IMG/VR virus record: IMGVR_UViG_3300047550_006202
Location: 1-52,738 of that record
DNA length: 52,738 bases
Strand: one strand, 5' to 3'
DNA from: a virus
Part shown: piece after piece, positions 1-52,738 of the stretch
Position numbering within the stretch: the stretch's first letter is position 1
Layout of the letters: each line of letters opens with the position of its first letter
Translations under genes and position numbers: made by a program
Notes under the pieces: model-generated
Seen by the model: the letters and a program-made list of their open reading frames with translations, nothing else
Told to the model about the DNA's origin: nothing
Databases searched by the model: none

Positions 1-1
1 C

Positions 2-154
2 CCCTACGCTGCACACGTCGCAAGGGAAATTGAACTCTTCTCGCGCAAGGACGGCATGGTATACCACTTCGTTGTGAAGGACTCTCTCGGTGACGATCCG
101 ATGCCAGAGATCGAAGCCAACTGTGTAATGTATTTTGAATTAGAAAAAGCCTAA
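2..154 (+). CDS. C-terminal fragment of unknown protein (partial, enters from left edge)
   Basis: An open frame runs from the left edge to a TAA at 152-154, giving about 50 residues ending in YFELEKA. The start lies outside the window. The fragment is acidic at its end and has no motif I recognise. It is followed 12 nt later by another small gene in the same direction, so it probably belongs to the same run of small plus-strand genes. Function unknown. Confidence 0.5.
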   Translation, partial: PYAAHVAREIELFSRKDGMVYHFVVKDSLGDDPMPEIEANCVMYFELEKA

Positions 155-166
155 CCAATAAGAGTC

Positions 167-373
167 ATGACAACGATAACCAAATTCAGCAGATACAAAG
201 ACAACCTCAGCATCATCAACGAGAACGGGGAGACCTACGTGCAGTCCTACTCATCGCGCGTGGCCAAAGTGGAGGGTCCCTTCCTACGCCAACTCGGTTG
301 GTGGAGCACAACCACACAGAAGCACATCAACTACGCTGCAAGCCAACTGGGACTGGAGTTGATCCGTAAGTGA
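167..373 (+). CDS. Small hypothetical phage protein (68 aa)
   Basis: A 68-residue protein starting MTTITKFSRY, with a basic end (ELIRK). The ATG follows an A-rich leader (aaccaataagagtc) without a Shine-Dalgarno sequence. A very similar leader (aaccaataaaagtt) precedes the gene at 578, which supports both starts. The aromatic stretch QLGWWSTTTQKH suggests a compact folded domain. I do not recognise a family. It lies in a tandem array of small genes of the kind often found as accessory genes in T4-like phages. Confidence 0.55.
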   Translation: MTTITKFSRYKDNLSIINENGETYVQSYSSRVAKVEGPFLRQLGWWSTTTQKHINYAASQLGLELIRK

Positions 374-399
374 GAACGAACCAAAAACAAGCAAAAGCC

Positions 400-555
400 A
401 TGAAAACAGTTTGGAAATCAGTATCGATCGAGGATCTCATCAAAGCTTTGCAAAAAGCACAAGACACGGGTGCAAAAACTGCCCAAGTCAACGGAACAGT
501 AATGGTTCCCGATAACGGCAATCTCATATTGATAAGTACAGAAAAACAATCGTAA
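400..555 (+). CDS. Small hypothetical protein (51 aa)
   Basis: The frame is open from a GTG at 370, but the ATG at 400 (MKTVWKSVSI) is preferred. It follows an A-rich leader (ccaaaaacaagcaaaagcc) resembling those of its neighbours, and the GTG overlaps the end of the preceding gene. The 51-residue product looks like an amphipathic helix (IEDLIKALQKAQ) followed by short beta strands (VNGTVMV, NLILIS). No known domain is recognised. Confidence 0.45.
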   Translation: MKTVWKSVSIEDLIKALQKAQDTGAKTAQVNGTVMVPDNGNLILISTEKQS

Positions 556-577
556 ACGTAATCAACCAATAAAAGTT

Positions 578-985
578 ATGAAACAAGCCAACCTCAAACA
601 GCAACTCGAAGCCTTCAAAAACGGTCAGTTCCTAGAATCAGATGGAGCAGTAGACACCGGTTGCTTCAACTTCTACGACTGGTTCTGTAAGAACACCAGC
701 CTCAGGAACAAAGCGCGTCGACTCTTCGGTAACGTCAAGACTTTCCTCAAGCACAATCCCGATATCGATCAGACCAAGTATTACGTGTTCTTCAAGAACA
801 ACTGTTCTATGGCCTACGGACTTTACGACGACTTCAGGATCTGCGACATGGAAACTCAAGACGTGATTTGGAACGTGACGCCTAGGTCCGCCCACTCGGG
901 AATGGCCGAGGTGTGGGGCAGAGTCAACGATTTCAAAGCTCCGCTCAAACAGGCAGAAACTTTCAAAAAGCTGTTTAGCAACTAA
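578..985 (+). CDS. Hypothetical protein (135 aa)
   Basis: A 135-residue protein rich in Phe, Tyr, Trp and Lys, starting MKQANLKQQLEAF. The ATG follows the leader aaccaataaaagtt, nearly the same as that before 167. It includes a central stretch (YYVFFKNNCSMAYGLYDDFRI) that looks like a small alpha/beta domain. No catalytic motif is evident. The opposite-strand frame over the same stretch has no supporting context. Confidence 0.6.
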   Translation: MKQANLKQQLEAFKNGQFLESDGAVDTGCFNFYDWFCKNTSLRNKARRLFGNVKTFLKHNPDIDQTKYYVFFKNNCSMAYGLYDDFRICDMETQDVIWNVTPRSAHSGMAEVWGRVNDFKAPLKQAETFKKLFSN

Positions 986-989
986 CGCC

Positions 990-1118
990 ATGGATCACAA
1001 CTCGTTCAACGCTCTGTTCGTCGTGCTCGCAGTAATGTCTGCTGTATTCGTCCCCATATTAGCGAACAGGCATATTTATAGGCATGACAAAAGCAGAAAA
1101 AAAGTACAAAAGCCGTAA
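990..1118 (+). CDS. Small putative membrane protein (42 aa)
   Basis: A short frame, MDHNSFNALF onward, contains one hydrophobic segment of about 18 residues (LFVVLAVMSAVFVPILA) followed by a basic tail (RHDKSRKKVQKP). This is the usual form of a small single-pass inner-membrane phage protein. It starts 5 nt after the preceding stop and overlaps the next small gene (1084) in another frame. The overlap makes it less certain that both are expressed. Confidence 0.4.
   Translation: MDHNSFNALFVVLAVMSAVFVPILANRHIYRHDKSRKKVQKP
1072..1080 (+). promoter_or_regulatory. ATATTTATA start-site motif upstream of 1084
   Basis: The motif ATATTTATA ends 3 nt before the ATG at 1084. It belongs to a set of near-identical motifs found on the coding strand just upstream of many genes here. 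It may be the late promoter used by the gp55-like sigma factor, or a translation-initiation signal. Confidence 0.4.
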
Positions 1119-1182
1119 GCGCATGCAGAGGGTCAATCGCAAGATCAACCAGCGAAAGGGCCTTCACCGTAAGCACACTTAA
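1084..1182 (+). CDS. Small very basic peptide (32 aa)
   Basis: A 32-residue frame starting MTKAEKKYKSRKR, of which nearly half is Lys or Arg. Its ATG sits 3 nt after an ATATTTATA motif (1072-1080), the same spacing seen before three clearly real genes (32565, 47834 and, on the other strand, 21479). That spacing is the main support for this gene. Function unknown; such basic peptides may bind nucleic acid. Confidence 0.4.
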   Translation: MTKAEKKYKSRKRMQRVNRKINQRKGLHRKHT

Positions 1183-1183
1183 C

Positions 1184-1192
1184 ATATTTATT
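1184..1192 (+). promoter_or_regulatory. ATATTTATT motif upstream of 1211
   Basis: ATATTTATT lies 18 nt before the ATG at 1211. The spacing fits a -10-like element with a short A-rich leader (ggtataaacttaaaacaa) and no Shine-Dalgarno sequence. Confidence 0.45.
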
Positions 1193-1210
1193 GGTATAAA
1201 CTTAAAACAA

Positions 1211-1519
1211 ATGGCACGTCTAGACGAAGTAAAAAAACTACAAAAGATCGCAGGTATCCTGAAAGAGAACGTTAACGAAGGATTAGACAGTCCAAAGATA
1301 AGAATGGAGAAGGAAGGATCCGTATATCTAGTGAACTATAGCCTAGATACGGATGAGGGTGAATACATTGAGATGGATGGCACCATAGAAAACGGAGTAT
1401 TTAAGCCTGATTCTTTTGATAACGCTGCGAGTAAAGCTTGGTATGAGCAGAATAAAGATATTGTTGACGATCATATCAATTTCGAACTTGATCAAATGGG
1501 GTATAGCTATACTAAATAG
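1211..1519 (+). CDS. Hypothetical acidic protein with capsid-targeting-like N-terminus (102 aa)
   Basis: A 102-residue protein. Residues 1-19 form a basic amphipathic helix ending QKIAGILKE, and the rest is an acidic beta-rich domain (EGSVYLVNYSLDTDEGEYIEM). The QK(I/L)AGI motif recurs near the N-terminus of the 49540 protein and at the C-terminus of the gp22-like scaffold. ILKE fits the (L/I)xE cleavage rule of T4 gp21 protease. The arrangement resembles a T4 internal head protein with a removable targeting peptide; this is inference. The gene has its own upstream motif and a strong downstream terminator. Confidence 0.6.
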   Translation: MARLDEVKKLQKIAGILKENVNEGLDSPKIRMEKEGSVYLVNYSLDTDEGEYIEMDGTIENGVFKPDSFDNAASKAWYEQNKDIVDDHINFELDQMGYSYTK

Positions 1520-1531
1520 ACATAAAAAAAG

Positions 1532-1556
1532 AAAGGGACTTCGGTCCCTTTTTTAT
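1532..1556. terminator. Bidirectional Rho-independent terminator
   Basis: A perfect 8-bp stem (aaagggac/gtcccttt) closed by a TTCG tetraloop is flanked by an A-run upstream and a T-run downstream, so both strands yield a hairpin followed by U residues. It lies between two convergent genes ending at 1519 (+) and 1580 (-) and probably stops transcription from both sides. Confidence 0.85.
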
Positions 1557-1579
1557 TGCTCAAAATTCGCTGCTGGTCG

Positions 1580-2098
1580 TCACTTCAGTAACCCGTATAA
1601 CGTATCTATGGACCCGGAATTGTGATACTCTGGGTTAGACGGGTGCAGTTCTGGGTTTGCTTTAACGTCCCTCTTAAAGAACCTTCCTGCTATGGAATCG
1701 TTGTAGGCGTCGGTGTGTAGCACTTCCAACTTGAACTGCCAGTATTCTTCGTAGTAGGTCAATTGTTTCTTGGTGAAACACACCTCGAGTACCTCCTTGG
1801 TGAAGTGTTTCTGGCCCAGGGATTCTATGTCCCTAAGCAGCGGCACGTTGCTGCCGTTGTACTCGAGCCAATTGCTCTCTTTGACCACCTTCTTTTTCTT
1901 GGGTACCCGACCGGGTTTTTCCCACTCGGAGATCTCCTTTTTCGTGAGCTTCTTCGTGAGCCTGTTCTGTAGCGATTTTTTCCCTATGTATATCCTTCCG
2001 TTGGTTGTGTTCGTGATCATGTACACGAAACCGACTGCTTTATCTGGGAATTGGGATACGTCTGTTATTTCTTTACCTTTGTATAACCATTTGTTCAT
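1580..2098 (-). CDS. GIY-YIG family endonuclease-like protein
   Basis: A 172-residue protein. Residues about 22-42 carry the GIY-YIG signature in the form VGFVYMITN...GRIYIGKKS, followed by a Lys-rich stretch (about 45-73) and SNWLEYNGSN, a pattern common in small phage GIY-YIG proteins. A Glu in the C-terminal half (YYEEYWQFKLE) may be the metal-binding residue. Family members are DNA-cutting enzymes, often homing nucleases such as the Seg proteins of T4. No interrupted gene or intron is seen beside it, so it may be free-standing or serve another role. It is the last gene of the minus-strand cluster, directly before the shared terminator. Confidence 0.7.
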   Translation of the reverse strand: MNKWLYKGKEITDVSQFPDKAVGFVYMITNTTNGRIYIGKKSLQNRLTKKLTKKEISEWEKPGRVPKKKKVVKESNWLEYNGSNVPLLRDIESLGQKHFTKEVLEVCFTKKQLTYYEEYWQFKLEVLHTDAYNDSIAGRFFKRDVKANPELHPSNPEYHNSGSIDTLYGLLK

Positions 2099-2105
2099 GC
2101 GTTAC

Positions 2106-2792
2106 TTATTTAGTCATTAACTTGTTTAAGAGTTCTATGTGTCCCATACCTATGAAGAAGACACCGGTTTTGAATTTCTTTAGGAGTTTATTGTCTCTGT
2201 CAGAGTTGGCTTCGAAAGCCATCTCGAAAGCTGGACCGTTACCGTCTGGCCAATTGTCCCACATGTCCGATTCAACAGACTCTATGAAAGATGCTACGTT
2301 ATCGTCGGTCGCTTCCGCTTGAGAATCTTTGTAGTAATCCCTTCCCAACTTAGAGAAGAATTTGTTCATGAGGTCCTCGAACTCCTCTTTCGATTTATCC
2401 CTTATCGCCTCGTGCGCCCACTGCTTCCTGGAATTGAGCGCCTTTTCGAACACAGTCTTTCCTTTGACCGATGATACCTTTTGCACCGTGCTGTTCTCTG
2501 CTGTGTTGGAGAAGAGCGTGAATACGTATACGTACTCGTTCTTGATCTTCTCTGAGGATATCTCTTCGTCCCAGCTCCCTTCGTATTCTATGTCTCCGAA
2601 TAGCGGTTTCACGACTTCTTTGTCTCCGCCTCCGCCTTCGTACCAGTAACCGTACTTATCGCCGATCTTCTTTATCTTCTCGACTACATCTTTAGCAAGC
2701 GCGGGTTTTTTACCGTGTTCTAAACCGACAAAAGCACGAGACGCGTCGATGATGTAGGAATCGGTGACCTCCGCCTCCAGTAATATGTTCAT
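2106..2792 (-). CDS. Hypothetical protein (228 aa)
   Basis: The frame is open from 2828, but the ATG at 2792 (MNILLEAEVTDSY) is preferred. It lies 15 nt after an ATATTTATA motif on the coding strand, whereas the upstream start would overlap the preceding gene and the motif. The protein is acidic and mixed alpha/beta with a Gly run (YEGGGGDKE), a likely helical segment (KSKEEFEDLMNKFFSKLG) and a C-terminal hydrophobic strand (TGVFFIGMGHIELL). No family is recognised. It sits between a fibre-like gene and the GIY-YIG gene. Confidence 0.55.
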   Translation of the reverse strand: MNILLEAEVTDSYIIDASRAFVGLEHGKKPALAKDVVEKIKKIGDKYGYWYEGGGGDKEVVKPLFGDIEYEGSWDEEISSEKIKNEYVYVFTLFSNTAENSTVQKVSSVKGKTVFEKALNSRKQWAHEAIRDKSKEEFEDLMNKFFSKLGRDYYKDSQAEATDDNVASFIESVESDMWDNWPDGNGPAFEMAFEANSDRDNKLLKKFKTGVFFIGMGHIELLNKLMTK

Positions 2793-2807
2793 TAGACTTA
2801 TCACAGG

Positions 2808-2816
2808 TATAAATAT
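2808..2816 (-). promoter_or_regulatory. ATATTTATA motif upstream of 2792
   Basis: On the coding strand ATATTTATA ends 15 nt before the ATG at 2792. It overlaps the stop end of the upstream gene. It decides the start chosen for that gene. Confidence 0.45.
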
Positions 2817-3100
2817 CAGCTGTCCCACTTGACCACGAAGGTCACATCAGTATTCGAAGGAATTGGATGAGGTGAGGATAGCTTACCGACCACAAGTAAT
2901 TCATTCGCTTCGTTGTATAGACCAATAGCCGTAGCGTAAGGTCTGAAATCCGATCCCGTAACGGCATCGATGTAAGATCCAGTTTCATCTGCTTTTGTAG
3001 CGCTGTTGTTTAGTGTGTAATTGAAATCGTTCTCGTAGACTCTGCACCTCACGATGTTTTCGTAAACTGTCGTCTCTGCTTGAAATGTTATGAATGCCAT
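2816..3100 (-). CDS. Small virion-like protein with FNYT/IGLYN module (94 aa)
   Basis: A 94-residue protein whose whole length resembles the C-terminal 90 residues of the 10704-11744 protein. Shared landmarks in the same order are a VRxRxxEFNYT-type strand (VYENDFNYTLNNS here), then TAIGLYNEANELLVVGKLS, then a final strand ending KWDS (KLDW in the other). This module occurs in tail or baseplate proteins of distant T4 relatives, from memory. It is therefore probably a structural protein produced by duplication of that module. An ATATTTATA motif lies 13 nt upstream. Confidence 0.6.
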   Translation of the reverse strand: MAFITFQAETTVYENIVRCRVYENDFNYTLNNSATKADETGSYIDAVTGSDFRPYATAIGLYNEANELLVVGKLSSPHPIPSNTDVTFVVKWDS

Positions 3101-3113
3101 GTCAGTGCTTTTT

Positions 3114-3122
3114 TATAAATAT
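3114..3122 (-). promoter_or_regulatory. ATATTTATA motif upstream of 3100
   Basis: On the coding strand the motif ends 13 nt before the ATG at 3100, followed by an A-run leader. Confidence 0.45.
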
Positions 3123-3123
3123 A

Positions 3124-4446
3124 CTATCCACGGTATTCAGGATCACATCCCGAGTTGTAATCCGGGAATACGCCTGTACTAGTTAGATCGTTAACTGTAA
3201 ATATCTTGTATTGTTGTAAGTATTCCGGGTCTCCGCTTATATTATTACCCGTTACTCTATAATAGTGTTGACCGTCGGTAATTATCTCTCCTCCAACGAC
3301 ATTTCCGCCACCAAAACTATTGGCTGTTCTAAAAGGAATTGCACCTGTGACTTTCAATACACCGGCGTATTTTGTATACGGCGTAGTTCCTATGAAATAC
3401 CTTTCGTCGCCGCACTGCACTAACGCATAGTAATCGAATCCTGGAACGTTGGAAAGATACGTACTGTATCTAGTTGAACCAAGATACGTTTTGTCTACCG
3501 AATAAACCCAGTTTGGTCTATACCCGCCGATGTCTCTGACGTACAAATACGGGAAATCGTAAGTCGACGGGTTCGCTGAATACGTGCTATACCACGAATA
3601 ATCATCTTGGTCGTTGGTCATTCCAGGAATAGGTGCCTTGAATAGAAACTCTCCGTTTGATATGTATCCCAATCTGTTGTATCCAATTATGTTGGATTGA
3701 GTCATGCTCGCTACTTCCTCTATGCTGTTTCCCCCGATCAAATACATCGGTTTGTTTATCAAGAATGTACTTACTGTAGGGGTAGGGGTAGGAGTTGGGC
3801 TTCTAGTAACAGAAGGAGTTATCGTTGGAGTTCTAGAGATAGTGACTGTTATTGTCGGTGTAACTGGATTCGGTGTCATTGTCACCGTAGGGGTCACTGA
3901 TATGGTGGGAGTCACGCTTATTGTTTCAGTGGGTGTAGGAGTTAAACTCACTGTAGGGGTGACGCTTATTGTCGGACTAACTGTGACAGTTATGCTTGGA
4001 GTCTTAGAAGGAGTTCTTGAAACGGATACAGTTGGGGTAGTAGTAACCTCGGGAGTTCTACTTATTGATATGGTAGGCGTGAAAGTGACAGTGGGAGTCA
4101 CCGTGATGGTACTGCTAGGCGTTATGGTTACGGTAGGAGTTACCGTTATGGTAACGCTTATAGTAGGTGTTACAGGAGGATAACCAACCAAATAAGCGTC
4201 CGTCCAACTTACGCAGTCCGTACACTCCGTCTTTATTCTGACTATGGTGGTTCCGAATGGGACTATGTGGCTAGTGTATCCCGCTTCCAATTCTGCACGA
4301 CTCACACACTTCTGAAAAGGTTCTTTGAAATCGTCAGCGTCCGTATAGAGGTCGAAAGGCCCTCTCGGTCCTCTCGCGTCTCCAACGTAATCACCGAACG
4401 AAGCGACTATTTTTACTGAGTAGTTTGTGAATACTGAGAATGGCAT
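3124..4446 (-). CDS. Tail-fibre-like protein with Thr/Pro stalk (440 aa)
   Basis: Three parts are visible. Residues 1 to about 85 form a small domain with the pattern FDLYTDADDF, ...AGYTSHIVPFGTTIVRIKTECTDC, shared with the next two fibre genes. Residues about 90-225 are a Thr/Pro/Ser/Val stalk built of TPT(I/V)SV-type units. Residues about 226-440 are a Tyr- and Gly-rich beta domain (YLIGGNSIEE..., GGEIITDGQHYYRV) that may be the receptor-binding end. No enzyme motif is seen. It is the last of four consecutive stalk-bearing genes. The role in host attachment is inferred from architecture and from its place after the baseplate genes. Confidence 0.7.
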   Translation of the reverse strand: MPFSVFTNYSVKIVASFGDYVGDARGPRGPFDLYTDADDFKEPFQKCVSRAELEAGYTSHIVPFGTTIVRIKTECTDCVSWTDAYLVGYPPVTPTISVTITVTPTVTITPSSTITVTPTVTFTPTISISRTPEVTTTPTVSVSRTPSKTPSITVTVSPTISVTPTVSLTPTPTETISVTPTISVTPTVTMTPNPVTPTITVTISRTPTITPSVTRSPTPTPTPTVSTFLINKPMYLIGGNSIEEVASMTQSNIIGYNRLGYISNGEFLFKAPIPGMTNDQDDYSWYSTYSANPSTYDFPYLYVRDIGGYRPNWVYSVDKTYLGSTRYSTYLSNVPGFDYYALVQCGDERYFIGTTPYTKYAGVLKVTGAIPFRTANSFGGGNVVGGEIITDGQHYYRVTGNNISGDPEYLQQYKIFTVNDLTSTGVFPDYNSGCDPEYRG

Positions 4447-4459
4447 ATCTTTCTATTTT

Positions 4460-5404
4460 TTAGCAACACGTTCCACTATAAGTATTGGAGAACGTAATTG
4501 TCACGTCAGTGTCTCCGTAAGCTATTTGACTTATGTTATCAGTCACCTTCAATCTATATACAGCTGATCTAACACCTGGAGGAGTGGGATCACAATCTAC
4601 ACTAAGAATTGTTTGGAATCTTGTGCTATTGTTCGTAAACTGCAAAGGTTCTATATTTGTATCTCCGCTTACATATTCCCAAAGATACGTATAAGGTGCG
4701 TATCCGCCCGCAGCTGTTCCAGTAACGGCCTGCGTATCCGCGGGTGTACACGTACTACACAGACTACAACTGCTTGATCTAGACGATGCATCCATAGTTA
4801 GAGTGAGAGGCGGAGCAGTCGTTTGGCTAGGTGTTACTGATATCGTCTTTGTAGGAGTTATTGATATAGTAGGAGTTTGACTTATTGATATAGTCGGTGT
4901 CACAGATATAGTTTTAGTCACCGTAATAGTCGGAGTAACTGTGATTGTGGGAGTTATTGATATGCTGGGAGTAACAGATATTGTTTTAGTGAATGTGACG
5001 CTTATGGTAGGAGTTACGGAAATCGTTGGAGTTTGTGTCAACGAGATCGTAGGCGTAACGCTTATAGACGCTGTCCTACTTATAGTAGGAGTAGCTGTAA
5101 TGGATATCGTAGGAGTTATGCTCTTAGTAACTGTTATAGTAGGCGTAGGAGTCGCAGTAGGTGTCGGACTGGGTTGTACCACGTAAATGTTTGCGCAGTT
5201 TCTACAAGTTCCTTTGGAACACACCCTCAAACTGTTCGTGCCAGAGGGAACGAAGTTCAAAGTGTAACCAGAAAGGAGCTGATTCTTAGTAACGTCTGTA
5301 GCAAGAGGCGTACAAAATCCATCGAAATCCGTATAGATATCGAAGTAGTTACCGGTATCAGCTCCGGCGGTTGTGATCGTTATTAGTACGGATACTGTTG
5401 ACAT
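4460..5404 (-). CDS. Tail-fibre-like protein with Thr/Pro stalk and Ig/PKD-like tip (314 aa)
   Basis: Residues 1 to about 75 match the N-terminal module of its neighbours (FDIYTDFDGFCTPL, ...SGYTLNFVPSGTNSLRVC, then CxxC). Residues about 77-203 are TPTIS(V/I)-type repeats. Residues about 204-314 start with a Cys-rich segment (CSLCSTC) and continue as an Ig/PKD-like fold (GGYAPYTYLWEYVSGD, YRLKVTDNISQIAYGD). PKD-like folds are common in bacterial surface adhesins and phage fibres. The last residues are CC. A palindromic GTATTTATAAATAG lies just before the ATG. A virion fibre role is inferred. Confidence 0.7.
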   Translation of the reverse strand: MSTVSVLITITTAGADTGNYFDIYTDFDGFCTPLATDVTKNQLLSGYTLNFVPSGTNSLRVCSKGTCRNCANIYVVQPSPTPTATPTPTITVTKSITPTISITATPTISRTASISVTPTISLTQTPTISVTPTISVTFTKTISVTPSISITPTITVTPTITVTKTISVTPTISISQTPTISITPTKTISVTPSQTTAPPLTLTMDASSRSSSCSLCSTCTPADTQAVTGTAAGGYAPYTYLWEYVSGDTNIEPLQFTNNSTRFQTILSVDCDPTPPGVRSAVYRLKVTDNISQIAYGDTDVTITFSNTYSGTCC

Positions 5405-5409
5405 CTATT

Positions 5410-5418
5410 TATAAATAC
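5410..5418 (-). promoter_or_regulatory. GTATTTATA motif upstream of 5404
   Basis: On the coding strand GTATTTATAAATAG directly precedes the ATG. It contains the motif in both orientations as a short palindrome. The gap from GTATTTATA to ATG is 5 nt. Confidence 0.4.
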
Positions 5419-5443
5419 GTAATTTTTCATTTCAAAACTATAA

Positions 5444-8400
5444 TTAAATTTTTATACAAGCATTGGCGTTACAGTCTGCCACGTTATACACGGTTCCTAT
5501 GTTCGCTGGTGAAGTCGTTGTAGTGGTGCTAGTTATAGTGTAACATTCTAAACTGTTGTTAGGTACTCCAGTTGGATCAGAGAGCGTGTATACGCCTCCA
5601 ACGGTTAAGGAACTATCTGTTATCCATGTTGATGTTGTACCGTCGCTACATTTTGATACATCATAAGAGTTTCTAAATGGAAGCGTTCTCGTCGGAGATT
5701 TAGTGGGAGTTAACGTAGGAGTTCTTGTGAAAGTGATGGTAGGAGTGGGCGTCACACTTATAGTAGGAGTCACTGTAATGCTTATTGTCGGCGTGACACT
5801 TATTGTAAGCGTTTTAGTTAAACTTATTGTTGGCGTAACGCTTATAGATGCAGTCCTACTTATAGTAGGTGTAACTGTAATCGATATCGTAGGAGTAGCA
5901 GTGATACTTATCGTAGGAGTTTTAGTTATAGACGGGGTTGGAGTTGGAGGTATGTTACAACCCGTGCTTATAACAACAGTTACAGTGGTCTGGCCTATTA
6001 CGAATGTGCTTCCGTTGACGTAAGAACTTCCGTTAACTGTGACTTGATTTACCTTCGAGTAACCGTAAGAGGTTCCCACAGAACAGCCTGTTCCCACAGT
6101 ATCTCCGTTTACAAACTTAGCTCCGCTTTGTCCAGGCGTCCATACAATTCCGCCCCCTGCTCCCTGACCGGCTTGTGTATTGTCTCCGCCTAAGCAATTA
6201 CAGATATCAGTATCTGTTCCTCCAACCCAAACTGTTGCGTAAGATCCTGATACACTTATTTGTTCGCTAAGGGGATCAGACAGCGTCCACGTAAATCTTC
6301 CAGTGCCTCTGTTATAAGAAGTGTATGTTAAAGTAGCGTTATCCACATAATCAGACGTACTCGGTGTGACGGTGACAGTGATAGTGGGAGTAAGCGTAGG
6401 TGTTACACTTATTGTTGGAGTGAGCGTAGGAGTTCTAGTCGGTGTAGGAGTAGGAGCCAATACGCAGGCTGTGTTAATAGAAACTGTTACAGTCGACTGT
6501 CCATCTTGGGTTACCCAACTCTGACCGTTTGATTTCACGTCTCCAGTGGTTGATCCGTGATTTATGGTCATAGAATTATCCTTTGAATGAGCGTAAAGAT
6601 CGCTTATTCCAAGACCCACTGCGCTCTTTGTACCGGCCTCTCCAGATAACCACGTTACGGTAGATAGTATGTAAGATCCGCCTGCTGCGTTAACGCAACT
6701 ATTATCGCTGTAGCTAGTAATAGATGCGAAAGTTATCGTGATATCTTCCCCTACAGCTGAGCTGAGGTTGAAGTAGAACGTATCGTTTAGATTATTGAAA
6801 GACGCAAACGATAGTACTGCGTCCGTCGCGAAATCCGTAGGAGACGGTGTTGGACTTATAGATATTGTAGGAGTTACGGTTTGAGTCAGACTTATAGTTT
6901 TTGTAGGCGTTATACTAATGGTCGGAGTGACACTTATTGTCGGCGTTAAGCTTATCGTAGGAGTTAAGCTTATTGTTTGAGTTAAACTAATAGTAGGGGT
7001 TACTGAGATAGTAGGCGTTAGACTCTTGGTTTGAGTCAAACTTATTGTCGGGGTCAAACTCATCGTCTGAGTGAGACTTATGGTAGGTGTCAAACTTATT
7101 GTCGGGGTCAAACTCATGGTAGGTGTCAAACTCATAGTCTGAGTGAGACTTATGGTAGGTGTCAAACTCACTGTTTGAGTTAGACTTATTGTCGGAGTTT
7201 GAGTTATGCTTATCGTTGGAGTTAAACTAATAGTCTGTGTTACGCTAATCGTAGGCGTTACGCTAATTGTGGGAGTGAGACTGATTGTGACGCTTATCGT
7301 AGGTGTGACACTTATCGTAGGTGTGACGCTTATGGATTTAGTAACACTTATAGTTGGCGTTACAGTAATAGTAGGCGTCAAACTAACTGTAGGCGTCAAA
7401 CTAATTGTTTGAGTTAAGCTTATCGTAGGAGTCAAGCTTATTGTGGGAGTAAGACTTATAGTCTGAGTTACGCTAATCGTAGGAGTAGCGGTTATGCTTA
7501 TAGTTTTAGTAGGAGTGATGCTTATAGTAGGAGTAACTGTGATCGTTGGAGTCAAACTAACTGTAGGCGTCAAACTTATAGTCTTTGTGACGCTTATAGT
7601 AGGAGTTACGCTAATCGTAGGAGTAACAGTGATTGTCGCTGTGACAGTTATGGTTGGCGTTAAACTCTTTGTAGGAGTTTGACTTATCGTAGACGTTACG
7701 CTTATGGTTGGAGTAGCTGTGAGGCTTATTGTCGGAGTGAGACTCTTTGTGGGAGTCAAGCTTATGGTTGGAGTTACGCTTATAGTCGGCGTTACACTTA
7801 TAGTAGGAGTGACGCTGATTGTGGCAGTAACAGTTATAGTGGGAGTCAAGCTCTTTGTCGGCGTTACACTTATAGTGGCCGTTACCGATATCGTAGGAGT
7901 TCCTGTAATGCTGATGGTCGGAGTAACAGTAATAGTGGGCGTAACGCTGATTGTCTGTGTTAAGCTTATTGTAGGGGTCAAACTCTTTGTCGGTGTTAAG
8001 CTTATTGTAGGAGTTATGCTTATAGAAGCAGTTACACTTATACCGGGAGTTACGCTTATGCTTTGAGTCAGACTTATGGTCGGTGTTAAGCTTATTGTAG
8101 GAGTTAAGCTTACAGTTTTTGTTACGGTTATCGTAGGAGTGACTGTGATAGTAGGCGTCAAGCTCTTTGTGGGAGTTTGACTTATCGTTGGACTAACGCT
8201 TATAGTTGGCGTTTGAGATATCGTTGGAGTAACTGATATCGTCGAGGTGACAGTTATGGTCGGAGTTACTGTTATAGTCGGGGTGCTAGTTAACCCAGGA
8301 GTGCTGCTTATTGTAGCTGTTACGCTTATTGTCTGTGTTACACTAATTGTGGGAGTTGCTGTAACTGTGGGAGTTTGAGTGGGAGTTACAGATATCGTAG

Positions 8401-8884
8401 GTGTGTTCGTTACGGTCGGAGTTACAGATATGGTCTCTGTAACGGTGATTGTGGGAGTAGCCGTTATAGAAACCGTTGGAGTGGATGTTACACTTATAGT
8501 AGGAGTAGAAGTTATTGTGATTGTTGGGGTTTTTGTAGCAGTTAAACTAACAGTGGGAGTGTTCGTTATAGTGGGAGTGATACTGATCGTAGGCGTCTTT
8601 GTTATTGACACAGTTGGGGTGTACGAAGGCGTTGTTCCAACGAATCTAGTTACAATGTCTATGTAATTCGTACAACCGTCGCAGTGAGCAGCAACGCGCA
8701 AAATACCCGTGTTAGCGGGAACTTTATTGAACCTATAACCATCTATGAGAAGTTGTCTGGGAATCTTTCTATAGATCGGATATTTAAATCCATCCCAGTC
8801 GCTGAATATATCGCAGTACTCAGAGTCTATCCCTATTCCTGAGAATGATACTGTTACCGATATATATTTTATTTCGTTTCTCAT
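5444..8884 (-). CDS. Very long Thr/Pro-repeat tail-fibre-like protein (1146 aa)
   Basis: Residues 1 to about 80 are the shared N-terminal module (CDIFSDWDGFKYPI, ...DGYRFNKVPANTGILRVAAHCDGC). Residues about 88-683 are an almost unbroken run of about 100 six-residue units of the type TPTIS(V/L). Two related beta modules follow, at about 684-808 (AVLSFASFNNLNDTFYFNL) and about 842-975 (ATLTYTSYNRGTGRFTWTL), separated and followed by more repeats. The C-terminus (about 1066-1146) is a Cys-containing domain (YDVSKCSDGTTSTW, ...ECYTIT). The repeat units use varied synonymous codons, so the frame is under protein-level selection. It is probably an extended fibre; adhesion to the host is inference. 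It is followed by related fibre genes in the same direction. Confidence 0.75.
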   Translation of the reverse strand: MRNEIKYISVTVSFSGIGIDSEYCDIFSDWDGFKYPIYRKIPRQLLIDGYRFNKVPANTGILRVAAHCDGCTNYIDIVTRFVGTTPSYTPTVSITKTPTISITPTITNTPTVSLTATKTPTITITSTPTISVTSTPTVSITATPTITVTETISVTPTVTNTPTISVTPTQTPTVTATPTISVTQTISVTATISSTPGLTSTPTITVTPTITVTSTISVTPTISQTPTISVSPTISQTPTKSLTPTITVTPTITVTKTVSLTPTISLTPTISLTQSISVTPGISVTASISITPTISLTPTKSLTPTISLTQTISVTPTITVTPTISITGTPTISVTATISVTPTKSLTPTITVTATISVTPTISVTPTISVTPTISLTPTKSLTPTISLTATPTISVTSTISQTPTKSLTPTITVTATITVTPTISVTPTISVTKTISLTPTVSLTPTITVTPTISITPTKTISITATPTISVTQTISLTPTISLTPTISLTQTISLTPTVSLTPTITVTPTISVTKSISVTPTISVTPTISVTISLTPTISVTPTISVTQTISLTPTISITQTPTISLTQTVSLTPTISLTQTMSLTPTMSLTPTISLTPTISLTQTMSLTPTISLTQTKSLTPTISVTPTISLTQTISLTPTISLTPTISVTPTISITPTKTISLTQTVTPTISISPTPSPTDFATDAVLSFASFNNLNDTFYFNLSSAVGEDITITFASITSYSDNSCVNAAGGSYILSTVTWLSGEAGTKSAVGLGISDLYAHSKDNSMTINHGSTTGDVKSNGQSWVTQDGQSTVTVSINTACVLAPTPTPTRTPTLTPTISVTPTLTPTITVTVTPSTSDYVDNATLTYTSYNRGTGRFTWTLSDPLSEQISVSGSYATVWVGGTDTDICNCLGGDNTQAGQGAGGGIVWTPGQSGAKFVNGDTVGTGCSVGTSYGYSKVNQVTVNGSSYVNGSTFVIGQTTVTVVISTGCNIPPTPTPSITKTPTISITATPTISITVTPTISRTASISVTPTISLTKTLTISVTPTISITVTPTISVTPTPTITFTRTPTLTPTKSPTRTLPFRNSYDVSKCSDGTTSTWITDSSLTVGGVYTLSDPTGVPNNSLECYTITSTTTTTSPANIGTVYNVADCNANACIKI
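6840..8625 (-). repeat. Tandem 18-bp (six-residue) coding repeat, TPTIS(V/L) stalk
   Basis: About 1.8 kb of near-continuous 18-bp periodicity, read on the minus strand as Thr-Pro-Thr-Ile-Ser-Val/Leu with variants (Ala, Lys, Gln or Gly replacing Pro or its neighbours). Third-codon positions vary from unit to unit, so this is an old, diverged repeat and not a recent perfect expansion. Shorter tracts of the same type lie at about 3770-4180, 4800-5180, 5700-5960 and 9425-9765. Confidence 0.9.
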
Positions 8885-8893
8885 TTATTTATA
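8885..8893 (-). promoter_or_regulatory. TATAAATAA motif abutting the 8884 start
   Basis: On the coding strand the sequence GGGGTATAAATAAATG places a TATAAATA box, the classical T4 late-promoter form, directly against the ATG. This is the opposite orientation to the ATATTTATA motifs elsewhere. It may be chance in AT-rich DNA. Confidence 0.25.
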
Positions 8894-10700
8894 CCCCACA
8901 AGCTGTTGAGGATGTTTGTTGAACGAATCCGCTGATGTTGGCCACGCTTCCGGCTTTAGCACAGAAAGTCTGTTGCGGGTATATGGTGCTATTGGTCACT
9001 TGGATACCGCTACAGTTCGTATAATTTACAATCGCGTTTCCACTAAAGCTAGTGTTTTTGTATTCCGCGCAGTGGAGTTTTGTTTTATAATACACTGTGA
9101 AATTACCGTTTACGCCTGTCCAAGTATAACTAGAAACACCTGTACCGACTGATGCGTAATAGGTACTAGAATTATAAATTATGTAAGCAGACGATATCAA
9201 ACAACCTACTTGAACCTGTAGATATACATCTGCGTTTATCGTTGCTCCGGTTGGAGTTTGCCCGTATTCGTAACAGGTCAAAGGGGAACCAGCGCAATTG
9301 TTCATCGGATGATTATCGTTGAACAAAGTGATGTACCCTGATCCAGCGGAACCTGCGTTGTTCTTTATTCTCAGAGTCACAAACTTATCCGCTGATGGAG
9401 TGGAACTATTATCTCTTCCTAAGGCCCATCGATTATTTGGCGTAACTGTGATACTCGGTGTACTTGTGGGTGTTAGACTTATCGTAACGGTGGGAGTGAT
9501 CGATATGCTTATAGTAGGAGTCATCGATATGGTATTAGTTACAGTTGGCGTAATTGTGGCCGAAGGTGTCTGAGTCAGGAACGGTGTTAGTGTGGGCGTA
9601 GGAGTTTGAGTGATTGGAGGGGTCTCTGTTGGTGTTACGCTCACTGTCGGTGTTACGCTTATGGTAGCGGTTACGTTCGGAGTTTTTGTGGGAGTTCTAG
9701 TGACGCTCGCAGTCGGGGTGACGGTGGGAGTATTTGATATTGTGACCGTTATCGACGGAGTTACGGCTGGCACCACTCTAGCGTTTCCAGCCAATGCGCA
9801 ATCGTTATAATACGCAGATCCCGTTATCCTACAATCGTTTACAATCGCTATGGGATTTTCAAAACTTTCCTCTATGTAATCGTTTACTGTTATCTTACAA
9901 AGCGCTGGATCGCTCTTTAAACCGCATCCAGGACCGTAATAATTGCTTACGCTATAGTAAGTAGAGTATTCTCCTGGATCTATGGCGTTGAGCGTAACTA
10001 GACCCGTCGATTTGTTAACTTGGAAGAGGTGTGATTGCTCTGTTCCAAAAACTTGCAATGTGTTATAATCGAATTCTCCTGATCCTGCGTAATCGTTGCT
10101 AGTTACGTAGAACGTTTTTGGTGATGTGAGTTCTGAGAATTCGTTACTGTAACCCTTTAATATGGGTCTTTCAGGGAAAATATCTTGATAGTCTTGGTGT
10201 GTTAGTACAACTACACCGTGAGAGTACATTATGTTTCCAACGTGAAGATTATCGTTAGCAGAGTCTACTATATTTCCGTTTCCGTCGTCAGATAAAAAAG
10301 CTCCGTTATCAGAGTAAACGAAGGTGTTTGGGGATATTTTTTCTCCGAACACTGTTCTTGGAATGGACATCACCGATATCCTTGAATTAGATTCGGTTGG
10401 AAAATATCTATTCTCGTATTCGTAAGTGCCTGATGCCGCTGTAGATTGTTGGTAGGAATCCCACGCGCTTCCAGAACCCAATATGGATCCTGAGATGTGG
10501 TTCATGTAGTAAAGTTGGCGTATCGTTCTGTAAACTAGTATCTGATAGTTAACAGATCCCGATACGCTTACTTGACCGTTTACGCCCTTAGTATACTCAA
10601 TGTTTTTTTCTCCTCCACAACTAAGTTGTTGGGAATACTTGAGTTGTATCGGAATGCTTGATATGTCCGAACTTTGTATTGTATTCCTGCATAGACTCAT
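8889..10700 (-). CDS. Tail-fibre/baseplate-attached protein with Thr/Pro stalk (603 aa)
   Basis: Residues 1 to about 310 form a non-repetitive domain unlike the other three fibre proteins (ISSIPIQLKYSQQLS, TESNSRISVMSIPR, DDGNGNIVDSANDNLHVGNIMY, HGVVVLTHQDY). Patterns such as DDGNGN...VGNI.Y.HG recur, from memory, in tail proteins of other distant T4-like phages and may mark a baseplate-binding part. Residues about 313-425 are the Thr/Pro stalk. Residues about 426-603 are a Cys- and Asn-rich beta domain (CAGSPLTCYEY, NTSFSGNAIVNYTNC). The gene starts 3 nt after the stop of the upstream structural gene, so it lies in the baseplate operon and may be the first fibre segment. Confidence 0.7.
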   Translation of the reverse strand: MSLCRNTIQSSDISSIPIQLKYSQQLSCGGEKNIEYTKGVNGQVSVSGSVNYQILVYRTIRQLYYMNHISGSILGSGSAWDSYQQSTAASGTYEYENRYFPTESNSRISVMSIPRTVFGEKISPNTFVYSDNGAFLSDDGNGNIVDSANDNLHVGNIMYSHGVVVLTHQDYQDIFPERPILKGYSNEFSELTSPKTFYVTSNDYAGSGEFDYNTLQVFGTEQSHLFQVNKSTGLVTLNAIDPGEYSTYYSVSNYYGPGCGLKSDPALCKITVNDYIEESFENPIAIVNDCRITGSAYYNDCALAGNARVVPAVTPSITVTISNTPTVTPTASVTRTPTKTPNVTATISVTPTVSVTPTETPPITQTPTPTLTPFLTQTPSATITPTVTNTISMTPTISISITPTVTISLTPTSTPSITVTPNNRWALGRDNSSTPSADKFVTLRIKNNAGSAGSGYITLFNDNHPMNNCAGSPLTCYEYGQTPTGATINADVYLQVQVGCLISSAYIIYNSSTYYASVGTGVSSYTWTGVNGNFTVYYKTKLHCAEYKNTSFSGNAIVNYTNCSGIQVTNSTIYPQQTFCAKAGSVANISGFVQQTSSTACGV

Positions 10701-10703
10701 TTG

Positions 10704-11744
10704 TTACCAATCTAATTTGGTCCTGATCAATGCTTCTTTTGTGAAATCTTTTACAAGTGGCTTAGAAAGCTTTGCTACCGCCAACAAATCGTTGTTATCG
10801 TTGTACATTCCTACGGTTGTTATATATGTCTGGGGATTGTTTATGAAGTTGTCGTATATCAATTCTCCAGAAGCCGTTATGAATGAAGGATTAGAAGTAT
10901 AATTAAATTCGTTGTTTCTAACTCTAACGAACACATAATTCGATGAAACAGTTTCTTTAGACTGCAATTGGAAATAGTTTCCGTTGTCTATGAAATCGTA
11001 TATGGCTGCGTTGTTTTTGCCCTGGTTATCTGTGTCAGTTCCTGTGTAGAACGAATGCCCCAATCCACCGTCGGAAGTACTTAGGGAGATTGCAGAAGCA
11101 TTCAACAGTATTAACCCGATATCGGGTAAGAAAAGACCATAAGATCCTGAAACGGTGTATCCGCTTTCTTGCCAATCTACGTTCGCTGAGCCGTTAGATC
11201 CGTAAACTATATCGAACGCTCTACCGCAATCTAAATAAGTGATTGTGGTCACATCGTTAGAATTGTCAGTTAGATTTAGATAATTGGATCCGCTAGCCAA
11301 TACGAGATTAAAAGACCCTGGCATCAGGCTCTCTTTGTACCTGTTTCTGTCTATGGGTATGGCTATTATGGATTCTGCTTCAGCTCCTACTCCCCCGAAG
11401 TTAAATCTTCCTCCTGATATGGTGCCTCGTCCCTCGGAATCTCCGTATATTAAATTTCTGTATTGTCCGTAAGTTATCCTTGTGGGACTTATTCCAGCTA
11501 TCAGGGGATTCAATGGAGCTGATCCAGAACCCGCGTAGTGTCCGTATGCTATGGAAAATTGAACCGAAGCGTTGGTACTTGAACAAGGAGCATTGTATAC
11601 ATCCAAATAATAGCTACTCGTAGTATAACAGGTTGATCCTGTGTAAAAAACGGTAAGCGTCGGAGAGTTTGTACTCCATGCGGGAGATGTTACGGCGTCT
11701 GCCGATATCACGAAATCCTGCGATTCTAATGCTTTAAATGACAT
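10704..11744 (-). CDS. Conserved tail/baseplate structural protein (346 aa)
   Basis: A beta-rich protein starting MSFKALESQDFVISADAVTSPAWST. Landmarks that I associate with conserved virion proteins of distant T4-like phages are YGQYRNLIYGD, IDRNRYKESLMPGSFNL, and the C-terminal FVRVRNNEFNYTSNPSF...TTVGMYNDNNDLLAVAKLSKP...TKEALIRTKLDW. The C-terminal module is duplicated as the separate gene at 2816. No enzymatic residues are seen. It lies between a wedge-region protein and the first fibre gene, consistent with a fibre-connecting role. The family assignment is from memory, not from a search. Confidence 0.65.
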   Translation of the reverse strand: MSFKALESQDFVISADAVTSPAWSTNSPTLTVFYTGSTCYTTSSYYLDVYNAPCSSTNASVQFSIAYGHYAGSGSAPLNPLIAGISPTRITYGQYRNLIYGDSEGRGTISGGRFNFGGVGAEAESIIAIPIDRNRYKESLMPGSFNLVLASGSNYLNLTDNSNDVTTITYLDCGRAFDIVYGSNGSANVDWQESGYTVSGSYGLFLPDIGLILLNASAISLSTSDGGLGHSFYTGTDTDNQGKNNAAIYDFIDNGNYFQLQSKETVSSNYVFVRVRNNEFNYTSNPSFITASGELIYDNFINNPQTYITTVGMYNDNNDLLAVAKLSKPLVKDFTKEALIRTKLDW

Positions 11745-11755
11745 CTTTTTTCAGA

Positions 11756-12415
11756 TTAGATTGTTTTTGAGACCGTTAGAGGCACATTCAGTCTTGCACC
11801 CGAATCCCTGCCTGTAATTATGAGCGTAGTTTGCAGAGATGTACGACTTCCAAACAGTGTGTTGATTGTGGTACCAGTTATGTTTAGAGTTGTGCCAATA
11901 ACTGTTTTAGTGACATCTGTTCCTATAGTTGCAGTTGCGTTATTAGCTGTTTGAGCCTCAGGTGTATTCACACCAGTTGCTGTAAAGTTAGAAACCAATC
12001 TAACGTCTCCTATGGTGAATATGTAGCCTGATGGTTCGAACTGTGTTCCTCCTCCGAGGTAATTCAGCGTTTTAGGTTCTATCGGCACACTTTCTCCCTG
12101 CTTAATGCTGATATTCGTAGTAGCGATAGATATGAAAGGAAGTCTAGCTGTTCCCCTGGGTAGGGTAATGAGTTTGTACTTCATTATTTCGTTATCGTTA
12201 GGATAAGCTTGAAGCACAGGCATGGCTTCAATGGCCTCACCGTAAAAGGCCGATCCTGAGGGGTGATTTGGATTGTAGAGGGTATAGTCCACCTCATCAT
12301 CAGATAGAGAGAACTGTGTAATTCTAAAAGATCCGTCGTTTCTAGAAAGCAACTCTCTACCTTTTTTTGTGAGTATTGCGTCCACTACTACAGATGTTGA
12401 ACTTAAATACGGCAT
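11756..12415 (-). CDS. Conserved structural protein, probable tail/baseplate component (219 aa)
   Basis: The protein starts MPYLSSTSVVVDAILTKKGRELL, a pattern (DAILTKKGRELLSRNDG) typical of a conserved family in the fibre region of distant T4-like phages. Next come FRITQFSLSDDEVDYTLYNPNHPSG and a beta-rich Thr/Asn-rich second half. No catalytic motif. An ATATTTATT motif lies 15 nt upstream. Its place between the 1411-residue protein and the 10704 protein supports a virion role; the exact function is unknown. Confidence 0.6.
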   Translation of the reverse strand: MPYLSSTSVVVDAILTKKGRELLSRNDGSFRITQFSLSDDEVDYTLYNPNHPSGSAFYGEAIEAMPVLQAYPNDNEIMKYKLITLPRGTARLPFISIATTNISIKQGESVPIEPKTLNYLGGGTQFEPSGYIFTIGDVRLVSNFTATGVNTPEAQTANNATATIGTDVTKTVIGTTLNITGTTINTLFGSRTSLQTTLIITGRDSGARLNVPLTVSKTI

Positions 12416-12430
12416 GGTTTATTTGTTTTT

Positions 12431-12439
12431 AATAAATAT
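12431..12439 (-). promoter_or_regulatory. ATATTTATT motif upstream of 12415
   Basis: On the coding strand ATATTTATT ends 15 nt before the ATG at 12415, followed by an A-rich leader (aaaaacaaataaacc). Confidence 0.45.
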
Positions 12440-12464
12440 AATGTCCCTGAGAAATGTTTCGAAT

Positions 12465-15400
12465 TTATGGGTTTGTTGATCCTAACAAATTCTGAGCTCT
12501 GAGAGCTTTTATTATGTTACCTGAATCGTCTTTCAGAGCTTTGGATATATATTGAGGATACAACAAGCCTTCTTCTACGACATTGGGATCTTCTGGATTG
12601 AAATTAAGTACGATATTAGTTTCATCGGGGACTCTTTTAAAGATTATAAAATAAGAAGAGCTATAATTAGCGTTGGTTGTTTTATCTACTTGACTTAAAT
12701 TTGCCGCAGGCCCCATGAATAAGTTCACGGGAACTGTCCTATCTAAATACAATAGAAGTCTAGAATCAGTTTCGTTGTAACTTCCAGTGAAGTCTACTGA
12801 CTTTACAGAGAATTCGTATTTTTCGTTCCACGGTGTTGAAATAGAAGCGCTGTCCCTTAACACTATTTTATCACCCGCCTCTATTTTCATGGCGCTAACT
12901 ACACTATTAAGAGACGAATTAACAAAATCCAAATCGGATGAAGAACTATAGATAAGTCCATAATTCTCGTAAATGTCCTGTGTTCCGTACTTATCTGTTA
13001 ATTTTAACACTAAACAATTTGACGCTGTCATGTAGTACATAGCTGATTGAGAAGTGTACACTTTATCTACAAAAAAGTCTTTGTAATTTGTGTTGGCTTC
13101 GCTAGAGTTATACACTTTTAAATCGCTAACGAATGCACTTCTATTTATAAGAGAAAATTGTACTGGATCGGGTTGACCGTTGTTATCGTAAAGATATGCG
13201 AACGACGTAGAAACAAGATAATTTGCTCCAGGAGTGAAAGTAATAGGGACTTTTTCAGTAAATTGTCCGTCTAATCTAGGTATGTTTATAGTAATAGAAG
13301 CACTAAACCCTGCGCCGACTGACGGGGGGAAAGTGGTGTTCGGTATGTAAGACGCGGTTATTCCCATCACCGCTTGTATATATTGACCGTCTTCTGAGGG
13401 AGTTCTACTCACTATGTCGTACCCAGTATAAGTAGGACCCTCATCGTAAGCAACTGTGTAACTACTCAGTTTCCACTGTATGTCGTTAGGATCGAAAGAG
13501 TTTCCGTTGTCGGGTATGAAAAAGGATATTGGAGTTTTTAAGTTGAATCCAAATTGAGTTACGCTAGATGATAAGTTATGAAGCGCTGGAAGATATTTGT
13601 ATCCTCCTTCGTATATCTTTATTGTGGGATTGTTGACTAATCTATTCGCGTAAACGTTTTCTTGATCGTAGTTAAATAGAGCTACGTCGGCGTTTTCTTG
13701 ACTTTTAAATATGTTTTGTACGTCAAATACGTGATTATTAGCCTTTGTTAAATCTATTACGTTTTGATTCGAATCTACTAGGTACTTTATTTGAGCATCA
13801 GATCTATTAGGTAAATACACAGAAGCTGTAGAGATGTCCACTAGATAGGCAAAAATGTTCACAGATTTATCTATGACCGATGCACTTAATGTATTGTATC
13901 TAGGACTGGTCATAGAACTTCCGTTGTACCTTATGTTCGCAAATGAATACAACTCGTAATTAGAGTCTTGAAGTTGAGCGTAAGGAACAGTCTTATCGCA
14001 GTATATCGGTTGATTTAATGGGCTTCTTGAAGCAGACACTACGCGCGCTATAGAACCTGTTATGATGGCAAAATTAACTGGGACGACGGAGTCTGTGGAA
14101 AAATCAAGATCAAAAAATCTTTTGGATCTCACGGATTCTGTGACGTTATTGTGAGTCGCGCCGTAATTTATGTATTGAGGGTCTTGGTATTCTACGGATC
14201 TACTGTAGTCGTTAGAAATCTCCCTTTGGTCCATGTATCCTCCGCTAACAGTCATAGCTATTGTAGAACCCCCAAATTGGCCAGTTAATTTTTCTTGCGA
14301 TTGATTAGAAATGTACGTTACAGAACCGGAAGGAGTCATAATGTCTTCCGTATAATCTGTAGAATAGAAGGAGCTGTTAGCACCCGAAGAGGATATATTG
14401 CCCACTCCAATTCTACCGAAAGATCCAGAGAGTATTACTGTTGGTTCTTTTCTTGCGATTTTATTTCTTTCTAATACGTGACTCTTTATGGTTATTCCTG
14501 TCTGAAGATTCGCTCTAGCAGGAACGAAATCTCTTATGATTTTAAATAAAGAGTTATTGAAATACTTTACTAATCGAATGTATTCGTAAATTCTATGGGG
14601 ATATTCGTAGGTTTCGAAATAAGTCTTTCTGTAATCTTCGAGGTCTGGATAATAAGGTAGACTTTGGTGTTCTGGGTTTCCTATCAAATTGTCTATGTAC
14701 TGGAATCCCTCGGATGAACTAATGTTTGCGTTTATTACATTTGAAGGAGAGAATGTTACCTCTACGTCTACACTATTATTCCTATAAAGCGTAGAAGGCT
14801 TCTGTATTGTAGCAAATGGAGACAACACAGATTGAGACAGTTCGTTTTTAGAATAAAAAGTCCTAATTTTATCGTTATTGATACCATCAAGACCTATGAC
14901 ATCATATGTCTCGTAAGCTCCAAATTCGTTGACATCGAGTATTTCTTCAGGTATACCGTAACACGCTATAAGTGCTTTTATCGCTCTTTGTGTACCTTTT
15001 GTTTTGAATAGATATGCTGAGTTGTGATAGAGTCTCTTATAAAATTCCTTTTCTATTTGATTGGAAGATAATGTTGTTAGACTGGATGTTACGTATCCTC
15101 TGTTTCCAACACTATTGATCTCTATAAGCTCTGAGCCCGTCGGAGGTAATAAGCTTCCGTCTTGATTTATTCCGAATAATGAAAAATACAGATTATCGGA
15201 AACGCTAGTATTAGTGTATAAATTAATTCCGATACTCTTTAATGCATCAGCAACTAAATCTATAGAAATACCAGTATGAGGATTATTTGTATTTATATAT
15301 CTGTTAGATACATCTTTGTAATACAACCAAATGTTATCAAAATGTTGCGCAAGCATATACATGAATGCCACCATTGGTGAGTTGATGGGATCTTCGTAAA

Positions 15401-16700
15401 TATATTGCGGTATTATAGAAGTTATTATATCTTTATTAGAACTATCATAATAAGAAGCGGAATAGTACATTGAAGCAGATAAACCTGTTTGAGGCACGGT
15501 CTCGTCGCTGCCTAACCAAGAGATGGCTTGAGAAGAAGTAATTGAATATAACTCATAGGGTTGAGTATTATTTATTTTGGGCCAAGCAAATGATTCAGAA
15601 TTAAAATATAGGTAGTATTCGTAAGTATCGAACTTTTCAATTATGCGATTTATGTTTTCTTTTGCTTGATTTACTGCTTGGTTAATTGATATCTGAGAGG
15701 ATAAACCAAGAGACGCATAAGATAAGCTCGCCGATATTTCAGTATTGTAGCTCTCTATTAAACCTAACTTATAGACGAAATTATTTAACCTTTCTGTTGC
15801 GCTAGAAAAGTGAATGAAGTTAGAAAAGTCTGTGTAATCTACGTTTATAGAGATCGCTTTATCGTCGAAATAACTTGAAAGTTTTTGCGCTGAGGATGTT
15901 ATTTCACTAGAAAAAAGAGAATTATAATTATAGTATGGAGTGGTTTGTCCTACTTTATCAGCTATATCTATGTCAAAGTTAGGACCACGTAAAAGAAATT
16001 TAGGTTTTGTATCAGATTCTTCAGTAGATATGTTTACTTGAAATAATGCAGACTCTGAAATTTTTTCTACTATCCAAAGTGTATTTTTTACTTGGAATTC
16101 ATCTGGTAGTGGTTCATATAGCTTTATTAATAGGTTGTAAGCGCCTTCATCAGTTTGTTCTAAAGCCGCATTATTAGCTATGATAAGCCTATTTAAACCA
16201 AAGTTCAAATAGAAATCATAAAATCCAGAGCTATTATTTACAATGTTAGAATTAAAATTAATGAACTCAGATTGTAAAAGAATAGGGGATATAACTTGAG
16301 TACTTAACCTAAGTTCAGTTCTTGAAGGGGATATATCTTTTATCCAAAATTTACGTAGATAATTCGAATTAAATAAGATTTTATGAAAATTGTATTGTAC
16401 ATACAATAAACCTCTATCGTATCCAAAATTTTCTAAATCCTTTTTTGGATCTAAATAAATTTGCCTGTATGTGTTATTGTTGTTATTCTGACCCTCTACT
16501 GGTTTGTAGCTTTTTACATCGTATTCTATGTTAATGAATTCTAGATTTTCATCTAGAACTACCGCCTCTACAACGCTTTGTCGACTGAATACATTGAATG
16601 ATCCGCTTATTAGATTTTGAGTAAATAAATTTTGATCTACCTGAGAGTAATCTTGGTACGATATTCCCTGACCATTTCGGGTAATTTTTACTATTTCCAT
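12465..16700 (-). CDS. Giant baseplate/tail structural protein (1411 aa)
   Basis: The largest protein of the window, starting MEIVKITRNGQGISYQDYSQVDQNL. It is rich in Asn, Ser, Tyr and Ile and mainly beta in character, with helical patches such as SINQAVNQAKENINRIIEKFDTY. A region near residues 530-590 (ELIEINSVGNRGYVTSSL, KEFYKRLYHNSAYLFKTKGTQRAIKALIACYGI) resembles segments conserved in large wedge-region proteins of distant T4 relatives. It lies downstream of gp6, the place occupied in T4 by gp7, another very large wedge protein, but I cannot show homology. It starts directly after tandem stops (TGA TAA) of the upstream gene. Confidence 0.65.
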   Translation of the reverse strand: MEIVKITRNGQGISYQDYSQVDQNLFTQNLISGSFNVFSRQSVVEAVVLDENLEFINIEYDVKSYKPVEGQNNNNNTYRQIYLDPKKDLENFGYDRGLLYVQYNFHKILFNSNYLRKFWIKDISPSRTELRLSTQVISPILLQSEFINFNSNIVNNSSGFYDFYLNFGLNRLIIANNAALEQTDEGAYNLLIKLYEPLPDEFQVKNTLWIVEKISESALFQVNISTEESDTKPKFLLRGPNFDIDIADKVGQTTPYYNYNSLFSSEITSSAQKLSSYFDDKAISINVDYTDFSNFIHFSSATERLNNFVYKLGLIESYNTEISASLSYASLGLSSQISINQAVNQAKENINRIIEKFDTYEYYLYFNSESFAWPKINNTQPYELYSITSSQAISWLGSDETVPQTGLSASMYYSASYYDSSNKDIITSIIPQYIYEDPINSPMVAFMYMLAQHFDNIWLYYKDVSNRYINTNNPHTGISIDLVADALKSIGINLYTNTSVSDNLYFSLFGINQDGSLLPPTGSELIEINSVGNRGYVTSSLTTLSSNQIEKEFYKRLYHNSAYLFKTKGTQRAIKALIACYGIPEEILDVNEFGAYETYDVIGLDGINNDKIRTFYSKNELSQSVLSPFATIQKPSTLYRNNSVDVEVTFSPSNVINANISSSEGFQYIDNLIGNPEHQSLPYYPDLEDYRKTYFETYEYPHRIYEYIRLVKYFNNSLFKIIRDFVPARANLQTGITIKSHVLERNKIARKEPTVILSGSFGRIGVGNISSSGANSSFYSTDYTEDIMTPSGSVTYISNQSQEKLTGQFGGSTIAMTVSGGYMDQREISNDYSRSVEYQDPQYINYGATHNNVTESVRSKRFFDLDFSTDSVVPVNFAIITGSIARVVSASRSPLNQPIYCDKTVPYAQLQDSNYELYSFANIRYNGSSMTSPRYNTLSASVIDKSVNIFAYLVDISTASVYLPNRSDAQIKYLVDSNQNVIDLTKANNHVFDVQNIFKSQENADVALFNYDQENVYANRLVNNPTIKIYEGGYKYLPALHNLSSSVTQFGFNLKTPISFFIPDNGNSFDPNDIQWKLSSYTVAYDEGPTYTGYDIVSRTPSEDGQYIQAVMGITASYIPNTTFPPSVGAGFSASITINIPRLDGQFTEKVPITFTPGANYLVSTSFAYLYDNNGQPDPVQFSLINRSAFVSDLKVYNSSEANTNYKDFFVDKVYTSQSAMYYMTASNCLVLKLTDKYGTQDIYENYGLIYSSSSDLDFVNSSLNSVVSAMKIEAGDKIVLRDSASISTPWNEKYEFSVKSVDFTGSYNETDSRLLLYLDRTVPVNLFMGPAANLSQVDKTTNANYSSSYFIIFKRVPDETNIVLNFNPEDPNVVEEGLLYPQYISKALKDDSGNIIKALRAQNLLGSTNP

Positions 16701-16703
16701 TTA

Positions 16704-17045
16704 TCAGAAGGTTGTCTTATTCACAACTAAATAAGTGTCAGAGAGTTCTAATAGTTGTTGTCTCAAACTGTTAATTTCCTCTATTAAAGCCAATTTTTCA
16801 GTATCCATAGGATTTCCCCCTAAATACTCAGTACTTCTTAGAACTAAATATCTGTGAGAATTTATATCTCCCTCTGCCGGTATTTCAAAGAAAAGTTTTT
16901 CATACATTTCAAAAAATTTTCCTACTGTATCTGTTTCTACGGTTGTAGGAATAGGAGGCTGTATAAGTTCTTTGAAAGCAGTATCTACTACATTTCTATA
17001 TGTAGAAGTACCTCTAACAATTTTTTGTAATCCGACCTTTTCCAT
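16704..17045 (-). CDS. Small structural-operon protein with C-terminal coiled coil (113 aa)
   Basis: A 113-residue protein, MEKVGLQKIVRGTSTYRNV, with a helical C-terminal half (DTEKLALIEEINSLRQQLLELSDTYL) of coiled-coil character. It is separated by only 1 nt from the upstream gene's stop and is followed by the giant 12465 gene with tandem stops between them. No family is recognised. Its location suggests a baseplate accessory or assembly protein. Confidence 0.6.
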   Translation of the reverse strand: MEKVGLQKIVRGTSTYRNVVDTAFKELIQPPIPTTVETDTVGKFFEMYEKLFFEIPAEGDINSHRYLVLRSTEYLGGNPMDTEKLALIEEINSLRQQLLELSDTYLVVNKTTF

Positions 17046-17046
17046 A

Positions 17047-18147
17047 TCAATTATACACTTTAAATATCATGTTATCATCAAAAACAAAGCTTTCGCCCGA
17101 ATCAAAATCGCTCTTGACCATGAATTTGTAGTACCTCTCTGGTTCTAGTCCTGAGAAATATACGTTAAAGTAGCTGCTTGTTCCATCACAACTTATTTTT
17201 GTGTAATCACTATCAAAATCAACAACAACTTCATTTGTCTTGGCGTCTATTATAGACCAATACGATTGACTTGGTAATCTCTTGTTTACTGTGTATAGAG
17301 ATGAGGTTGTGAAGACTCTGGCGGGGTATTTATCCCTGCAATTTATCTTCACTTTATACAATTCGTTCTTTGCGCTAAAATTGAACTTGTTATTCGATAT
17401 AGTGATCACGGAATCCGTGCTATCTACTTGTTGTAAAGATCCTGTGATATATCGACTATCGTCCCAACGTATTTCTAGCGTAGGAGGATATATGGTGTGA
17501 GTATCGTTGCTATAATAACTTAAAGCGATATAACTGCCCGAATTGTTTTCTATGGCAGTTGGATGTTTTAATAAGAATCCGTTGTTAGACTCAGATCCAT
17601 TGAACCATGTAGTAACTATGTCGGTCACATCAGCACAAACGTCTTTGCTGTCTTCGTAGTCAAATGACTGAGTTACATACGTATTCGTCCAAGAACCTCC
17701 GCCAGAAGTTAAGTAATACGAGGGATTTACCCAATCCGTAGTTTCAGAATACCAAGATGCTGTGTTGTACCAATTAACGCCGTTCTTAGTTTCTGGAGAA
17801 TCATCGAATTGACCTGTTCCCATTTCCCAAGATTGGGAAACTTGTCTTATTTCTAAAGTGTAATTCTTTGTAAGATTTTCTGCGTTAGCTACATATGTTC
17901 TAAGGAAAGTTTTCCACGAACCTGTTCTGAACGTTTTAAGTTTATCCAATCCTGAATCAGAAAATTTTATCAGGGAACGACGTATATCGTCGGATGATAT
18001 GGTATCAACTGACGGATTAGCGGATTGACCCGTGTTGTCTGTGTTCTTTACAGCCACTTCGAGCATCTCATCGAGTCCCGTATTTTGTTTAGGGAATCTA
18101 GAATATATCGTTGCGTCTGCCTCAGCGAAAATCTTATATACGGCCAT
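17047..18147 (-). CDS. DNRLRE-like beta-sandwich virion protein (366 aa)
   Basis: The first 235 residues follow a DNRLRE-type pattern: AEADATIYSRFPKQNTG, then RRSLIKFSDSGLD, a Trp-rich stretch (SWEMGTGQFDD, WYNTASW), DVTDIVTTWFNGSESNNGFLLKHP and YPPTLEIRWDD. That fold is a carbohydrate-binding-module-like sandwich. The C-terminal third (about 240-366) is another beta domain (NKFNFSAKNELYKVKINCRDKYPARVF). It starts 1 nt from the stop of the lysin gene upstream. It is probably a virion protein, perhaps polysaccharide-binding. The domain call is by pattern only. Confidence 0.6.
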   Translation of the reverse strand: MAVYKIFAEADATIYSRFPKQNTGLDEMLEVAVKNTDNTGQSANPSVDTISSDDIRRSLIKFSDSGLDKLKTFRTGSWKTFLRTYVANAENLTKNYTLEIRQVSQSWEMGTGQFDDSPETKNGVNWYNTASWYSETTDWVNPSYYLTSGGGSWTNTYVTQSFDYEDSKDVCADVTDIVTTWFNGSESNNGFLLKHPTAIENNSGSYIALSYYSNDTHTIYPPTLEIRWDDSRYITGSLQQVDSTDSVITISNNKFNFSAKNELYKVKINCRDKYPARVFTTSSLYTVNKRLPSQSYWSIIDAKTNEVVVDFDSDYTKISCDGTSSYFNVYFSGLEPERYYKFMVKSDFDSGESFVFDDNMIFKVYN

Positions 18148-18148
18148 T

Positions 18149-18748
18149 TTAGGATATGTCTTTTGATTCTATCAATGTGTAAGTAAACGAGCTACCATGA
18201 ATAGCGGCGGCCTTTCTGCATACATCCATAAAGGCTTCAAAATCTACAGCCTTTTTAAATACTTGGCATCCTTCCGACCAATTCTCCACAAGAGTGCTAT
18301 CCACACCAGCTTTATGAATGTTGATTCCAAAAATCCCTTCTTGAATCTTATTTTCGTCATACACTAAATCTTTGTTTGGATCTCTGTATACTTTTACGGG
18401 TTTTTGTTGTCTCAATGCTTCGTATTTTCCTTTGTGAAGACCTATGGCGTGAGATCCCTTATATTGGCCGGGAACCAATCTTGCAACGCCCGCTGGGTTT
18501 CCGAACTCTAAAACACCTTTTCTTCCAGGGTCGGTTGTGTTTTGCCACTCTTTATAGATCCATTTTCCATCCTGTTTATAGGATACAGAGATGAGATCGT
18601 CGAAAGCGTTTGTCACCTTCTTACCGGTATCAGAGTTTCTAATTCCCACTATGTTAAGATCGAAGCCCTTGTTAGCTGCGTCTTCAAACCATACGTAACC
18701 TTTGGCTTTCACTGCCTTTTCGATTTTTTCTTTGCTGTACTTTGCCAT
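18149..18748 (-). CDS. L,D-transpeptidase-like (YkuD-type) putative tail lysin (199 aa)
   Basis: Residues about 138-165 read GIFGINIHKAG...WSEGCQVF, matching the H...S-x-GC arrangement of YkuD-type L,D-transpeptidases with His145 and Cys161 as the likely catalytic pair. The preceding part (DPGRKGVLEFGNPAGVARLVPGQYKGSHAIGLH) fits such enzymes binding a peptidoglycan stem peptide. Family members form or break peptide crosslinks in peptidoglycan. There is no signal peptide. The gene lies between gp6 and a sandwich-fold virion protein. A virion-borne wall-degrading role, replacing the lysozyme domain of T4 gp5, is plausible. The direction of the reaction cannot be told from sequence. Confidence 0.65.
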   Translation of the reverse strand: MAKYSKEKIEKAVKAKGYVWFEDAANKGFDLNIVGIRNSDTGKKVTNAFDDLISVSYKQDGKWIYKEWQNTTDPGRKGVLEFGNPAGVARLVPGQYKGSHAIGLHKGKYEALRQQKPVKVYRDPNKDLVYDENKIQEGIFGINIHKAGVDSTLVENWSEGCQVFKKAVDFEAFMDVCRKAAAIHGSSFTYTLIESKDIS

Positions 18749-18766
18749 AGGTTTTTACTTATTTAG

Positions 18767-20623
18767 TTATTGAAACGCGACAACTCTTCCCTGTATGTCT
18801 GTGTTGGGATACTTAAGTTCGAATATCGACGGATCCAATGAAGGATAAATTACGTTGTTTATAGTTGCTCCTTTTATATCGTAAGCATATATGGAATATC
18901 CGCTTTCTTGGCCGTATTTGTTCACTATTTCAACCTTTTTTACAGTCTGAACACCGTCTTGCATGTCTATCAGAGAGTAAATGTTTGATAGTATGATTGG
19001 CTCATTTATTTGCCAATTCGATGTATTGAAGTACTCTTTTAATGCCGTTATGCATCTAGAAACCACTTCTTGAGCATTATAATTAGGCCTAGTTATTATA
19101 TCAAAATTGCATCCTATATTGATGATGTAAGCAGATTTAAGATCTATGACATCAGTCAACATCCTATATTCAGACAGATGCGTGGTTAAATTATATAATA
19201 GTGCTCTACTGGGATAAGCCAAATTTCCTGAGGAGTCGTAGGATAACACATACATAGATATTTGAGTTGGATTCATTATAGACGGGCTAGTGTCTCTATA
19301 ATTAAAGAAGGTTCTAGAATCCCTAGTTATGAAAGCCTTAGATATAGCTCCAAATTTTGGAGACATATTTAATGCTTTTTCTAAATAATCTTGCTGAGTT
19401 ACGGCTCTCATTTGACTTGAAAATGCATTTCGTATGTTCTGTCTAAGTTGTTCGTTATTGTCACCATCCCCACCCCCAGAAGCTGGTTGGGGATTTGTTA
19501 TTGCTAATGTATTTGAATTGGTGGTATTTCCCGTTATTGAGTATTGAGATATATTTGTTATCTCTCCGCTTCTCGCGTTGTATTCAGCTCCTCCCCCAGC
19601 TAAATAAGTGATTGTTAAAGTTGTATTATAAGGAGCCAATCCATAAGTAGTTGTTGTTACAAAATTCGTGGGATCAAAAGCGGTGTTTATGGTACTAGAT
19701 CCCGTGGTCAATCCAATCCCTATTGTAGAAGGATTTGGAATTACTGCCGTATCAGCTATAGTATTTATACCAGGTCCAAATTCCAAAGTTACGCTGCTAT
19801 CGCTATTTATTCGGCTAGTAAATCTTCTATCTACTTTAATTTTCTCTAATATATAAGGGACTTGATTAGCGTCTTGATATAATTCGGGGTATTCTTGAGC
19901 GGTATTAGAGACAGGATTATATATGTAGTCTTGCGCTAAATAAGGAACCTCTGACCATTTATTACCAGAAGAATCGACTACACTTATTATAGATACTATT
20001 TCAGAATCATTTATCTTTACAGTTGAAAATCTTTGCGCTGGTCCAAACGAATATGTTGTAGTTTTTATTACTCCTGAAGTGGCGGTCGCATTCTTCTTTA
20101 GTATATAACTCACCGGTGCACCAGATCCGTCTGTTTCATATATACTGACTGTTGTGGGATCCATGGAAGAAGAGTGTGTAAAATCTATCTTATTTCCTAC
20201 ATAGTATGTTAGACTTGGGGAAACTCTAGAACTTACAACCATTCCGGGATTTACAATAAATGCGTAAGAAAAGTCAGGATATCTTAATCCAGAGAGCGTT
20301 ATTGCTGGGACTACTTGATAAACTTCGAGATCTACAACGGCTGAGGACACTAGTTTTGGTCTATAGCCCAACATGTGGGCCATTGCATATAAATTATTTT
20401 TTTGTTTTGCGTATTGAAGAAAATTTTCCTGTATTTGATTATCGAGATAAAACGATAAGACGTCTCCTACATAAGAAGCCATATCGATAAATAAAGTTCC
20501 TGGAGAAGCTTTAGAAAAATCTGTATATACGGTAGGAAAATAAGCTTTCGCGTACTCGATTAAATCGTTTTTAAATGTCGAAAATTCTTTATTTAAGTAT
20601 TTTATGTCTACATTATTTTCCAT
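18767..20623 (-). CDS. 6: Baseplate wedge protein, T4 gp6-like (618 aa)
   Basis: The N-terminus (FKNDLIEYAKAYFPTVYTDFSKASPGTLFIDMASYVGDVLSFYLDNQIQENFL) carries the conserved features of T4 gp6/phage-Mu gpJ-type wedge proteins. MAHMLGYRPK follows. A later segment, GGGDGDNNEQLRQNIRNAFSSQMRAVTQQDYLEKAL, is the second conserved part. The length (618) is close to T4 gp6 (660). gp6 forms the ring that joins wedges around the hub. It lies 2 nt downstream of gp25, its known structural partner. No upstream motif is present, so it is probably cotranscribed with gp25. Confidence 0.88.
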   Translation of the reverse strand: MENNVDIKYLNKEFSTFKNDLIEYAKAYFPTVYTDFSKASPGTLFIDMASYVGDVLSFYLDNQIQENFLQYAKQKNNLYAMAHMLGYRPKLVSSAVVDLEVYQVVPAITLSGLRYPDFSYAFIVNPGMVVSSRVSPSLTYYVGNKIDFTHSSSMDPTTVSIYETDGSGAPVSYILKKNATATSGVIKTTTYSFGPAQRFSTVKINDSEIVSIISVVDSSGNKWSEVPYLAQDYIYNPVSNTAQEYPELYQDANQVPYILEKIKVDRRFTSRINSDSSVTLEFGPGINTIADTAVIPNPSTIGIGLTTGSSTINTAFDPTNFVTTTTYGLAPYNTTLTITYLAGGGAEYNARSGEITNISQYSITGNTTNSNTLAITNPQPASGGGDGDNNEQLRQNIRNAFSSQMRAVTQQDYLEKALNMSPKFGAISKAFITRDSRTFFNYRDTSPSIMNPTQISMYVLSYDSSGNLAYPSRALLYNLTTHLSEYRMLTDVIDLKSAYIINIGCNFDIITRPNYNAQEVVSRCITALKEYFNTSNWQINEPIILSNIYSLIDMQDGVQTVKKVEIVNKYGQESGYSIYAYDIKGATINNVIYPSLDPSIFELKYPNTDIQGRVVAFQ

Positions 20624-20625
20624 CT

Positions 20626-21039
20626 TTACGCATTTTGTATTGTTATAGATACATCATCTGATTCGTTAGAAGCTTTTATGACATAACTAAACTCTATAAG
20701 TATAGAATTTTGATCCATTGCGTTATATATAGATAAATCTATTACGTTAATTTGTGGAAAATTGCTTGATATTTTTTCAGTCAATTGATCTTCTAATTCC
20801 TGAGTATTTTTTGTGTTTATTTGTTCAAATAATGAAGCTCTCAAATTAGCGCCGAAATTAGGATCAAATAAACGTTCTCTATTATTTGTCAATAGATAAT
20901 TCATTATATTGTACCTAATCTGATCTTTTGTGGTATAGACACTCAAAAAAACACTGGGATATGAAAATGGTATTTTAACGCCCAATGCCACAGATTTCTT
21001 TAAATCTATTGGCGATATTTGTCTAAGTCCGTAAGCCAT
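20626..21039 (-). CDS. 25: Baseplate wedge protein, T4 gp25-like (137 aa)
   Basis: A 137-residue protein of the gp25 (GPW/gp25) family: SVYTTKDQIRYNIMNYLLTNNRERLFDPNFGANLRASLFEQI, then helix and strand ending ILIEFSYVIK. It is similar in length to T4 gp25 (132). gp25 nucleates wedge and sheath assembly in contractile systems. Its ATG overlaps the stop of the upstream gene by 1 nt (TAATG on the coding strand), implying translational coupling. Confidence 0.88.
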   Translation of the reverse strand: MAYGLRQISPIDLKKSVALGVKIPFSYPSVFLSVYTTKDQIRYNIMNYLLTNNRERLFDPNFGANLRASLFEQINTKNTQELEDQLTEKISSNFPQINVIDLSIYNAMDQNSILIEFSYVIKASNESDDVSITIQNA

Positions 21040-21479
21040 TACATTAAGCCTTTACTTTTCATCTTGTTCATCATCTCTGAATAATCGGGAACCGTGTTGA
21101 TCTCTATCATCTCTATATTAGAACTTTTTCTTGCGGATGAAAGCATTTCGTTAACTGATCCCATGGCAGTATTTTCTTCTTGCGGTTCACCCATGTCTTG
21201 AGGTGTCATGCTTACTGCTGTTTCATTGAGCAGTTGGGAAAGAGGGTTATTTCCTGCAAATTTTACAGGCGCGGACCTAGTCGGCTCGTTTAAAGTTAAG
21301 GGTATTCCAGATGTCACGCTCTTTCTCACCTGATCTCTTATCTTATTCTTATATTCAGAACTATTGGTAACCTTTCCTGCGCTCTGGGTGCTCTCAGAAA
21401 TGATCCTGGGAAGCTCTTGGCGTATCGCCTGAGTGACTTCTTCCCTAATGATTCTACGTAAAATATCCAGTTTGCTCAT
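21039..21479 (-). CDS. Conserved baseplate-cluster protein of unknown function (146 aa)
   Basis: It starts MSKLDILRRIIREEVTQAIRQELPRIISE, a strongly helical N-terminus, then becomes polar and probably disordered (SEYKNKIRDQVRKSV, FAGNNPLSQLLNETAVSM, QDMGEPQEENTAMGSV). Short proteins of this type lie next to gp25 in other distant T4-like phages, from memory. The helical leader followed by RIISE and QLLNE contains sites of the (L/I)xE type. It starts 3 nt after an ATATTTATC motif. Function unknown. Confidence 0.6.
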   Translation of the reverse strand: MSKLDILRRIIREEVTQAIRQELPRIISESTQSAGKVTNSSEYKNKIRDQVRKSVTSGIPLTLNEPTRSAPVKFAGNNPLSQLLNETAVSMTPQDMGEPQEENTAMGSVNEMLSSARKSSNIEMIEINTVPDYSEMMNKMKSKGLM

Positions 21480-21482
21480 ATT

Positions 21483-21491
21483 GATAAATAT
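21483..21491 (-). promoter_or_regulatory. ATATTTATC motif 3 nt upstream of 21479
   Basis: On the coding strand GATATTTATC-AAT-ATG shows the motif 3 nt from the start codon. The spacing equals that before 1084, 32565 and 47834. Confidence 0.45.
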
Positions 21492-21526
21492 CGGGTGTTC
21501 AATTTATTTATTTGTGACTTGGTTTC

Positions 21527-24013
21527 TTATTTCCCTTTTAGTTTATTAACCCCCTTTTTAATTCCCTTTATTATGTTTATTTTTCGTCTAGCTTTTTGCA
21601 AGAAAGTTAATTTACTAGTATCAATTTTTCCAGTTACGGGCTTTAGACTCGGACGTTTTGATGCATTAGAGGATGGATCCGTTGCGCCCGTATTTTCTGA
21701 TGTTCTAGAGTTTGTTGTTGACGTATTAGAAGTATATGCGGGTGAAGTTACTCTACTCGGAGACATATTTGCAGTATTTGTAGTATTGCTTGTTGAAGAA
21801 GTTCCCGTAGATTCTTTTCCTCCTACTAAAGTTGTTGAGGTTTTATTCACATTTTGAGTAGCATTTCCTTTATATTGAGGATTACTAGTATCTTTTTTCA
21901 AATCCCCTAATTTTTTTTCTAGTATTTTTCTAACACGTTTTCTCATCTTTTTACCGCCTGACAATTTATTCAAGAATGCATTTAATCCCATGCCTTTATT
22001 TTCGTCTTCATTGTCGGGATCATCCATGTCGTATTCATCGAACATGATCTTTTCATCTACATTCATATCGGCCATTAAATCTGGTATCTCAAATCCTAGA
22101 TCGTTGGCATTAAAGCTGTCTTTATTATCATTTATAGCTGATCTATTTGCTGAATCTCTAGAGGTTCTTTGTACGGGAGTATCTTCAAAATTTTCTTGAC
22201 CTCTATTGTTATCAAATATACCAGGAAAATCTGCTACTTTAAGATCGTTATTAAATAGAAAATTCTTAGTAGATTCTATTTGTGCTCTTTGATCAGCATT
22301 AATTATATCTATTTCCTCTTGTATTAGTTTCTTTTCTCTCAATTTTTGCTCTACTTCTTTTAATATAATACTACTATCTGATGCATATGTGGGTTCGGAT
22401 TGTACTATGAGTGTCCCTGATTCATCTAAAGCGACTCCATATCTTCTTTTTAGAGTAAAAGTTTCTTCTATTACTTCTTCTGTGATTATGCTTATTGTGT
22501 ACTTACCTATTTTTTTAGTAGGATCAGTAACATTCATATTACCAACTATATTCTCTGGAACCCCTTCAGGATTTACGCCCCAATAATTACCTAATCCGTA
22601 TGGATCATAGGTATTATTTTTCATAGAGTCATCTATTTTGGGGATATTAGGATCATAGAATCCGTCCTCTCGATCGTTATTCTCTTTATTTTTAACAAAT
22701 AAATACATTAAATCAGAAGCAGCTGATAAACCGTCTCTAGCGTCTATCAAATCTTTCAATACTTCTGGATCGAATTCATTACAATTGCTTAGATTTGCTA
22801 TTATTAGATTCAGATTCCTAATGATTTCATTAATAGGTCCCATTATGTTTAATATGACCAATTGTATCACTGTTAGAAGTAAAGAGAAATATCCTAATGT
22901 CATTATAATTCTCCAAATAACTCGAACTCTTACCTCTTCTTCTACTCCATTTATAGTATTTATCACGCCTACAGTGGTATACAGGCTAGGAATTGGCATT
23001 ATTTTAAAAAATTTTAAGATCTTTAAAAGTACATTGATAACAATTAGTATTATTGTGATCACTAATTGCGCAGTTTGTATTATATTTAGAACATTTTGAC
23101 AAACTCTTTGAATTTTATTACACGTATCTATAAGTTTTCTTAATACGGGTATGGCTTTATCAGGTTCAAATAATGATGCTACTTTCTGTAAAAAAGGTTT
23201 TAAAACAGGGTCTCCTAGTGTGGCCAATCCTGCAGATATGAGTAAAGATTGCGGAGCTGATAGTCCTCTTACTATACTTAAAATCTTCTTGATTTGATCA
23301 AGTTGTTTTATAAACTGTCTGAATTTTTCATCAGGTATTTGCCTACCGTCAGTGTAACTTCGAATTTCTCTAAAAAATCCATTGATAGTATTTCTAGCTT
23401 TTAGAAGAGGCGGAAAAGTATTTATTAGTGTTTGAGCATTTCCAGTATCTATAGAACCAACGAAATTACCAGTCCCCGGGAAATCTTCTATTTTAATTGG
23501 TTCATTTACTAATCTATCAAAACCTGTTAATAAATCGTCTTCTATATCTCCCGATAATCGTATTATGGCATCTTTTTGTTTAGTGATATCCAGTTTATCT
23601 ATTATAGAATAGAATTGATCTATTCTATTAGATGCTCTCCAAGATAGAAATTGTAATCTCCACAAAAATCTAATTAGTTTTGGAGAATCATCTTCCGGCG
23701 GTTTATTAGGATTAAAATTACCAGCATTTCCCCCTCTAGGTATTTTAGATATAGCGTAATTAACAAAATCACAATAATTTATTTTCGCAAATAATCTAAC
23801 TATAGGAATGATTCCCAATTTCATGGGATCAGATGGTTTTTTTTGATTTTGTCTATATTTTGATATGTCTATTGGAAATCCGTAGAATACGTTGTCAAAA
23901 AATGTATCTAATTTTATTACGGATATTATAGATTTAAATATAATCTTGTCTATGCCTTTGACATTTTTCAAAGGATCTAAAGCCTTATTAAATAAATTAC
24001 TAAGTGTTGACAT
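21527..24013 (-). CDS. Large virion protein with hydrophobic segments, candidate tape-measure or hub protein (828 aa)
   Basis: An 828-residue protein starting MSTLSNLFNKALDPLKNVKG. Residues about 305-400 hold strongly hydrophobic helices (IIQTAQLVITIILIVINVLLKILKFF; LGYFSLLLTVIQLVILNIMGPI). The C-terminal 100 residues are Ser/Thr/Asn-rich and disordered, ending in a Lys-rich tail (KARRKINIIKGIKKGVNKLKGK). Hydrophobic helices in a long protein of the baseplate operon fit a tape-measure or membrane-penetrating protein, but no clear homology to T4 gp29 is visible. Its ATG overlaps the stop of the spike-like gene by 1 nt. Confidence 0.6.
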   Translation of the reverse strand: MSTLSNLFNKALDPLKNVKGIDKIIFKSIISVIKLDTFFDNVFYGFPIDISKYRQNQKKPSDPMKLGIIPIVRLFAKINYCDFVNYAISKIPRGGNAGNFNPNKPPEDDSPKLIRFLWRLQFLSWRASNRIDQFYSIIDKLDITKQKDAIIRLSGDIEDDLLTGFDRLVNEPIKIEDFPGTGNFVGSIDTGNAQTLINTFPPLLKARNTINGFFREIRSYTDGRQIPDEKFRQFIKQLDQIKKILSIVRGLSAPQSLLISAGLATLGDPVLKPFLQKVASLFEPDKAIPVLRKLIDTCNKIQRVCQNVLNIIQTAQLVITIILIVINVLLKILKFFKIMPIPSLYTTVGVINTINGVEEEVRVRVIWRIIMTLGYFSLLLTVIQLVILNIMGPINEIIRNLNLIIANLSNCNEFDPEVLKDLIDARDGLSAASDLMYLFVKNKENNDREDGFYDPNIPKIDDSMKNNTYDPYGLGNYWGVNPEGVPENIVGNMNVTDPTKKIGKYTISIITEEVIEETFTLKRRYGVALDESGTLIVQSEPTYASDSSIILKEVEQKLREKKLIQEEIDIINADQRAQIESTKNFLFNNDLKVADFPGIFDNNRGQENFEDTPVQRTSRDSANRSAINDNKDSFNANDLGFEIPDLMADMNVDEKIMFDEYDMDDPDNEDENKGMGLNAFLNKLSGGKKMRKRVRKILEKKLGDLKKDTSNPQYKGNATQNVNKTSTTLVGGKESTGTSSTSNTTNTANMSPSRVTSPAYTSNTSTTNSRTSENTGATDPSSNASKRPSLKPVTGKIDTSKLTFLQKARRKINIIKGIKKGVNKLKGK

Positions 24014-24477
24014 TACTCTACGTATGTTTTTGTACTTAATAGACTATCAAGCTGTTTACTAAATTTATCAGTCGCAGAAGCCATATAACTCCCAGCAGAT
24101 ATGATTTTTCCTGGATCGGCTACTGTCACTTTGCCGCTTCCATCTCTTGTTGCTGCACCGCTTAACATGTTTGCAACTGCTCCTAATTGAACTAGGAATT
24201 CTCTAAGTTCTTCTATAAATTTATCGCCTAATATAACCGGAGATTGTGCTTTCAATCCTAATCTAATAACGGGGCTATTTATTACAGTGTATTCTTTACT
24301 ATTAAGATGTATGCTATCTTGGGATGATAACCCTATAGATTTAGATCCAAATAGTAATACTGAATCCGATTTAGCGTGTAGATGTATTCTATCTGATAGT
24401 AGTACTGCTTGACTTCCCGAGTAAGGAAACGGTGTATAGTTTTTTAATGTAAAACCGGTACTTTGTAATGTTGCCAT
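24013..24477 (-). CDS. Baseplate spike/needle-like protein (154 aa)
   Basis: Residues about 25-85 alternate short beta strands of the kind seen in trimeric beta-helices (DRIHLHAKSDSVLLFGSKSIGLSSQDSIHLNSKEYTVINSPVIRLG, in phase). Then comes an amphipathic helix (KFIEELREFLVQLGAVANML) and a polar tail. The pattern I-x-L-x-A/S-x-D-x-V resembles the C-terminal needle of T4 gp5. It lies immediately downstream of the hub OB-like gene, as if the gp5 spike were a separate chain here. The assignment rests on pattern and location. Confidence 0.6.
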   Translation of the reverse strand: MATLQSTGFTLKNYTPFPYSGSQAVLLSDRIHLHAKSDSVLLFGSKSIGLSSQDSIHLNSKEYTVINSPVIRLGLKAQSPVILGDKFIEELREFLVQLGAVANMLSGAATRDGSGKVTVADPGKIISAGSYMASATDKFSKQLDSLLSTKTYVE

Positions 24478-24487
24478 TTGTTATTTA

Positions 24488-25084
24488 TTATTGTCCTGAT
24501 TCCATACCGAATTTATCATTACTCGCATAATTACTTGTAGATGTATAATTATCGTTTTGTTCGGCAGAGTTCCAAGGATTATAATTAGGCATATCAGTTA
24601 ATTGAGTAATTCTTCCCTCTGCGTCTTGTATGTCTTGAGCCGTTATTCCATAAGAATTTAAGGGGAATTCACTTATACTTATTATTTTTGATAAATCTTG
24701 GGTAGAAGTCATCCATATTGTAGTGTGATCTTTAGCACTCTCTTCGTGTAAACCTTGATAATTAGTATCGTAGTTTTGTCCATTACGAATTATAGTTATA
24801 GGATCTCCCGCGTTTGAATTTCCTATAGACCATTCATTTTTAGGAGTTATTTTATCAAATTTATTTGTGCTTCCAAATCTTATAGATTGCCCGTGTCGAC
24901 CTTCAATTATTATATCTCCCTCTTGCGGTTTAAGAGATTTTACAAATGTATTTTCTACAAAAGTATTTCCATAATATAAAGGACTCATCTTTCTATCTTT
25001 AGTAGATCTCACATCTCTATTTATAGGCATATTTAATCCTCGACCTGCGGTTTCATTGGTCTGTTGTTGATAATACAAAGCAGC
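24488..25084 (-). CDS. Baseplate hub protein, gp5-like OB part: C-terminal half downstream of an in-frame TAA
   Basis: The frame runs from just after TAA 25085-25087 to 24488 (198 codons). There is no ATG at its beginning: candidate starts are TTG at 25078 or ATG at 25030. The recognisable part, GDIIIEGRHGQSIRFGS...WSIGNSNAGDPITIIRNGQ, is typical of hub proteins with an OB-like domain in distant T4 relatives. It is in the same frame as the 25085-25513 gene, with a single stop between them, so both are probably parts of one ancestral gene of 341 codons. If translated alone it would need re-initiation. Confidence 0.6.
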   Translation of the reverse strand, partial: AALYYQQQTNETAGRGLNMPINRDVRSTKDRKMSPLYYGNTFVENTFVKSLKPQEGDIIIEGRHGQSIRFGSTNKFDKITPKNEWSIGNSNAGDPITIIRNGQNYDTNYQGLHEESAKDHTTIWMTSTQDLSKIISISEFPLNSYGITAQDIQDAEGRITQLTDMPNYNPWNSAEQNDNYTSTSNYASNDKFGMESGQ

Positions 25085-25513
25085 TTATTCTAAATTTGGA
25101 GATCCTCCATGGTTTGGAAAATTCCAAATAGAATAGGGGGGAAAATAGTAATAACTTTGAGCATCTACATTGTCATTTAAATCAGAGTCTGGGCCCGGTA
25201 TTATATAGACTATTTCGTGAAGTACGGGATATTGTTTTATGAAATTGAATATGGGGTATGCTCCACGAGTTATACCGTCGCCTAAAGATATGTTAGTATT
25301 ACTATATAGGGGAGTAAAAGTGATTCGACCCAAATCTTTTCTTGGGGGAGTTTCTAGACGTTCATTTGATAGTTGAGGAACATTAGCTACCAAAGAAGAA
25401 TTTAATTGTGCGGGTCTAGGATCGAGATTTGTTATTATTGATTTCACACGGCCAATTATAAAAGAGGCCCCGTTATTAGCCTTCGAAGCGCCGCTATATG
25501 TACTACCGAACAT
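25085..25513 (-). CDS. Baseplate hub protein, gp5-like: N-terminal half ending at an in-frame TAA (142 aa)
   Basis: The protein begins MFGSTYSGASKANNGASFIIGRVKSIITN and contains DLGRITFTPLY, GAYPIFNFIKQYPVLHEIVYIIPGP and YYYFPPYSIWNFPNHGG. These are pieces I expect upstream of the GDIIIEGRHG block in a single hub protein. It ends SPNLE-TAA, after which the same frame continues (AALYYQQQTNETAG) into the 24488-25084 frame. The TAA could have arisen from CAA by one C-to-T change. Alternatives are a real split gene, readthrough, or a sequence error. Confidence 0.65.
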   Translation of the reverse strand: MFGSTYSGASKANNGASFIIGRVKSIITNLDPRPAQLNSSLVANVPQLSNERLETPPRKDLGRITFTPLYSNTNISLGDGITRGAYPIFNFIKQYPVLHEIVYIIPGPDSDLNDNVDAQSYYYFPPYSIWNFPNHGGSPNLE

Positions 25514-25518
25514 CTCAG

Positions 25519-25869
25519 TTACTTTATGAGTTTTTGTGAATCCACCTTATTGAACGATGGTAACTCCTCAAAAAGTTGGGCTATGTCCTTTTCTGATAGA
25601 GGACCGCCACTGGAATCTTGAGACTTTGTTTCGCTTTGCTTAAACAGTTGGAGCACTTTCAAAAGCAATTCGCTATTCTTCACGCCTGTATCAGACAGTT
25701 CCTTTATGAGAGGAATCATCACGATGGCGTCTCCAGGCGTTTCTATATACGAAGCAAGCATGGAAATCTTTTCCTTTAAGAGAACGTCTTGTTCCTTCTG
25801 CTTATCGTATATTTCCTGTACAATGTCAGAGACCTTTTTTCCAGAAAACACTTCTTTCTCTAAATCCAT
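25519..25869 (-). CDS. Conserved phage protein upstream of the baseplate hub (116 aa)
   Basis: A mostly helical 116-residue protein: MDLEKEVFSGKKVSDIVQEIYDKQKEQDVLLKEKISML, then GDAIVMIPLIKELSDTGVKNSELLLKVLQLF. From memory, proteins with this MDLEKEVFSGKK start occur beside baseplate genes in other distant T4-like phages, without known function. It heads the baseplate operon, with an ATATTTATA motif 12 nt before its ATG. Possibly a small assembly or chaperone protein; that is inference. Confidence 0.6.
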   Translation of the reverse strand: MDLEKEVFSGKKVSDIVQEIYDKQKEQDVLLKEKISMLASYIETPGDAIVMIPLIKELSDTGVKNSELLLKVLQLFKQSETKSQDSSGGPLSEKDIAQLFEELPSFNKVDSQKLIK

Positions 25870-25881
25870 AGGGTGTTTTCT

Positions 25882-25890
25882 TATAAATAT
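25882..25890 (-). promoter_or_regulatory. ATATTTATA motif upstream of 25869 (head of baseplate operon)
   Basis: On the coding strand GATATTTATAAG ends about 12 nt before the ATG at 25869. It overlaps the stop region of the gp55-like gene. It is a good candidate for the main late promoter of the baseplate genes. Confidence 0.5.
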
Positions 25891-25891
25891 C

Positions 25892-26638
25892 CTAGTAGTC
25901 GGATTTCTGCAGGTGCTCCTCTATTACGTCTTTATATATGCTTTTTAGCTTCTTTATGACTTTTGTTATGGTGTTTGTTTGTACGTCCACCATCTCTTTT
26001 ACGTAAATATAGATCAATTTTTTATTGAATATGTCTAAAGTCTCTCGTTTTTCAAATATCTCCATTATCGCTATTGCGACTTTCATGTCTTGGGGAGATT
26101 GAAAAGTCTCAAAAAGGCTGTCGTTGACTCTTTTTATGAAAGATTCTATGACTTTCTCTGCGTCCACTTGAAACTCAAAATCGTGACTTACCAGCGTTTC
26201 TATAGTGTTTTCCTCGTTATCTACCTCCTTGACCTCTATTTTAGAGATTTTACTCTTATAATTTTTTTGGTTGTAAACTATCAAATACCTTTTAGCAATG
26301 GTACCGAAATAAGAATAGGCTTTTCCAAGAGAACTATCGTATCTATCTAATTTTTGAAGCAAAAAGGATATCACCTCGTATTTTAGGTCTTCTATGGAAT
26401 CTGATTCCATGTGATAAAACTTAAAGGTGTGAATGATATTTTCTACAAGCTTGTAAAAAGCGCCATGAATCCTCTCCTTATAAATCTTATTTCTTAAGTA
26501 TTGATCATCCAGTTTTCTATATTCTATGATTGCATTCTGTGTGTCTTCTGTGAAATAGTTATTGGATTTCTTGGGCTTTCTCTTTCTTACAGTACCCTTC
26601 TTTGTGTACTGTACGGGTTCCTGTAAAAAGTTGTCCAT
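25892..26638 (-). CDS. 55: Late-transcription sigma factor, T4 gp55-like (248 aa)
   Basis: The central region (YHMESDSIEDLKYEVISFLLQKLDRYDSSLGKAYSYFGTIAKRYLI) has the pattern of sigma region 2 as kept in gp55-type late sigma factors, including the LDRYDSSLGKAYSYF block that matches LxxFDxxKxxNPxAY of T4 gp55. It is longer than T4 gp55 (185 residues), with a Lys-rich N-terminus (TVRKRKPKKSNNYF) and an extended C-terminal helical part. gp55 directs host RNA polymerase to late promoters, with the sliding clamp as co-activator. It would be the reader of the ATATTTATA-type motifs; that link is inference. Confidence 0.75.
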   Translation of the reverse strand: MDNFLQEPVQYTKKGTVRKRKPKKSNNYFTEDTQNAIIEYRKLDDQYLRNKIYKERIHGAFYKLVENIIHTFKFYHMESDSIEDLKYEVISFLLQKLDRYDSSLGKAYSYFGTIAKRYLIVYNQKNYKSKISKIEVKEVDNEENTIETLVSHDFEFQVDAEKVIESFIKRVNDSLFETFQSPQDMKVAIAIMEIFEKRETLDIFNKKLIYIYVKEMVDVQTNTITKVIKKLKSIYKDVIEEHLQKSDY

Positions 26639-26639
26639 A

Positions 26640-26909
26640 TTAACCTAAGAACTCCTTTGATCTTCTTTGCATCTCTTTGATTTTATCAAATAGCGCTAAC
26701 AGCTCAGGATCTGATTGCACCCAAATTTGTGAGTCTATCTTATTAACGATTTCGTCGAATTCTTTCACAAGGTATACCATCTCATTGGAAAAATTAGCGT
26801 AATTATTTGCTATCGTTTCCAGTTTCTTGTTTTTATTGTATAGATTGAATATCACCCAACCTACCATTGTCGCTATCCATAGCGATACACCTATTATTCC
26901 TATGATCAT
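26640..26909 (-). CDS. Small membrane protein with coiled-coil tail (89 aa)
   Basis: One N-terminal transmembrane helix (IIGIIGVSLWIATMVGWVIFNLY) is followed by a Lys-rich turn and a helical tail (NEMVYLVKEFDEIVNKIDSQ, LLALFDKIKEMQRRS). The form is that of a membrane-anchored helical protein, with the tail predicted in the cytoplasm by the positive-inside rule (NKNKK after the helix). It starts 5 nt after the HD gene's stop and ends 1 nt before the gp55 start, so it is in the same operon. Function unknown. Confidence 0.6.
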   Translation of the reverse strand: MIIGIIGVSLWIATMVGWVIFNLYNKNKKLETIANNYANFSNEMVYLVKEFDEIVNKIDSQIWVQSDPELLALFDKIKEMQRRSKEFLG

Positions 26910-26914
26910 ATTTC

Positions 26915-27589
26915 TTATTTTTGTGTTTCTATTTTGCTTGACATTAAATCGGCTTGGTGAAGAATGTAAGGAAGATTCGTTTTCAATTCGTAGTCTTCGT
27001 TGTAAGACATGTAATAAGATTTGTTTGACTCCTCGTAAAGCCCATCGTGAAGTTTTATAGCTAAGAATTCGTTCTCACTCACTGGAATGCCAGCGTTCTG
27101 CAAATAGAATAAACTTCTATCAGCTATTCTCATGTGAGGAATTTTAGTATTGTATTTATAGTAGATACCCTTATCCAATTGCCATTGGATATCATTTGGA
27201 ATGTAAAAGGGTTCGTCGTTTGTTCCAAGTTTTCCCAAATCGTGGTTTATAGCTGAGAACACTAACTCTTCTAGCGTGTAGTCTTGGTGTTGGCCGAATT
27301 TTTCCCAAACTCTATGAAATACTAGAGCAGCTTGAACAACATTTAACACATGATCAAGATATCCACCCGCAAAACAGTTATGCCTAGTTATTTTAGAAGA
27401 GGCTGGAGATGTTGCTAAAACTATCTCTATGTTTTTATAGAAGGACTTTAGTTTCTCTCCTCGTAATTTGTTTTCTTTGGTGATATAAGTGTCTATGTAC
27501 TCATAGAACTTAGATAAATTGTCTTGAACTTGGGATTCTGTCAAGACTCTCATTTTTGTACGTGCAATTGTTTCCATGTCAGTAAACAT
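26915..27589 (-). CDS. HD-domain phosphohydrolase (224 aa)
   Basis: HD-superfamily metal ligands are visible in order: His80 in AGGYLDHVLNVV, His116-Asp117 in SAINHDLGK, His181 in KLHDGLYEE and Asp214 in LHQADLMSS. The family hydrolyses phosphate esters of nucleotides or alarmones, or acts on nucleic acids. The substrate here cannot be told. The start could be the second Met (residue 5, METIART). It is followed closely by the membrane protein and gp55. A role in nucleotide metabolism or host shutdown is possible but unproven. Confidence 0.72.
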   Translation of the reverse strand: MFTDMETIARTKMRVLTESQVQDNLSKFYEYIDTYITKENKLRGEKLKSFYKNIEIVLATSPASSKITRHNCFAGGYLDHVLNVVQAALVFHRVWEKFGQHQDYTLEELVFSAINHDLGKLGTNDEPFYIPNDIQWQLDKGIYYKYNTKIPHMRIADRSLFYLQNAGIPVSENEFLAIKLHDGLYEESNKSYYMSYNEDYELKTNLPYILHQADLMSSKIETQK

Positions 27590-27630
27590 AACGATTTACA
27601 CTTACCATGTACAATAATAGATCGTGGTGT

Positions 27631-27945
27631 TCAATTTTTCATGTACTCAGCTATCGTACTACCTATTAATTCGTGCATAGATAAAACACCCAATCCTAGG
27701 TATTGTGAATTCAAGCTTTCCATCTTGGCAGATTTAGTGTAATTGAGCACTTGATAAATTACAACATTATTCACTACGACTATGGGATAGTCTAGAGCGC
27801 CTGTCAATATCTCCATGTCTTGACACTCCTCCAAGTATCCAGAACAATCTGTGAATTCATAGGGAATGCCAACATCAGATAGTTTTTTAGTAAGATTATC
27901 GCACTTCTCGCAACCTTTAAGTCCGTAAACTTTAATCTTCTTCAT
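27631..27945 (-). CDS. Glutaredoxin-like protein (104 aa)
   Basis: The start MKKIKVYGLKGCEKCDNLTKKL has the CxxC redox motif (Cys12, Cys15) after the first beta strand, as in glutaredoxins and T4 NrdC. DYPIVVVNNVVIY supplies the cis-Pro and third strand expected of the fold. The protein is about the usual length plus a C-terminal extension. Phage glutaredoxins usually reduce ribonucleotide reductase, but no such gene is in this window. Its start overlaps the end of the upstream acidic gene by 14 nt. Confidence 0.75.
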   Translation of the reverse strand: MKKIKVYGLKGCEKCDNLTKKLSDVGIPYEFTDCSGYLEECQDMEILTGALDYPIVVVNNVVIYQVLNYTKSAKMESLNSQYLGLGVLSMHELIGSTIAEYMKN

Positions 27946-28111
27946 CTTCTATTTCTTCGTTTTTGTCTTCGGCCATTTCCTCTATCAGAGCTCCCAATAT
28001 GGCCAATTGGTCCTCTGTAAACTCGTCTTTCATTAAATCCAAATAGTAGTACATTGTATATACTTCTTTTTTAGATAGCTTGTTTTCCTGTTTTTCTTCG
28101 CTTTCTTGCAT
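27932..28111 (-). CDS. Small acidic protein (59 aa)
   Basis: A 59-residue frame: MQESEEKQENKLSKKEVYTMYYYLDLMKD, then FTEDQLAILGALIEEMAEDK and an acidic tail (EEIEDEED). The likely helical central part (EVYTMYYYLDLM; EDQLAILGALIEEM) suggests a small folded domain and not random coding. Its end overlaps the glutaredoxin start by 14 nt. It is the first gene of the minus-strand block, facing the divergent intergenic region. No family is recognised. Confidence 0.55.
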   Translation of the reverse strand: MQESEEKQENKLSKKEVYTMYYYLDLMKDEFTEDQLAILGALIEEMAEDKNEEIEDEED

Positions 28112-28423
28112 ATCGCCGCTTAAGGGTTTGGGAAAATTTTTGACTTTGTTTTGAACCTTGATTTATTTAAACGTCCCCTTAGCGGTTTATTCCGTCGGAT
28201 TTTTCCGATATTAACGTCTTATTTATGTCTCCGTTCTATTTATATACCTGACGCATTGTGCTTAGTCTTAGCGCCGGGTAGTTTCTTTGATTCTAAAACT
28301 TGATATTCGACCATGGAATTCCACCAAGCTACGAAGTCAACGTTTTAGAAGAAACTTTCAAACCAATATATCAAAATTTTCGAATCTAAAAAATTTTGTA
28401 TAGATTATTTTTAATAAATATGT
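28112..28423. other. Divergent intergenic region between minus- and plus-strand blocks
   Basis: About 312 bp without a convincing gene. It must carry promoters in both directions. It is AT-rich, contains TTTATTTAAACG and several TATTTAT-like stretches, a short CGGA/TCCG hairpin near 28194-28207, and a longer stem-loop at 28280-28356. A 24-codon minus-strand frame (28240-28314) is present but unsupported. Confidence 0.6.
28280..28356. repeat. Inverted repeat / stem-loop in the divergent region
   Basis: AGTTTCT (28280-28286) and TCTAAAAC (28292-28299) pair with GTTTTAGA (28342-28349) and AGAAACT (28350-28356). The result is a 15-bp stem with a 5-nt bulge (TTGAT) on the left arm and a loop of about 42 nt. 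It may be a structured RNA, an operator or an origin-associated hairpin. There is no U-run to suggest a terminator. Confidence 0.5.
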
Positions 28424-29395
28424 ATGGGAACACCTAGAGCTGAAATAACGAATCCTGAAATACAGAAGCTGGTGTTGGGATTACTCGAATCTCAATTGGG
28501 TAAAGGTAAGCCCGATAAGTTGGGTAACTACACGTTTTATTGTCCTGTATGCAAGCACAAAAAACCCAAGCTTGTAATTAACATCAAGTCAGGCGTTTAC
28601 AACTGTTGGACGTGTCACCCTCCCACCAAGGGAAGAAATCCAGTATCTCTGTTTAAAAAACTTTCAGTCCCCGGAAAAGTAATTTCGGAGATGAAGCAGT
28701 ACTTTGGAATGAAGACTACAAAGGAAGACATAGAATCTCAACCTATTGTGGCAGAATTACCCAAAGAATATGTTCCTATAACATTTTCTAAAACTGATCT
28801 GTACGAAAAGAAAGTTGTCTCATATTTAAAATTAAGGGGATTATCGGAGAGCGACATACTAAAGTACCAAATAGGATACTGTGTAAACGGTCGTTACAGG
28901 GATCGAGTGATCATCCCGTCGTTCGATTCCCAGGGAAAATTAAATTATTTTGTGGCAAGATCTATAGACCCAAACAAAAAACCCGCTTACGACGCGCCTA
29001 GCGTAAAGAAGACTGATATCATTGGTTTCGAATACTACGTTAATTTTAATGTGCCTGTAGTCCTTTGTGAGGGTGTGTTCGATGCTATGGCTATAAAAAG
29101 GAACGCCATTCCACTGTTTGGTAAGACAATTCCTAAAGCACTCATGATGAAACTTGTACAATCTCAAGTAAAAACTATATATTTAGCGTTGGATAAAGAC
29201 GCATTAAAAGAAAGTTATGCTTACGCAGAGGAATTGATAAATATGGGTAAGGAAGTTTATTTTTTAGATATGGACGATAAAGACCCGTCTATTCTTGGAT
29301 TCTCTAAAATGGTAGAAAAACTGCAACAAGCTAAACCCATGAAAACAGAGGATCTATTTTTTAAGAAGATGGAATTGATATTGGCAACTGCATGA
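28424..29395 (+). CDS. 61: DNA primase, T4 gp61-like (323 aa)
   Basis: An N-terminal zinc finger uses Cys40, Cys43, Cys61 and Cys64 (CPVC...CWTC). A Toprim-type catalytic core follows, with EGVFDA (Glu216, Asp220) and LALDKDA (Asp257, Asp259). Length and order match T4 gp61 (342 residues), the primase that makes pentaribonucleotide primers with helicase gp41. The ATG follows AATAAATATGT without a Shine-Dalgarno sequence. The stop overlaps the start of the gp47-gp46 fusion by 4 nt (ATGA), so the two are translationally coupled. Confidence 0.85.
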   Translation: MGTPRAEITNPEIQKLVLGLLESQLGKGKPDKLGNYTFYCPVCKHKKPKLVINIKSGVYNCWTCHPPTKGRNPVSLFKKLSVPGKVISEMKQYFGMKTTKEDIESQPIVAELPKEYVPITFSKTDLYEKKVVSYLKLRGLSESDILKYQIGYCVNGRYRDRVIIPSFDSQGKLNYFVARSIDPNKKPAYDAPSVKKTDIIGFEYYVNFNVPVVLCEGVFDAMAIKRNAIPLFGKTIPKALMMKLVQSQVKTIYLALDKDALKESYAYAEELINMGKEVYFLDMDDKDPSILGFSKMVEKLQQAKPMKTEDLFFKKMELILATA

Positions 29396-32300
29396 ATGAA
29401 ATAGTAAAGTCTAAGTTACATCTATCTAAGATAGATAAAATACACCACGTATCCGACGTACACATTAGGAATTACAAGCGACACACAGAATATAATCGCG
29501 TGTTCAATAGGTTGTACAATAGGATAAAAGCAAATCTAACTAAGAACGATCTTATAGTTCTCACCGGTGATATAGTACATTCTAAAACGGACGTCACGCC
29601 CGAACTATTCAATGAGGTTCAAAAGTTCCTGAACGGTCTGTGTGACATTGCACCGGTGCTCATGATACCTGGAAATCACGACACGAACCTCAATAACTCC
29701 CACAGACTCGACGCGTTGACTCCGATAGTAAATGCTATGGCGTCATCTAAGCTAGAGTACTATAAAGATTCCGCCATAATTCGCTTAGGTAATGTGGATT
29801 TTTACCACTGGTCTGTCATGGACGATGAACAGGACTATCCATCTGTTATGGAAAATTCCCAAGTAAACATCGCGCTATATCACGGTCCCGTAAACAATTG
29901 TACGACTGAAGCGGGGTTCGTCATAGAGAACGAGAGCATGACTGTGGAAAAATTCCGAGGCTTTGATATGGTCCTTTTGGGCGACATACACAAAACGCAA
30001 TTTCTAAACCCACAAAAAACAGTTGCATATCCAGGATCCTTAATACAACAGAACCACGGAGAAGAACGCAAGCACGGTTATTTGCTGTGGGAAGTAGAAA
30101 GCAGGTTCGTAGAGTTCGTTGAAGTAGAAAACGATACAGCGTTTTACACTATAGACGTCGATGCGGGTTTGCATAAACCCATAGACGAAACGCTTCCAGA
30201 GAATTTGTACCTTCGCGTAAGATACAAGAACACCGATCAAGCAACTCTGCGCGATATAGTAGATAGCTTGAGAAAACAGAAGAACATTGTTGAACTCACA
30301 ACGCAAAGAATAAGTACTTTTACGTCTAGTGAAAAGACACTCGATGCATCTAAAACTTTGGACTTTAGATCAATCGAACAACAAAAGAAACTTCTGACGG
30401 ATTTTCTCAAACAGAAGCACGATTTGAAACAAGAGGAGCTTGATAGAGTTCTTGAGATCAACGAACAGGTCAACAAATCTTTGAAGAAAAGCGAGGTACC
30501 AAGGAACTCTATGTGGATCCCTAAGCGCTTCGAGTTCGAGAACATGTTCAGCTACGGAAAGAACAATTTCGTCGATTTTACGAACATGAAAGGCACTTTT
30601 GGGCTTTTTGCGCCTAACGCTAGCGGAAAATCTACGTTGCTCGATTCTCTGACGTATTGCATATTCGATAAGTGTACCAAGACGAACCGTGGTCACCAAG
30701 TCATGAACTCAAGTAGCAATACTTTTTACTGTAAATTGAATTTTGAGCTGAACGGGCTAGATTATTTTATAGAGAGAAACGCTAAGCGCCAAAATTCTGG
30801 AAACGTTAGGGTAGAGGTCGATTTCTACTATGTGGACGAAGAAGGAAACAAGATTTCTCTAAACGGAAAAGACCGATCGGACACTAACAATAGCATAAAA
30901 AACTTATTGGGCAACTACGAGGATTTTGTTTTAACTACGCTATCCACACAGAGCAACAACACTGGGTTCATAGATATGAATCAGAAGGACCGCAAGGATC
31001 TATTGAGTCAATTTATGGATATAGGTGTCTTTGAAGAGCTGTACAATATAGCTAACGAGACAGCGAGGGAAAATGCCGCTGTGCTTAAACACTTCCAGAA
31101 AACTGATTACGAATCAAAACTCTGCGAGATAGAGCGCAATTTAGAACAATACAACAAAGATCTAAAGAAACAAAACTTAGAAAAGATCCACGCAGATTCA
31201 GAAAAGTCCGCTTTGACTGATAAGTTAGAGAAACTTATAAAACAACTTGAGTATGTCGACACTTCTATAATAGACGAAAAGGCAATAAGCAATAGTATAG
31301 TATCTTCGAAGAGCGAATTAATAGATCTTAATAAGGCAAAACATATACTCACTAACGAATTACACGCTCTTGCTATAGAGATAGATGAGTTACATTTTAG
31401 AGTTGATTCTGTGGATGAAAAATATCTAAAGAAACAATTAGAGGAATGTAAACAACTCGTAACTGAATTCAATAATGTTAACGTAGAAAAACAAAAGCTA
31501 TCAGAGCACATCTCCCATAAATTGGATAAAATGGGAAAATTGAAAGAGTTGGAATACGATCCAAACTGTAAGTATTGTATGGGTAACGTATTTGTGAAGG
31601 ACGCTATAACAGCCAAAGAACAGATAGCAGCAGATAGAGAAAAGCTTCAAGTATTAGAAAATAAACACAAGGAACTTGCTTCTAGTGTAAAAAAGTGTGC
31701 ATTGATCGAGCAATCTCGAGATTCTTACGAAGAAGTCAAAAGAATCTTAATGACCCTTAAGAATAAGTCTTCTGAATTGTCGTTGAAACTTGAAAGAGTC
31801 ATCAATAAAATAAAATCAGAGGAGGATTCAATAAAATTGGGCGAAGAGAAACTGCAACTTAGAAAAAAACAGCTCTCTTCCATTAAGAAAAACGAAATAA
31901 CAAATAAAAAGATAGAGGACACCAAGCGCGATATTAAAGTGCTTGATGCGGAAATAAAGCTATTGAATGCATCTCTATCAGATCTAAACGCGCAGATAAA
32001 GATAACTGAGAAGAGCATAGAGGATTTAAGAACTGAGATTGATAAGCGTAAAGGCCTTGAAACCTCACATCAGCTCTATCAATACTATTTGGAAGCTACT
32101 CATAGGGACGGAATACCCCACGAAGTTATATCTGTAACAATACCTCAAATAGAAGAGGAAGTGAACAACATCCTATCTCAATTGGTAGACTTTAGGATAG
32201 TATTTGAAACTGACGATAAGAACGTCAATGCCTACATAGCCTACAGCGAAGAGCGTTTTTGGCCTTTAGAGCTTACCTCCGGGATGGAAAAATTCGTCTC

Positions 32301-32550
32301 GTCCCTAGCAATTCGTACAGCGCTCATCAATATATCCACCCTTCCCAGGCCCAATTTTATTGCGATAGATGAGGGATTTGGATCATTGGACAAATCTAAC
32401 CTTGGATCCATGTCGCTGCTCTTCGATTACCTAAAGACCCAATTCAAATTCATAGTCATAATATCCCACATTGACTCTATGCGTGACGTGGTAGATTCCT
32501 ACATAGAAATCCACAAAGTAAAAGACAGATCATTAGTGAACCACGAGTAG
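29392..32550 (+). CDS. 47-46: Fused Mre11-Rad50-type exonuclease (gp47-gp46 single chain, 1052 aa)
   Basis: Residues 1 to about 260 are the Mre11/SbcD/gp47 phosphoesterase: SDVH (Asp22, His24), TGD (Asp60), GNHD (Asn95-Asp97), YHG (His164) and LGDIH (Asp198, His200). Residues about 375-1052 are Rad50/SbcC/gp46: Walker A APNASGKST (Lys413), long coiled coils, a CKYC zinc hook (Cys726, Cys729), LTSGME signature (about 961-966), Walker B IAIDEGF (Asp993, Glu994) and ISHID. In T4 the two are separate genes whose complex resects DNA ends for recombination-dependent replication. All key residues are present in both halves, so the fusion is probably active. Confidence 0.88.
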   Translation: MNEIVKSKLHLSKIDKIHHVSDVHIRNYKRHTEYNRVFNRLYNRIKANLTKNDLIVLTGDIVHSKTDVTPELFNEVQKFLNGLCDIAPVLMIPGNHDTNLNNSHRLDALTPIVNAMASSKLEYYKDSAIIRLGNVDFYHWSVMDDEQDYPSVMENSQVNIALYHGPVNNCTTEAGFVIENESMTVEKFRGFDMVLLGDIHKTQFLNPQKTVAYPGSLIQQNHGEERKHGYLLWEVESRFVEFVEVENDTAFYTIDVDAGLHKPIDETLPENLYLRVRYKNTDQATLRDIVDSLRKQKNIVELTTQRISTFTSSEKTLDASKTLDFRSIEQQKKLLTDFLKQKHDLKQEELDRVLEINEQVNKSLKKSEVPRNSMWIPKRFEFENMFSYGKNNFVDFTNMKGTFGLFAPNASGKSTLLDSLTYCIFDKCTKTNRGHQVMNSSSNTFYCKLNFELNGLDYFIERNAKRQNSGNVRVEVDFYYVDEEGNKISLNGKDRSDTNNSIKNLLGNYEDFVLTTLSTQSNNTGFIDMNQKDRKDLLSQFMDIGVFEELYNIANETARENAAVLKHFQKTDYESKLCEIERNLEQYNKDLKKQNLEKIHADSEKSALTDKLEKLIKQLEYVDTSIIDEKAISNSIVSSKSELIDLNKAKHILTNELHALAIEIDELHFRVDSVDEKYLKKQLEECKQLVTEFNNVNVEKQKLSEHISHKLDKMGKLKELEYDPNCKYCMGNVFVKDAITAKEQIAADREKLQVLENKHKELASSVKKCALIEQSRDSYEEVKRILMTLKNKSSELSLKLERVINKIKSEEDSIKLGEEKLQLRKKQLSSIKKNEITNKKIEDTKRDIKVLDAEIKLLNASLSDLNAQIKITEKSIEDLRTEIDKRKGLETSHQLYQYYLEATHRDGIPHEVISVTIPQIEEEVNNILSQLVDFRIVFETDDKNVNAYIAYSEERFWPLELTSGMEKFVSSLAIRTALINISTLPRPNFIAIDEGFGSLDKSNLGSMSLLFDYLKTQFKFIVIISHIDSMRDVVDSYIEIHKVKDRSLVNHE

Positions 32551-32552
32551 TC

Positions 32553-32561
32553 ATATTTATA
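32553..32561 (+). promoter_or_regulatory. ATATTTATA motif 3 nt upstream of 32565
   Basis: CATATTTATA-CGT-ATG lies in the 14-nt gap after the gp47-46 stop. The start at 32565 is secure because the first beta strand begins at once, so the 3-nt spacing is real. Confidence 0.5.
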
Positions 32562-32564
32562 CGT

Positions 32565-34280
32565 ATGAAGACGACTGTTTTACTCCCCGGAGGATTTAAA
32601 CCTCCCCATGTGGGACACCTACAACTCGCAAACGCTTACGCCGCTGATCCCAGTGTTGAAAAAGTGGTGGTGCTTGTTGGTCCATCTGAGAGAGACGGAA
32701 TAGGCAGAGATCAATCTTTGGCAGTTTGGAAACTTCTTCCCACTCACCCTAAAGTGAAAGTCGTTGCATCCGATATAGACAATCCGATGGAAGCCGCGTT
32801 CGAAACAGTATTGAACTTGGATAAATCAGCCACCGGTCAGTACGCTATGGGAGCTAGTTCAAAGGGATCTGATGCTCAAAGATCTAAGGTCTTTGTTGAC
32901 TATCTAAGAAAACACAAAACAGTTCCAACTCCTAGAGACAAAAAGATGACGCCTAAAGGCGTAAATCCAATTTTACTTCCAATAGATACTAGACCTCTAT
33001 TATATAAAGGTCGTAACGATGGATTAAACGGAACTGGAATAAGTGCAAGTGTGCTTAGAAAAGATCTCAAATCAGGAGACATAAAGAACTTCGCCACAAA
33101 CTATCCAGGAGTTCCTCAAAAAATTATTCAAGACATTTTCGATATACTCTCAAAAAAAAAGCTAAAAACTCCTACTAAAAAGTTAAGAGAGTTCGCTAAC
33201 ATTTTAGAGGGCGTAGCCGTATTTAGAACAGCCATAAGGCAATTGCTTACAGAGGGTGGAGCAGCTGGACACATGGCCCACCCATTTGATATCCCTACGG
33301 TGAAAAACGGATCTGATCTCATCAAAGTTTTTAAAGAAACTGAGACTTATCTCAAGAACAACGAAGTTCCTCTAAAAATAGACGGCATAAATTCTTCCAT
33401 TAGGCTTGTAAACACCGATAGTGGTAAAGAATTTGCGTTGGACCGTGGGTCTAACAAACCGCTTGACGTGAAGGGTGTAACAACTAAAGACTTAAAGAAC
33501 AGGTTCGAAAAGGGCCATGGAATGATAAAGATCGGTGGCACCGTTCTTAAGATATTCAACGAGGCATTACCGTCTGCTAAATCTGCGTTGAGCAAATTAG
33601 GACTCATGAAGAATCCTAACATCATGCTCAACATAGAATACGTAGAAGGAAAGTCTAACGTACAGAAGTACGAAAAGAACTTCATAGTGATACACAACTT
33701 GCTTGAAGTGAAACAATCAAAAGAGGGAAAGAGATCTATAGGCGAAATGTCTTATTCTAAAAACGATCTTCAAGCTTTAGTAGATGCTTTGAAACCGGTA
33801 GCTAAGAAATACGGATTCGAAGTATTTAACATGATACCCGCAAAAATGGAAAAAGGTTCTAACATAGCAACTGAATTGAGTAAATCGTACACGATTAACT
33901 ACGCCAAAGGTAAGAAAGAAACTAAAAGTTTGGATCAGTGGCTAAAGGATGCAAAGAATACTAAAGGTCAGAAACTGAAACTGAAAGACGGCAAAACTGT
34001 CGATGCGTTGAGCAAACAGGTTTTTATGGCGATAAACGGAGGTCAAAGCGTTCAAGACATGATCGCGGATCCAAAAGATATCAAAATTGCTGTAGACTCT
34101 TTCGTCATATACTTAGCTACAGAAAAATTAGGGGAAGCGATACTCAAATCCATGAGTTCTCCCCTTGGAAACGTTAACGATCAAGAGGGTATAGTGGTTA
34201 GAAACCCAAAAGTTTACGATAAACCCTATAAGATCACTGGATCTTTCATAACTAGGGGAATGCAATCACAATTCCGATAA
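32565..34280 (+). CDS. HxGH nucleotidyltransferase fused to a ligase-like nucleotidyltransferase (571 aa)
   Basis: Residues 1 to about 200 are a cytidylyltransferase/NMN-adenylyltransferase-type domain: GGFKPPHVGH (HxGH) and GTGISASVLRKDL (the ISSTxxR-like motif). Residues about 231-571 look like a DNA/RNA-ligase-type covalent nucleotidyltransferase: PLKIDGINSS (motif I, Lys271), LNIEYVEG (motif III-like), EGIVVR (motif IV, Glu541) and KPYKITGSF (motif V-like). A junction RQLLTE-GGAAGH lies at 227-231. The first domain would move a nucleotide to a phosphorylated substrate, and the second could seal or adenylylate nucleic acid. The ligase call is by motif only; an oligoadenylate or capping role cannot be excluded. 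Confidence 0.65.
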   Translation: MKTTVLLPGGFKPPHVGHLQLANAYAADPSVEKVVVLVGPSERDGIGRDQSLAVWKLLPTHPKVKVVASDIDNPMEAAFETVLNLDKSATGQYAMGASSKGSDAQRSKVFVDYLRKHKTVPTPRDKKMTPKGVNPILLPIDTRPLLYKGRNDGLNGTGISASVLRKDLKSGDIKNFATNYPGVPQKIIQDIFDILSKKKLKTPTKKLREFANILEGVAVFRTAIRQLLTEGGAAGHMAHPFDIPTVKNGSDLIKVFKETETYLKNNEVPLKIDGINSSIRLVNTDSGKEFALDRGSNKPLDVKGVTTKDLKNRFEKGHGMIKIGGTVLKIFNEALPSAKSALSKLGLMKNPNIMLNIEYVEGKSNVQKYEKNFIVIHNLLEVKQSKEGKRSIGEMSYSKNDLQALVDALKPVAKKYGFEVFNMIPAKMEKGSNIATELSKSYTINYAKGKKETKSLDQWLKDAKNTKGQKLKLKDGKTVDALSKQVFMAINGGQSVQDMIADPKDIKIAVDSFVIYLATEKLGEAILKSMSSPLGNVNDQEGIVVRNPKVYDKPYKITGSFITRGMQSQFR

Positions 34281-34285
34281 TTCTC

Positions 34286-35203
34286 ATGAAAGATACACAA
34301 AAAATAGCGATAATAAGGGACTTTTTAAAGTATTGTTACCATGAGCTTCAGATAAAGAAAGCCCCTAAGATACGTTTACACCACGATAATAAAGCAGTAA
34401 AAAATCAAGCCAGTTTTGGAGGCTACTATCCAGAAGGAAGAAGCATTCAAGTGTACATGAAGAATAGAAATTTGGCTGATGTTCTTAGAACATTAGGTCA
34501 CGAACTAGTTCATCACAGTCAACACGAGATAGCTGGTATAGACGTGATGGATGGTCAGACAGGATCTGATTACGAAAACGAAGCAAACAGCAAAGCTGGA
34601 GTTCTACTAAGGAACTATGGAAAGATGAATCCCATGATTTACGAATCAATAGTTTACATGGAGATGATAAACGAAGAAGACACAAAAGTCTATCAGATAT
34701 ACTGTGACATGGACGGGGTGTTGTGCGATTTCGATGCGCAATTCGAACACTACTTTGGAACATCTCCGTCAGAATACAAAAAAGAAAAAGGCATACCAAG
34801 TTTTAAGAACGCAATAGACGAAGCGGGAAAAGATTTTTGGGCTAACATGCCATGGACTTCTGCAGGACAAAGACTGTGGGAAAAGATAGGAGAATACGGG
34901 GTGATAATACTCACGGATCCTTCTAACTTTACAGAATCTAAAAAAGGAAAACTTGAGTGGATAAACCTCCATCTTTCTCCAATGCCGAAAAGCGTGATAT
35001 TCAAATCCACCGGTAAAAAACACGAGGTGCTTCAAGGAATGAATCCGAATGACATAGAAAAATGTGTTCTTATAGACGATTCAAAACTCAATACACGACC
35101 TTGGGAAGCCGCGGGAGGCATAGCATTTGAACACAGCGACAATAACCCCACTCACTATCAAATAGACACATTAGATTTAAAAGATAAAGAAGAAAAGTCA
35201 TGA
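34286..35203 (+). CDS. Metallopeptidase-like domain fused to HAD 5'-nucleotidase-like domain (305 aa)
   Basis: Residues 1 to about 125 hold a zincin motif GHELVHHSQHE (His72-His77), with DYENEANSKAG as a possible third-ligand helix. Residues 136-305 are HAD-type: CDMDGVLCDFD (nucleophile Asp141, Asp143), ILTDPSNF and KCVLIDDSKLN, like 5'(3')-deoxyribonucleotidases. An INE-ED site at 128-131 separates the two. The natural substrates are unknown. It starts 5 nt after the ligase-fusion gene and overlaps the next gene by ATGA, so the three form an operon. A nucleotide-salvage or RNA/DNA end-processing role would fit the neighbours but is inference. Confidence 0.65.
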   Translation: MKDTQKIAIIRDFLKYCYHELQIKKAPKIRLHHDNKAVKNQASFGGYYPEGRSIQVYMKNRNLADVLRTLGHELVHHSQHEIAGIDVMDGQTGSDYENEANSKAGVLLRNYGKMNPMIYESIVYMEMINEEDTKVYQIYCDMDGVLCDFDAQFEHYFGTSPSEYKKEKGIPSFKNAIDEAGKDFWANMPWTSAGQRLWEKIGEYGVIILTDPSNFTESKKGKLEWINLHLSPMPKSVIFKSTGKKHEVLQGMNPNDIEKCVLIDDSKLNTRPWEAAGGIAFEHSDNNPTHYQIDTLDLKDKEEKS

Positions 35204-35769
35204 AAGAATCAAATTTAAGTAGAGAATTTAATAAAAGAGAAGTACAGAGAATGAGAAACCTAATCTCCGGAAATGTAGGAGATAGGACACGGGTACAATC
35301 AGGATGGGAAAAACAAACCTTAGATAAAAAGGAGGGGGATGTTTGGGAGGAGAACGGAAAGACTTGGACCATTAAACGCGGTATAAAACAAAGCGTTACA
35401 AAGCACGATTCTATAAAGAAGCTTGCTCATTTTCCGATAGCATGTCCAAAGTGTAAAAAACACATGAGGGCTGATGATTTAAACAAAAAAATGTATTCTA
35501 TACATTCCATGTGTTTGGATTGTGTCATAGAAATGGAAGCAGAATTAAAGAAGCAAGGAAAATTCGAGAGCTACAACCTGGACATGCTTAAGAGCAACGA
35601 AAAAGTATACTTACAGGACGTGGAAAGCGCGTTAGAAGCGTGGTACACTGACAACGAAACCTTTGTAACTGAGAACGGGCAGATAGAATCTTGGGTAGGT
35701 GGAAATAAAAAAGTAGTCTACGACGCAGTAAAAGAGCAATTGAACCGAATAAAAAGTCAACAGGAGTAG
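35200..35769 (+). CDS. Zinc-finger protein of unknown function (189 aa)
   Basis: Residues about 80-110 carry a treble-clef-like finger with CPKC and CLDC. The N-terminus is basic (REFNKREVQRMRNLISGNVGDRTRVQSGWEKQT) and contains VWEENGKTWTIKRGIKQ, a short beta hairpin. The C-terminal part is helical. It overlaps the upstream HAD gene by 4 nt. The finger suggests nucleic-acid or protein binding. No family name is recognised with confidence. Confidence 0.6.
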   Translation: MKESNLSREFNKREVQRMRNLISGNVGDRTRVQSGWEKQTLDKKEGDVWEENGKTWTIKRGIKQSVTKHDSIKKLAHFPIACPKCKKHMRADDLNKKMYSIHSMCLDCVIEMEAELKKQGKFESYNLDMLKSNEKVYLQDVESALEAWYTDNETFVTENGQIESWVGGNKKVVYDAVKEQLNRIKSQQE

Positions 35770-35778
35770 ATATTTATA
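35770..35778 (+). promoter_or_regulatory. ATATTTATA motif upstream of 35792 (start of head block)
   Basis: GATATTTATAAG ends 13 nt before the ATG at 35792, with an A-run leader. It closely matches the copy before 25869 on the other strand. Confidence 0.5.
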
Positions 35779-35791
35779 AGAAAAAATCAGT

Positions 35792-36433
35792 ATGCTGACA
35801 AGAAAACAACTCAGACTTCTCGAAAATAAATTAGAGAAGCACGCTGTAAAAGAGAATCATCTCGATGGGGCGCTATCCCAACTCTTTTTGGTTAAGAAGC
35901 CCGAAGCTGGATGCGCGAATAAGGATCTTGTAAAAACTGTTGATCCTCTCGTGGGTGTTCAAGACTCTGAAATTGTGCCTGATCAAATACATGCTATGTA
36001 TCCCCAAAAAGATGTCGCGCTGAGCGTGGCTGAAGCTTTGTGTAATGAATGCATGCAACAAGAACAAGCTCTTGAAGAGAAAAAGCACAAAGTCACTGAA
36101 AAATTAAAAAAGGCTATAAACGGACTTGAGAAAATGCGTACTGAATCCATGAATCTCATTAAAGAGGAGCCCGCAAAAGCAGGACAACACAAAGATTCTG
36201 TAGCACAACTGACCTCTAAGATTGATGAATACATGACTAGTTTAGAGAAAGTTGCAAAGTCTATAAAAACCAAAGACAAAAAAAATAAAGATAACCTAAA
36301 AGAAGATCTTGCCAAACAAGATAATCTTAGTAGTGCACAATACCAAAAAGAAAAACGTAAAAAGGGTTTCAAAGAATCAGATTGGAAATGGAATCCAAAC
36401 CAAGGTCTCTATAACAGAAACAGAAAAAAATGA
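35792..36433 (+). CDS. Hypothetical coiled-coil protein (213 aa)
   Basis: It starts MLTRKQLRLLENKLEKHAVKEN and is helical, Lys/Glu-rich through the middle (LEEKKHKVTEKLKKAINGLEKM) with a second coiled coil (LTSKIDEYMTSLEKVAKSIKTK). The C-terminus is a basic end with FKESDWKWNPNQGLYNRNRKK. Three Cys (CANKD, CNECMQ) may pair or bind metal. Its stop overlaps the next start (ATGA). It is the first gene of the head block and its function is unknown; a scaffold or internal-protein role would fit. Confidence 0.55.
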   Translation: MLTRKQLRLLENKLEKHAVKENHLDGALSQLFLVKKPEAGCANKDLVKTVDPLVGVQDSEIVPDQIHAMYPQKDVALSVAEALCNECMQQEQALEEKKHKVTEKLKKAINGLEKMRTESMNLIKEEPAKAGQHKDSVAQLTSKIDEYMTSLEKVAKSIKTKDKKNKDNLKEDLAKQDNLSSAQYQKEKRKKGFKESDWKWNPNQGLYNRNRKK

Positions 36434-36795
36434 TGGACCAATTCGCTACATTCGTCGGCACTCTGATGCAGAGTCGCAATCAGGTACACATATACCATTT
36501 GCAAACTGACTCTTATGCTGCACACGTAGCACTTCAAGGGTATTACGAAGGCATAGTAGATCTCATAGATGGACTCGTTGAATCCTATCAAGGCCGATAC
36601 GGAATACTTACCGGTTACAAAATGGCTGGGACCATAAAAGAGGACAACAATCCCATAGTATACTTTGAGGGCCTATGCAAATTTGTAGAAACCCTAAGAT
36701 CTCAGATCACCCAAGACTCGTATATTCAGAACCAGGTCGACGAAGTCGTGGCTTTGATAGAGTCTACTAAATATAAACTGAAACACCTCCACTGA
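36430..36795 (+). CDS. Helical DUF5856-type protein, possibly ferritin/Dps-like (121 aa)
   Basis: A 121-residue helical protein: FVGTLMQSRNQVHIYHLQTDSYAAHVALQGYYEGIVDLIDGLVESYQG. The spacing of His and Glu in two long helices (HIYHLQT..H; E...D..DGLVE) resembles a ferritin-like four-helix bundle such as Dps, and I associate the pattern with DUF5856 in T4-like phages from memory. Metal or DNA binding is inference. It overlaps both neighbours (ATGA upstream, TGATG downstream). Confidence 0.6.
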   Translation: MMDQFATFVGTLMQSRNQVHIYHLQTDSYAAHVALQGYYEGIVDLIDGLVESYQGRYGILTGYKMAGTIKEDNNPIVYFEGLCKFVETLRSQITQDSYIQNQVDEVVALIESTKYKLKHLH

Positions 36796-37118
36796 TGGAA
36801 GAACTTCACGAAGGCCAATTTTGTCCGCAGTGTTTAGTAGAATATATACTAGAGAGGTGGAACAAGGGCGTTCTTGAAGAAGCGGAATACCAAGGAAGGA
36901 CAGTTCCACTTGGTAAACCGATGGCAGGAGACGTAAAGAAATTTAAGGTCTATGTAAAAAATAAAAAAGGTAACGTTGTCAAGGTAAACTTCGGACAAAA
37001 GGGCGTAAAGATCAAGAAAAATAATCCCGGAAGGAGAAAAAATTTCAGAGCTCGTCACCGTTGCGATACCGCGAAAGACCGAACCACCGCAAGATACTGG
37101 TCTTGCAGAAAGTGGTAA
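36795..37118 (+). CDS. Small basic conserved phage protein (107 aa)
   Basis: The N-terminal part has a CPQC motif (EGQFCPQCLVEYILERW). It is followed by a conserved, basic C-terminal domain: LGKPMAGDVKKFKVYVKNKKGNVVKVNFGQKGVKIKKNN, then RRKNFRARHRCDTAKDRTTARYWSCRKW. I recognise the latter as a domain widespread in T4-like marine phages (annotated DUF5872, from memory), without known function. The paired Cys at the N-terminus and the later RHRCD/WSC may bind zinc. It is part of the tightly packed head-region operon. Confidence 0.62.
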   Translation: MEELHEGQFCPQCLVEYILERWNKGVLEEAEYQGRTVPLGKPMAGDVKKFKVYVKNKKGNVVKVNFGQKGVKIKKNNPGRRKNFRARHRCDTAKDRTTARYWSCRKW

Positions 37119-37159
37119 GGCGTTATTGAATGTTTGTATTGAATATAATACTATGGACG

Positions 37160-37387
37160 ATGGCAGTAAACACTCAAACAACCTGGAGAAAAACACTGGT
37201 GGGGAATCTGGCGACATTCTGTTTGATGATGGCGATGTTTTTCAACCCTCTTGGATTCGACGTGCTTTTCAAGACCGTGATGGACTTGACAAACAGCTAT
37301 TGGATTACGGATTTTATTTTCTATGGCGCTGCACTATTATTTCTTGGATTATATATTTTATTGAAATCGTATTCTAAAAAACTATGA
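37160..37387 (+). CDS. Small membrane protein with two transmembrane helices (75 aa)
   Basis: The frame is open from 37130, but the ATG at 37160 (MAVNTQTTWRKTLVGN) gives a typical start. Two hydrophobic helices follow (LATFCLMMAMFFNPLGF; FIFYGAALLFLGLYILL), ending KSYSKKL. A different overlapping frame at 37126-37377 lacks these features. Its stop overlaps the next start (ATGA). A holin role is possible from the size and helix count but has no further support. Confidence 0.5.
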   Translation: MAVNTQTTWRKTLVGNLATFCLMMAMFFNPLGFDVLFKTVMDLTNSYWITDFIFYGAALLFLGLYILLKSYSKKL

Positions 37388-38964
37388 AGCACCTCAAAAA
37401 AGTGATCGAAAAATTGATAACAGAAGAGTCTGAAGGACTTTGGAACAATATAAACAAGAAAAAGAAAGAGGGGAGACCTCCGGCTAGAAAGGGTTCGGAA
37501 GCTCATGAAAAAGCTGTAGAAGCAGGAGAAAAGATAAACAAAGCCGCAAACGAAGAGAAGGCTAAATTCACAGACAAGCACGACGATAGTCCTAAACTCA
37601 AAGGCGATCAGAAGAAGCTTCCCGATCAATTACAGGCCCAAATAGTTAAAAAAGAGAATCACGAAGGCGGAGATCATGAGGTTTCTATGGCCAATAACAG
37701 CTTAAGATCCATAGTCAGCAACGCGAGTCAACTCATAGACAAAGTGGGGCAAGACGAAAAAGACATTCCCGCTTGGATACAGGATCACATAGCGAAGGCA
37801 GAAAACTACATAGAACAGGCCAACAGTAACTATCACGAGTACGGCGAAGAAGATCACGAAGAATTGCCAACAGGCAATATGAAACTTATGAGTGCTCTTC
37901 AAGAGATTTACGACGAAGACGATATCGAAGAGGAAAAACTTGAAATTGGAGACGTCGTTTACGTTAGATATCCTAATCAGTACCAAGGCGAACAAGGAGA
38001 AATCGTAGAACTTAGCCGTGACGGCTCTTTCGTAACAGTGGAGATGCCCAACGGAGATACTGTTTCCATGCACTCTAGCGACGTAGAGTTGGCCAACGAT
38101 TCTGATTTTGACGACAATTTTGGCTACGACGATGAAGACTGGGATCTTGCCAGTGACGATAAACACCCTGGCGGTTTCCCTGGCATGACAGAGGCCAGAG
38201 ACATCAATGACCCTGCTCGCATGGCCTCAGCAGCTCGTATACATGCATTCAAACAAAGACAAGCGCAACCAAAACAATCTCTCGCGCGATTCGCGGCACA
38301 GAGAGATAACAATTTTGAAATAGAACAAGAGCTAAAAGCCCTAAAGAGAGAACGCTTCCAGTTAATGAGAGACATGGAACAGGAAGCCGAACCAGAAGGA
38401 GGTCCGATAGCGGACGAATACGGAGAAAGACTCAATCAAATAGATCAACAGATAGCAGATCTTGAGGCTCAACTTATCGGTCAAGGTTTAGAAGAAGATA
38501 CAATACAAGAGGCAAATGTCCCCAGCAACATTTTAGAGTTCGCTAAAAGAAAGGGCGTCTCCGCTCTAGTCCAAAAAGTCGCTCGTTGGGCCGAGAAAGC
38601 AGGAAAAAGAATCGTGGGAGGAACAGCGATAGGTAAAAACTATAACGCTCTAGTGTTAGATCTAACTTACAACGGTGGAGAGATTTACATAGATTGCTTC
38701 AAAAAACAGGTAAGAGTCAACGATCAATACGTAGACGATTACGATTCCTTTGAGTATGCTTTAGATCCCAGCAACTTCGACTCAGATGATGACTACGATT
38801 ATAACGACGGAATCACCTCAGACCCTGATCCACATCCAGCCGGTTTTCCAGGCATGACAGAAAAAACTGAGATCATAAAAAAGATCTTACAAAAAGAATC
38901 GAAGATGATTCAAGAAAGACAGATTGCAAAAACCCTTGTTAAAAACATAATCAAATCCCGTTGA
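37384..38964 (+). CDS. Head-region protein with SH3/KOW-like barrel and two PGMTE repeats (526 aa)
   Basis: The N-terminus MKHLKKVIEKLITE-ESEG resembles a T4-type capsid-targeting peptide ending in an (L/I)xE site. Residues about 90-160 form a helical domain (DHEVSMANNSLRSIVSNASQLIDKVG, IPAWIQDHIAKAENYIEQA) seen in other T4-like head-region proteins, from memory. Residues about 186-238 look like a KOW/SH3 barrel (LEIGDVVYVRYPNQYQGEQGEIV). Two copies of HP(G/A)GFPGMTE occur, at about 260-270 and 486-496. The remainder is acidic and coiled. Role in head assembly is inferred from position and architecture. Confidence 0.6.
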   Translation: MKHLKKVIEKLITEESEGLWNNINKKKKEGRPPARKGSEAHEKAVEAGEKINKAANEEKAKFTDKHDDSPKLKGDQKKLPDQLQAQIVKKENHEGGDHEVSMANNSLRSIVSNASQLIDKVGQDEKDIPAWIQDHIAKAENYIEQANSNYHEYGEEDHEELPTGNMKLMSALQEIYDEDDIEEEKLEIGDVVYVRYPNQYQGEQGEIVELSRDGSFVTVEMPNGDTVSMHSSDVELANDSDFDDNFGYDDEDWDLASDDKHPGGFPGMTEARDINDPARMASAARIHAFKQRQAQPKQSLARFAAQRDNNFEIEQELKALKRERFQLMRDMEQEAEPEGGPIADEYGERLNQIDQQIADLEAQLIGQGLEEDTIQEANVPSNILEFAKRKGVSALVQKVARWAEKAGKRIVGGTAIGKNYNALVLDLTYNGGEIYIDCFKKQVRVNDQYVDDYDSFEYALDPSNFDSDDDYDYNDGITSDPDPHPAGFPGMTEKTEIIKKILQKESKMIQERQIAKTLVKNIIKSR

Positions 38965-40892
38965 AATCCGATAAAGACATATTGGCGGCATTGATTCTCA
39001 GAGAGGAGGAAGAGAACCCAGCGCTGCGCGTAAAGAGTCCTTTCGAAAGAGACCCAATGGGTTTCATACTTAGGAAATATACGACTTTGAACGATATATT
39101 GACTGAGCTCATGACCTCCGCCTTTCAGGATTATTTAAACGCCATATTCATAGTTGCTCCCAAACCTACTACGTTTAAGATACTTCTTCACAACGGTCAG
39201 TTCTTTTTCCTGACTTTTATGGGTAAAGCGTACCAAGCCACAGTCCAGGGTACCAATTACTACTTAATGACTATAGGCGAAAAAGAACGCTGTATGCAAG
39301 CCATCGCCAGACTCTTAAGATTTGGTAGCCCGTTGAAAACTAAGGGACCCGAAGGAGCAGAGCAGAGTACAGGAGATGGAACTACAGATACAGGTGAAAC
39401 TGGTGGAGAGGAAACTGGGGGTGCGGAAGCCGGTGGAGACACTGGAGGCGGTGACACAGGCGGAGGAGATACGGGAGGTGGAGAAACAGAAACGCTTGAG
39501 GAATCTAAAAAACCTTTGGAGAAACTCATACTTGAATCCCTTTTAAAAAAAAACTTAAATGAGGCCTCAGGAATGAGGGGTAGAAAAGTTGATTCTGCTT
39601 TTACCGATGGAAAAAAAACTCTGACTTTAGACACAGAGCTATACGTAAAATCCAAAGACAAACTAACGCCGCAAGAAAAGAAAGCTTTTTTTCAAAATCC
39701 TCAATTAGCGGATAAAAGACCTAATGTCGCGTTAGTTAAATTCAAAGACGATTCAGGTAAAACTGTCATATGGGCGAAATACGTCGATACAAAAGTACCA
39801 TCAATGGTTTCGTGGAAGAGTGACGGCACAGAATCACCGCCGGGAGATTACGAAAAGTACGGATTCAGAAACATTAAAGCTGTATCAGGAATAAGTCCGT
39901 CTGAATTGATACGCACTGAGAATCCTTTGGGATTAAAAGAGATAATAAGCACTGTTTCTAGAAATACAAAAGATACCGCGCTCATAAACGCCTTAAAAGA
40001 CTTAGCCAAAGGAAATTTGCCCACTATAGTTGGATACGCGGACAAGCTATCAGCTGTCAGAGACAATTTTGGAGAAATCATGGCGCCAGTGGCTCTTTTG
40101 AGTGGAAAAAATGTTGGAGGTAGTAAAGAAGCCGAGAAAGACGTTTTAGGCGGTAAAACTTTTAGTAGTGCGAAAGTAAAATGGCCCATGTCAAAGACCA
40201 CTGGACTCTTTGATAGTTACATAGTTACCTCAGCAAAACAATTCTATGGAGTAAGTAGCAAAGGCGCTAAGGGTGCACCAGCTTCTTTGTTGAATCTTGC
40301 TGATGGAATAAAAAAAGCTGAGGAAGATAGAGAAGATATTTCTAGATATATTGGATTTAAAAGGATGGTGGAGATCGTTAAACAATACGATTCCATAGAA
40401 GGCATATTCGAATTAGCTAAGATATATAATCCATACGAAGGTTATAAAAAGACCGATATCGATATTTTGAAAAAAGAGGTGATAGACTACAAAACGAAGG
40501 GTAAAACAAAGCCCTCAAATAACGCCTCAAATCTTGCTAAAAAGTTGTGGAAAGAAAATAGAAGTAAATTCCAAGTAAAATCAGGAACTTTTAATGTTGG
40601 CTACGCGATTCTTTCTGTGGTTGCTAAAGACGTGTGCAGAGTGATAAATGATAAGAAAGCTCTATCAGAGGAAGGGGCCAATTTCTCAGATTCGGCGAAA
40701 TACTTCATGAATAAGCTCAAATTCATGCAAGTTTATTGCAACGTTAAAAAAGAAGGGGATGACGTTAAAGTTACCTCGTTCGATATCGTATACACGAAAT
40801 CTATAACGGGCCAAGTGTTATTGTGGGCAGACAAAAATTATTTTGCGGGAGGTCCTCCAAAAGGAAAGCTTTCTTTCAAGGTGCCTCATTAA
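38961..40892 (+). CDS. Unknown head-cluster protein with Gly/Thr linker (643 aa)
   Basis: It starts at TTG 38961, which overlaps the upstream TGA as TTGA. No ATG is available early in the frame, and the N-terminal sequence (SDKDILAALILREEEENPALRV) looks native. Residues about 1-120 form an alpha/beta domain, and about 135-178 a Gly/Thr/Glu linker (GGDTGGGDTGGGDTGGG). Then come a helical segment (LEKLILESLLKKNLNE-ASG) and a large C-terminal domain of about 440 residues. LNE at 199-201 fits an (L/I)xE cleavage site. No enzyme family is recognised. Position suggests a head protein. Confidence 0.58.
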   Translation: MKSDKDILAALILREEEENPALRVKSPFERDPMGFILRKYTTLNDILTELMTSAFQDYLNAIFIVAPKPTTFKILLHNGQFFFLTFMGKAYQATVQGTNYYLMTIGEKERCMQAIARLLRFGSPLKTKGPEGAEQSTGDGTTDTGETGGEETGGAEAGGDTGGGDTGGGDTGGGETETLEESKKPLEKLILESLLKKNLNEASGMRGRKVDSAFTDGKKTLTLDTELYVKSKDKLTPQEKKAFFQNPQLADKRPNVALVKFKDDSGKTVIWAKYVDTKVPSMVSWKSDGTESPPGDYEKYGFRNIKAVSGISPSELIRTENPLGLKEIISTVSRNTKDTALINALKDLAKGNLPTIVGYADKLSAVRDNFGEIMAPVALLSGKNVGGSKEAEKDVLGGKTFSSAKVKWPMSKTTGLFDSYIVTSAKQFYGVSSKGAKGAPASLLNLADGIKKAEEDREDISRYIGFKRMVEIVKQYDSIEGIFELAKIYNPYEGYKKTDIDILKKEVIDYKTKGKTKPSNNASNLAKKLWKENRSKFQVKSGTFNVGYAILSVVAKDVCRVINDKKALSEEGANFSDSAKYFMNKLKFMQVYCNVKKEGDDVKVTSFDIVYTKSITGQVLLWADKNYFAGGPPKGKLSFKVPH

Positions 40893-40958
40893 ACGACGTA
40901 TCACTCGTACAATAAATTTTTTACTGTCAAGGTTTTGTAGTATATTGTAGAAAAAGTT

Positions 40959-41423
40959 ATGAACATATTCTACGTACAATCCGACCCCGTTCAAGCGGCC
41001 AAGGATCTCACAGACCAACACGTACTTAAAATGGGCATAGAATCGGCACAGATGCTAGCCACAGCCCACTGGATGAATGGATCTTTTGCACCCTACAAGA
41101 AAGCACACGTCAATCACCCATCGACCAAGTGGACACGCGAGTCCATACAGCACTATCGTTGGTTGGCCAAGCATGCTAAGGCCATACTACAGGAATTCAC
41201 AGCGCGTTACGGTAACGTACACAAGACTGAGCAGATCGTTGATTGGCTCATAGACAACGAACCCAACATCGAGGACCGAGGATTCGTACCTCCTCCCCAA
41301 TGTATGCCCGAGGAGTACAAAAATCCTGATACTATAGCAGCGTATCGTAACTTCTACATTAAAGACAAGCTTGGAGTCAAGAAGCTTAAATATGGTAAGT
41401 CCTCCCCGCCAAACTGGATCTAG
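40959..41423 (+). CDS. Conserved phage protein resembling pyrimidine-dimer glycosylase-annotated family (154 aa)
   Basis: It begins MNIFYVQSDPVQAAKDLTDQHVLKMGIESAQMLATAHW and continues HVNHPSTKWTRESIQHYRWLAKHAKAI. The pattern MNIFYxxxDPxxAAxxLxDxHVxKMxxExAQxL is common to a phage family that is sometimes annotated as pyrimidine-dimer DNA glycosylase, though biochemical support is thin as far as I recall. Conserved His and Glu could form an active site. It is preceded by a 66-bp gap that may hold its own promoter. Confidence 0.6.
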   Translation: MNIFYVQSDPVQAAKDLTDQHVLKMGIESAQMLATAHWMNGSFAPYKKAHVNHPSTKWTRESIQHYRWLAKHAKAILQEFTARYGNVHKTEQIVDWLIDNEPNIEDRGFVPPPQCMPEEYKNPDTIAAYRNFYIKDKLGVKKLKYGKSSPPNWI

Positions 41424-41429
41424 TGTTTT

Positions 41430-41449
41430 GCATATTTATAGAAAATGCG
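41430..41449 (+). promoter_or_regulatory. Motif inside a hairpin: GCATATTTATAGAAAATGCG
   Basis: The ATATTTATA motif (41432-41440) is embedded in an inverted repeat, GCAT(AT)TTT-ATAG-AAAATGC. The chosen ATG at 41459 lies 18 nt downstream of the motif. The same arrangement recurs at 51128-51151, so a regulatory hairpin or protein-binding site is possible. Confidence 0.4.
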
Positions 41450-41458
41450 AATCCTAGA

Positions 41459-41800
41459 ATGAAATATGGCTGGAGAAATATATTGTTCCTAATACTATTT
41501 GGTGCAGTAGCATTTTACGTAGTATCAGATTATATTACTTCTAGGTCACTATCAGAAGAGTTTAAACGCGAATTACACAGGTTGGATTCAATATCTAATC
41601 AGTTGGAGAGTCAACAGATGTCTTACGATAGTTTAATAATTACCGAACAGGGTAAGCTAGAAGAGCTAGAAGTTAAGTTGGGAGGAATAAAAGATAAAAC
41701 CAATCAACTAAACAGAATGTATAAAGATCTAAAAGATAAGGCCGATAAATATACGCCGACTCAGATAGATTCCTTCTTTAGACAACGATACAAGTATTAA
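41459..41800 (+). CDS. Membrane-anchored coiled-coil protein, candidate inner-membrane spanin-like (113 aa)
   Basis: The frame is open from GTG 41423, but ATG 41459 (MKYGWRNILFLILFGAVAFYVVSDY) places one transmembrane helix at the N-terminus and follows a motif by 18 nt. A long coiled coil follows (LSEEFKRELHRLDSISNQLESQ, LEELEVKLGGIKDKTNQLN). One N-terminal helix plus a coiled coil outside the membrane is the shape of an i-spanin. It precedes by 1 nt another coiled-coil protein with a signal peptide. A lysis role is inference from architecture only. Confidence 0.55.
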   Translation: MKYGWRNILFLILFGAVAFYVVSDYITSRSLSEEFKRELHRLDSISNQLESQQMSYDSLIITEQGKLEELEVKLGGIKDKTNQLNRMYKDLKDKADKYTPTQIDSFFRQRYKY

Positions 41801-41801
41801 T

Positions 41802-42191
41802 ATGAAAACTCTACTGCTTCTATTGCTAGCTTGTCCTTTTGTGTATTCGCAATCTCAAGACACAACAAAAATACCTGTTCCAATCGCCAAAGAAATCGTA
41901 AAAGATTTGATGGACCACGACAGATTAAAACAAGAGGTAAAGAACTTCGAAGAACACATCGATGTATTGAACCAAAAGTTAATAGTAAAGGACACTATCA
42001 TTAACATTCATAAGAAAAAAGAGATCACTTACTTGAAGCAAGTGGAGACTGAGAAGCAAAAGACAGAGAATTGGAGGAATCAATACGAGGACGTTTACAC
42101 AAAGTACATGGTTCAAAAGGGTTTCAATAAAGTTTATAAGTACAGCAACGTAGTTCTTGCGATCGTAATTGGAGTCGTGCTAATAAATTAA
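41802..42191 (+). CDS. Exported coiled-coil protein with C-terminal membrane helix (129 aa)
   Basis: A clear signal peptide (MKTLLLLLLACPFVYS-QSQ) is followed by a coiled coil (LKQEVKNFEEHIDVLNQKL; EITYLKQVETEKQKTENW) and a C-terminal hydrophobic segment (VVLAIVIGVVLIN). Export with a membrane end could serve lysis, as a partner of the preceding protein, or alter the host envelope. The signal region contains LLACP, but the context after Cys is not a convincing lipobox. It stops 1 nt before the terminase gene. Confidence 0.55.
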   Translation: MKTLLLLLLACPFVYSQSQDTTKIPVPIAKEIVKDLMDHDRLKQEVKNFEEHIDVLNQKLIVKDTIINIHKKKEITYLKQVETEKQKTENWRNQYEDVYTKYMVQKGFNKVYKYSNVVLAIVIGVVLIN

Positions 42192-42192
42192 T

Positions 42193-43785
42193 ATGTCCCA
42201 AAATTCTCAACAAATACGCGATAGAATAAAAGAGGAATTCCTCAAGTGTGCCTCGGATCCTGTGTATTTCATGAGAAAATACTACATGATCCAACACCCC
42301 ACACGGGGTCGTCAACTCTTTGATCTATATCCATTTCAGGAAGGCACACTTAAGCTCTTACAAACTCACGACTACGTCATCATAAACAAATCCAGACAGC
42401 TCGGAATATCCACACTCGTGTCCGCTATATCCCTGTGGATGATGCTGTTCAATAAAGATAAAAACATTCTGGTGGTAGCTACAACCCAAGCTACAGCCAA
42501 AAACATGGTGACCAAAGTGAGATTCGCTTATCAAAACCTTCCTACTTGGTTGAAGATAGGCGCACAAGAAGACAATAGACTTAGCTTACGTTTGATAAAT
42601 GGATCTCAGATAAAGGCAGTATCAGGTGCAGGAGACGCCACTCGATCAGAGGCTGTGTCGCTCTTGATCATGGACGAAGCGGCGTTCATTGATAGAATAG
42701 ATGAGATATTTACTGCAGCTCAACAAACCCTTGCCACCGGTGGTCGATGCATAGCGTTATCCACCCCTAATGGCGTAGGTAACTGGTTCCATCAGACCTA
42801 CACAAAGGCGCAAAAGAAGGAAAATAATTTTTTACCGTTATCATTACCGTGGACAGTTCATCCTGAAAGAGATCAAGCTTGGAGAGAACAGCAAACTAAA
42901 GAATTAGGAGTAAGGAACGCGGCGCAAGAGTGCGATTGTGACTTCGCAACATCAGGAGCCACTGTCATAGATCCAGAGATCATGACTTGGTATGAAATGA
43001 ACATGATATCCGAGCCTGTAGAACGCAGAGGCATGGATAAATCTCTGTGGATTTGGGAATATCCCGATTCTGTTAAACATTACGCGGTAATTGCTGACGT
43101 AGCGCGCGGTGATGGAGCTGATTACTCTGCTTTCCATGTGATAGACATAGAAAACGTTTCTCAAGTAGCTGAGTTCAAAGCTCAGATTGATACACGAGAA
43201 TTTGCAAATGTGCTTCTTTCCGTGGCAAATGAATACAATCAAGCATTACTTGTTGTAGAAAACGCAAACATAGGTTGGGATGTTTTACAAACACTCATAG
43301 AAAAGGGATATCCTAACATCCACTATAGTCACCGAATGGAAACTGATAGCAGTTTTGAGAAGTATATTGACAGATTCGATAAGAACTCAGGAATGGTACC
43401 AGGTTTCACTATGACTCACAAATCTAGACCTTTAGTGATAGAAAGATTGCGAGACTTTGTTGAAAATAAAGTGTGTACGATAAGATCCATAAGGTTATTG
43501 GAAGAAATTAGGGTCTTTATATGGAAGAATGGAAAACAGCAGGCTATGCAGGGATACAATGACGACTTAGTCATATCTTTTGCTACGGCTATGTATTTAA
43601 GAGAGACCTCCCTAAGATTTAGAAAAACAATGGACAATTTGACCGCTGCGGCTTTGAATAGTTTTAACAAGACTTCAACGCCTCAACCATACGGGGGAAA
43701 CAATACTGGACAACCGAATCCGTGGTTAATGAATTATCATTCTCCCACAGGGGAACAGAGCGAAGATTTAAGATGGCTACTATAA
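42193..43785 (+). CDS. 17: Large terminase subunit, T4 gp17-like (530 aa)
   Basis: The N-terminal ATPase has a Walker A region reading INKSRQLGIST (Lys66-Thr74) and Walker B LLIMDEAAF (Asp161, Glu162). The C-terminal RNase H-like nuclease has ADVARGDGADYSAF (Asp302) and GYNDDLVISFA (Asp457, Asp458). It is shorter than T4 gp17 (610 residues). It docks on the portal and drives ATP-dependent DNA packaging, cutting the concatemer. In T4 the Walker A is SRQLGKTT; here the usual Lys is Ile and the only nearby Lys is at the start of the loop. It is followed 9 nt later by the portal gene. Confidence 0.9.
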   Translation: MSQNSQQIRDRIKEEFLKCASDPVYFMRKYYMIQHPTRGRQLFDLYPFQEGTLKLLQTHDYVIINKSRQLGISTLVSAISLWMMLFNKDKNILVVATTQATAKNMVTKVRFAYQNLPTWLKIGAQEDNRLSLRLINGSQIKAVSGAGDATRSEAVSLLIMDEAAFIDRIDEIFTAAQQTLATGGRCIALSTPNGVGNWFHQTYTKAQKKENNFLPLSLPWTVHPERDQAWREQQTKELGVRNAAQECDCDFATSGATVIDPEIMTWYEMNMISEPVERRGMDKSLWIWEYPDSVKHYAVIADVARGDGADYSAFHVIDIENVSQVAEFKAQIDTREFANVLLSVANEYNQALLVVENANIGWDVLQTLIEKGYPNIHYSHRMETDSSFEKYIDRFDKNSGMVPGFTMTHKSRPLVIERLRDFVENKVCTIRSIRLLEEIRVFIWKNGKQQAMQGYNDDLVISFATAMYLRETSLRFRKTMDNLTAAALNSFNKTSTPQPYGGNNTGQPNPWLMNYHSPTGEQSEDLRWLL

Positions 43786-43794
43786 TATAATAAA

Positions 43795-45729
43795 ATGGCA
43801 GAAGAAAAACCAAACATTCAAACCAACCTTTTTGGCGCACTGCGCAGGTTGTTTTCCACTGACGTTATCATTCGTAACGAGGGTGGTGGAGCAATAAAAG
43901 TACTCGATAGCGGTAGAATACAAACGAGTGGCGTACTGCAAAACAATAGCCTAATAGACAGATTCAACAAGGTCTATACGACTTCTACGGCTTACGGCGT
44001 AAACTTAAATCTAGCACAGAACTACCAATCTGCGCGAGTACAAATTTATGCAGACTACGACGCCATGGATACGGATGCTATAGTCGCGTCCGCGTTGGAT
44101 ATTATTGCTGATGAGTGCACATTGAAAAACGAACAGGGAGAAGTACTCCAGATAAAATCGTCTGACGAGAACATTCAAAAACTTCTGTACAACCTTTTCT
44201 ATTCTGTACTTAACATAGAATTTACCCTGTGGTCTTGGGTTAGAAACATGTGTAAATACGGAGATTTTTATCTTAAACTTGAAATCGCTGAGAAGTACGG
44301 TATATACAACGTAATACCATTTTCTGCGTACAACATAGTCAGACAAGAAGGATACAATCGGGAAAATCCAAGCGAAATTAGATTTAAATACGATCCAAAT
44401 GCTGCGCTCGCTAGTACAACCGCGGCTTATACCTCCGCTTACAATAATCAAGACGTAGGAATATATTTCGAGAATTACGAGATGGCTCACTTCCGTTTGA
44501 CTGGCGACGTTAACTATTTGCCTTACGGACGTTCGTACTTAGAACCTGCTCGTAAACTATTCAAACAATATACTCTTATAGAGGATGCAATGTTGATCCA
44601 CAGGATCGTTAGAGCGCCTGAGCGCCGTATATTTTATGTTAACGTTGGAGCTATACCGCCCGGAGAAGTTGAAAACTTCATGCAGCGAATGATCTCCAAA
44701 ATGAAGAAGACACCTTTGGTAGATCCGCAGACCGGTCAGTACAATCTTAAGTATAACGTGCAAAACATGTTAGAGGACTACTTCATACCGGTTCGTGGTA
44801 ACGATCAATCAACTAAGATCGATACAGCTAAAGGACTTGAATATAACGGCATTGAAGACGTTCAATACTTCCGCGAAAAACTTTTTGCAGCGCTTAAGAT
44901 CCCCAAAGCTTTTATGGGCTACGAAAAGGATTTGACAGGTAAAGCTACGCTTGCGGCAGAAGACATCAGATTCGCTAGAACAGTAGAAAGGATTCAGAGA
45001 ATCATAGTCTCTGAGCTCACGAAAGTGGGTCTTATACATTTGTACGCCCATGGATATACAAACGAATCCGCAGCGAATTTTACGCTGTCCTTGACTAATC
45101 CATCTATAATATACGATCAAGAGAGAATCGCTCTATTCAAAGAAAAGATTGATTTGGCTACCCAAGCCCTTGATGCTAGACTTCTTCCGAAAGACTTTAT
45201 TTACGATAAGATATTCCACTTCTCCGAAGATCAATACGCAGAAATGGATCAGCAAATAGTAGAAGATCAAAAGAGAATGTTCAGATACGAACAGATCAAA
45301 GCGGAGGGCAATGATCCTGCTGAAACAGGTCAGGCATTTGGCACTCCTCACCAATTGGCAGGTCTATATGGAGGTAAGGGCGATATGACCCTTGACGTTC
45401 CAACTGGATACGATGAAAACAAACCAGAAAAAGAGTATGAGAGCCCTGGTCGCCCTCAAAAATATAAATCTTCTAGAGGGACAGACGCTTCACCCTTTGG
45501 CAGAGATGCAATGGGAAGGTACGACATGAAGTCGAATGCTGAGACTGGAGAAGACAAATTGAGATCGGAATACAAACCGTTTGGTCTAACTTCAGAGAAC
45601 GCAATGTCAGAATATCTGAAGAATAAAGCCCTATTAGAGAAGATGAACAAGATGAACAAGAGAAAAGTGAATCTTTTTGAACAGCCGGACGTATTGAACG
45701 AGGATAATATCCTAGACGATCAGGATTAA
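43795..45729 (+). CDS. 20: Portal protein, T4 gp20-like (644 aa)
   Basis: Conserved portal landmarks are present: YADYDAMDTDAIVASALDIIADECTL, LWSWVRNMCKYGDFYLKLEI, HRIVRAPERRIFYVNVGAIPPGEVENFMQRMISKMKK, EDYFIPVRGNDQSTKIDTAKGLEYNGIEDVQYFREKLFAALKIPKAFMGY and FARTVERIQRIIVSEL. It is longer than T4 gp20 (524). The extra length is an acidic, Gly- and Pro-rich C-terminal tail from about residue 510 (GTPHQLAGLYGGKGDM, YESPGRPQKYKSSRG). It forms the dodecameric ring that starts head assembly and through which DNA enters. It follows the terminase gene directly. Confidence 0.9.
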   Translation: MAEEKPNIQTNLFGALRRLFSTDVIIRNEGGGAIKVLDSGRIQTSGVLQNNSLIDRFNKVYTTSTAYGVNLNLAQNYQSARVQIYADYDAMDTDAIVASALDIIADECTLKNEQGEVLQIKSSDENIQKLLYNLFYSVLNIEFTLWSWVRNMCKYGDFYLKLEIAEKYGIYNVIPFSAYNIVRQEGYNRENPSEIRFKYDPNAALASTTAAYTSAYNNQDVGIYFENYEMAHFRLTGDVNYLPYGRSYLEPARKLFKQYTLIEDAMLIHRIVRAPERRIFYVNVGAIPPGEVENFMQRMISKMKKTPLVDPQTGQYNLKYNVQNMLEDYFIPVRGNDQSTKIDTAKGLEYNGIEDVQYFREKLFAALKIPKAFMGYEKDLTGKATLAAEDIRFARTVERIQRIIVSELTKVGLIHLYAHGYTNESAANFTLSLTNPSIIYDQERIALFKEKIDLATQALDARLLPKDFIYDKIFHFSEDQYAEMDQQIVEDQKRMFRYEQIKAEGNDPAETGQAFGTPHQLAGLYGGKGDMTLDVPTGYDENKPEKEYESPGRPQKYKSSRGTDASPFGRDAMGRYDMKSNAETGEDKLRSEYKPFGLTSENAMSEYLKNKALLEKMNKMNKRKVNLFEQPDVLNEDNILDDQD

Positions 45730-45737
45730 ATATCTGT

Positions 45738-45746
45738 ATATTTATA
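45738..45746 (+). promoter_or_regulatory. ATATTTATA motif upstream of 45763
   Basis: GTATATTTATAG ends 16 nt before the ATG at 45763, in the 33-nt gap after the portal stop. Confidence 0.48.
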
Positions 45747-45762
45747 GCTAGATCATAACGAA

Positions 45763-46626
45763 ATGACGATAAAGCATAGCAAATATCGTAACACGGCTAT
45801 TCTTTTTGAATTGCTAGTGAGACAAACCACAGCCGACCTGCTGCAAAACAGAGACTCTAGGGCAGTGAAGATACTTAGAAAGCACTTCACGAATACAGAA
45901 TTGGGCAAAGAATACGCCCTTTACACGTCCTTTAATACTATCGGAAGATTGTCCGAATCAAAGGCAGAGATGTTTATTAACACTGTATTGGAGCAAAGAA
46001 AGAAACTGAACGAAGACAGGCTTAGAAAAGAGAAATTTAACCTCATAAAGGAAATAAAGAACGTTTACGATATAGACGATTTCTTCAAAGCCAAGATAGA
46101 TAATTACAAGACGTACGCCTCCATATACACTCTTTTCGAATCCCAGAACAACAAGGCTTTTGTTGATAGCAAACAACTGCTATTAAATAAAATAAACATA
46201 GTTGAACACATCGTGGGAGAAAACGCAAGCCAAAAACCGGCTTCTGCTGCTTTAGTGGAAGAATTCATGAAGGAAGACAAAGAGGTTCGTTTATTGGCTT
46301 ACAAGCTTTTGGTTGAGAAATTCAACGAAAAGTACTCTGATCTTTCAAAGAAGCAAAAAGCCGTTTTGAAGGAGTACATAAACAACATATCGGAAACTGA
46401 GAATCTCAAAGAGTTTATGAATAAGACCATAAAAGAGATCAAGTCCGAGCTGAGTAACATAAGCACTAAGATAAAAGATCCAGTGGTTAAGATAAAACTC
46501 AACGAAACTATCAAGTTGCTGCATCCTATAAACAACAACCAGTTCGTTAAAGACGAAATAATAACAAGCGTTTTGCAATACTTGGATCTGATAGACGAGT
46601 TAAAACGTGTCTCTAATGAAAAATAA
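45763..46626 (+). CDS. Conserved head-region helical protein (287 aa)
   Basis: The protein is almost entirely helical and Lys-rich, beginning MTIKHSKYRNTAILFELLVRQTTADLLQNRDSRAVKILRKHF. The NTAILFELLVRQTTADLL block is one that, from memory, recurs between portal and protease genes in other distant T4-like phages. The C-terminal third has a helix set ending LLHPINNNQFVKDEIITSVLQYLDLIDEL. No enzyme motif. A prohead core or internal-protein function is plausible by location. It overlaps the next gene by 11 nt. Confidence 0.6.
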   Translation: MTIKHSKYRNTAILFELLVRQTTADLLQNRDSRAVKILRKHFTNTELGKEYALYTSFNTIGRLSESKAEMFINTVLEQRKKLNEDRLRKEKFNLIKEIKNVYDIDDFFKAKIDNYKTYASIYTLFESQNNKAFVDSKQLLLNKINIVEHIVGENASQKPASAALVEEFMKEDKEVRLLAYKLLVEKFNEKYSDLSKKQKAVLKEYINNISETENLKEFMNKTIKEIKSELSNISTKIKDPVVKIKLNETIKLLHPINNNQFVKDEIITSVLQYLDLIDELKRVSNEK

Positions 46627-47677
46627 AAATCGTGATTTTAACGTCCAATTTGCCACTCAAAGGCTTCGTGAAAATGTCACGAATGCGGGCGGAGCAACAG
46701 CAACACCTGGCACAGGAGAACAGTATTTTGCAAGGGGTAAAAAAATCAGAGAGACAATAAAGAAAGTAGACGGAAAATACGCCGTTTATCCAGAAAAGGG
46801 CGGAAGCAGATTGGGTACTCACGATACAAAAGAGAAAGCGCAAAAGCAATTAGCGGCCATCGAGATTAGCAAACAACAAAAAGAGGCTAAAGAACGTGGA
46901 ACTGGAAAGGGACTAATATATGTCGACCTCTGGGAAATGTTTAGCGAAGAGGAGGCAGATCCCAAAGAAGGTGACTCAGTAAAGATACAAAAGAAAGGAA
47001 GTCCACAAGACGGAAAGATCGGCAAGATAGTTTCCATCACGGAACCCGGCGCTTACAACATAGACTTCAATGGAAAAGTATACACATTCCAAGAAACGGA
47101 TTTTGTGATCGATAAAAGCGCAGAAGATCAACCTGAAGAAACAGGAGAAGAAAATGCCGAAGAGCCCGTTAGCGAGGGTTTAGGCGCGCCTGGAATGAAC
47201 GTAGGTACTGTTGGTCTGGGAGGCGGAAGAAAAGGCATCTATTTCATAACTGATAAGGGAAAATTTGTATACGAACCCAATCCATTAGAATACGAAGCCT
47301 TTGAACTCTCAGGCGGTAAGGTTCGAATGCTGTTAGCAAAATCTTGGTTTCCCAAAGCAAAACCTTGGGAAGAAAAACCGAATCCGATGGCATCGCTAGG
47401 TCAGGGTAAAGGTCACCACATTGACGAGGAGTTGAACGAAAACTATTCGCGCTTTAAGAAAGAGACTAAGACACGCACCAACGAGCAACAGTTGCACGCA
47501 GCAATGAGACTCGCTGAGAAAAAGATACACGAGGCCAATAGGATCCTAGAGTACACTTCGCAACTGCGCGGTGAACTGAACGAGACCAAAGTGAACAAGA
47601 ACATTAAAAGAATAATGGAAAAAATCACTGTCGGCATCGCAGAAGCCTACAGCAAAATGAAAAAAATCAAAAGGTAA
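46616..47677 (+). CDS. Head-region protein with KOW/SH3-like segment (353 aa)
   Basis: ATG 46616 (MKNKNRDFNVQFATQRLREN) is preferred over a GTG at 46607. Residues about 40-95 (GKKIRETIKKVDGKYAVYPEKGGSRLGTHDTKEKAQKQLAAIE) form a small conserved unit like those in which a lysate-type peptide repeats a GTH step. About 125-165 (EGDSVKIQKKGSPQDGKIGKIVSITEPGAYNIDF) fits a small KOW/SH3 barrel. The C-terminal part is helical (LHAAMRLAEKKIHEANRILEYTSQLRGELNET). No enzyme. It overlaps the previous gene and lies in the head block, so it is probably a core or scaffold-associated protein. Confidence 0.55.
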   Translation: MKNKNRDFNVQFATQRLRENVTNAGGATATPGTGEQYFARGKKIRETIKKVDGKYAVYPEKGGSRLGTHDTKEKAQKQLAAIEISKQQKEAKERGTGKGLIYVDLWEMFSEEEADPKEGDSVKIQKKGSPQDGKIGKIVSITEPGAYNIDFNGKVYTFQETDFVIDKSAEDQPEETGEENAEEPVSEGLGAPGMNVGTVGLGGGRKGIYFITDKGKFVYEPNPLEYEAFELSGGKVRMLLAKSWFPKAKPWEEKPNPMASLGQGKGHHIDEELNENYSRFKKETKTRTNEQQLHAAMRLAEKKIHEANRILEYTSQLRGELNETKVNKNIKRIMEKITVGIAEAYSKMKKIKR

Positions 47678-47680
47678 ATC

Positions 47681-47818
47681 ATGGCTACAAAGACCAATAA
47701 AAAAGCCGGCATGAACATCGGCAAAATCAGTTTCGGTAAACGTCGCGAAGGGGTTGCAAAGAAAAACTGGGGCCCCAAAGAGGAAAGACCGAAAAAATAT
47801 AGGGGACAAGGAAGATAA
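47681..47818 (+). CDS. Small basic peptide (45 aa)
   Basis: A 45-residue frame (MATKTNKKAGMNIGKISFGKRREGVAKKNWGPKEERPKKYRGQGR) that is about one-third Lys/Arg with Gly and few hydrophobic residues. It starts 3 nt after the upstream stop and ends 15 nt before the next gene, filling the gap. It is probably disordered and nucleic-acid binding, for instance an internal head peptide. No family recognised. Confidence 0.45.
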   Translation: MATKTNKKAGMNIGKISFGKRREGVAKKNWGPKEERPKKYRGQGR

Positions 47819-47821
47819 CTG

Positions 47822-47830
47822 ATATTTATT
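47822..47830 (+). promoter_or_regulatory. ATATTTATT motif 3 nt upstream of 47834
   Basis: GATATTTATT-AGT-ATG. The motif ends 3 nt before the start, as before 1084, 32565 and (minus strand) 21479. Confidence 0.48.
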
Positions 47831-47833
47831 AGT

Positions 47834-48874
47834 ATGAAAAACATAACAAACCTGTACATTCAACTGAACGAGGGAAAGATTAGCAAGGAATTCTTTATGA
47901 AGACCGCTAGGATGCAATTCCCCCAGTACATCAGTCCCACCCTTTCTTTTAGGGATACTGTAAACGTACTTAAGGGTAAGAGACTCATTCAAGAGGCGCA
48001 GACCCTAACAGTCGATCAGGTCATAGATCGCCTGAATCCCTACCAATTTAGAAACGGAGTACAAAAAGAACTTGCAAAGGTACAAAATCCTACCCGAGAA
48101 GACATTCACCGCGCGAATCAAAAAGTAGCCAAGAAGCTTCAAAAGAATCCCACGGCTTACGAAGACCAGATGTTTGCAAATGCAAAAGACATCGAAAAGC
48201 GCGACGATAAACTTCACACCAGCGAAGTTAAAGTAGGTTCTCAGAGCGTTGATAAGGGTAATGCGATGAAAGTCAAGAAAAAACTTGAGTCAGCTAACAC
48301 CCGCGCCACTAAGAAAGAGAACAAAAAAGGCAAACCCCGTGGAGTTAAGGTCATGACCTACAAGGCTAAGACCGCAAAGGGCATTTCAGAGACCATGCCC
48401 GCAACAGGCAAAGAGAAAGTCCTTAAGGTTCTTCACGAGAACATGTACGGCGCTACGGTTCCAACTCCCCACGATTGGCACGTAGGCCGCGAGGTGAATA
48501 CGCCTAAAGGCATAGGAACCATAAAAGAAGTTCACGGAGGCACGTTGACTGTTGAAATGAAAGACGGGAAAATGGTAGAATATCAAATGAACGTGGTGGA
48601 AAAACACACGAATTCTGCTAAGCAAGGGAGCAATATGCAACAGAAATCTTCTTCGGAAATGGACAATAAAGCAGATAAACTGAAGGAGATTGCTAAGACT
48701 CTTAAAAATCACATCAAAAAGATGCGTGAAGGAGAAATGATGCGATCTAAAAAACCAAATGCTGCCGGTAAAAGAAACGTCATAGTCGTTGATGATCCAA
48801 AAGCAAAAGCGGCGGCAATTCAAGCTAATTATGAGCCAGCAGGTAAAGCTGAAGCTCCGCCCACTAATCAATGA
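47834..48874 (+). CDS. Head-region protein with KOW-like segment (346 aa)
   Basis: The protein starts MKNITNLYIQLNEGKISKEFFMKTARMQFPQYISPTLSF. Early on it has a site KGKRLIQE-AQTLTV of the (L/I)xE type (about residue 55). The middle is very basic (KKENKKGKPRGVKVMTYKAKT). Residues about 215-250 form a KOW/SH3-like strand set (VGREVNTPKGIGTIKEVHGGTLTVEMKDGKMVEY). The C-terminal part is helical (MDNKADKLKEIAKTLKNHIKKM) with an Ala-rich tail. DNA binding or scaffold association is possible. It follows directly before the protease gene. Confidence 0.58.
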   Translation: MKNITNLYIQLNEGKISKEFFMKTARMQFPQYISPTLSFRDTVNVLKGKRLIQEAQTLTVDQVIDRLNPYQFRNGVQKELAKVQNPTREDIHRANQKVAKKLQKNPTAYEDQMFANAKDIEKRDDKLHTSEVKVGSQSVDKGNAMKVKKKLESANTRATKKENKKGKPRGVKVMTYKAKTAKGISETMPATGKEKVLKVLHENMYGATVPTPHDWHVGREVNTPKGIGTIKEVHGGTLTVEMKDGKMVEYQMNVVEKHTNSAKQGSNMQQKSSSEMDNKADKLKEIAKTLKNHIKKMREGEMMRSKKPNAAGKRNVIVVDDPKAKAAAIQANYEPAGKAEAPPTNQ

Positions 48875-48900
48875 TAAGGCATAAATAAAATTATTGTAGA

Positions 48901-49533
48901 ATGCCAAAAGAACTCCTCATAGAGTACTCGATATTCAAACCCAAAATAGAACTTAGGGAAGGGTTTAAATCTTCTAACGGCAACATGATCGTTAGCGGAC
49001 AGGTACAAGCCTGTGATAAGCCCAACGCAAACAAGCGCATATACCCCTACGAGACTCTTAAGAAGCAAGTCGAATTGTATTTGGATGGACCCATAAGAGA
49101 GAATCGTGCGTTGGGAGAATTGGACCACCCAGAGTCATCGGTGATAAACCTTAAGAATGTTTCTCACAACATAAAGAGCCTTTGGTGGGAAGATAAGGAC
49201 CTCTACGGAACGGTTGAGATACTTCCTACGCCATCGGGCAACATACTTAAGGAATTGTTCAAAAACGGTATCACCGTGGGAATATCTTCTAGAGCACAGG
49301 GTTCAACAAGTCCAATAGGCGAAGGATTGGTAAAGGTCGAAGACGATCTTGAAGTGATATGTTGGGACTTTGTATCCCAACCATCAACCTACGGTGCGTA
49401 CATGAAACCCATGAACGGTATAAACGAGTCTATAGATTACAATCAAAGAATCGTAAATAATTATAGTAGAGCGAACGATCTGATGAGGAGCATAATATGC
49501 GAGATGTCGGGCGTTTGTTGCGTATCAAAATAA
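48901..49533 (+). CDS. 21: Prohead protease, T4 gp21-like (210 aa)
   Basis: The family motifs are NKRIYPYETLKKQVELYL, GELDHPESS with catalytic His76, and GITVGISSRAQG with the catalytic Ser at 129 or 130, then EVICWDFVSQPSTYGAYM. The length (210) equals T4 gp21 (212). It is a herpesvirus-assemblin-type serine protease that cleaves scaffold, capsid and internal proteins after (L/I)xE sites in T4. The start follows GCATAAATAAAATTATTGTAGA without a Shine-Dalgarno sequence. It lies immediately upstream of unknown and scaffold genes, in the T4 order. Confidence 0.88.
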   Translation: MPKELLIEYSIFKPKIELREGFKSSNGNMIVSGQVQACDKPNANKRIYPYETLKKQVELYLDGPIRENRALGELDHPESSVINLKNVSHNIKSLWWEDKDLYGTVEILPTPSGNILKELFKNGITVGISSRAQGSTSPIGEGLVKVEDDLEVICWDFVSQPSTYGAYMKPMNGINESIDYNQRIVNNYSRANDLMRSIICEMSGVCCVSK

Positions 49534-49539
49534 AAAAGC

Positions 49540-51111
49540 ATGGAACAGAAGAAAAAACAGATCTTACTAGAAAGACAAAGATTTCAAAAGTTGGCGGGTA
49601 TAAATACTACCGAAACCGACTTTCTTCTCGAATTCTCAGATTTTTACGAGAGCTTGGAGAATAGAAGGGACGATCTTATTTTAGAAGCTGAAGAAGCTCA
49701 ATCTGGGGGCGGTATGCCGACATTACCAAATGATCCAGCGAAATTAGTTAATGTAAAGGCTTTTCCAAACATAGAAAAAATTGAACAATTCACACCCGGC
49801 AAAGGAACTAAATTACCAACATTAAAAGTAAAGAAGAAAAAGAATCCTAACGCAAAAGGAACAGACTCGGGAACAGACTCTTCAAAATCCTCTAGCGGAA
49901 GTGTTTCAGGCGGGGGCTTGTCTTCTAATTCTTCATCTTCAAAAAATGAGGATAAGCAGCAAGTAAATGAAATGCTGGATCCCATCAGCTGGACATTAGC
50001 AGCCCCAATGCTCGCTCAGGGCGCAGGAAAATTGGCAGACTGGATTGCTGATAAGGTGAGTGTTAAGAAAATGAGTCAACAAAAAGCACAAGATACTTTT
50101 AAACAAGTATTGCAGGACGCAAAAGACTTACAAAAAAGGGTTGATAAATTGCCTAGAGATGAAAAAGTCTCCCCAGAGACTATGAATGAAATCAATAATT
50201 TCATCAAAAAAGAATTTGAATTTCACAAAGACGGCGAAGACCACGGAAAAGTACACGAATTAAAAACGATCACTGGACGTAAAACAGGGTCCGAATACTT
50301 TCGTGATAAGAAAAAATCCTCCTCGTCCAGTTCATCTAGTCAGACTGATGCAGACATGGAAAAACGCTCTGCTAGTATTAAAAAAAGAGAAGAAGATGAG
50401 CGCGCGGCTATTGGTAAAGTGCCAATACACTTAAGAGGAAAGTGGCAAAACAAAGTGTTCGGCGACAAATTCATGGGCCAACTTCAAAACGCATTTAACA
50501 AACCTCCCCAGTCCGAAAAAGATTTTTTTGTAACAAAAGACGATACGAACTACGATGCGGACTTAAAGTGTCAAATGTTGGTAAGCTCTGTTGATCATCA
50601 CTTAGACGTCGGTGTTAGCGGATCCGCGGTGGGTAGATTCTTTAGAAAATTAGCTCACAAAGCGCACGACGGTTACATAGACGCCGTTGGTACTACTATA
50701 GGCACCGTACTTAAGTTGTATATATCTAACAGTTACATATTATACAATCCTGAGACTAAAAAGCTGGAACAAGCCGTAAAAGGACAAGATGAAATGAAAG
50801 ATGTTTCCGCCCAGTATTCAACAATTCACAAGTACTTATCCAACGAACAATACAGAAAAAGCGTTAACACTATACTGTATTGCGTTTTGGCCATAGGGTG
50901 GTCAGCTAAGCACGTGGCAGAGATAGGAAAAGAGGCTTATGCTACTATATCCGGTAACGAGGGCGCTCTGGAAACAGTGGCCGAAGTCGGAGGAGAGGCT
51001 GCAAAAGGCGTGGCTTCTAGCATGAGCGCTGGTGTCACAAACGCGATAACGGCAGCTAAATCAGGAAAAACAGGCGGAGAGGTCATAAGAGCACTATTTA
51101 ACTTGACCTAA
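49540..51111 (+). CDS. Unknown head-cluster protein with targeting-like N-terminus (523 aa)
   Basis: Residues 1-21 carry the motif RFQKLAGI (compare QKIAGI in the scaffold and in the 1211 protein). Sites FLLE (about 31) and LILE-AEEAQ (about 49) fit prohead cleavage. Residues about 105-145 are a Ser/Gly-rich linker. About 155-185 (ISWTLAAPMLAQGAGKLADWIADKV) is amphipathic or hydrophobic. The C-terminal half is compact and alpha-rich (VDHHLDVGVSGSAVGRFFRKLAHKAHDGYIDAVGTTIG, YCVLAIGWSAKHVAEIG). No enzyme family recognised. Lying between protease and scaffold, it may be an internal or ejected protein. Confidence 0.58.
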   Translation: MEQKKKQILLERQRFQKLAGINTTETDFLLEFSDFYESLENRRDDLILEAEEAQSGGGMPTLPNDPAKLVNVKAFPNIEKIEQFTPGKGTKLPTLKVKKKKNPNAKGTDSGTDSSKSSSGSVSGGGLSSNSSSSKNEDKQQVNEMLDPISWTLAAPMLAQGAGKLADWIADKVSVKKMSQQKAQDTFKQVLQDAKDLQKRVDKLPRDEKVSPETMNEINNFIKKEFEFHKDGEDHGKVHELKTITGRKTGSEYFRDKKKSSSSSSSSQTDADMEKRSASIKKREEDERAAIGKVPIHLRGKWQNKVFGDKFMGQLQNAFNKPPQSEKDFFVTKDDTNYDADLKCQMLVSSVDHHLDVGVSGSAVGRFFRKLAHKAHDGYIDAVGTTIGTVLKLYISNSYILYNPETKKLEQAVKGQDEMKDVSAQYSTIHKYLSNEQYRKSVNTILYCVLAIGWSAKHVAEIGKEAYATISGNEGALETVAEVGGEAAKGVASSMSAGVTNAITAAKSGKTGGEVIRALFNLT

Positions 51112-51127
51112 TCGTTTTTTTTCAAGT

Positions 51128-51151
51128 GCGCATATTTATGGGTAAATGCGC
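51128..51151 (+). promoter_or_regulatory. Motif within inverted repeat upstream of scaffold gene
   Basis: GCGCA(TA)TTTA-TGGG-TAAATGCGC contains ATATTTATG (51132-51140) and forms a 9-bp stem with a 2-nt bulge. It lies about 90 nt before the scaffold ATG. It resembles the site at 41430-41449. Confidence 0.42.
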
Positions 51152-51189
51152 GAATTTCTATTGTCGCGCTATACTATTTTTAACCCTAT

Positions 51190-51214
51190 ATCGTCTCAAT
51201 TCTGAATAGACGAT
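51190..51214 (+). promoter_or_regulatory. 7-bp inverted repeat in scaffold leader
   Basis: ATCGTCT (51190-51196) and AGACGAT (51208-51214) are perfect complements with an 11-nt loop, ending 15 nt before the ATG at 51230. If transcribed it would form a hairpin in the 5' leader of the scaffold mRNA. Confidence 0.35.
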
Positions 51215-51229
51215 TAACGCACAAACAAG

Positions 51230-52609
51230 ATGGAAAAGAACATCTATCAACAAGCGATTCTTGACGCGAAAGCTATTCGTGCGAGTGCCATTGCGAACGC
51301 TAAAGCAAGTTTGCAAGAGGCTATCGAGCCGAAGATTCAAGAAATGATGCGTCTTAGACTTTCCGAAGAACTTGAAGAGGAGCTCGAAGAGGGCAACTAC
51401 GAAGAGGGAATGAAACACGGGGAGATGGAAGAAGACGCTGTGAACGAAGCTTCTCTTGACGAGATCCTCGCCGAACTTGACGCCATGGAAGAAGGCAAAA
51501 AAGACATGGAAGAAGGTAAGGAGGAAATGGAAGAGGGCAAAGACGAAGAAGAAGTTGTGAAAGAAGCCGAAGACGACGAAGAGCCAGCTGACGATGCCGA
51601 AGGCGAAGGTGAAGGCGATGAAGCCGAAGCCGACGAAGAAGGCGGAGAAGAAGGCGGAGACGAAGAAGGCGGCGAAGAAGGCGAAGAAGGTGGCGAAGAG
51701 GAAGTAAGCGACGAAACGAAAGTAATCGACATCACTCTTGGCGACCTAAAGCAAATCCTACAATCCGTAATGGACGGTGAGGCACAAGGTGAAGAAGATC
51801 TCGAGGCCGACGTAGACATGCCAGGAGGAGAAGAAGGCGAAGAAGGCGGTGAAGACGCTGGCGCTGAGGCTCCTGAAGGTGGTGAAGAAGAGGCTGGAGA
51901 AGAAGTATCCCTTGACGAAATCCTTGCAGAACTTGAGAACGAAGGCTACGGTGCAGGCGGGCAAAACGACGCAGCAGGCGCAGCAAAATTCCAAGAGGCT
52001 AAGGGTCACTCTGGAGGTGTTTACACCAAAGGGGTTAAAGGCGTAAAAGAGGCCAAGAAAGAAGAAGACAAAGAGGAGAAAGTCGAAGAAGGCAAAGGTC
52101 ACTCAGGTGGCGTCTACACAAAAGGCGTCAAAGGCGTGAAAGAGGCCAAGAAAGACGATGAAAAGGTCGAAGAGGGCAAAGGTCACTCAGGTGGCGTCTA
52201 TACAAAAGGCGTTAAAGGTGTGAAAGAAGCCAAGAAAGAGGACGAGAAACTCGATGAGCTGAAGAAAGAGCTCAAAGAGGCCAAGAATGCTATCAAAGTC
52301 CTCAGCGAAAACATCAAAGAAGTCAACCTTCTGAATGCTAAGCTGCTTTTCATGAACAAGATTTTCAAATCGAAGTCACTCAACGAGTCTCAAAAAGTAA
52401 AAGTGATCAAAGCATTTGATCGCGCTGGTTCTGTAAGAGAAGTGAAAAACGTGTACGAAACTTTGAAAGAGTCTTTGAATACAAAGTCTACGATTAAAGA
52501 ATCTATCGGTTTCGCTTCGAAGCCCGCGGGTGTCGCCCCGGCAAAAGGCCCGATCGTTGAATCGGAAGCTTTTGTATCGCGTTGGCAAAAAATCGCTGGC
52601 ATAAAGTAA
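51230..52609 (+). CDS. 22: Prohead scaffold (core) protein, T4 gp22-like (459 aa)
   Basis: The N-terminus (MEKNIYQQAILDAKAIRASAIANAKASLQEAIEPKIQEMMRLRL) is helical, as in gp22-type core proteins of T4-like phages. The middle (about 45-245) is extremely Glu/Asp/Gly-rich. Three copies of GHSGGVYTKGVKGVKEAKK follow. The C-terminal part is a coiled coil (LKKELKEAKNAIKVLSENIKEVNLL) and ends SRWQKIAGIK. The location, between protease and major capsid gene, is that of gene 22 in T4. It is much longer than T4 gp22 (269 residues), mainly through the acidic part. It would be degraded by gp21 during maturation. Confidence 0.75.
   Translation: MEKNIYQQAILDAKAIRASAIANAKASLQEAIEPKIQEMMRLRLSEELEEELEEGNYEEGMKHGEMEEDAVNEASLDEILAELDAMEEGKKDMEEGKEEMEEGKDEEEVVKEAEDDEEPADDAEGEGEGDEAEADEEGGEEGGDEEGGEEGEEGGEEEVSDETKVIDITLGDLKQILQSVMDGEAQGEEDLEADVDMPGGEEGEEGGEDAGAEAPEGGEEEAGEEVSLDEILAELENEGYGAGGQNDAAGAAKFQEAKGHSGGVYTKGVKGVKEAKKEEDKEEKVEEGKGHSGGVYTKGVKGVKEAKKDDEKVEEGKGHSGGVYTKGVKGVKEAKKEDEKLDELKKELKEAKNAIKVLSENIKEVNLLNAKLLFMNKIFKSKSLNESQKVKVIKAFDRAGSVREVKNVYETLKESLNTKSTIKESIGFASKPAGVAPAKGPIVESEAFVSRWQKIAGIK
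52004..52237 (+). repeat. Three in-frame repeats within the scaffold gene
   Basis: A 19-residue unit (GHSGGVYTKGVKGVKEAKK) occurs at 52004-52060, 52097-52153 and 52181-52237. Copies 2 and 3 are almost identical in DNA, whereas copy 1 differs at several third positions, so the last duplication is recent. Confidence 0.9.
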
Positions 52610-52634
52610 TAAAAACAAAACCAATCACAAAACA

Positions 52635-52738
52635 ATGGCAAACTTAGTTCAAAACCTATTGTCCGAATCTGCCCAAACCGCTTTTGCTGATCAGAATGGC
52701 GTAGCCTCAAGATTAGCTAAGAAGTGGCAGAAGTCCGG
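52635..52738 (+). CDS. 23: Major capsid protein, T4 gp23-like, N-terminal fragment (partial)
   Basis: The ATG at 52635 follows an A-rich leader (aaaccaatcacaaaaca) and opens a frame to the window end: MANLVQNLLSESAQTAFADQ, then SRLAKKWQKSG. Helical leader peptides containing KKWxK near the N-terminus are typical of gp23, whose prodomain is removed by gp21. LLSE-S is an (L/I)xE-type site. Position directly after the scaffold gene is that of gene 23 in T4. The rest lies outside the window, so the call rests mainly on context. Confidence 0.72.
   Translation, partial: MANLVQNLLSESAQTAFADQNGVASRLAKKWQKS

Follow-up and report, generated by a model that had tools for sequence, protein, structure and literature searches.

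The window, that is, the whole stretch of DNA analysed, was 52,738 nt of the virus record IMGVR_UViG_3300047550_006202 (IMG/VR). Features of the locus are given below, with the evidence for each in brackets.

28424..29395, + strand: DNA primase, 323 aa, directly upstream of the fusion gene (PHROG 47, 4e-45)
29392..32550, + strand: Mre11-Rad50 (SbcD-SbcC) fusion protein, 1052 aa (Pfam, PHROGs, single frame in relatives)
29434..30111, + strand: Mre11-like phosphoesterase domain, motifs I-V, residues about 15-240 (Pfam Metallophos, conservation, structure match)
30112..30372, + strand: Mre11 capping (DNA-recognition) domain and variable loop, residues 241-327 (structure alignment, predicted secondary structure)
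30373..30474, + strand: Mre11 helix-loop-helix, expected Rad50-binding element, residues 328-361 (predicted helices, pLDDT about 90)
30475..30510, + strand: linker of 12 residues from the helix-loop-helix to the first Rad50 strand, residues 362-373 (model, alignment)
30511..31026, + strand: Rad50 N-terminal ATPase lobe with Walker A (APNASGKS) and Q-loop, residues 374-545 (Pfam AAA_23, structure match)
31027..31548, + strand: Rad50 ascending coiled coil, residues 546-719 (predicted helices)
31549..31590, + strand: zinc hook apex, C726-K-Y-C729, residues 720-733 (both Cys invariant, 50/50)
31591..32100, + strand: Rad50 descending coiled coil, residues 734-903 (predicted helices)
32101..32547, + strand: Rad50 C-terminal ATPase lobe with SGME signature, Walker B, D-loop and H-switch, residues 904-1052 (invariant residues)

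The fusion open reading frame starts with ATG and runs for 1052 codons with no internal stop, and the Mre11 domain precedes the Rad50 domain within one reading frame, as in R555-type fusions. Its start codon is overlapped by the primase stop codon (ATGA, 29392-29395). A preliminary description made from the letters alone had proposed a single chain with the nuclease N-terminal, coupled to the primase by this ATGA, and the uninterrupted frame and the overlap were both confirmed. Pfam Metallophos matched residues 16-201 (2.2e-13) and AAA_23 residues 382-620 (1.1e-13), each above its gathering cut-off, so that a profile search, as proposed there, finds both domains. PHROGs gave phrog_100 (SbcD-like, 2.8e-35) and phrog_77 (SbcC-like, 2.2e-54), and a PDB sequence search agreed with the Mre11/SbcD and Rad50/SbcC assignment. 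The Mre11/SbcD nuclease in total, including the capping domain and the helix-loop-helix, occupies residues about 15-361.

The motifs were found, and are conserved in 50 aligned relatives. The phosphoesterase motifs are D22-x-H24, G59-D60, G94-N95-H96-D97, H164 and G197-D198-I199-H200; position 24 is His in 48 of the 50 fused proteins and Gln in the other two. Motif V is GDIH in all 50, with Asp replacing the first His of GHxH. Asp was found here in every fused protein sampled and His in every separate phage and E. coli protein sampled, a split that follows the tree and so is no independent evidence. Conserved Rad50 motifs are GKS414, Q520, S963-G-M-E966, D993-E994, D1000 and H1026. The Walker A motif, A407-PNAS-GKS414, has Ala in place of the first Gly. 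The Cys pair (50/50) and the predicted flanking helices indicate an antiparallel coiled coil with a CxxC zinc hook. Five phosphoesterase motifs and two halves complete by motif had been claimed, and all of these elements, hook included, were found, but motif V reads GDIH rather than GHxH and Walker A begins with Ala. Because of these two departures, activity identical to that of the standard enzyme should not be assumed.

The chain was modelled with AlphaFold2 (mean pLDDT 78, pTM 0.49, at which relative domain placement is unreliable). The nuclease and capping part aligned to SbcD/Mre11 structures with Z of about 22-25 and rmsd of about 3-4 Å, and for model residues 15-307 the alignment to the nuclease plus capping region in S. 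aureus SbcD (7dog_B) had a Z of 25.5. The ATPase part aligned to Rad50 structures with Z of about 19-23, with large rmsd in some. Foldseek matches to Lamassu and other SMC-like defence ATPases were disfavoured, the nuclease being Mre11 and the locus a phage replication region. Helices were predicted at residues 328-342 and 347-361 and the first Rad50 strand at 374-383, leaving a gap of 12 residues. In the T. maritima complex, about 28 Å separate the Mre11 C terminus from the Rad50 N terminus, a distance bridgeable by 9-12 residues (PMC3175470). By the same criterion the predicted structure, with capping and helix-loop-helix regions kept and a 12-residue linker, is compatible with the two-protein complex. 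The nuclease is N-terminal to the ATPase on the same chain, as had been noted, but the limit on geometry drawn from this is mild, because the linker can cover the distance that separates helix-loop-helix and Rad50 N terminus in the two-protein complex.

A tblastn search of isolate and other public phage records gave four that cover 80% or more of the query, namely Microcystis phage Mel-JY01 (41%), LR756508 (36%) and a 735-kb genome that is present twice (25%). A first scan of IMG/VR gave 60 loci; in a second, at least 595 stretches encode a relative, and 80 of the 595 confirmed stretches were kept. Three further relatives come from contigs assigned to prokaryotic MAGs and may be viral or host. 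A tree built from the concatenated domains unites the 20 fused proteins (94/99), and the fusion of the 735-kb phage attaches to them (100/98); the separate-gene pairs of T4-like phages and Herelleviridae lie outside this clade. Likeness to giant-virus fusions of R555 type was judged outside the tree, by structure match in BFVD, where the best viral matches are giant-virus 'DNA repair exonuclease' proteins of about 1200-1400 aa (20-25% identity). Contrary to the gp47-gp46 label given earlier, the protein does not group with the T4 pair: the fused clade stands apart from T4-like pairs, and among viral structure matches the best are of R555 type. The fusion of Xanthomonas phage phiXF1 (L004, 4043-6898; Metallophos and SMC/Rad50, 951 aa, annotated hypothetical) groups weakly with separate-gene proteins on a long branch and is possibly an independent fusion event.

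That the single chain might be an assembly or sequencing artefact joining two neighbouring genes was considered, since such artefacts do occur. Listeria phage LMTA-57 (L151, AID17555.1) is annotated with an SbcD-SbcC fusion and is in BFVD as a fusion, and its DNA is 97% identical to that of the two-gene phage LP-125, the single gap being one A missing from an A run at the junction; LMSP-25 and LMTA-34 are about 100% identical to LMTA-57 and carry two genes over one extra base. To judge from these alignments, the LMTA-57 fusion is probably a sequencing error. For the window gene we regard such an origin as exceedingly improbable. Of 115 near-full-length loci, 113 carry the fused gene as one frame (22-100% identity); they come from many independent metagenomes and the isolate Mel-JY01. 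This count says nothing on how frequent split versions are elsewhere, because loci were ranked for retention by their similarity to the fused query. The other two loci are broken, LR756508 by an endonuclease-like insertion and L104 by a single in-frame stop codon within the second coil. The junction evolves like coding sequence. The region 30150-30560, whose continuity was to be verified according to the preliminary description, is unbroken here and in relatives, with the N357-to-W375 spacing identical in 28 of 28 aligned proteins. Residues 349-465 have no indels in any relative, which is real but unexceptional (578 of 1028 windows of 24 residues are free of indels). Compared with the 97% relative L005 over residues 326-374 (helix-loop-helix and linker), the window has 14 synonymously and no nonsynonymously changed codons in the helix-loop-helix, and 5 and none in the linker, a pattern that indicates purifying selection across the junction. 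An assembly artefact was ruled out for the fused clade on the single frame in relatives and the synonymous-only divergence.

Two further readings of the protein were also weighed; that the window's own sub-clade gains free Rad50 and a complex other than 1:1 from an internal start, or that the invariant motif V Asp marks a distinct nuclease chemistry tied to the fusion, is on the whole unlikely. ATG374, which coincides with the beginning of the Rad50 domain, is preceded by an AAGGA-like site, AAGGAACTCT, at Shine-Dalgarno-like spacing (window 30501-30513), and could yield a free Rad50 half beside the full fusion. A start codon with such a site is also present in L005, L006, L007, L011, L068, L076, L028 and L029, but this makes only 9 of 125 loci, and the majority of the 125 have no start codon at this position, and the AGG derives from the Arg codon of a PRNSM motif without clear preference (7/17 against about 25% AGG usage). 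A conserved internal start was rejected on the 9/125 count, and use of M374 in the window and an altered nuclease are, in our judgement, both improbable. The latter would serve mainly to tether DNA ends, driven by ATP, and its nuclease chemistry would be weak or different. Its appeal lies in the invariance of GDIH against the GHxH of the separate proteins, and in the same replacement in R555, where motif V is reported to have changed from His to Asp (PMC3175470). However, the remaining metal ligands are all kept (apart from the two Gln at position 24), Asp is capable of ligating metal, and invariance across such divergence is not what one would expect of an inactive site.

Natural Mre11/Rad50 fusions were described in 2011 in Mimivirus (R555), plasmids, bacteria, eukaryotes and Bacillus phage 0305phi8-36 (PMC3175470; Yoshida, Claverie, Ogata), and R555-like genes, abundant in aquatic metagenomes and with primase genes among their scaffold neighbours, were argued to be viral and likely of phage (PMC3175470). 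PHROG profiles 77 and 100 already span both domains. A covalent fusion had been called unusual in the preliminary description, a view which these precedents contradict; nor, with at least 595 IMG/VR stretches, is it rare in aquatic phages. Within the library searched, no later paper devoted to phage Mre11/Rad50 fusions was found. The fusion is thus real, but of a kind already known, and the locus matches the points made in PMC3175470. Added here are a large phage clade, a constant primase neighbour, the invariant GDIH and a search that found no second pair. The R555-like fusion genes, already noted in 2011 to be abundant in aquatic metagenomes, are thereby clearly placed in phages, and Mel-JY01 is a sequenced phage that carries one.

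The window protein shares with R555 fusions the order Mre11 then Rad50 on one chain, the kept capping and helix-loop-helix regions, a linker matching 9-12 residues, the Asp of motif V and GDxxH at motif II, and with R555-type genes their aquatic abundance and nearby primase genes. At 1052 aa it is shorter than R555 (1351 aa, longer coil), which was compared by its published description. Mel-JY01 WWT39521.1 is likewise a full-length fusion (41% identity over 100% of the query) with a primase nearby upstream, but there a small extra ORF separates the two genes; it is annotated for one domain only ('AAA domain containing protein'). T4 gp47/gp46 and Herelleviridae SbcD/SbcC are the same pair of enzymes, encoded in this order within or close to the replication module, but they are two polypeptides with GHxH at motif V and lie outside the fused clade; the earlier statement that the T4 proteins are separate is correct, T4 having two genes. 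E. coli SbcD/SbcC have the same folds and domain order in the operon, but are two proteins, with GHxH, an LSGGE signature and an SbcC of 1048 aa with a long coil.

The window protein is very probably a single-chain Mre11-Rad50 (SbcDC) DNA-end-processing enzyme of R555 type, from an aquatic myovirus of about 180 kb. A mechanism can be suggested for this enzyme from the known two-protein complex. Two chains would pair through the Mre11 dimer interface and ATP-sandwiched Rad50 heads to give the usual two-plus-two head, the short linker allowing each helix-loop-helix to bind in cis, at the coil root of the same chain. ATP binding would close the heads and hide the nuclease, and hydrolysis at a DNA end or hairpin would open the nuclease for cutting; the zinc hooks may tether two DNA ends. 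Fusion would ensure 1:1 stoichiometry, and a compact single chain with fixed stoichiometry would be useful for structural work. T4 gp46/gp47 process ends for recombination-dependent replication. By analogy, the protein here likely prepares phage DNA ends, broken or terminal, for this kind of replication by ATP-gated processing.

The primase lies directly upstream of the fusion in 120 of 121 loci with room for it, and the four-base overlap seen in the window recurs in 57 of 122 loci. Such constancy points to joint expression of the end-processing and primer-synthesis functions in these phages. Both genes lie close to further replication genes, as is the case in Herelleviridae. Elsewhere the window codes for a large terminase, a portal, a head protease and baseplate wedge proteins, and one weak hit is to a tail sheath domain (gp18-like); by this gene set the phage is a myovirus. 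The 97% relative L005 resides on a 183-kb contig. Seven long records of related phages (not proven complete) were searched for a second Mre11/Rad50 pair and gave none; extra phrog_100 matches are short phosphoesterases (237-262 aa), and weak extra phrog_77 matches in Mel-JY01 cover part of the profile only. Searches for RNA structures and tRNAs gave none.

LR756508 (L002) is a 484-kb phage in which an ORF of 305 aa (4710-5624) breaks the fused gene directly behind motif V; this ORF has a TnsA-like endonuclease domain (Pfam, 5.8e-06) and is flanked on either side by extra coding sequence. The insertion is possibly a mobile endonuclease, an intron or a split gene; a search for a group I or II intron behind it gave zero Rfam matches. 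The gene following the fusion in the window (32565-34280) encodes 571 aa, of which the N terminus alone is cytidyltransferase-like (PHROG 395, 8e-4) and the remainder has no match; its relatives are present downstream in many loci at varying distance. At 3124-10700 (- strand), three neighbouring proteins of 440, 1146 and 603 aa have in common repeats of a single uncharacterised family, PHROG 15511.

What the first reader, a model, noticed from the sequence alone, without database searches (positions are those of the whole stretch)
32565..34280. HxGH nucleotidyltransferase fused to ligase-like nucleotidyltransferase
Two different nucleotide-transferring active sites on one chain. The N-terminal domain has intact HVGH and ISASVLR motifs (NMN/phosphopantetheine/cytidylyl type). 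The C-terminal part has KIDG, IEYVEG, EGIVVR and a K-x-T-G-S motif in ligase order. Together with the neighbouring HAD phosphatase this could be an RNA/DNA end-repair or NAD-linked modification system, possibly undescribed.
Basis: partly seen in the sequence, partly recalled or inferred. Interest (0 to 1): 0.75.

Follow-up and report, generated by a model that had tools for sequence, protein, structure and literature searches.

The report
Phage head-cargo polyprotein with two nucleotidyltransferases
A T4-like phage gene encodes an NAD-synthesis-type enzyme and an RNA-ligase-like enzyme in one chain, joined by a floppy linker that carries the cutting signal of the phage's own head protease, so the protein is probably packed into the virus head, cut into separate enzymes and injected into the host with the DNA.

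Summary
ORF 32565-34280 (571 aa) carries two intact nucleotidyltransferase domains. Residues 1-199 have the NadD/NMNAT (HIGH) fold. Residues 235-567 are an undescribed, remote relative of RNA ligases: Foldseek's best PDB match is T4 Rnl1, and Lys271, Glu358, Glu541-Gly542 and Lys556 are invariant.

The HAD neighbour is detected in only 13 of 157 related loci. The constant context is the T4-type head gene block, including a gp21-like prohead protease.

The more telling feature is the linker. It is predicted disordered and ends LLTE|GG. Across 95 relatives P1 is Glu in 93 and P3 is Leu/Ile/Val in all, which is the published gp21 cleavage motif L/I-x-E. The motif is enriched in linkers and depleted in both domains. 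Stand-alone ligase relatives begin with T4-type capsid-targeting peptides (MITFKQFLLE|GG; T4 IPIII is MKTYQEFIAE|A). Relatives insert other enzymes between the two domains (superoxide dismutase, plastocyanin, HD plus CCA-adding enzyme, HAD, SET), with such sites between them.

Best reading: a head-packaged cargo polyprotein cut during head maturation and injected. Virion location, cleavage and enzyme activities are inferred, not shown.

The parts
32565..33161 (+). Domain 1 (residues 1-199): HIGH-superfamily nucleotidyltransferase, NadD/NMNAT-like; HVGH 15-18, ISASVLR 159-165
   Evidence: Foldseek NadD probability 1.00; weak NadD/CoaD profile hits; Gly9, Phe11, Pro13, His18, Ser160, Arg165 invariant in the fused alignment
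33162..33266 (+). Disordered linker (residues 200-234) with two strict L/I-x-E|[GAS] sites: NILE215|G and LLTE230|GG
   Evidence: pLDDT below 50 over 200-234; site positions
33252..33257 (+). Glu230|Gly231, the proposed prohead-protease cut that frees the ligase-like domain
   Evidence: P1 Glu in 93 of 95, P3 Leu/Ile/Val in 95 of 95; P1' Gly is part of the search pattern; gp21 motif L/I-X-E stated in PMC9026906
33255..34277 (+). Domain 2 (residues 231-571): RNA-ligase-like covalent nucleotidyltransferase; motif I KIDG (Lys271), III NIEYV (Glu358), IV EGIVV (Glu541), V KITG (Lys556)
   Evidence: Invariant residues; AF2 pLDDT 89; Foldseek top hit T4 Rnl1; viral homologues
34286..35203 (+). Neighbour: metallopeptidase (HELVHH) plus HAD; the same kinds of module occur inside the polyprotein in relatives L144, L150 and L176
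35200..35769 (+). Most conserved neighbour: Zn-ribbon-like protein of unknown function
   Evidence: found beside the gene in 126 of 157 loci
29392..32550 (+). gp46/47 (SbcC/SbcD-like) recombination nuclease, upstream
   Evidence: phrog_77 2e-54 and phrog_100 3e-35
42193..43785 (+). Terminase large subunit (head gene block)
   Evidence: phrog_2 3e-48
43795..45729 (+). Portal protein
   Evidence: phrog_213 5e-68
48901..49533 (+). gp21-like prohead protease, the proposed processing enzyme
   Evidence: phrog_207 4e-47; BLASTP to T4 gp21, 29% identity, 8e-19, with GELDHP and SSR blocks shared

Best explanation
The protein is a precursor of virion cargo in a T4-like phage. It is built into the prohead core through capsid-targeting-like sequence in its linker. 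The gp21-type protease at 48901-49533 then cuts after Glu230, and perhaps Glu215, freeing a NadD/NMNAT-like adenylyltransferase and an RNA-ligase-like enzyme. Both stay in the head and enter the cell with the DNA. The second domain most likely forms a Lys271-AMP intermediate from ATP and seals broken RNA, probably tRNA cut by host defences. The first most likely adenylates NMN or a similar phosphate to restore a depleted nucleotide cofactor. Shown by computation: the two folds, conserved catalytic residues, disordered linker, conserved L/I-x-E|GG junction, motif enrichment, head-gene context, capsid-targeting-like N-termini and mixed-cargo relatives. Inferred: packaging, cleavage, injection and both activities.
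For: (1) Junction: among 95 distinct relatives selected by the downstream GG..GHM.HPF motif, the residue before the GG is Glu in 93 and P3 is L/I/V in all. The T4 gp21 motif is L/I-X-E (PMC9026906). (2) The site lies in a disordered linker in both models. (3) Strict [LI]xE[GAS] in linkers, universal junction excluded: 45 observed against 18.4 shuffled (z 7.0); domain 1: 1 against 10.7; domain 2: 13 against 28.2. Other P1 residues and shifted motifs are not similarly enriched. (4) Stand-alone relatives start MITFKQFLLE|GG, MLSFLQFLAE|GG and MTTFKEFYQLISE|GG; T4 IPIII starts MKTYQEFIAE|A and IPI starts MKTFKEF. T4 work places targeting at residues 4 and 7 and processing at 8 and 10. 72 of 221 fused proteins have such a peptide before domain 1. 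(5) Head-gene neighbourhood with a gp21 homologue; the major capsid protein of the near-identical phage has L/V-x-E sites packed into its first 62 residues. (6) Cargo relatives: L143 (SOD, plastocyanin, GNAT) and L254 (HD, CCA-adding enzyme) have all 6 and all 7 strict sites outside recognised domains. (7) Ligase fold and invariant catalytic residues.
Against: There is no virion proteome and no cleavage data. In this window the protein has no N-terminal capsid-targeting peptide, so an internal signal must be assumed. L/I-x-E is a weak motif that occurs by chance, also in primase. The sequences are related, so the z-scores overstate independence. The ligase match is remote: no Pfam or PDB sequence hit, hhalign against single T4 Rnl1 and Rnl2 sequences not significant, TM-scores near 0.24. 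Motif V is K-x-T rather than K-x-K. No tRNA genes were found in the window. The NMN role lacks a NadV partner.
Confidence: 0.6

Rival explanations
1. A stable bifunctional cytoplasmic enzyme in which the NMNAT-like domain regenerates NAD+ (from NMN and ATP) for an NAD+-using ligase domain.
For: Both domains look catalytically intact and are fused in both orders (L074 and L082 have ligase first), which suggests a functional link.
Against: No NAD-ligase domain Ia is detected; no PF01653 or PF04095 in five large related records. The ligase domain also occurs alone. The two domains are often separated by 200-900 residues carrying unrelated enzymes. Linkers are disordered and rich in L/I-x-E.
Confidence: 0.1
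2. One reading: a dedicated RNA or DNA end-repair operon with the neighbouring HAD phosphatase.
For: RNA-ligase fold; HAD modules inside the chain in L144 and L176, the latter resembling polynucleotide kinase (a phrog_415 hit at 1.5e-8 in the cargo set); HD plus CCA-adding enzyme in L254.
Against: HAD detected in only 13 of 157 loci, and the window HAD resembles a 5'-3' deoxyribonucleotidase (phrog_2643 9e-25). Other cargo (SOD, plastocyanin, SET, DUF192) has nothing to do with end repair.
Confidence: 0.12
3. The L/I-x-E|GG junction is not a protease site but the conserved start of the folded ligase domain, and the protein is made late but not packaged.
For: The GG..GHM.HPF block that follows is itself nearly invariant; the cut is unproven.
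Against: Residues 7-19 of the domain model are predicted disordered. The same motif recurs in other linkers beyond the junction (z 7), and stand-alone copies have 10-13-residue leaders like T4 internal proteins.
Confidence: 0.13
4. The ligase-like domain is a catalytically dead scaffold component of the prohead core.
For: Location among head genes; motif V lacks the second lysine and there is a large insertion between motifs IIIa and IV.
Against: Motif I Lys, motif III and IV Glu and motif V Lys are invariant over sequences down to about 19% identity.
Confidence: 0.05

Closest known systems
T4 internal head proteins IPI/IPII/IPIII and Alt with capsid-targeting sequences
   Same: 10-19-residue targeting leaders ending L/I-x-E cut by gp21; head cargo injected into the host (PMC9026906). 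Stand-alone ligase relatives have matching leaders.
   Different: T4 cargo is one protein per gene. Here several enzymes share one chain with sites between them, and in the window the presumed targeting sequence is internal.
Polyvalent proteins of phages and conjugative elements (Iyer et al. 2017, PMC5512222)
   Same: Multi-domain phage polypeptides predicted to be delivered into the host, with mixed effector domains.
   Different: A text search of that paper for nucleotidyltransferase, cytidylyltransferase, ligase and prohead protease found no HIGH-type nucleotidyltransferase or ligase-like domain among the delivered domains and no prohead-protease sites between domains.
T4 RNA ligase 1 / Rnl2-type RNA ligases
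   Same: Covalent nucleotidyltransferase fold; motif order KxDG, E, EGxV, K.
   Different: No sequence-level match; own signature GG..GHM.HPFD; motif V is KxT; a long insertion between IIIa and IV; almost nothing after motif V, so no C-terminal domain.
NadD/NadM/NMNAT adenylyltransferases
   Same: Fold and HxGH/ISxTxxR-type motifs.
   Different: Divergent; in one large clade the motif is GRFQPFGxHH with the first His lost; no NadV partner found.
'Cytidylyltransferase like protein' of Microcystis phage Mel-JY01 and BFVD 'cytidyltransferase-like domain-containing' proteins
   Same: Mel-JY01 has the same two-domain architecture; the BFVD entries match the ligase domain and are named for a cytidyltransferase domain.
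   Different: Only the first domain has been named; the ligase-like half and the cleavage sites are not annotated.

Membership tests
T4-type capsid-targeted, gp21-processed internal head proteins | Short N-terminal capsid-targeting peptide (aromatic at 4 and 7, aliphatic at 8, Glu at 10) | tested here: inconclusive
   Absent at the N-terminus of the window protein; present in stand-alone relatives L071 and L073 exactly, L067-L070 and L072 nearly, compared with T4 IPs
T4-type capsid-targeted, gp21-processed internal head proteins | L/I-x-E cleavage site at the edge of the mature protein | tested here: met
   LLTE230|GG and NILE215|G in a disordered linker; conservation and enrichment
T4-type capsid-targeted, gp21-processed internal head proteins | Phage encodes a gp21-type protease | tested here: met
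   48901-49533, phrog_207 4e-47 and T4 gp21 8e-19
T4-type capsid-targeted, gp21-processed internal head proteins | Found, cut, in the virion and injected | not testable with these tools
   No proteome for any carrier phage was found
ATP-dependent RNA ligases (Rnl1/Rnl2) | Motif I KxDG, motif III Glu, motif IV EGxV | tested here: met
   Invariant in A2
ATP-dependent RNA ligases (Rnl1/Rnl2) | Motif V K-x-K | tested here: not met
   K-x-T-G in all aligned members; Lys556, Thr558 and Gly559 invariant
ATP-dependent RNA ligases (Rnl1/Rnl2) | Match to the family sequence profiles (PF09414, PF09511) | tested here: not met
   No hit with hmmscan or hhalign to T4 Rnl1/Rnl2
ATP-dependent RNA ligases (Rnl1/Rnl2) | Ligase fold | tested here: met
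   Top hits T4 Rnl1 and other RNA ligases, E 3e-3 to 3e-2, low TM
ATP-dependent RNA ligases (Rnl1/Rnl2) | Enzyme-AMP and strand sealing | not testable with these tools
   Needs an assay
HIGH-superfamily NMN/NaMN adenylyltransferases | HxGH plus ISxTxxR motifs and fold | tested here: met
   HVGH, ISASVLR; NadD fold probability 1.00
HIGH-superfamily NMN/NaMN adenylyltransferases | Substrate NMN or NaMN | not testable with these tools
   Profile hits to NMNAT, NadD and CoaD are all weak
NAD+-dependent DNA ligase | NMN-binding domain Ia (within PF01653) | tested here: not met
   No Pfam match in the protein or in five related records
Polyvalent proteins | Several effector domains in one injected polypeptide | tested here: inconclusive
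   Multi-domain architecture met; injection not testable

The most novel reading that the evidence does not exclude
Many T4-type environmental phages load their heads with a multi-enzyme cargo polyprotein: a NadD-like enzyme first, a new RNA-ligase-like family usually last, and variable passengers between (superoxide dismutase, plastocyanin, CCA-adding enzyme with HD domain, HAD, SET, acetyltransferase). The prohead protease dices it inside the head at L/I-x-E sites, delivering a kit of separate repair and metabolic enzymes at the first moment of infection.
Probability: 0.5. Interest if true: 0.85.

Novelty: new variant of a known kind. Interest (0 to 1): 0.7.

Why it matters
T4 injects a few small proteins and Alt. 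A processed polyprotein would be a way to pack many different enzymes with one targeting system, and would give a ready-made list of proteins that phages want in the cell before their genes are expressed. It also names a large ligase-like family absent from the profile libraries searched, with a clear catalytic lysine to test. The cut sites are specific enough to be checked by one virion proteome.

Tried and rejected
HAD-coupled end-repair operon: rejected as the main reading because HAD is rarely conserved. NAD-ligase plus NMNAT recycling: no domain Ia, no NadV. Main replicative ligase: two of five large records also carry an ordinary ATP DNA ligase and one has an Rnl2-type ligase, so unlikely. 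Sequence-level proof of Rnl1 kinship: hhalign against single T4 sequences not significant, although the only block aligned with Rnl1 was N-x-E-(Y/F)-V. Whole-profile PDB search: nothing. A shared tag in other genes of the same phages (FSKxWW motif): found only in the polyprotein itself. RNA family search on the insertion-bearing relative L099: nothing, so a group I intron is not shown. Rnl1 family search PF09511: the control also failed, so uninformative. Lak phages: nearest relatives of the first domain, but there it stands alone. Papers on Mel-JY01 and on such polyproteins: none found.

Full report
Observation. Database profiles say little: no Pfam hit, a weak cytidyltransferase PHROG hit for the first 40 residues, nothing for the C-terminal half. 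The window lies in a virus record of 52,738 bases.

Family. Annotated phage records are nearly blind to it: only Microcystis phage Mel-JY01 and two unannotated uncultured phage records matched the C-terminal half. Thirty-six diverse members keep GG..GHMAHPF, KxDG, NxEY, a Tyr and a His, EGxV, and K-x-TG-x-F. The first domain keeps GxFxP, the second His of HxGH, and the Ser and Arg of the ISxTxxR-type motif. In a large clade the motif reads GRFQPFGxHH, so the first His is gone.

Folds. AlphaFold2 with the family alignment gave pLDDT 89 for the C-terminal half. Foldseek returned T4 RNA ligase 1 first (E 2.8e-3, probability 0.90) and then mostly archaeal, T4-type-2, editing and Naegleria RNA ligases, mRNA capping enzyme and T7 DNA ligase. 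TM-scores are low, so kinship is remote. A full-length model has two confident domains and a disordered linker at 200-234; its best PDB matches are NadD adenylyltransferases with probability 1.00.

Architecture. Domain order is not fixed: L074 and L082 have the ligase half first. The ligase half also stands alone (L067-L073). Relatives carry up to about 1,100 residues before the ligase half. Pfam and PHROG scans of those stretches find superoxide dismutase and plastocyanin (L143), HD plus tRNA nucleotidyltransferase (L254; phrog_2244 1e-62), DUF192, SET, GNAT, and a HAD resembling polynucleotide kinase. These are unrelated activities in one chain.

Linker signal. Just before the ligase half lies [LI]xE|GG. 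The 95 distinct relatives were selected with the pattern GG..GHM.HPF, so Gly at P1' is given, but the residues before it are not: P1 is Glu in 93 and P3 is Leu, Ile or Val in all. A review of T4 head assembly states that gp21 cuts after Glu in the motif L/I-X-E (PMC9026906). Excluding the universal junction, strict [LI]xE[GAS] occurs 45 times in linkers where shuffling gives 18.4, but 1 against 10.7 in the first domain and 13 against 28.2 in the second. Controls with Asp, Lys, Asn or Thr at P1, or shifted or reversed order, show no such excess in linkers; Gln shows a mild one. The proteins were thinned at 80% identity but remain related, so this is strong support rather than an exact probability. 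In L143 all six, and in L254 all seven, strict sites fall outside recognised domains; in L176 two of six fall inside the ligase half.

Leaders. Stand-alone copies begin MITFKQFLLE|GG, MLSFLQFLAE|GG and MTTFKEFYQLISE|GG. T4 IPIII begins MKTYQEFIAE|A and IPI begins MKTFKEF. Mullaney and Black, as reviewed in PMC9026906, located targeting mainly at residues 4 and 7 and processing at 8 and 10; L071 and L073 fit all four. In 72 of 221 complete fused proteins a similar leader ending [LIV]xE precedes the first domain. The window protein has no such leader; its targeting would have to come from the linker helix.

Context. Downstream lie terminase, portal, core-like proteins and a head maturation protease that matches T4 gp21 by BLASTP (8e-19). 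The major capsid protein of the near-identical phage (L001/L300) matches T4 gp23 and has its L/V-x-E sites at residues 11, 38, 53 and 62, with one more in the remaining 511 residues. Primase or gp46/47 lies upstream and terminase downstream in most loci with enough sequence; the HAD is rare.

Mechanism. Committed reading: a precursor built into the prohead core, cut by the gp21 homologue after Glu230 (and perhaps Glu215), its enzymes kept with the DNA and injected. The ligase half most likely self-adenylates at Lys271 and seals RNA; RNA is favoured by the order of fold hits and by the CCA-adding/HD relative. The first domain most likely makes a dinucleotide cofactor. Packaging, cutting and activities are inference.

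Comparison. It works like T4 internal proteins and like the polyvalent proteins of Iyer et al.. It differs from the first in joining several enzymes in one chain, and from the second in having prohead-protease sites between them. It should not be filed as an Rnl1 or Rnl2 ligase: motif V (K-x-T) and the profile tests fail.

Noticed in passing
L143 1428-5660: One predicted phage protein joins a NadD-like enzyme, a complete Fe/Mn superoxide dismutase, a plastocyanin-like copper protein, the ligase-like domain and an acetyltransferase.
   Followed up: partly
L254 1073-5248: One chain holds a targeting-like leader, a NadM-like domain, an HD domain, a CCA-adding enzyme (phrog_2244 1e-62) and the ligase-like domain, each bordered by L/I-x-E|[GAS].
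   Followed up: yes
L031, L032, L098-L100: About 250 extra in-frame residues with zinc-finger (ROS/MUCR-like) and homing-endonuclease-like sequence sit exactly at the GGAA junction; no Rfam intron was found.
   Followed up: partly
L003 and many others: In a large clade the HxGH motif is GRFQPFGxHH: first His lost, a His gained two residues later. Whether the domain is still active is unknown.
   Followed up: no
L074 4977-7283; L082: Reversed domain order (ligase-like first, HxGH enzyme second), in L074 with a targeting-like leader MTKKRDQDLLVE|GG.
   Followed up: no
window 35200-35769: Zn-ribbon-like protein of unknown function is the most faithful neighbour (126 of 157 loci).
   Followed up: no
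window 46607-47677: The module VDGKYAVYPEKGGSRLGTHDTKEKAQKQLAAIE (phrog_3684) also occurs inside the polyproteins L086 and L252, suggesting a shared head-core module.
   Followed up: no
L301 (Prevotella phage Lak-B2): Lak megaphages carry a stand-alone relative of the first domain, next to an acidic gene resembling a scaffold, without the ligase half.
   Followed up: partly
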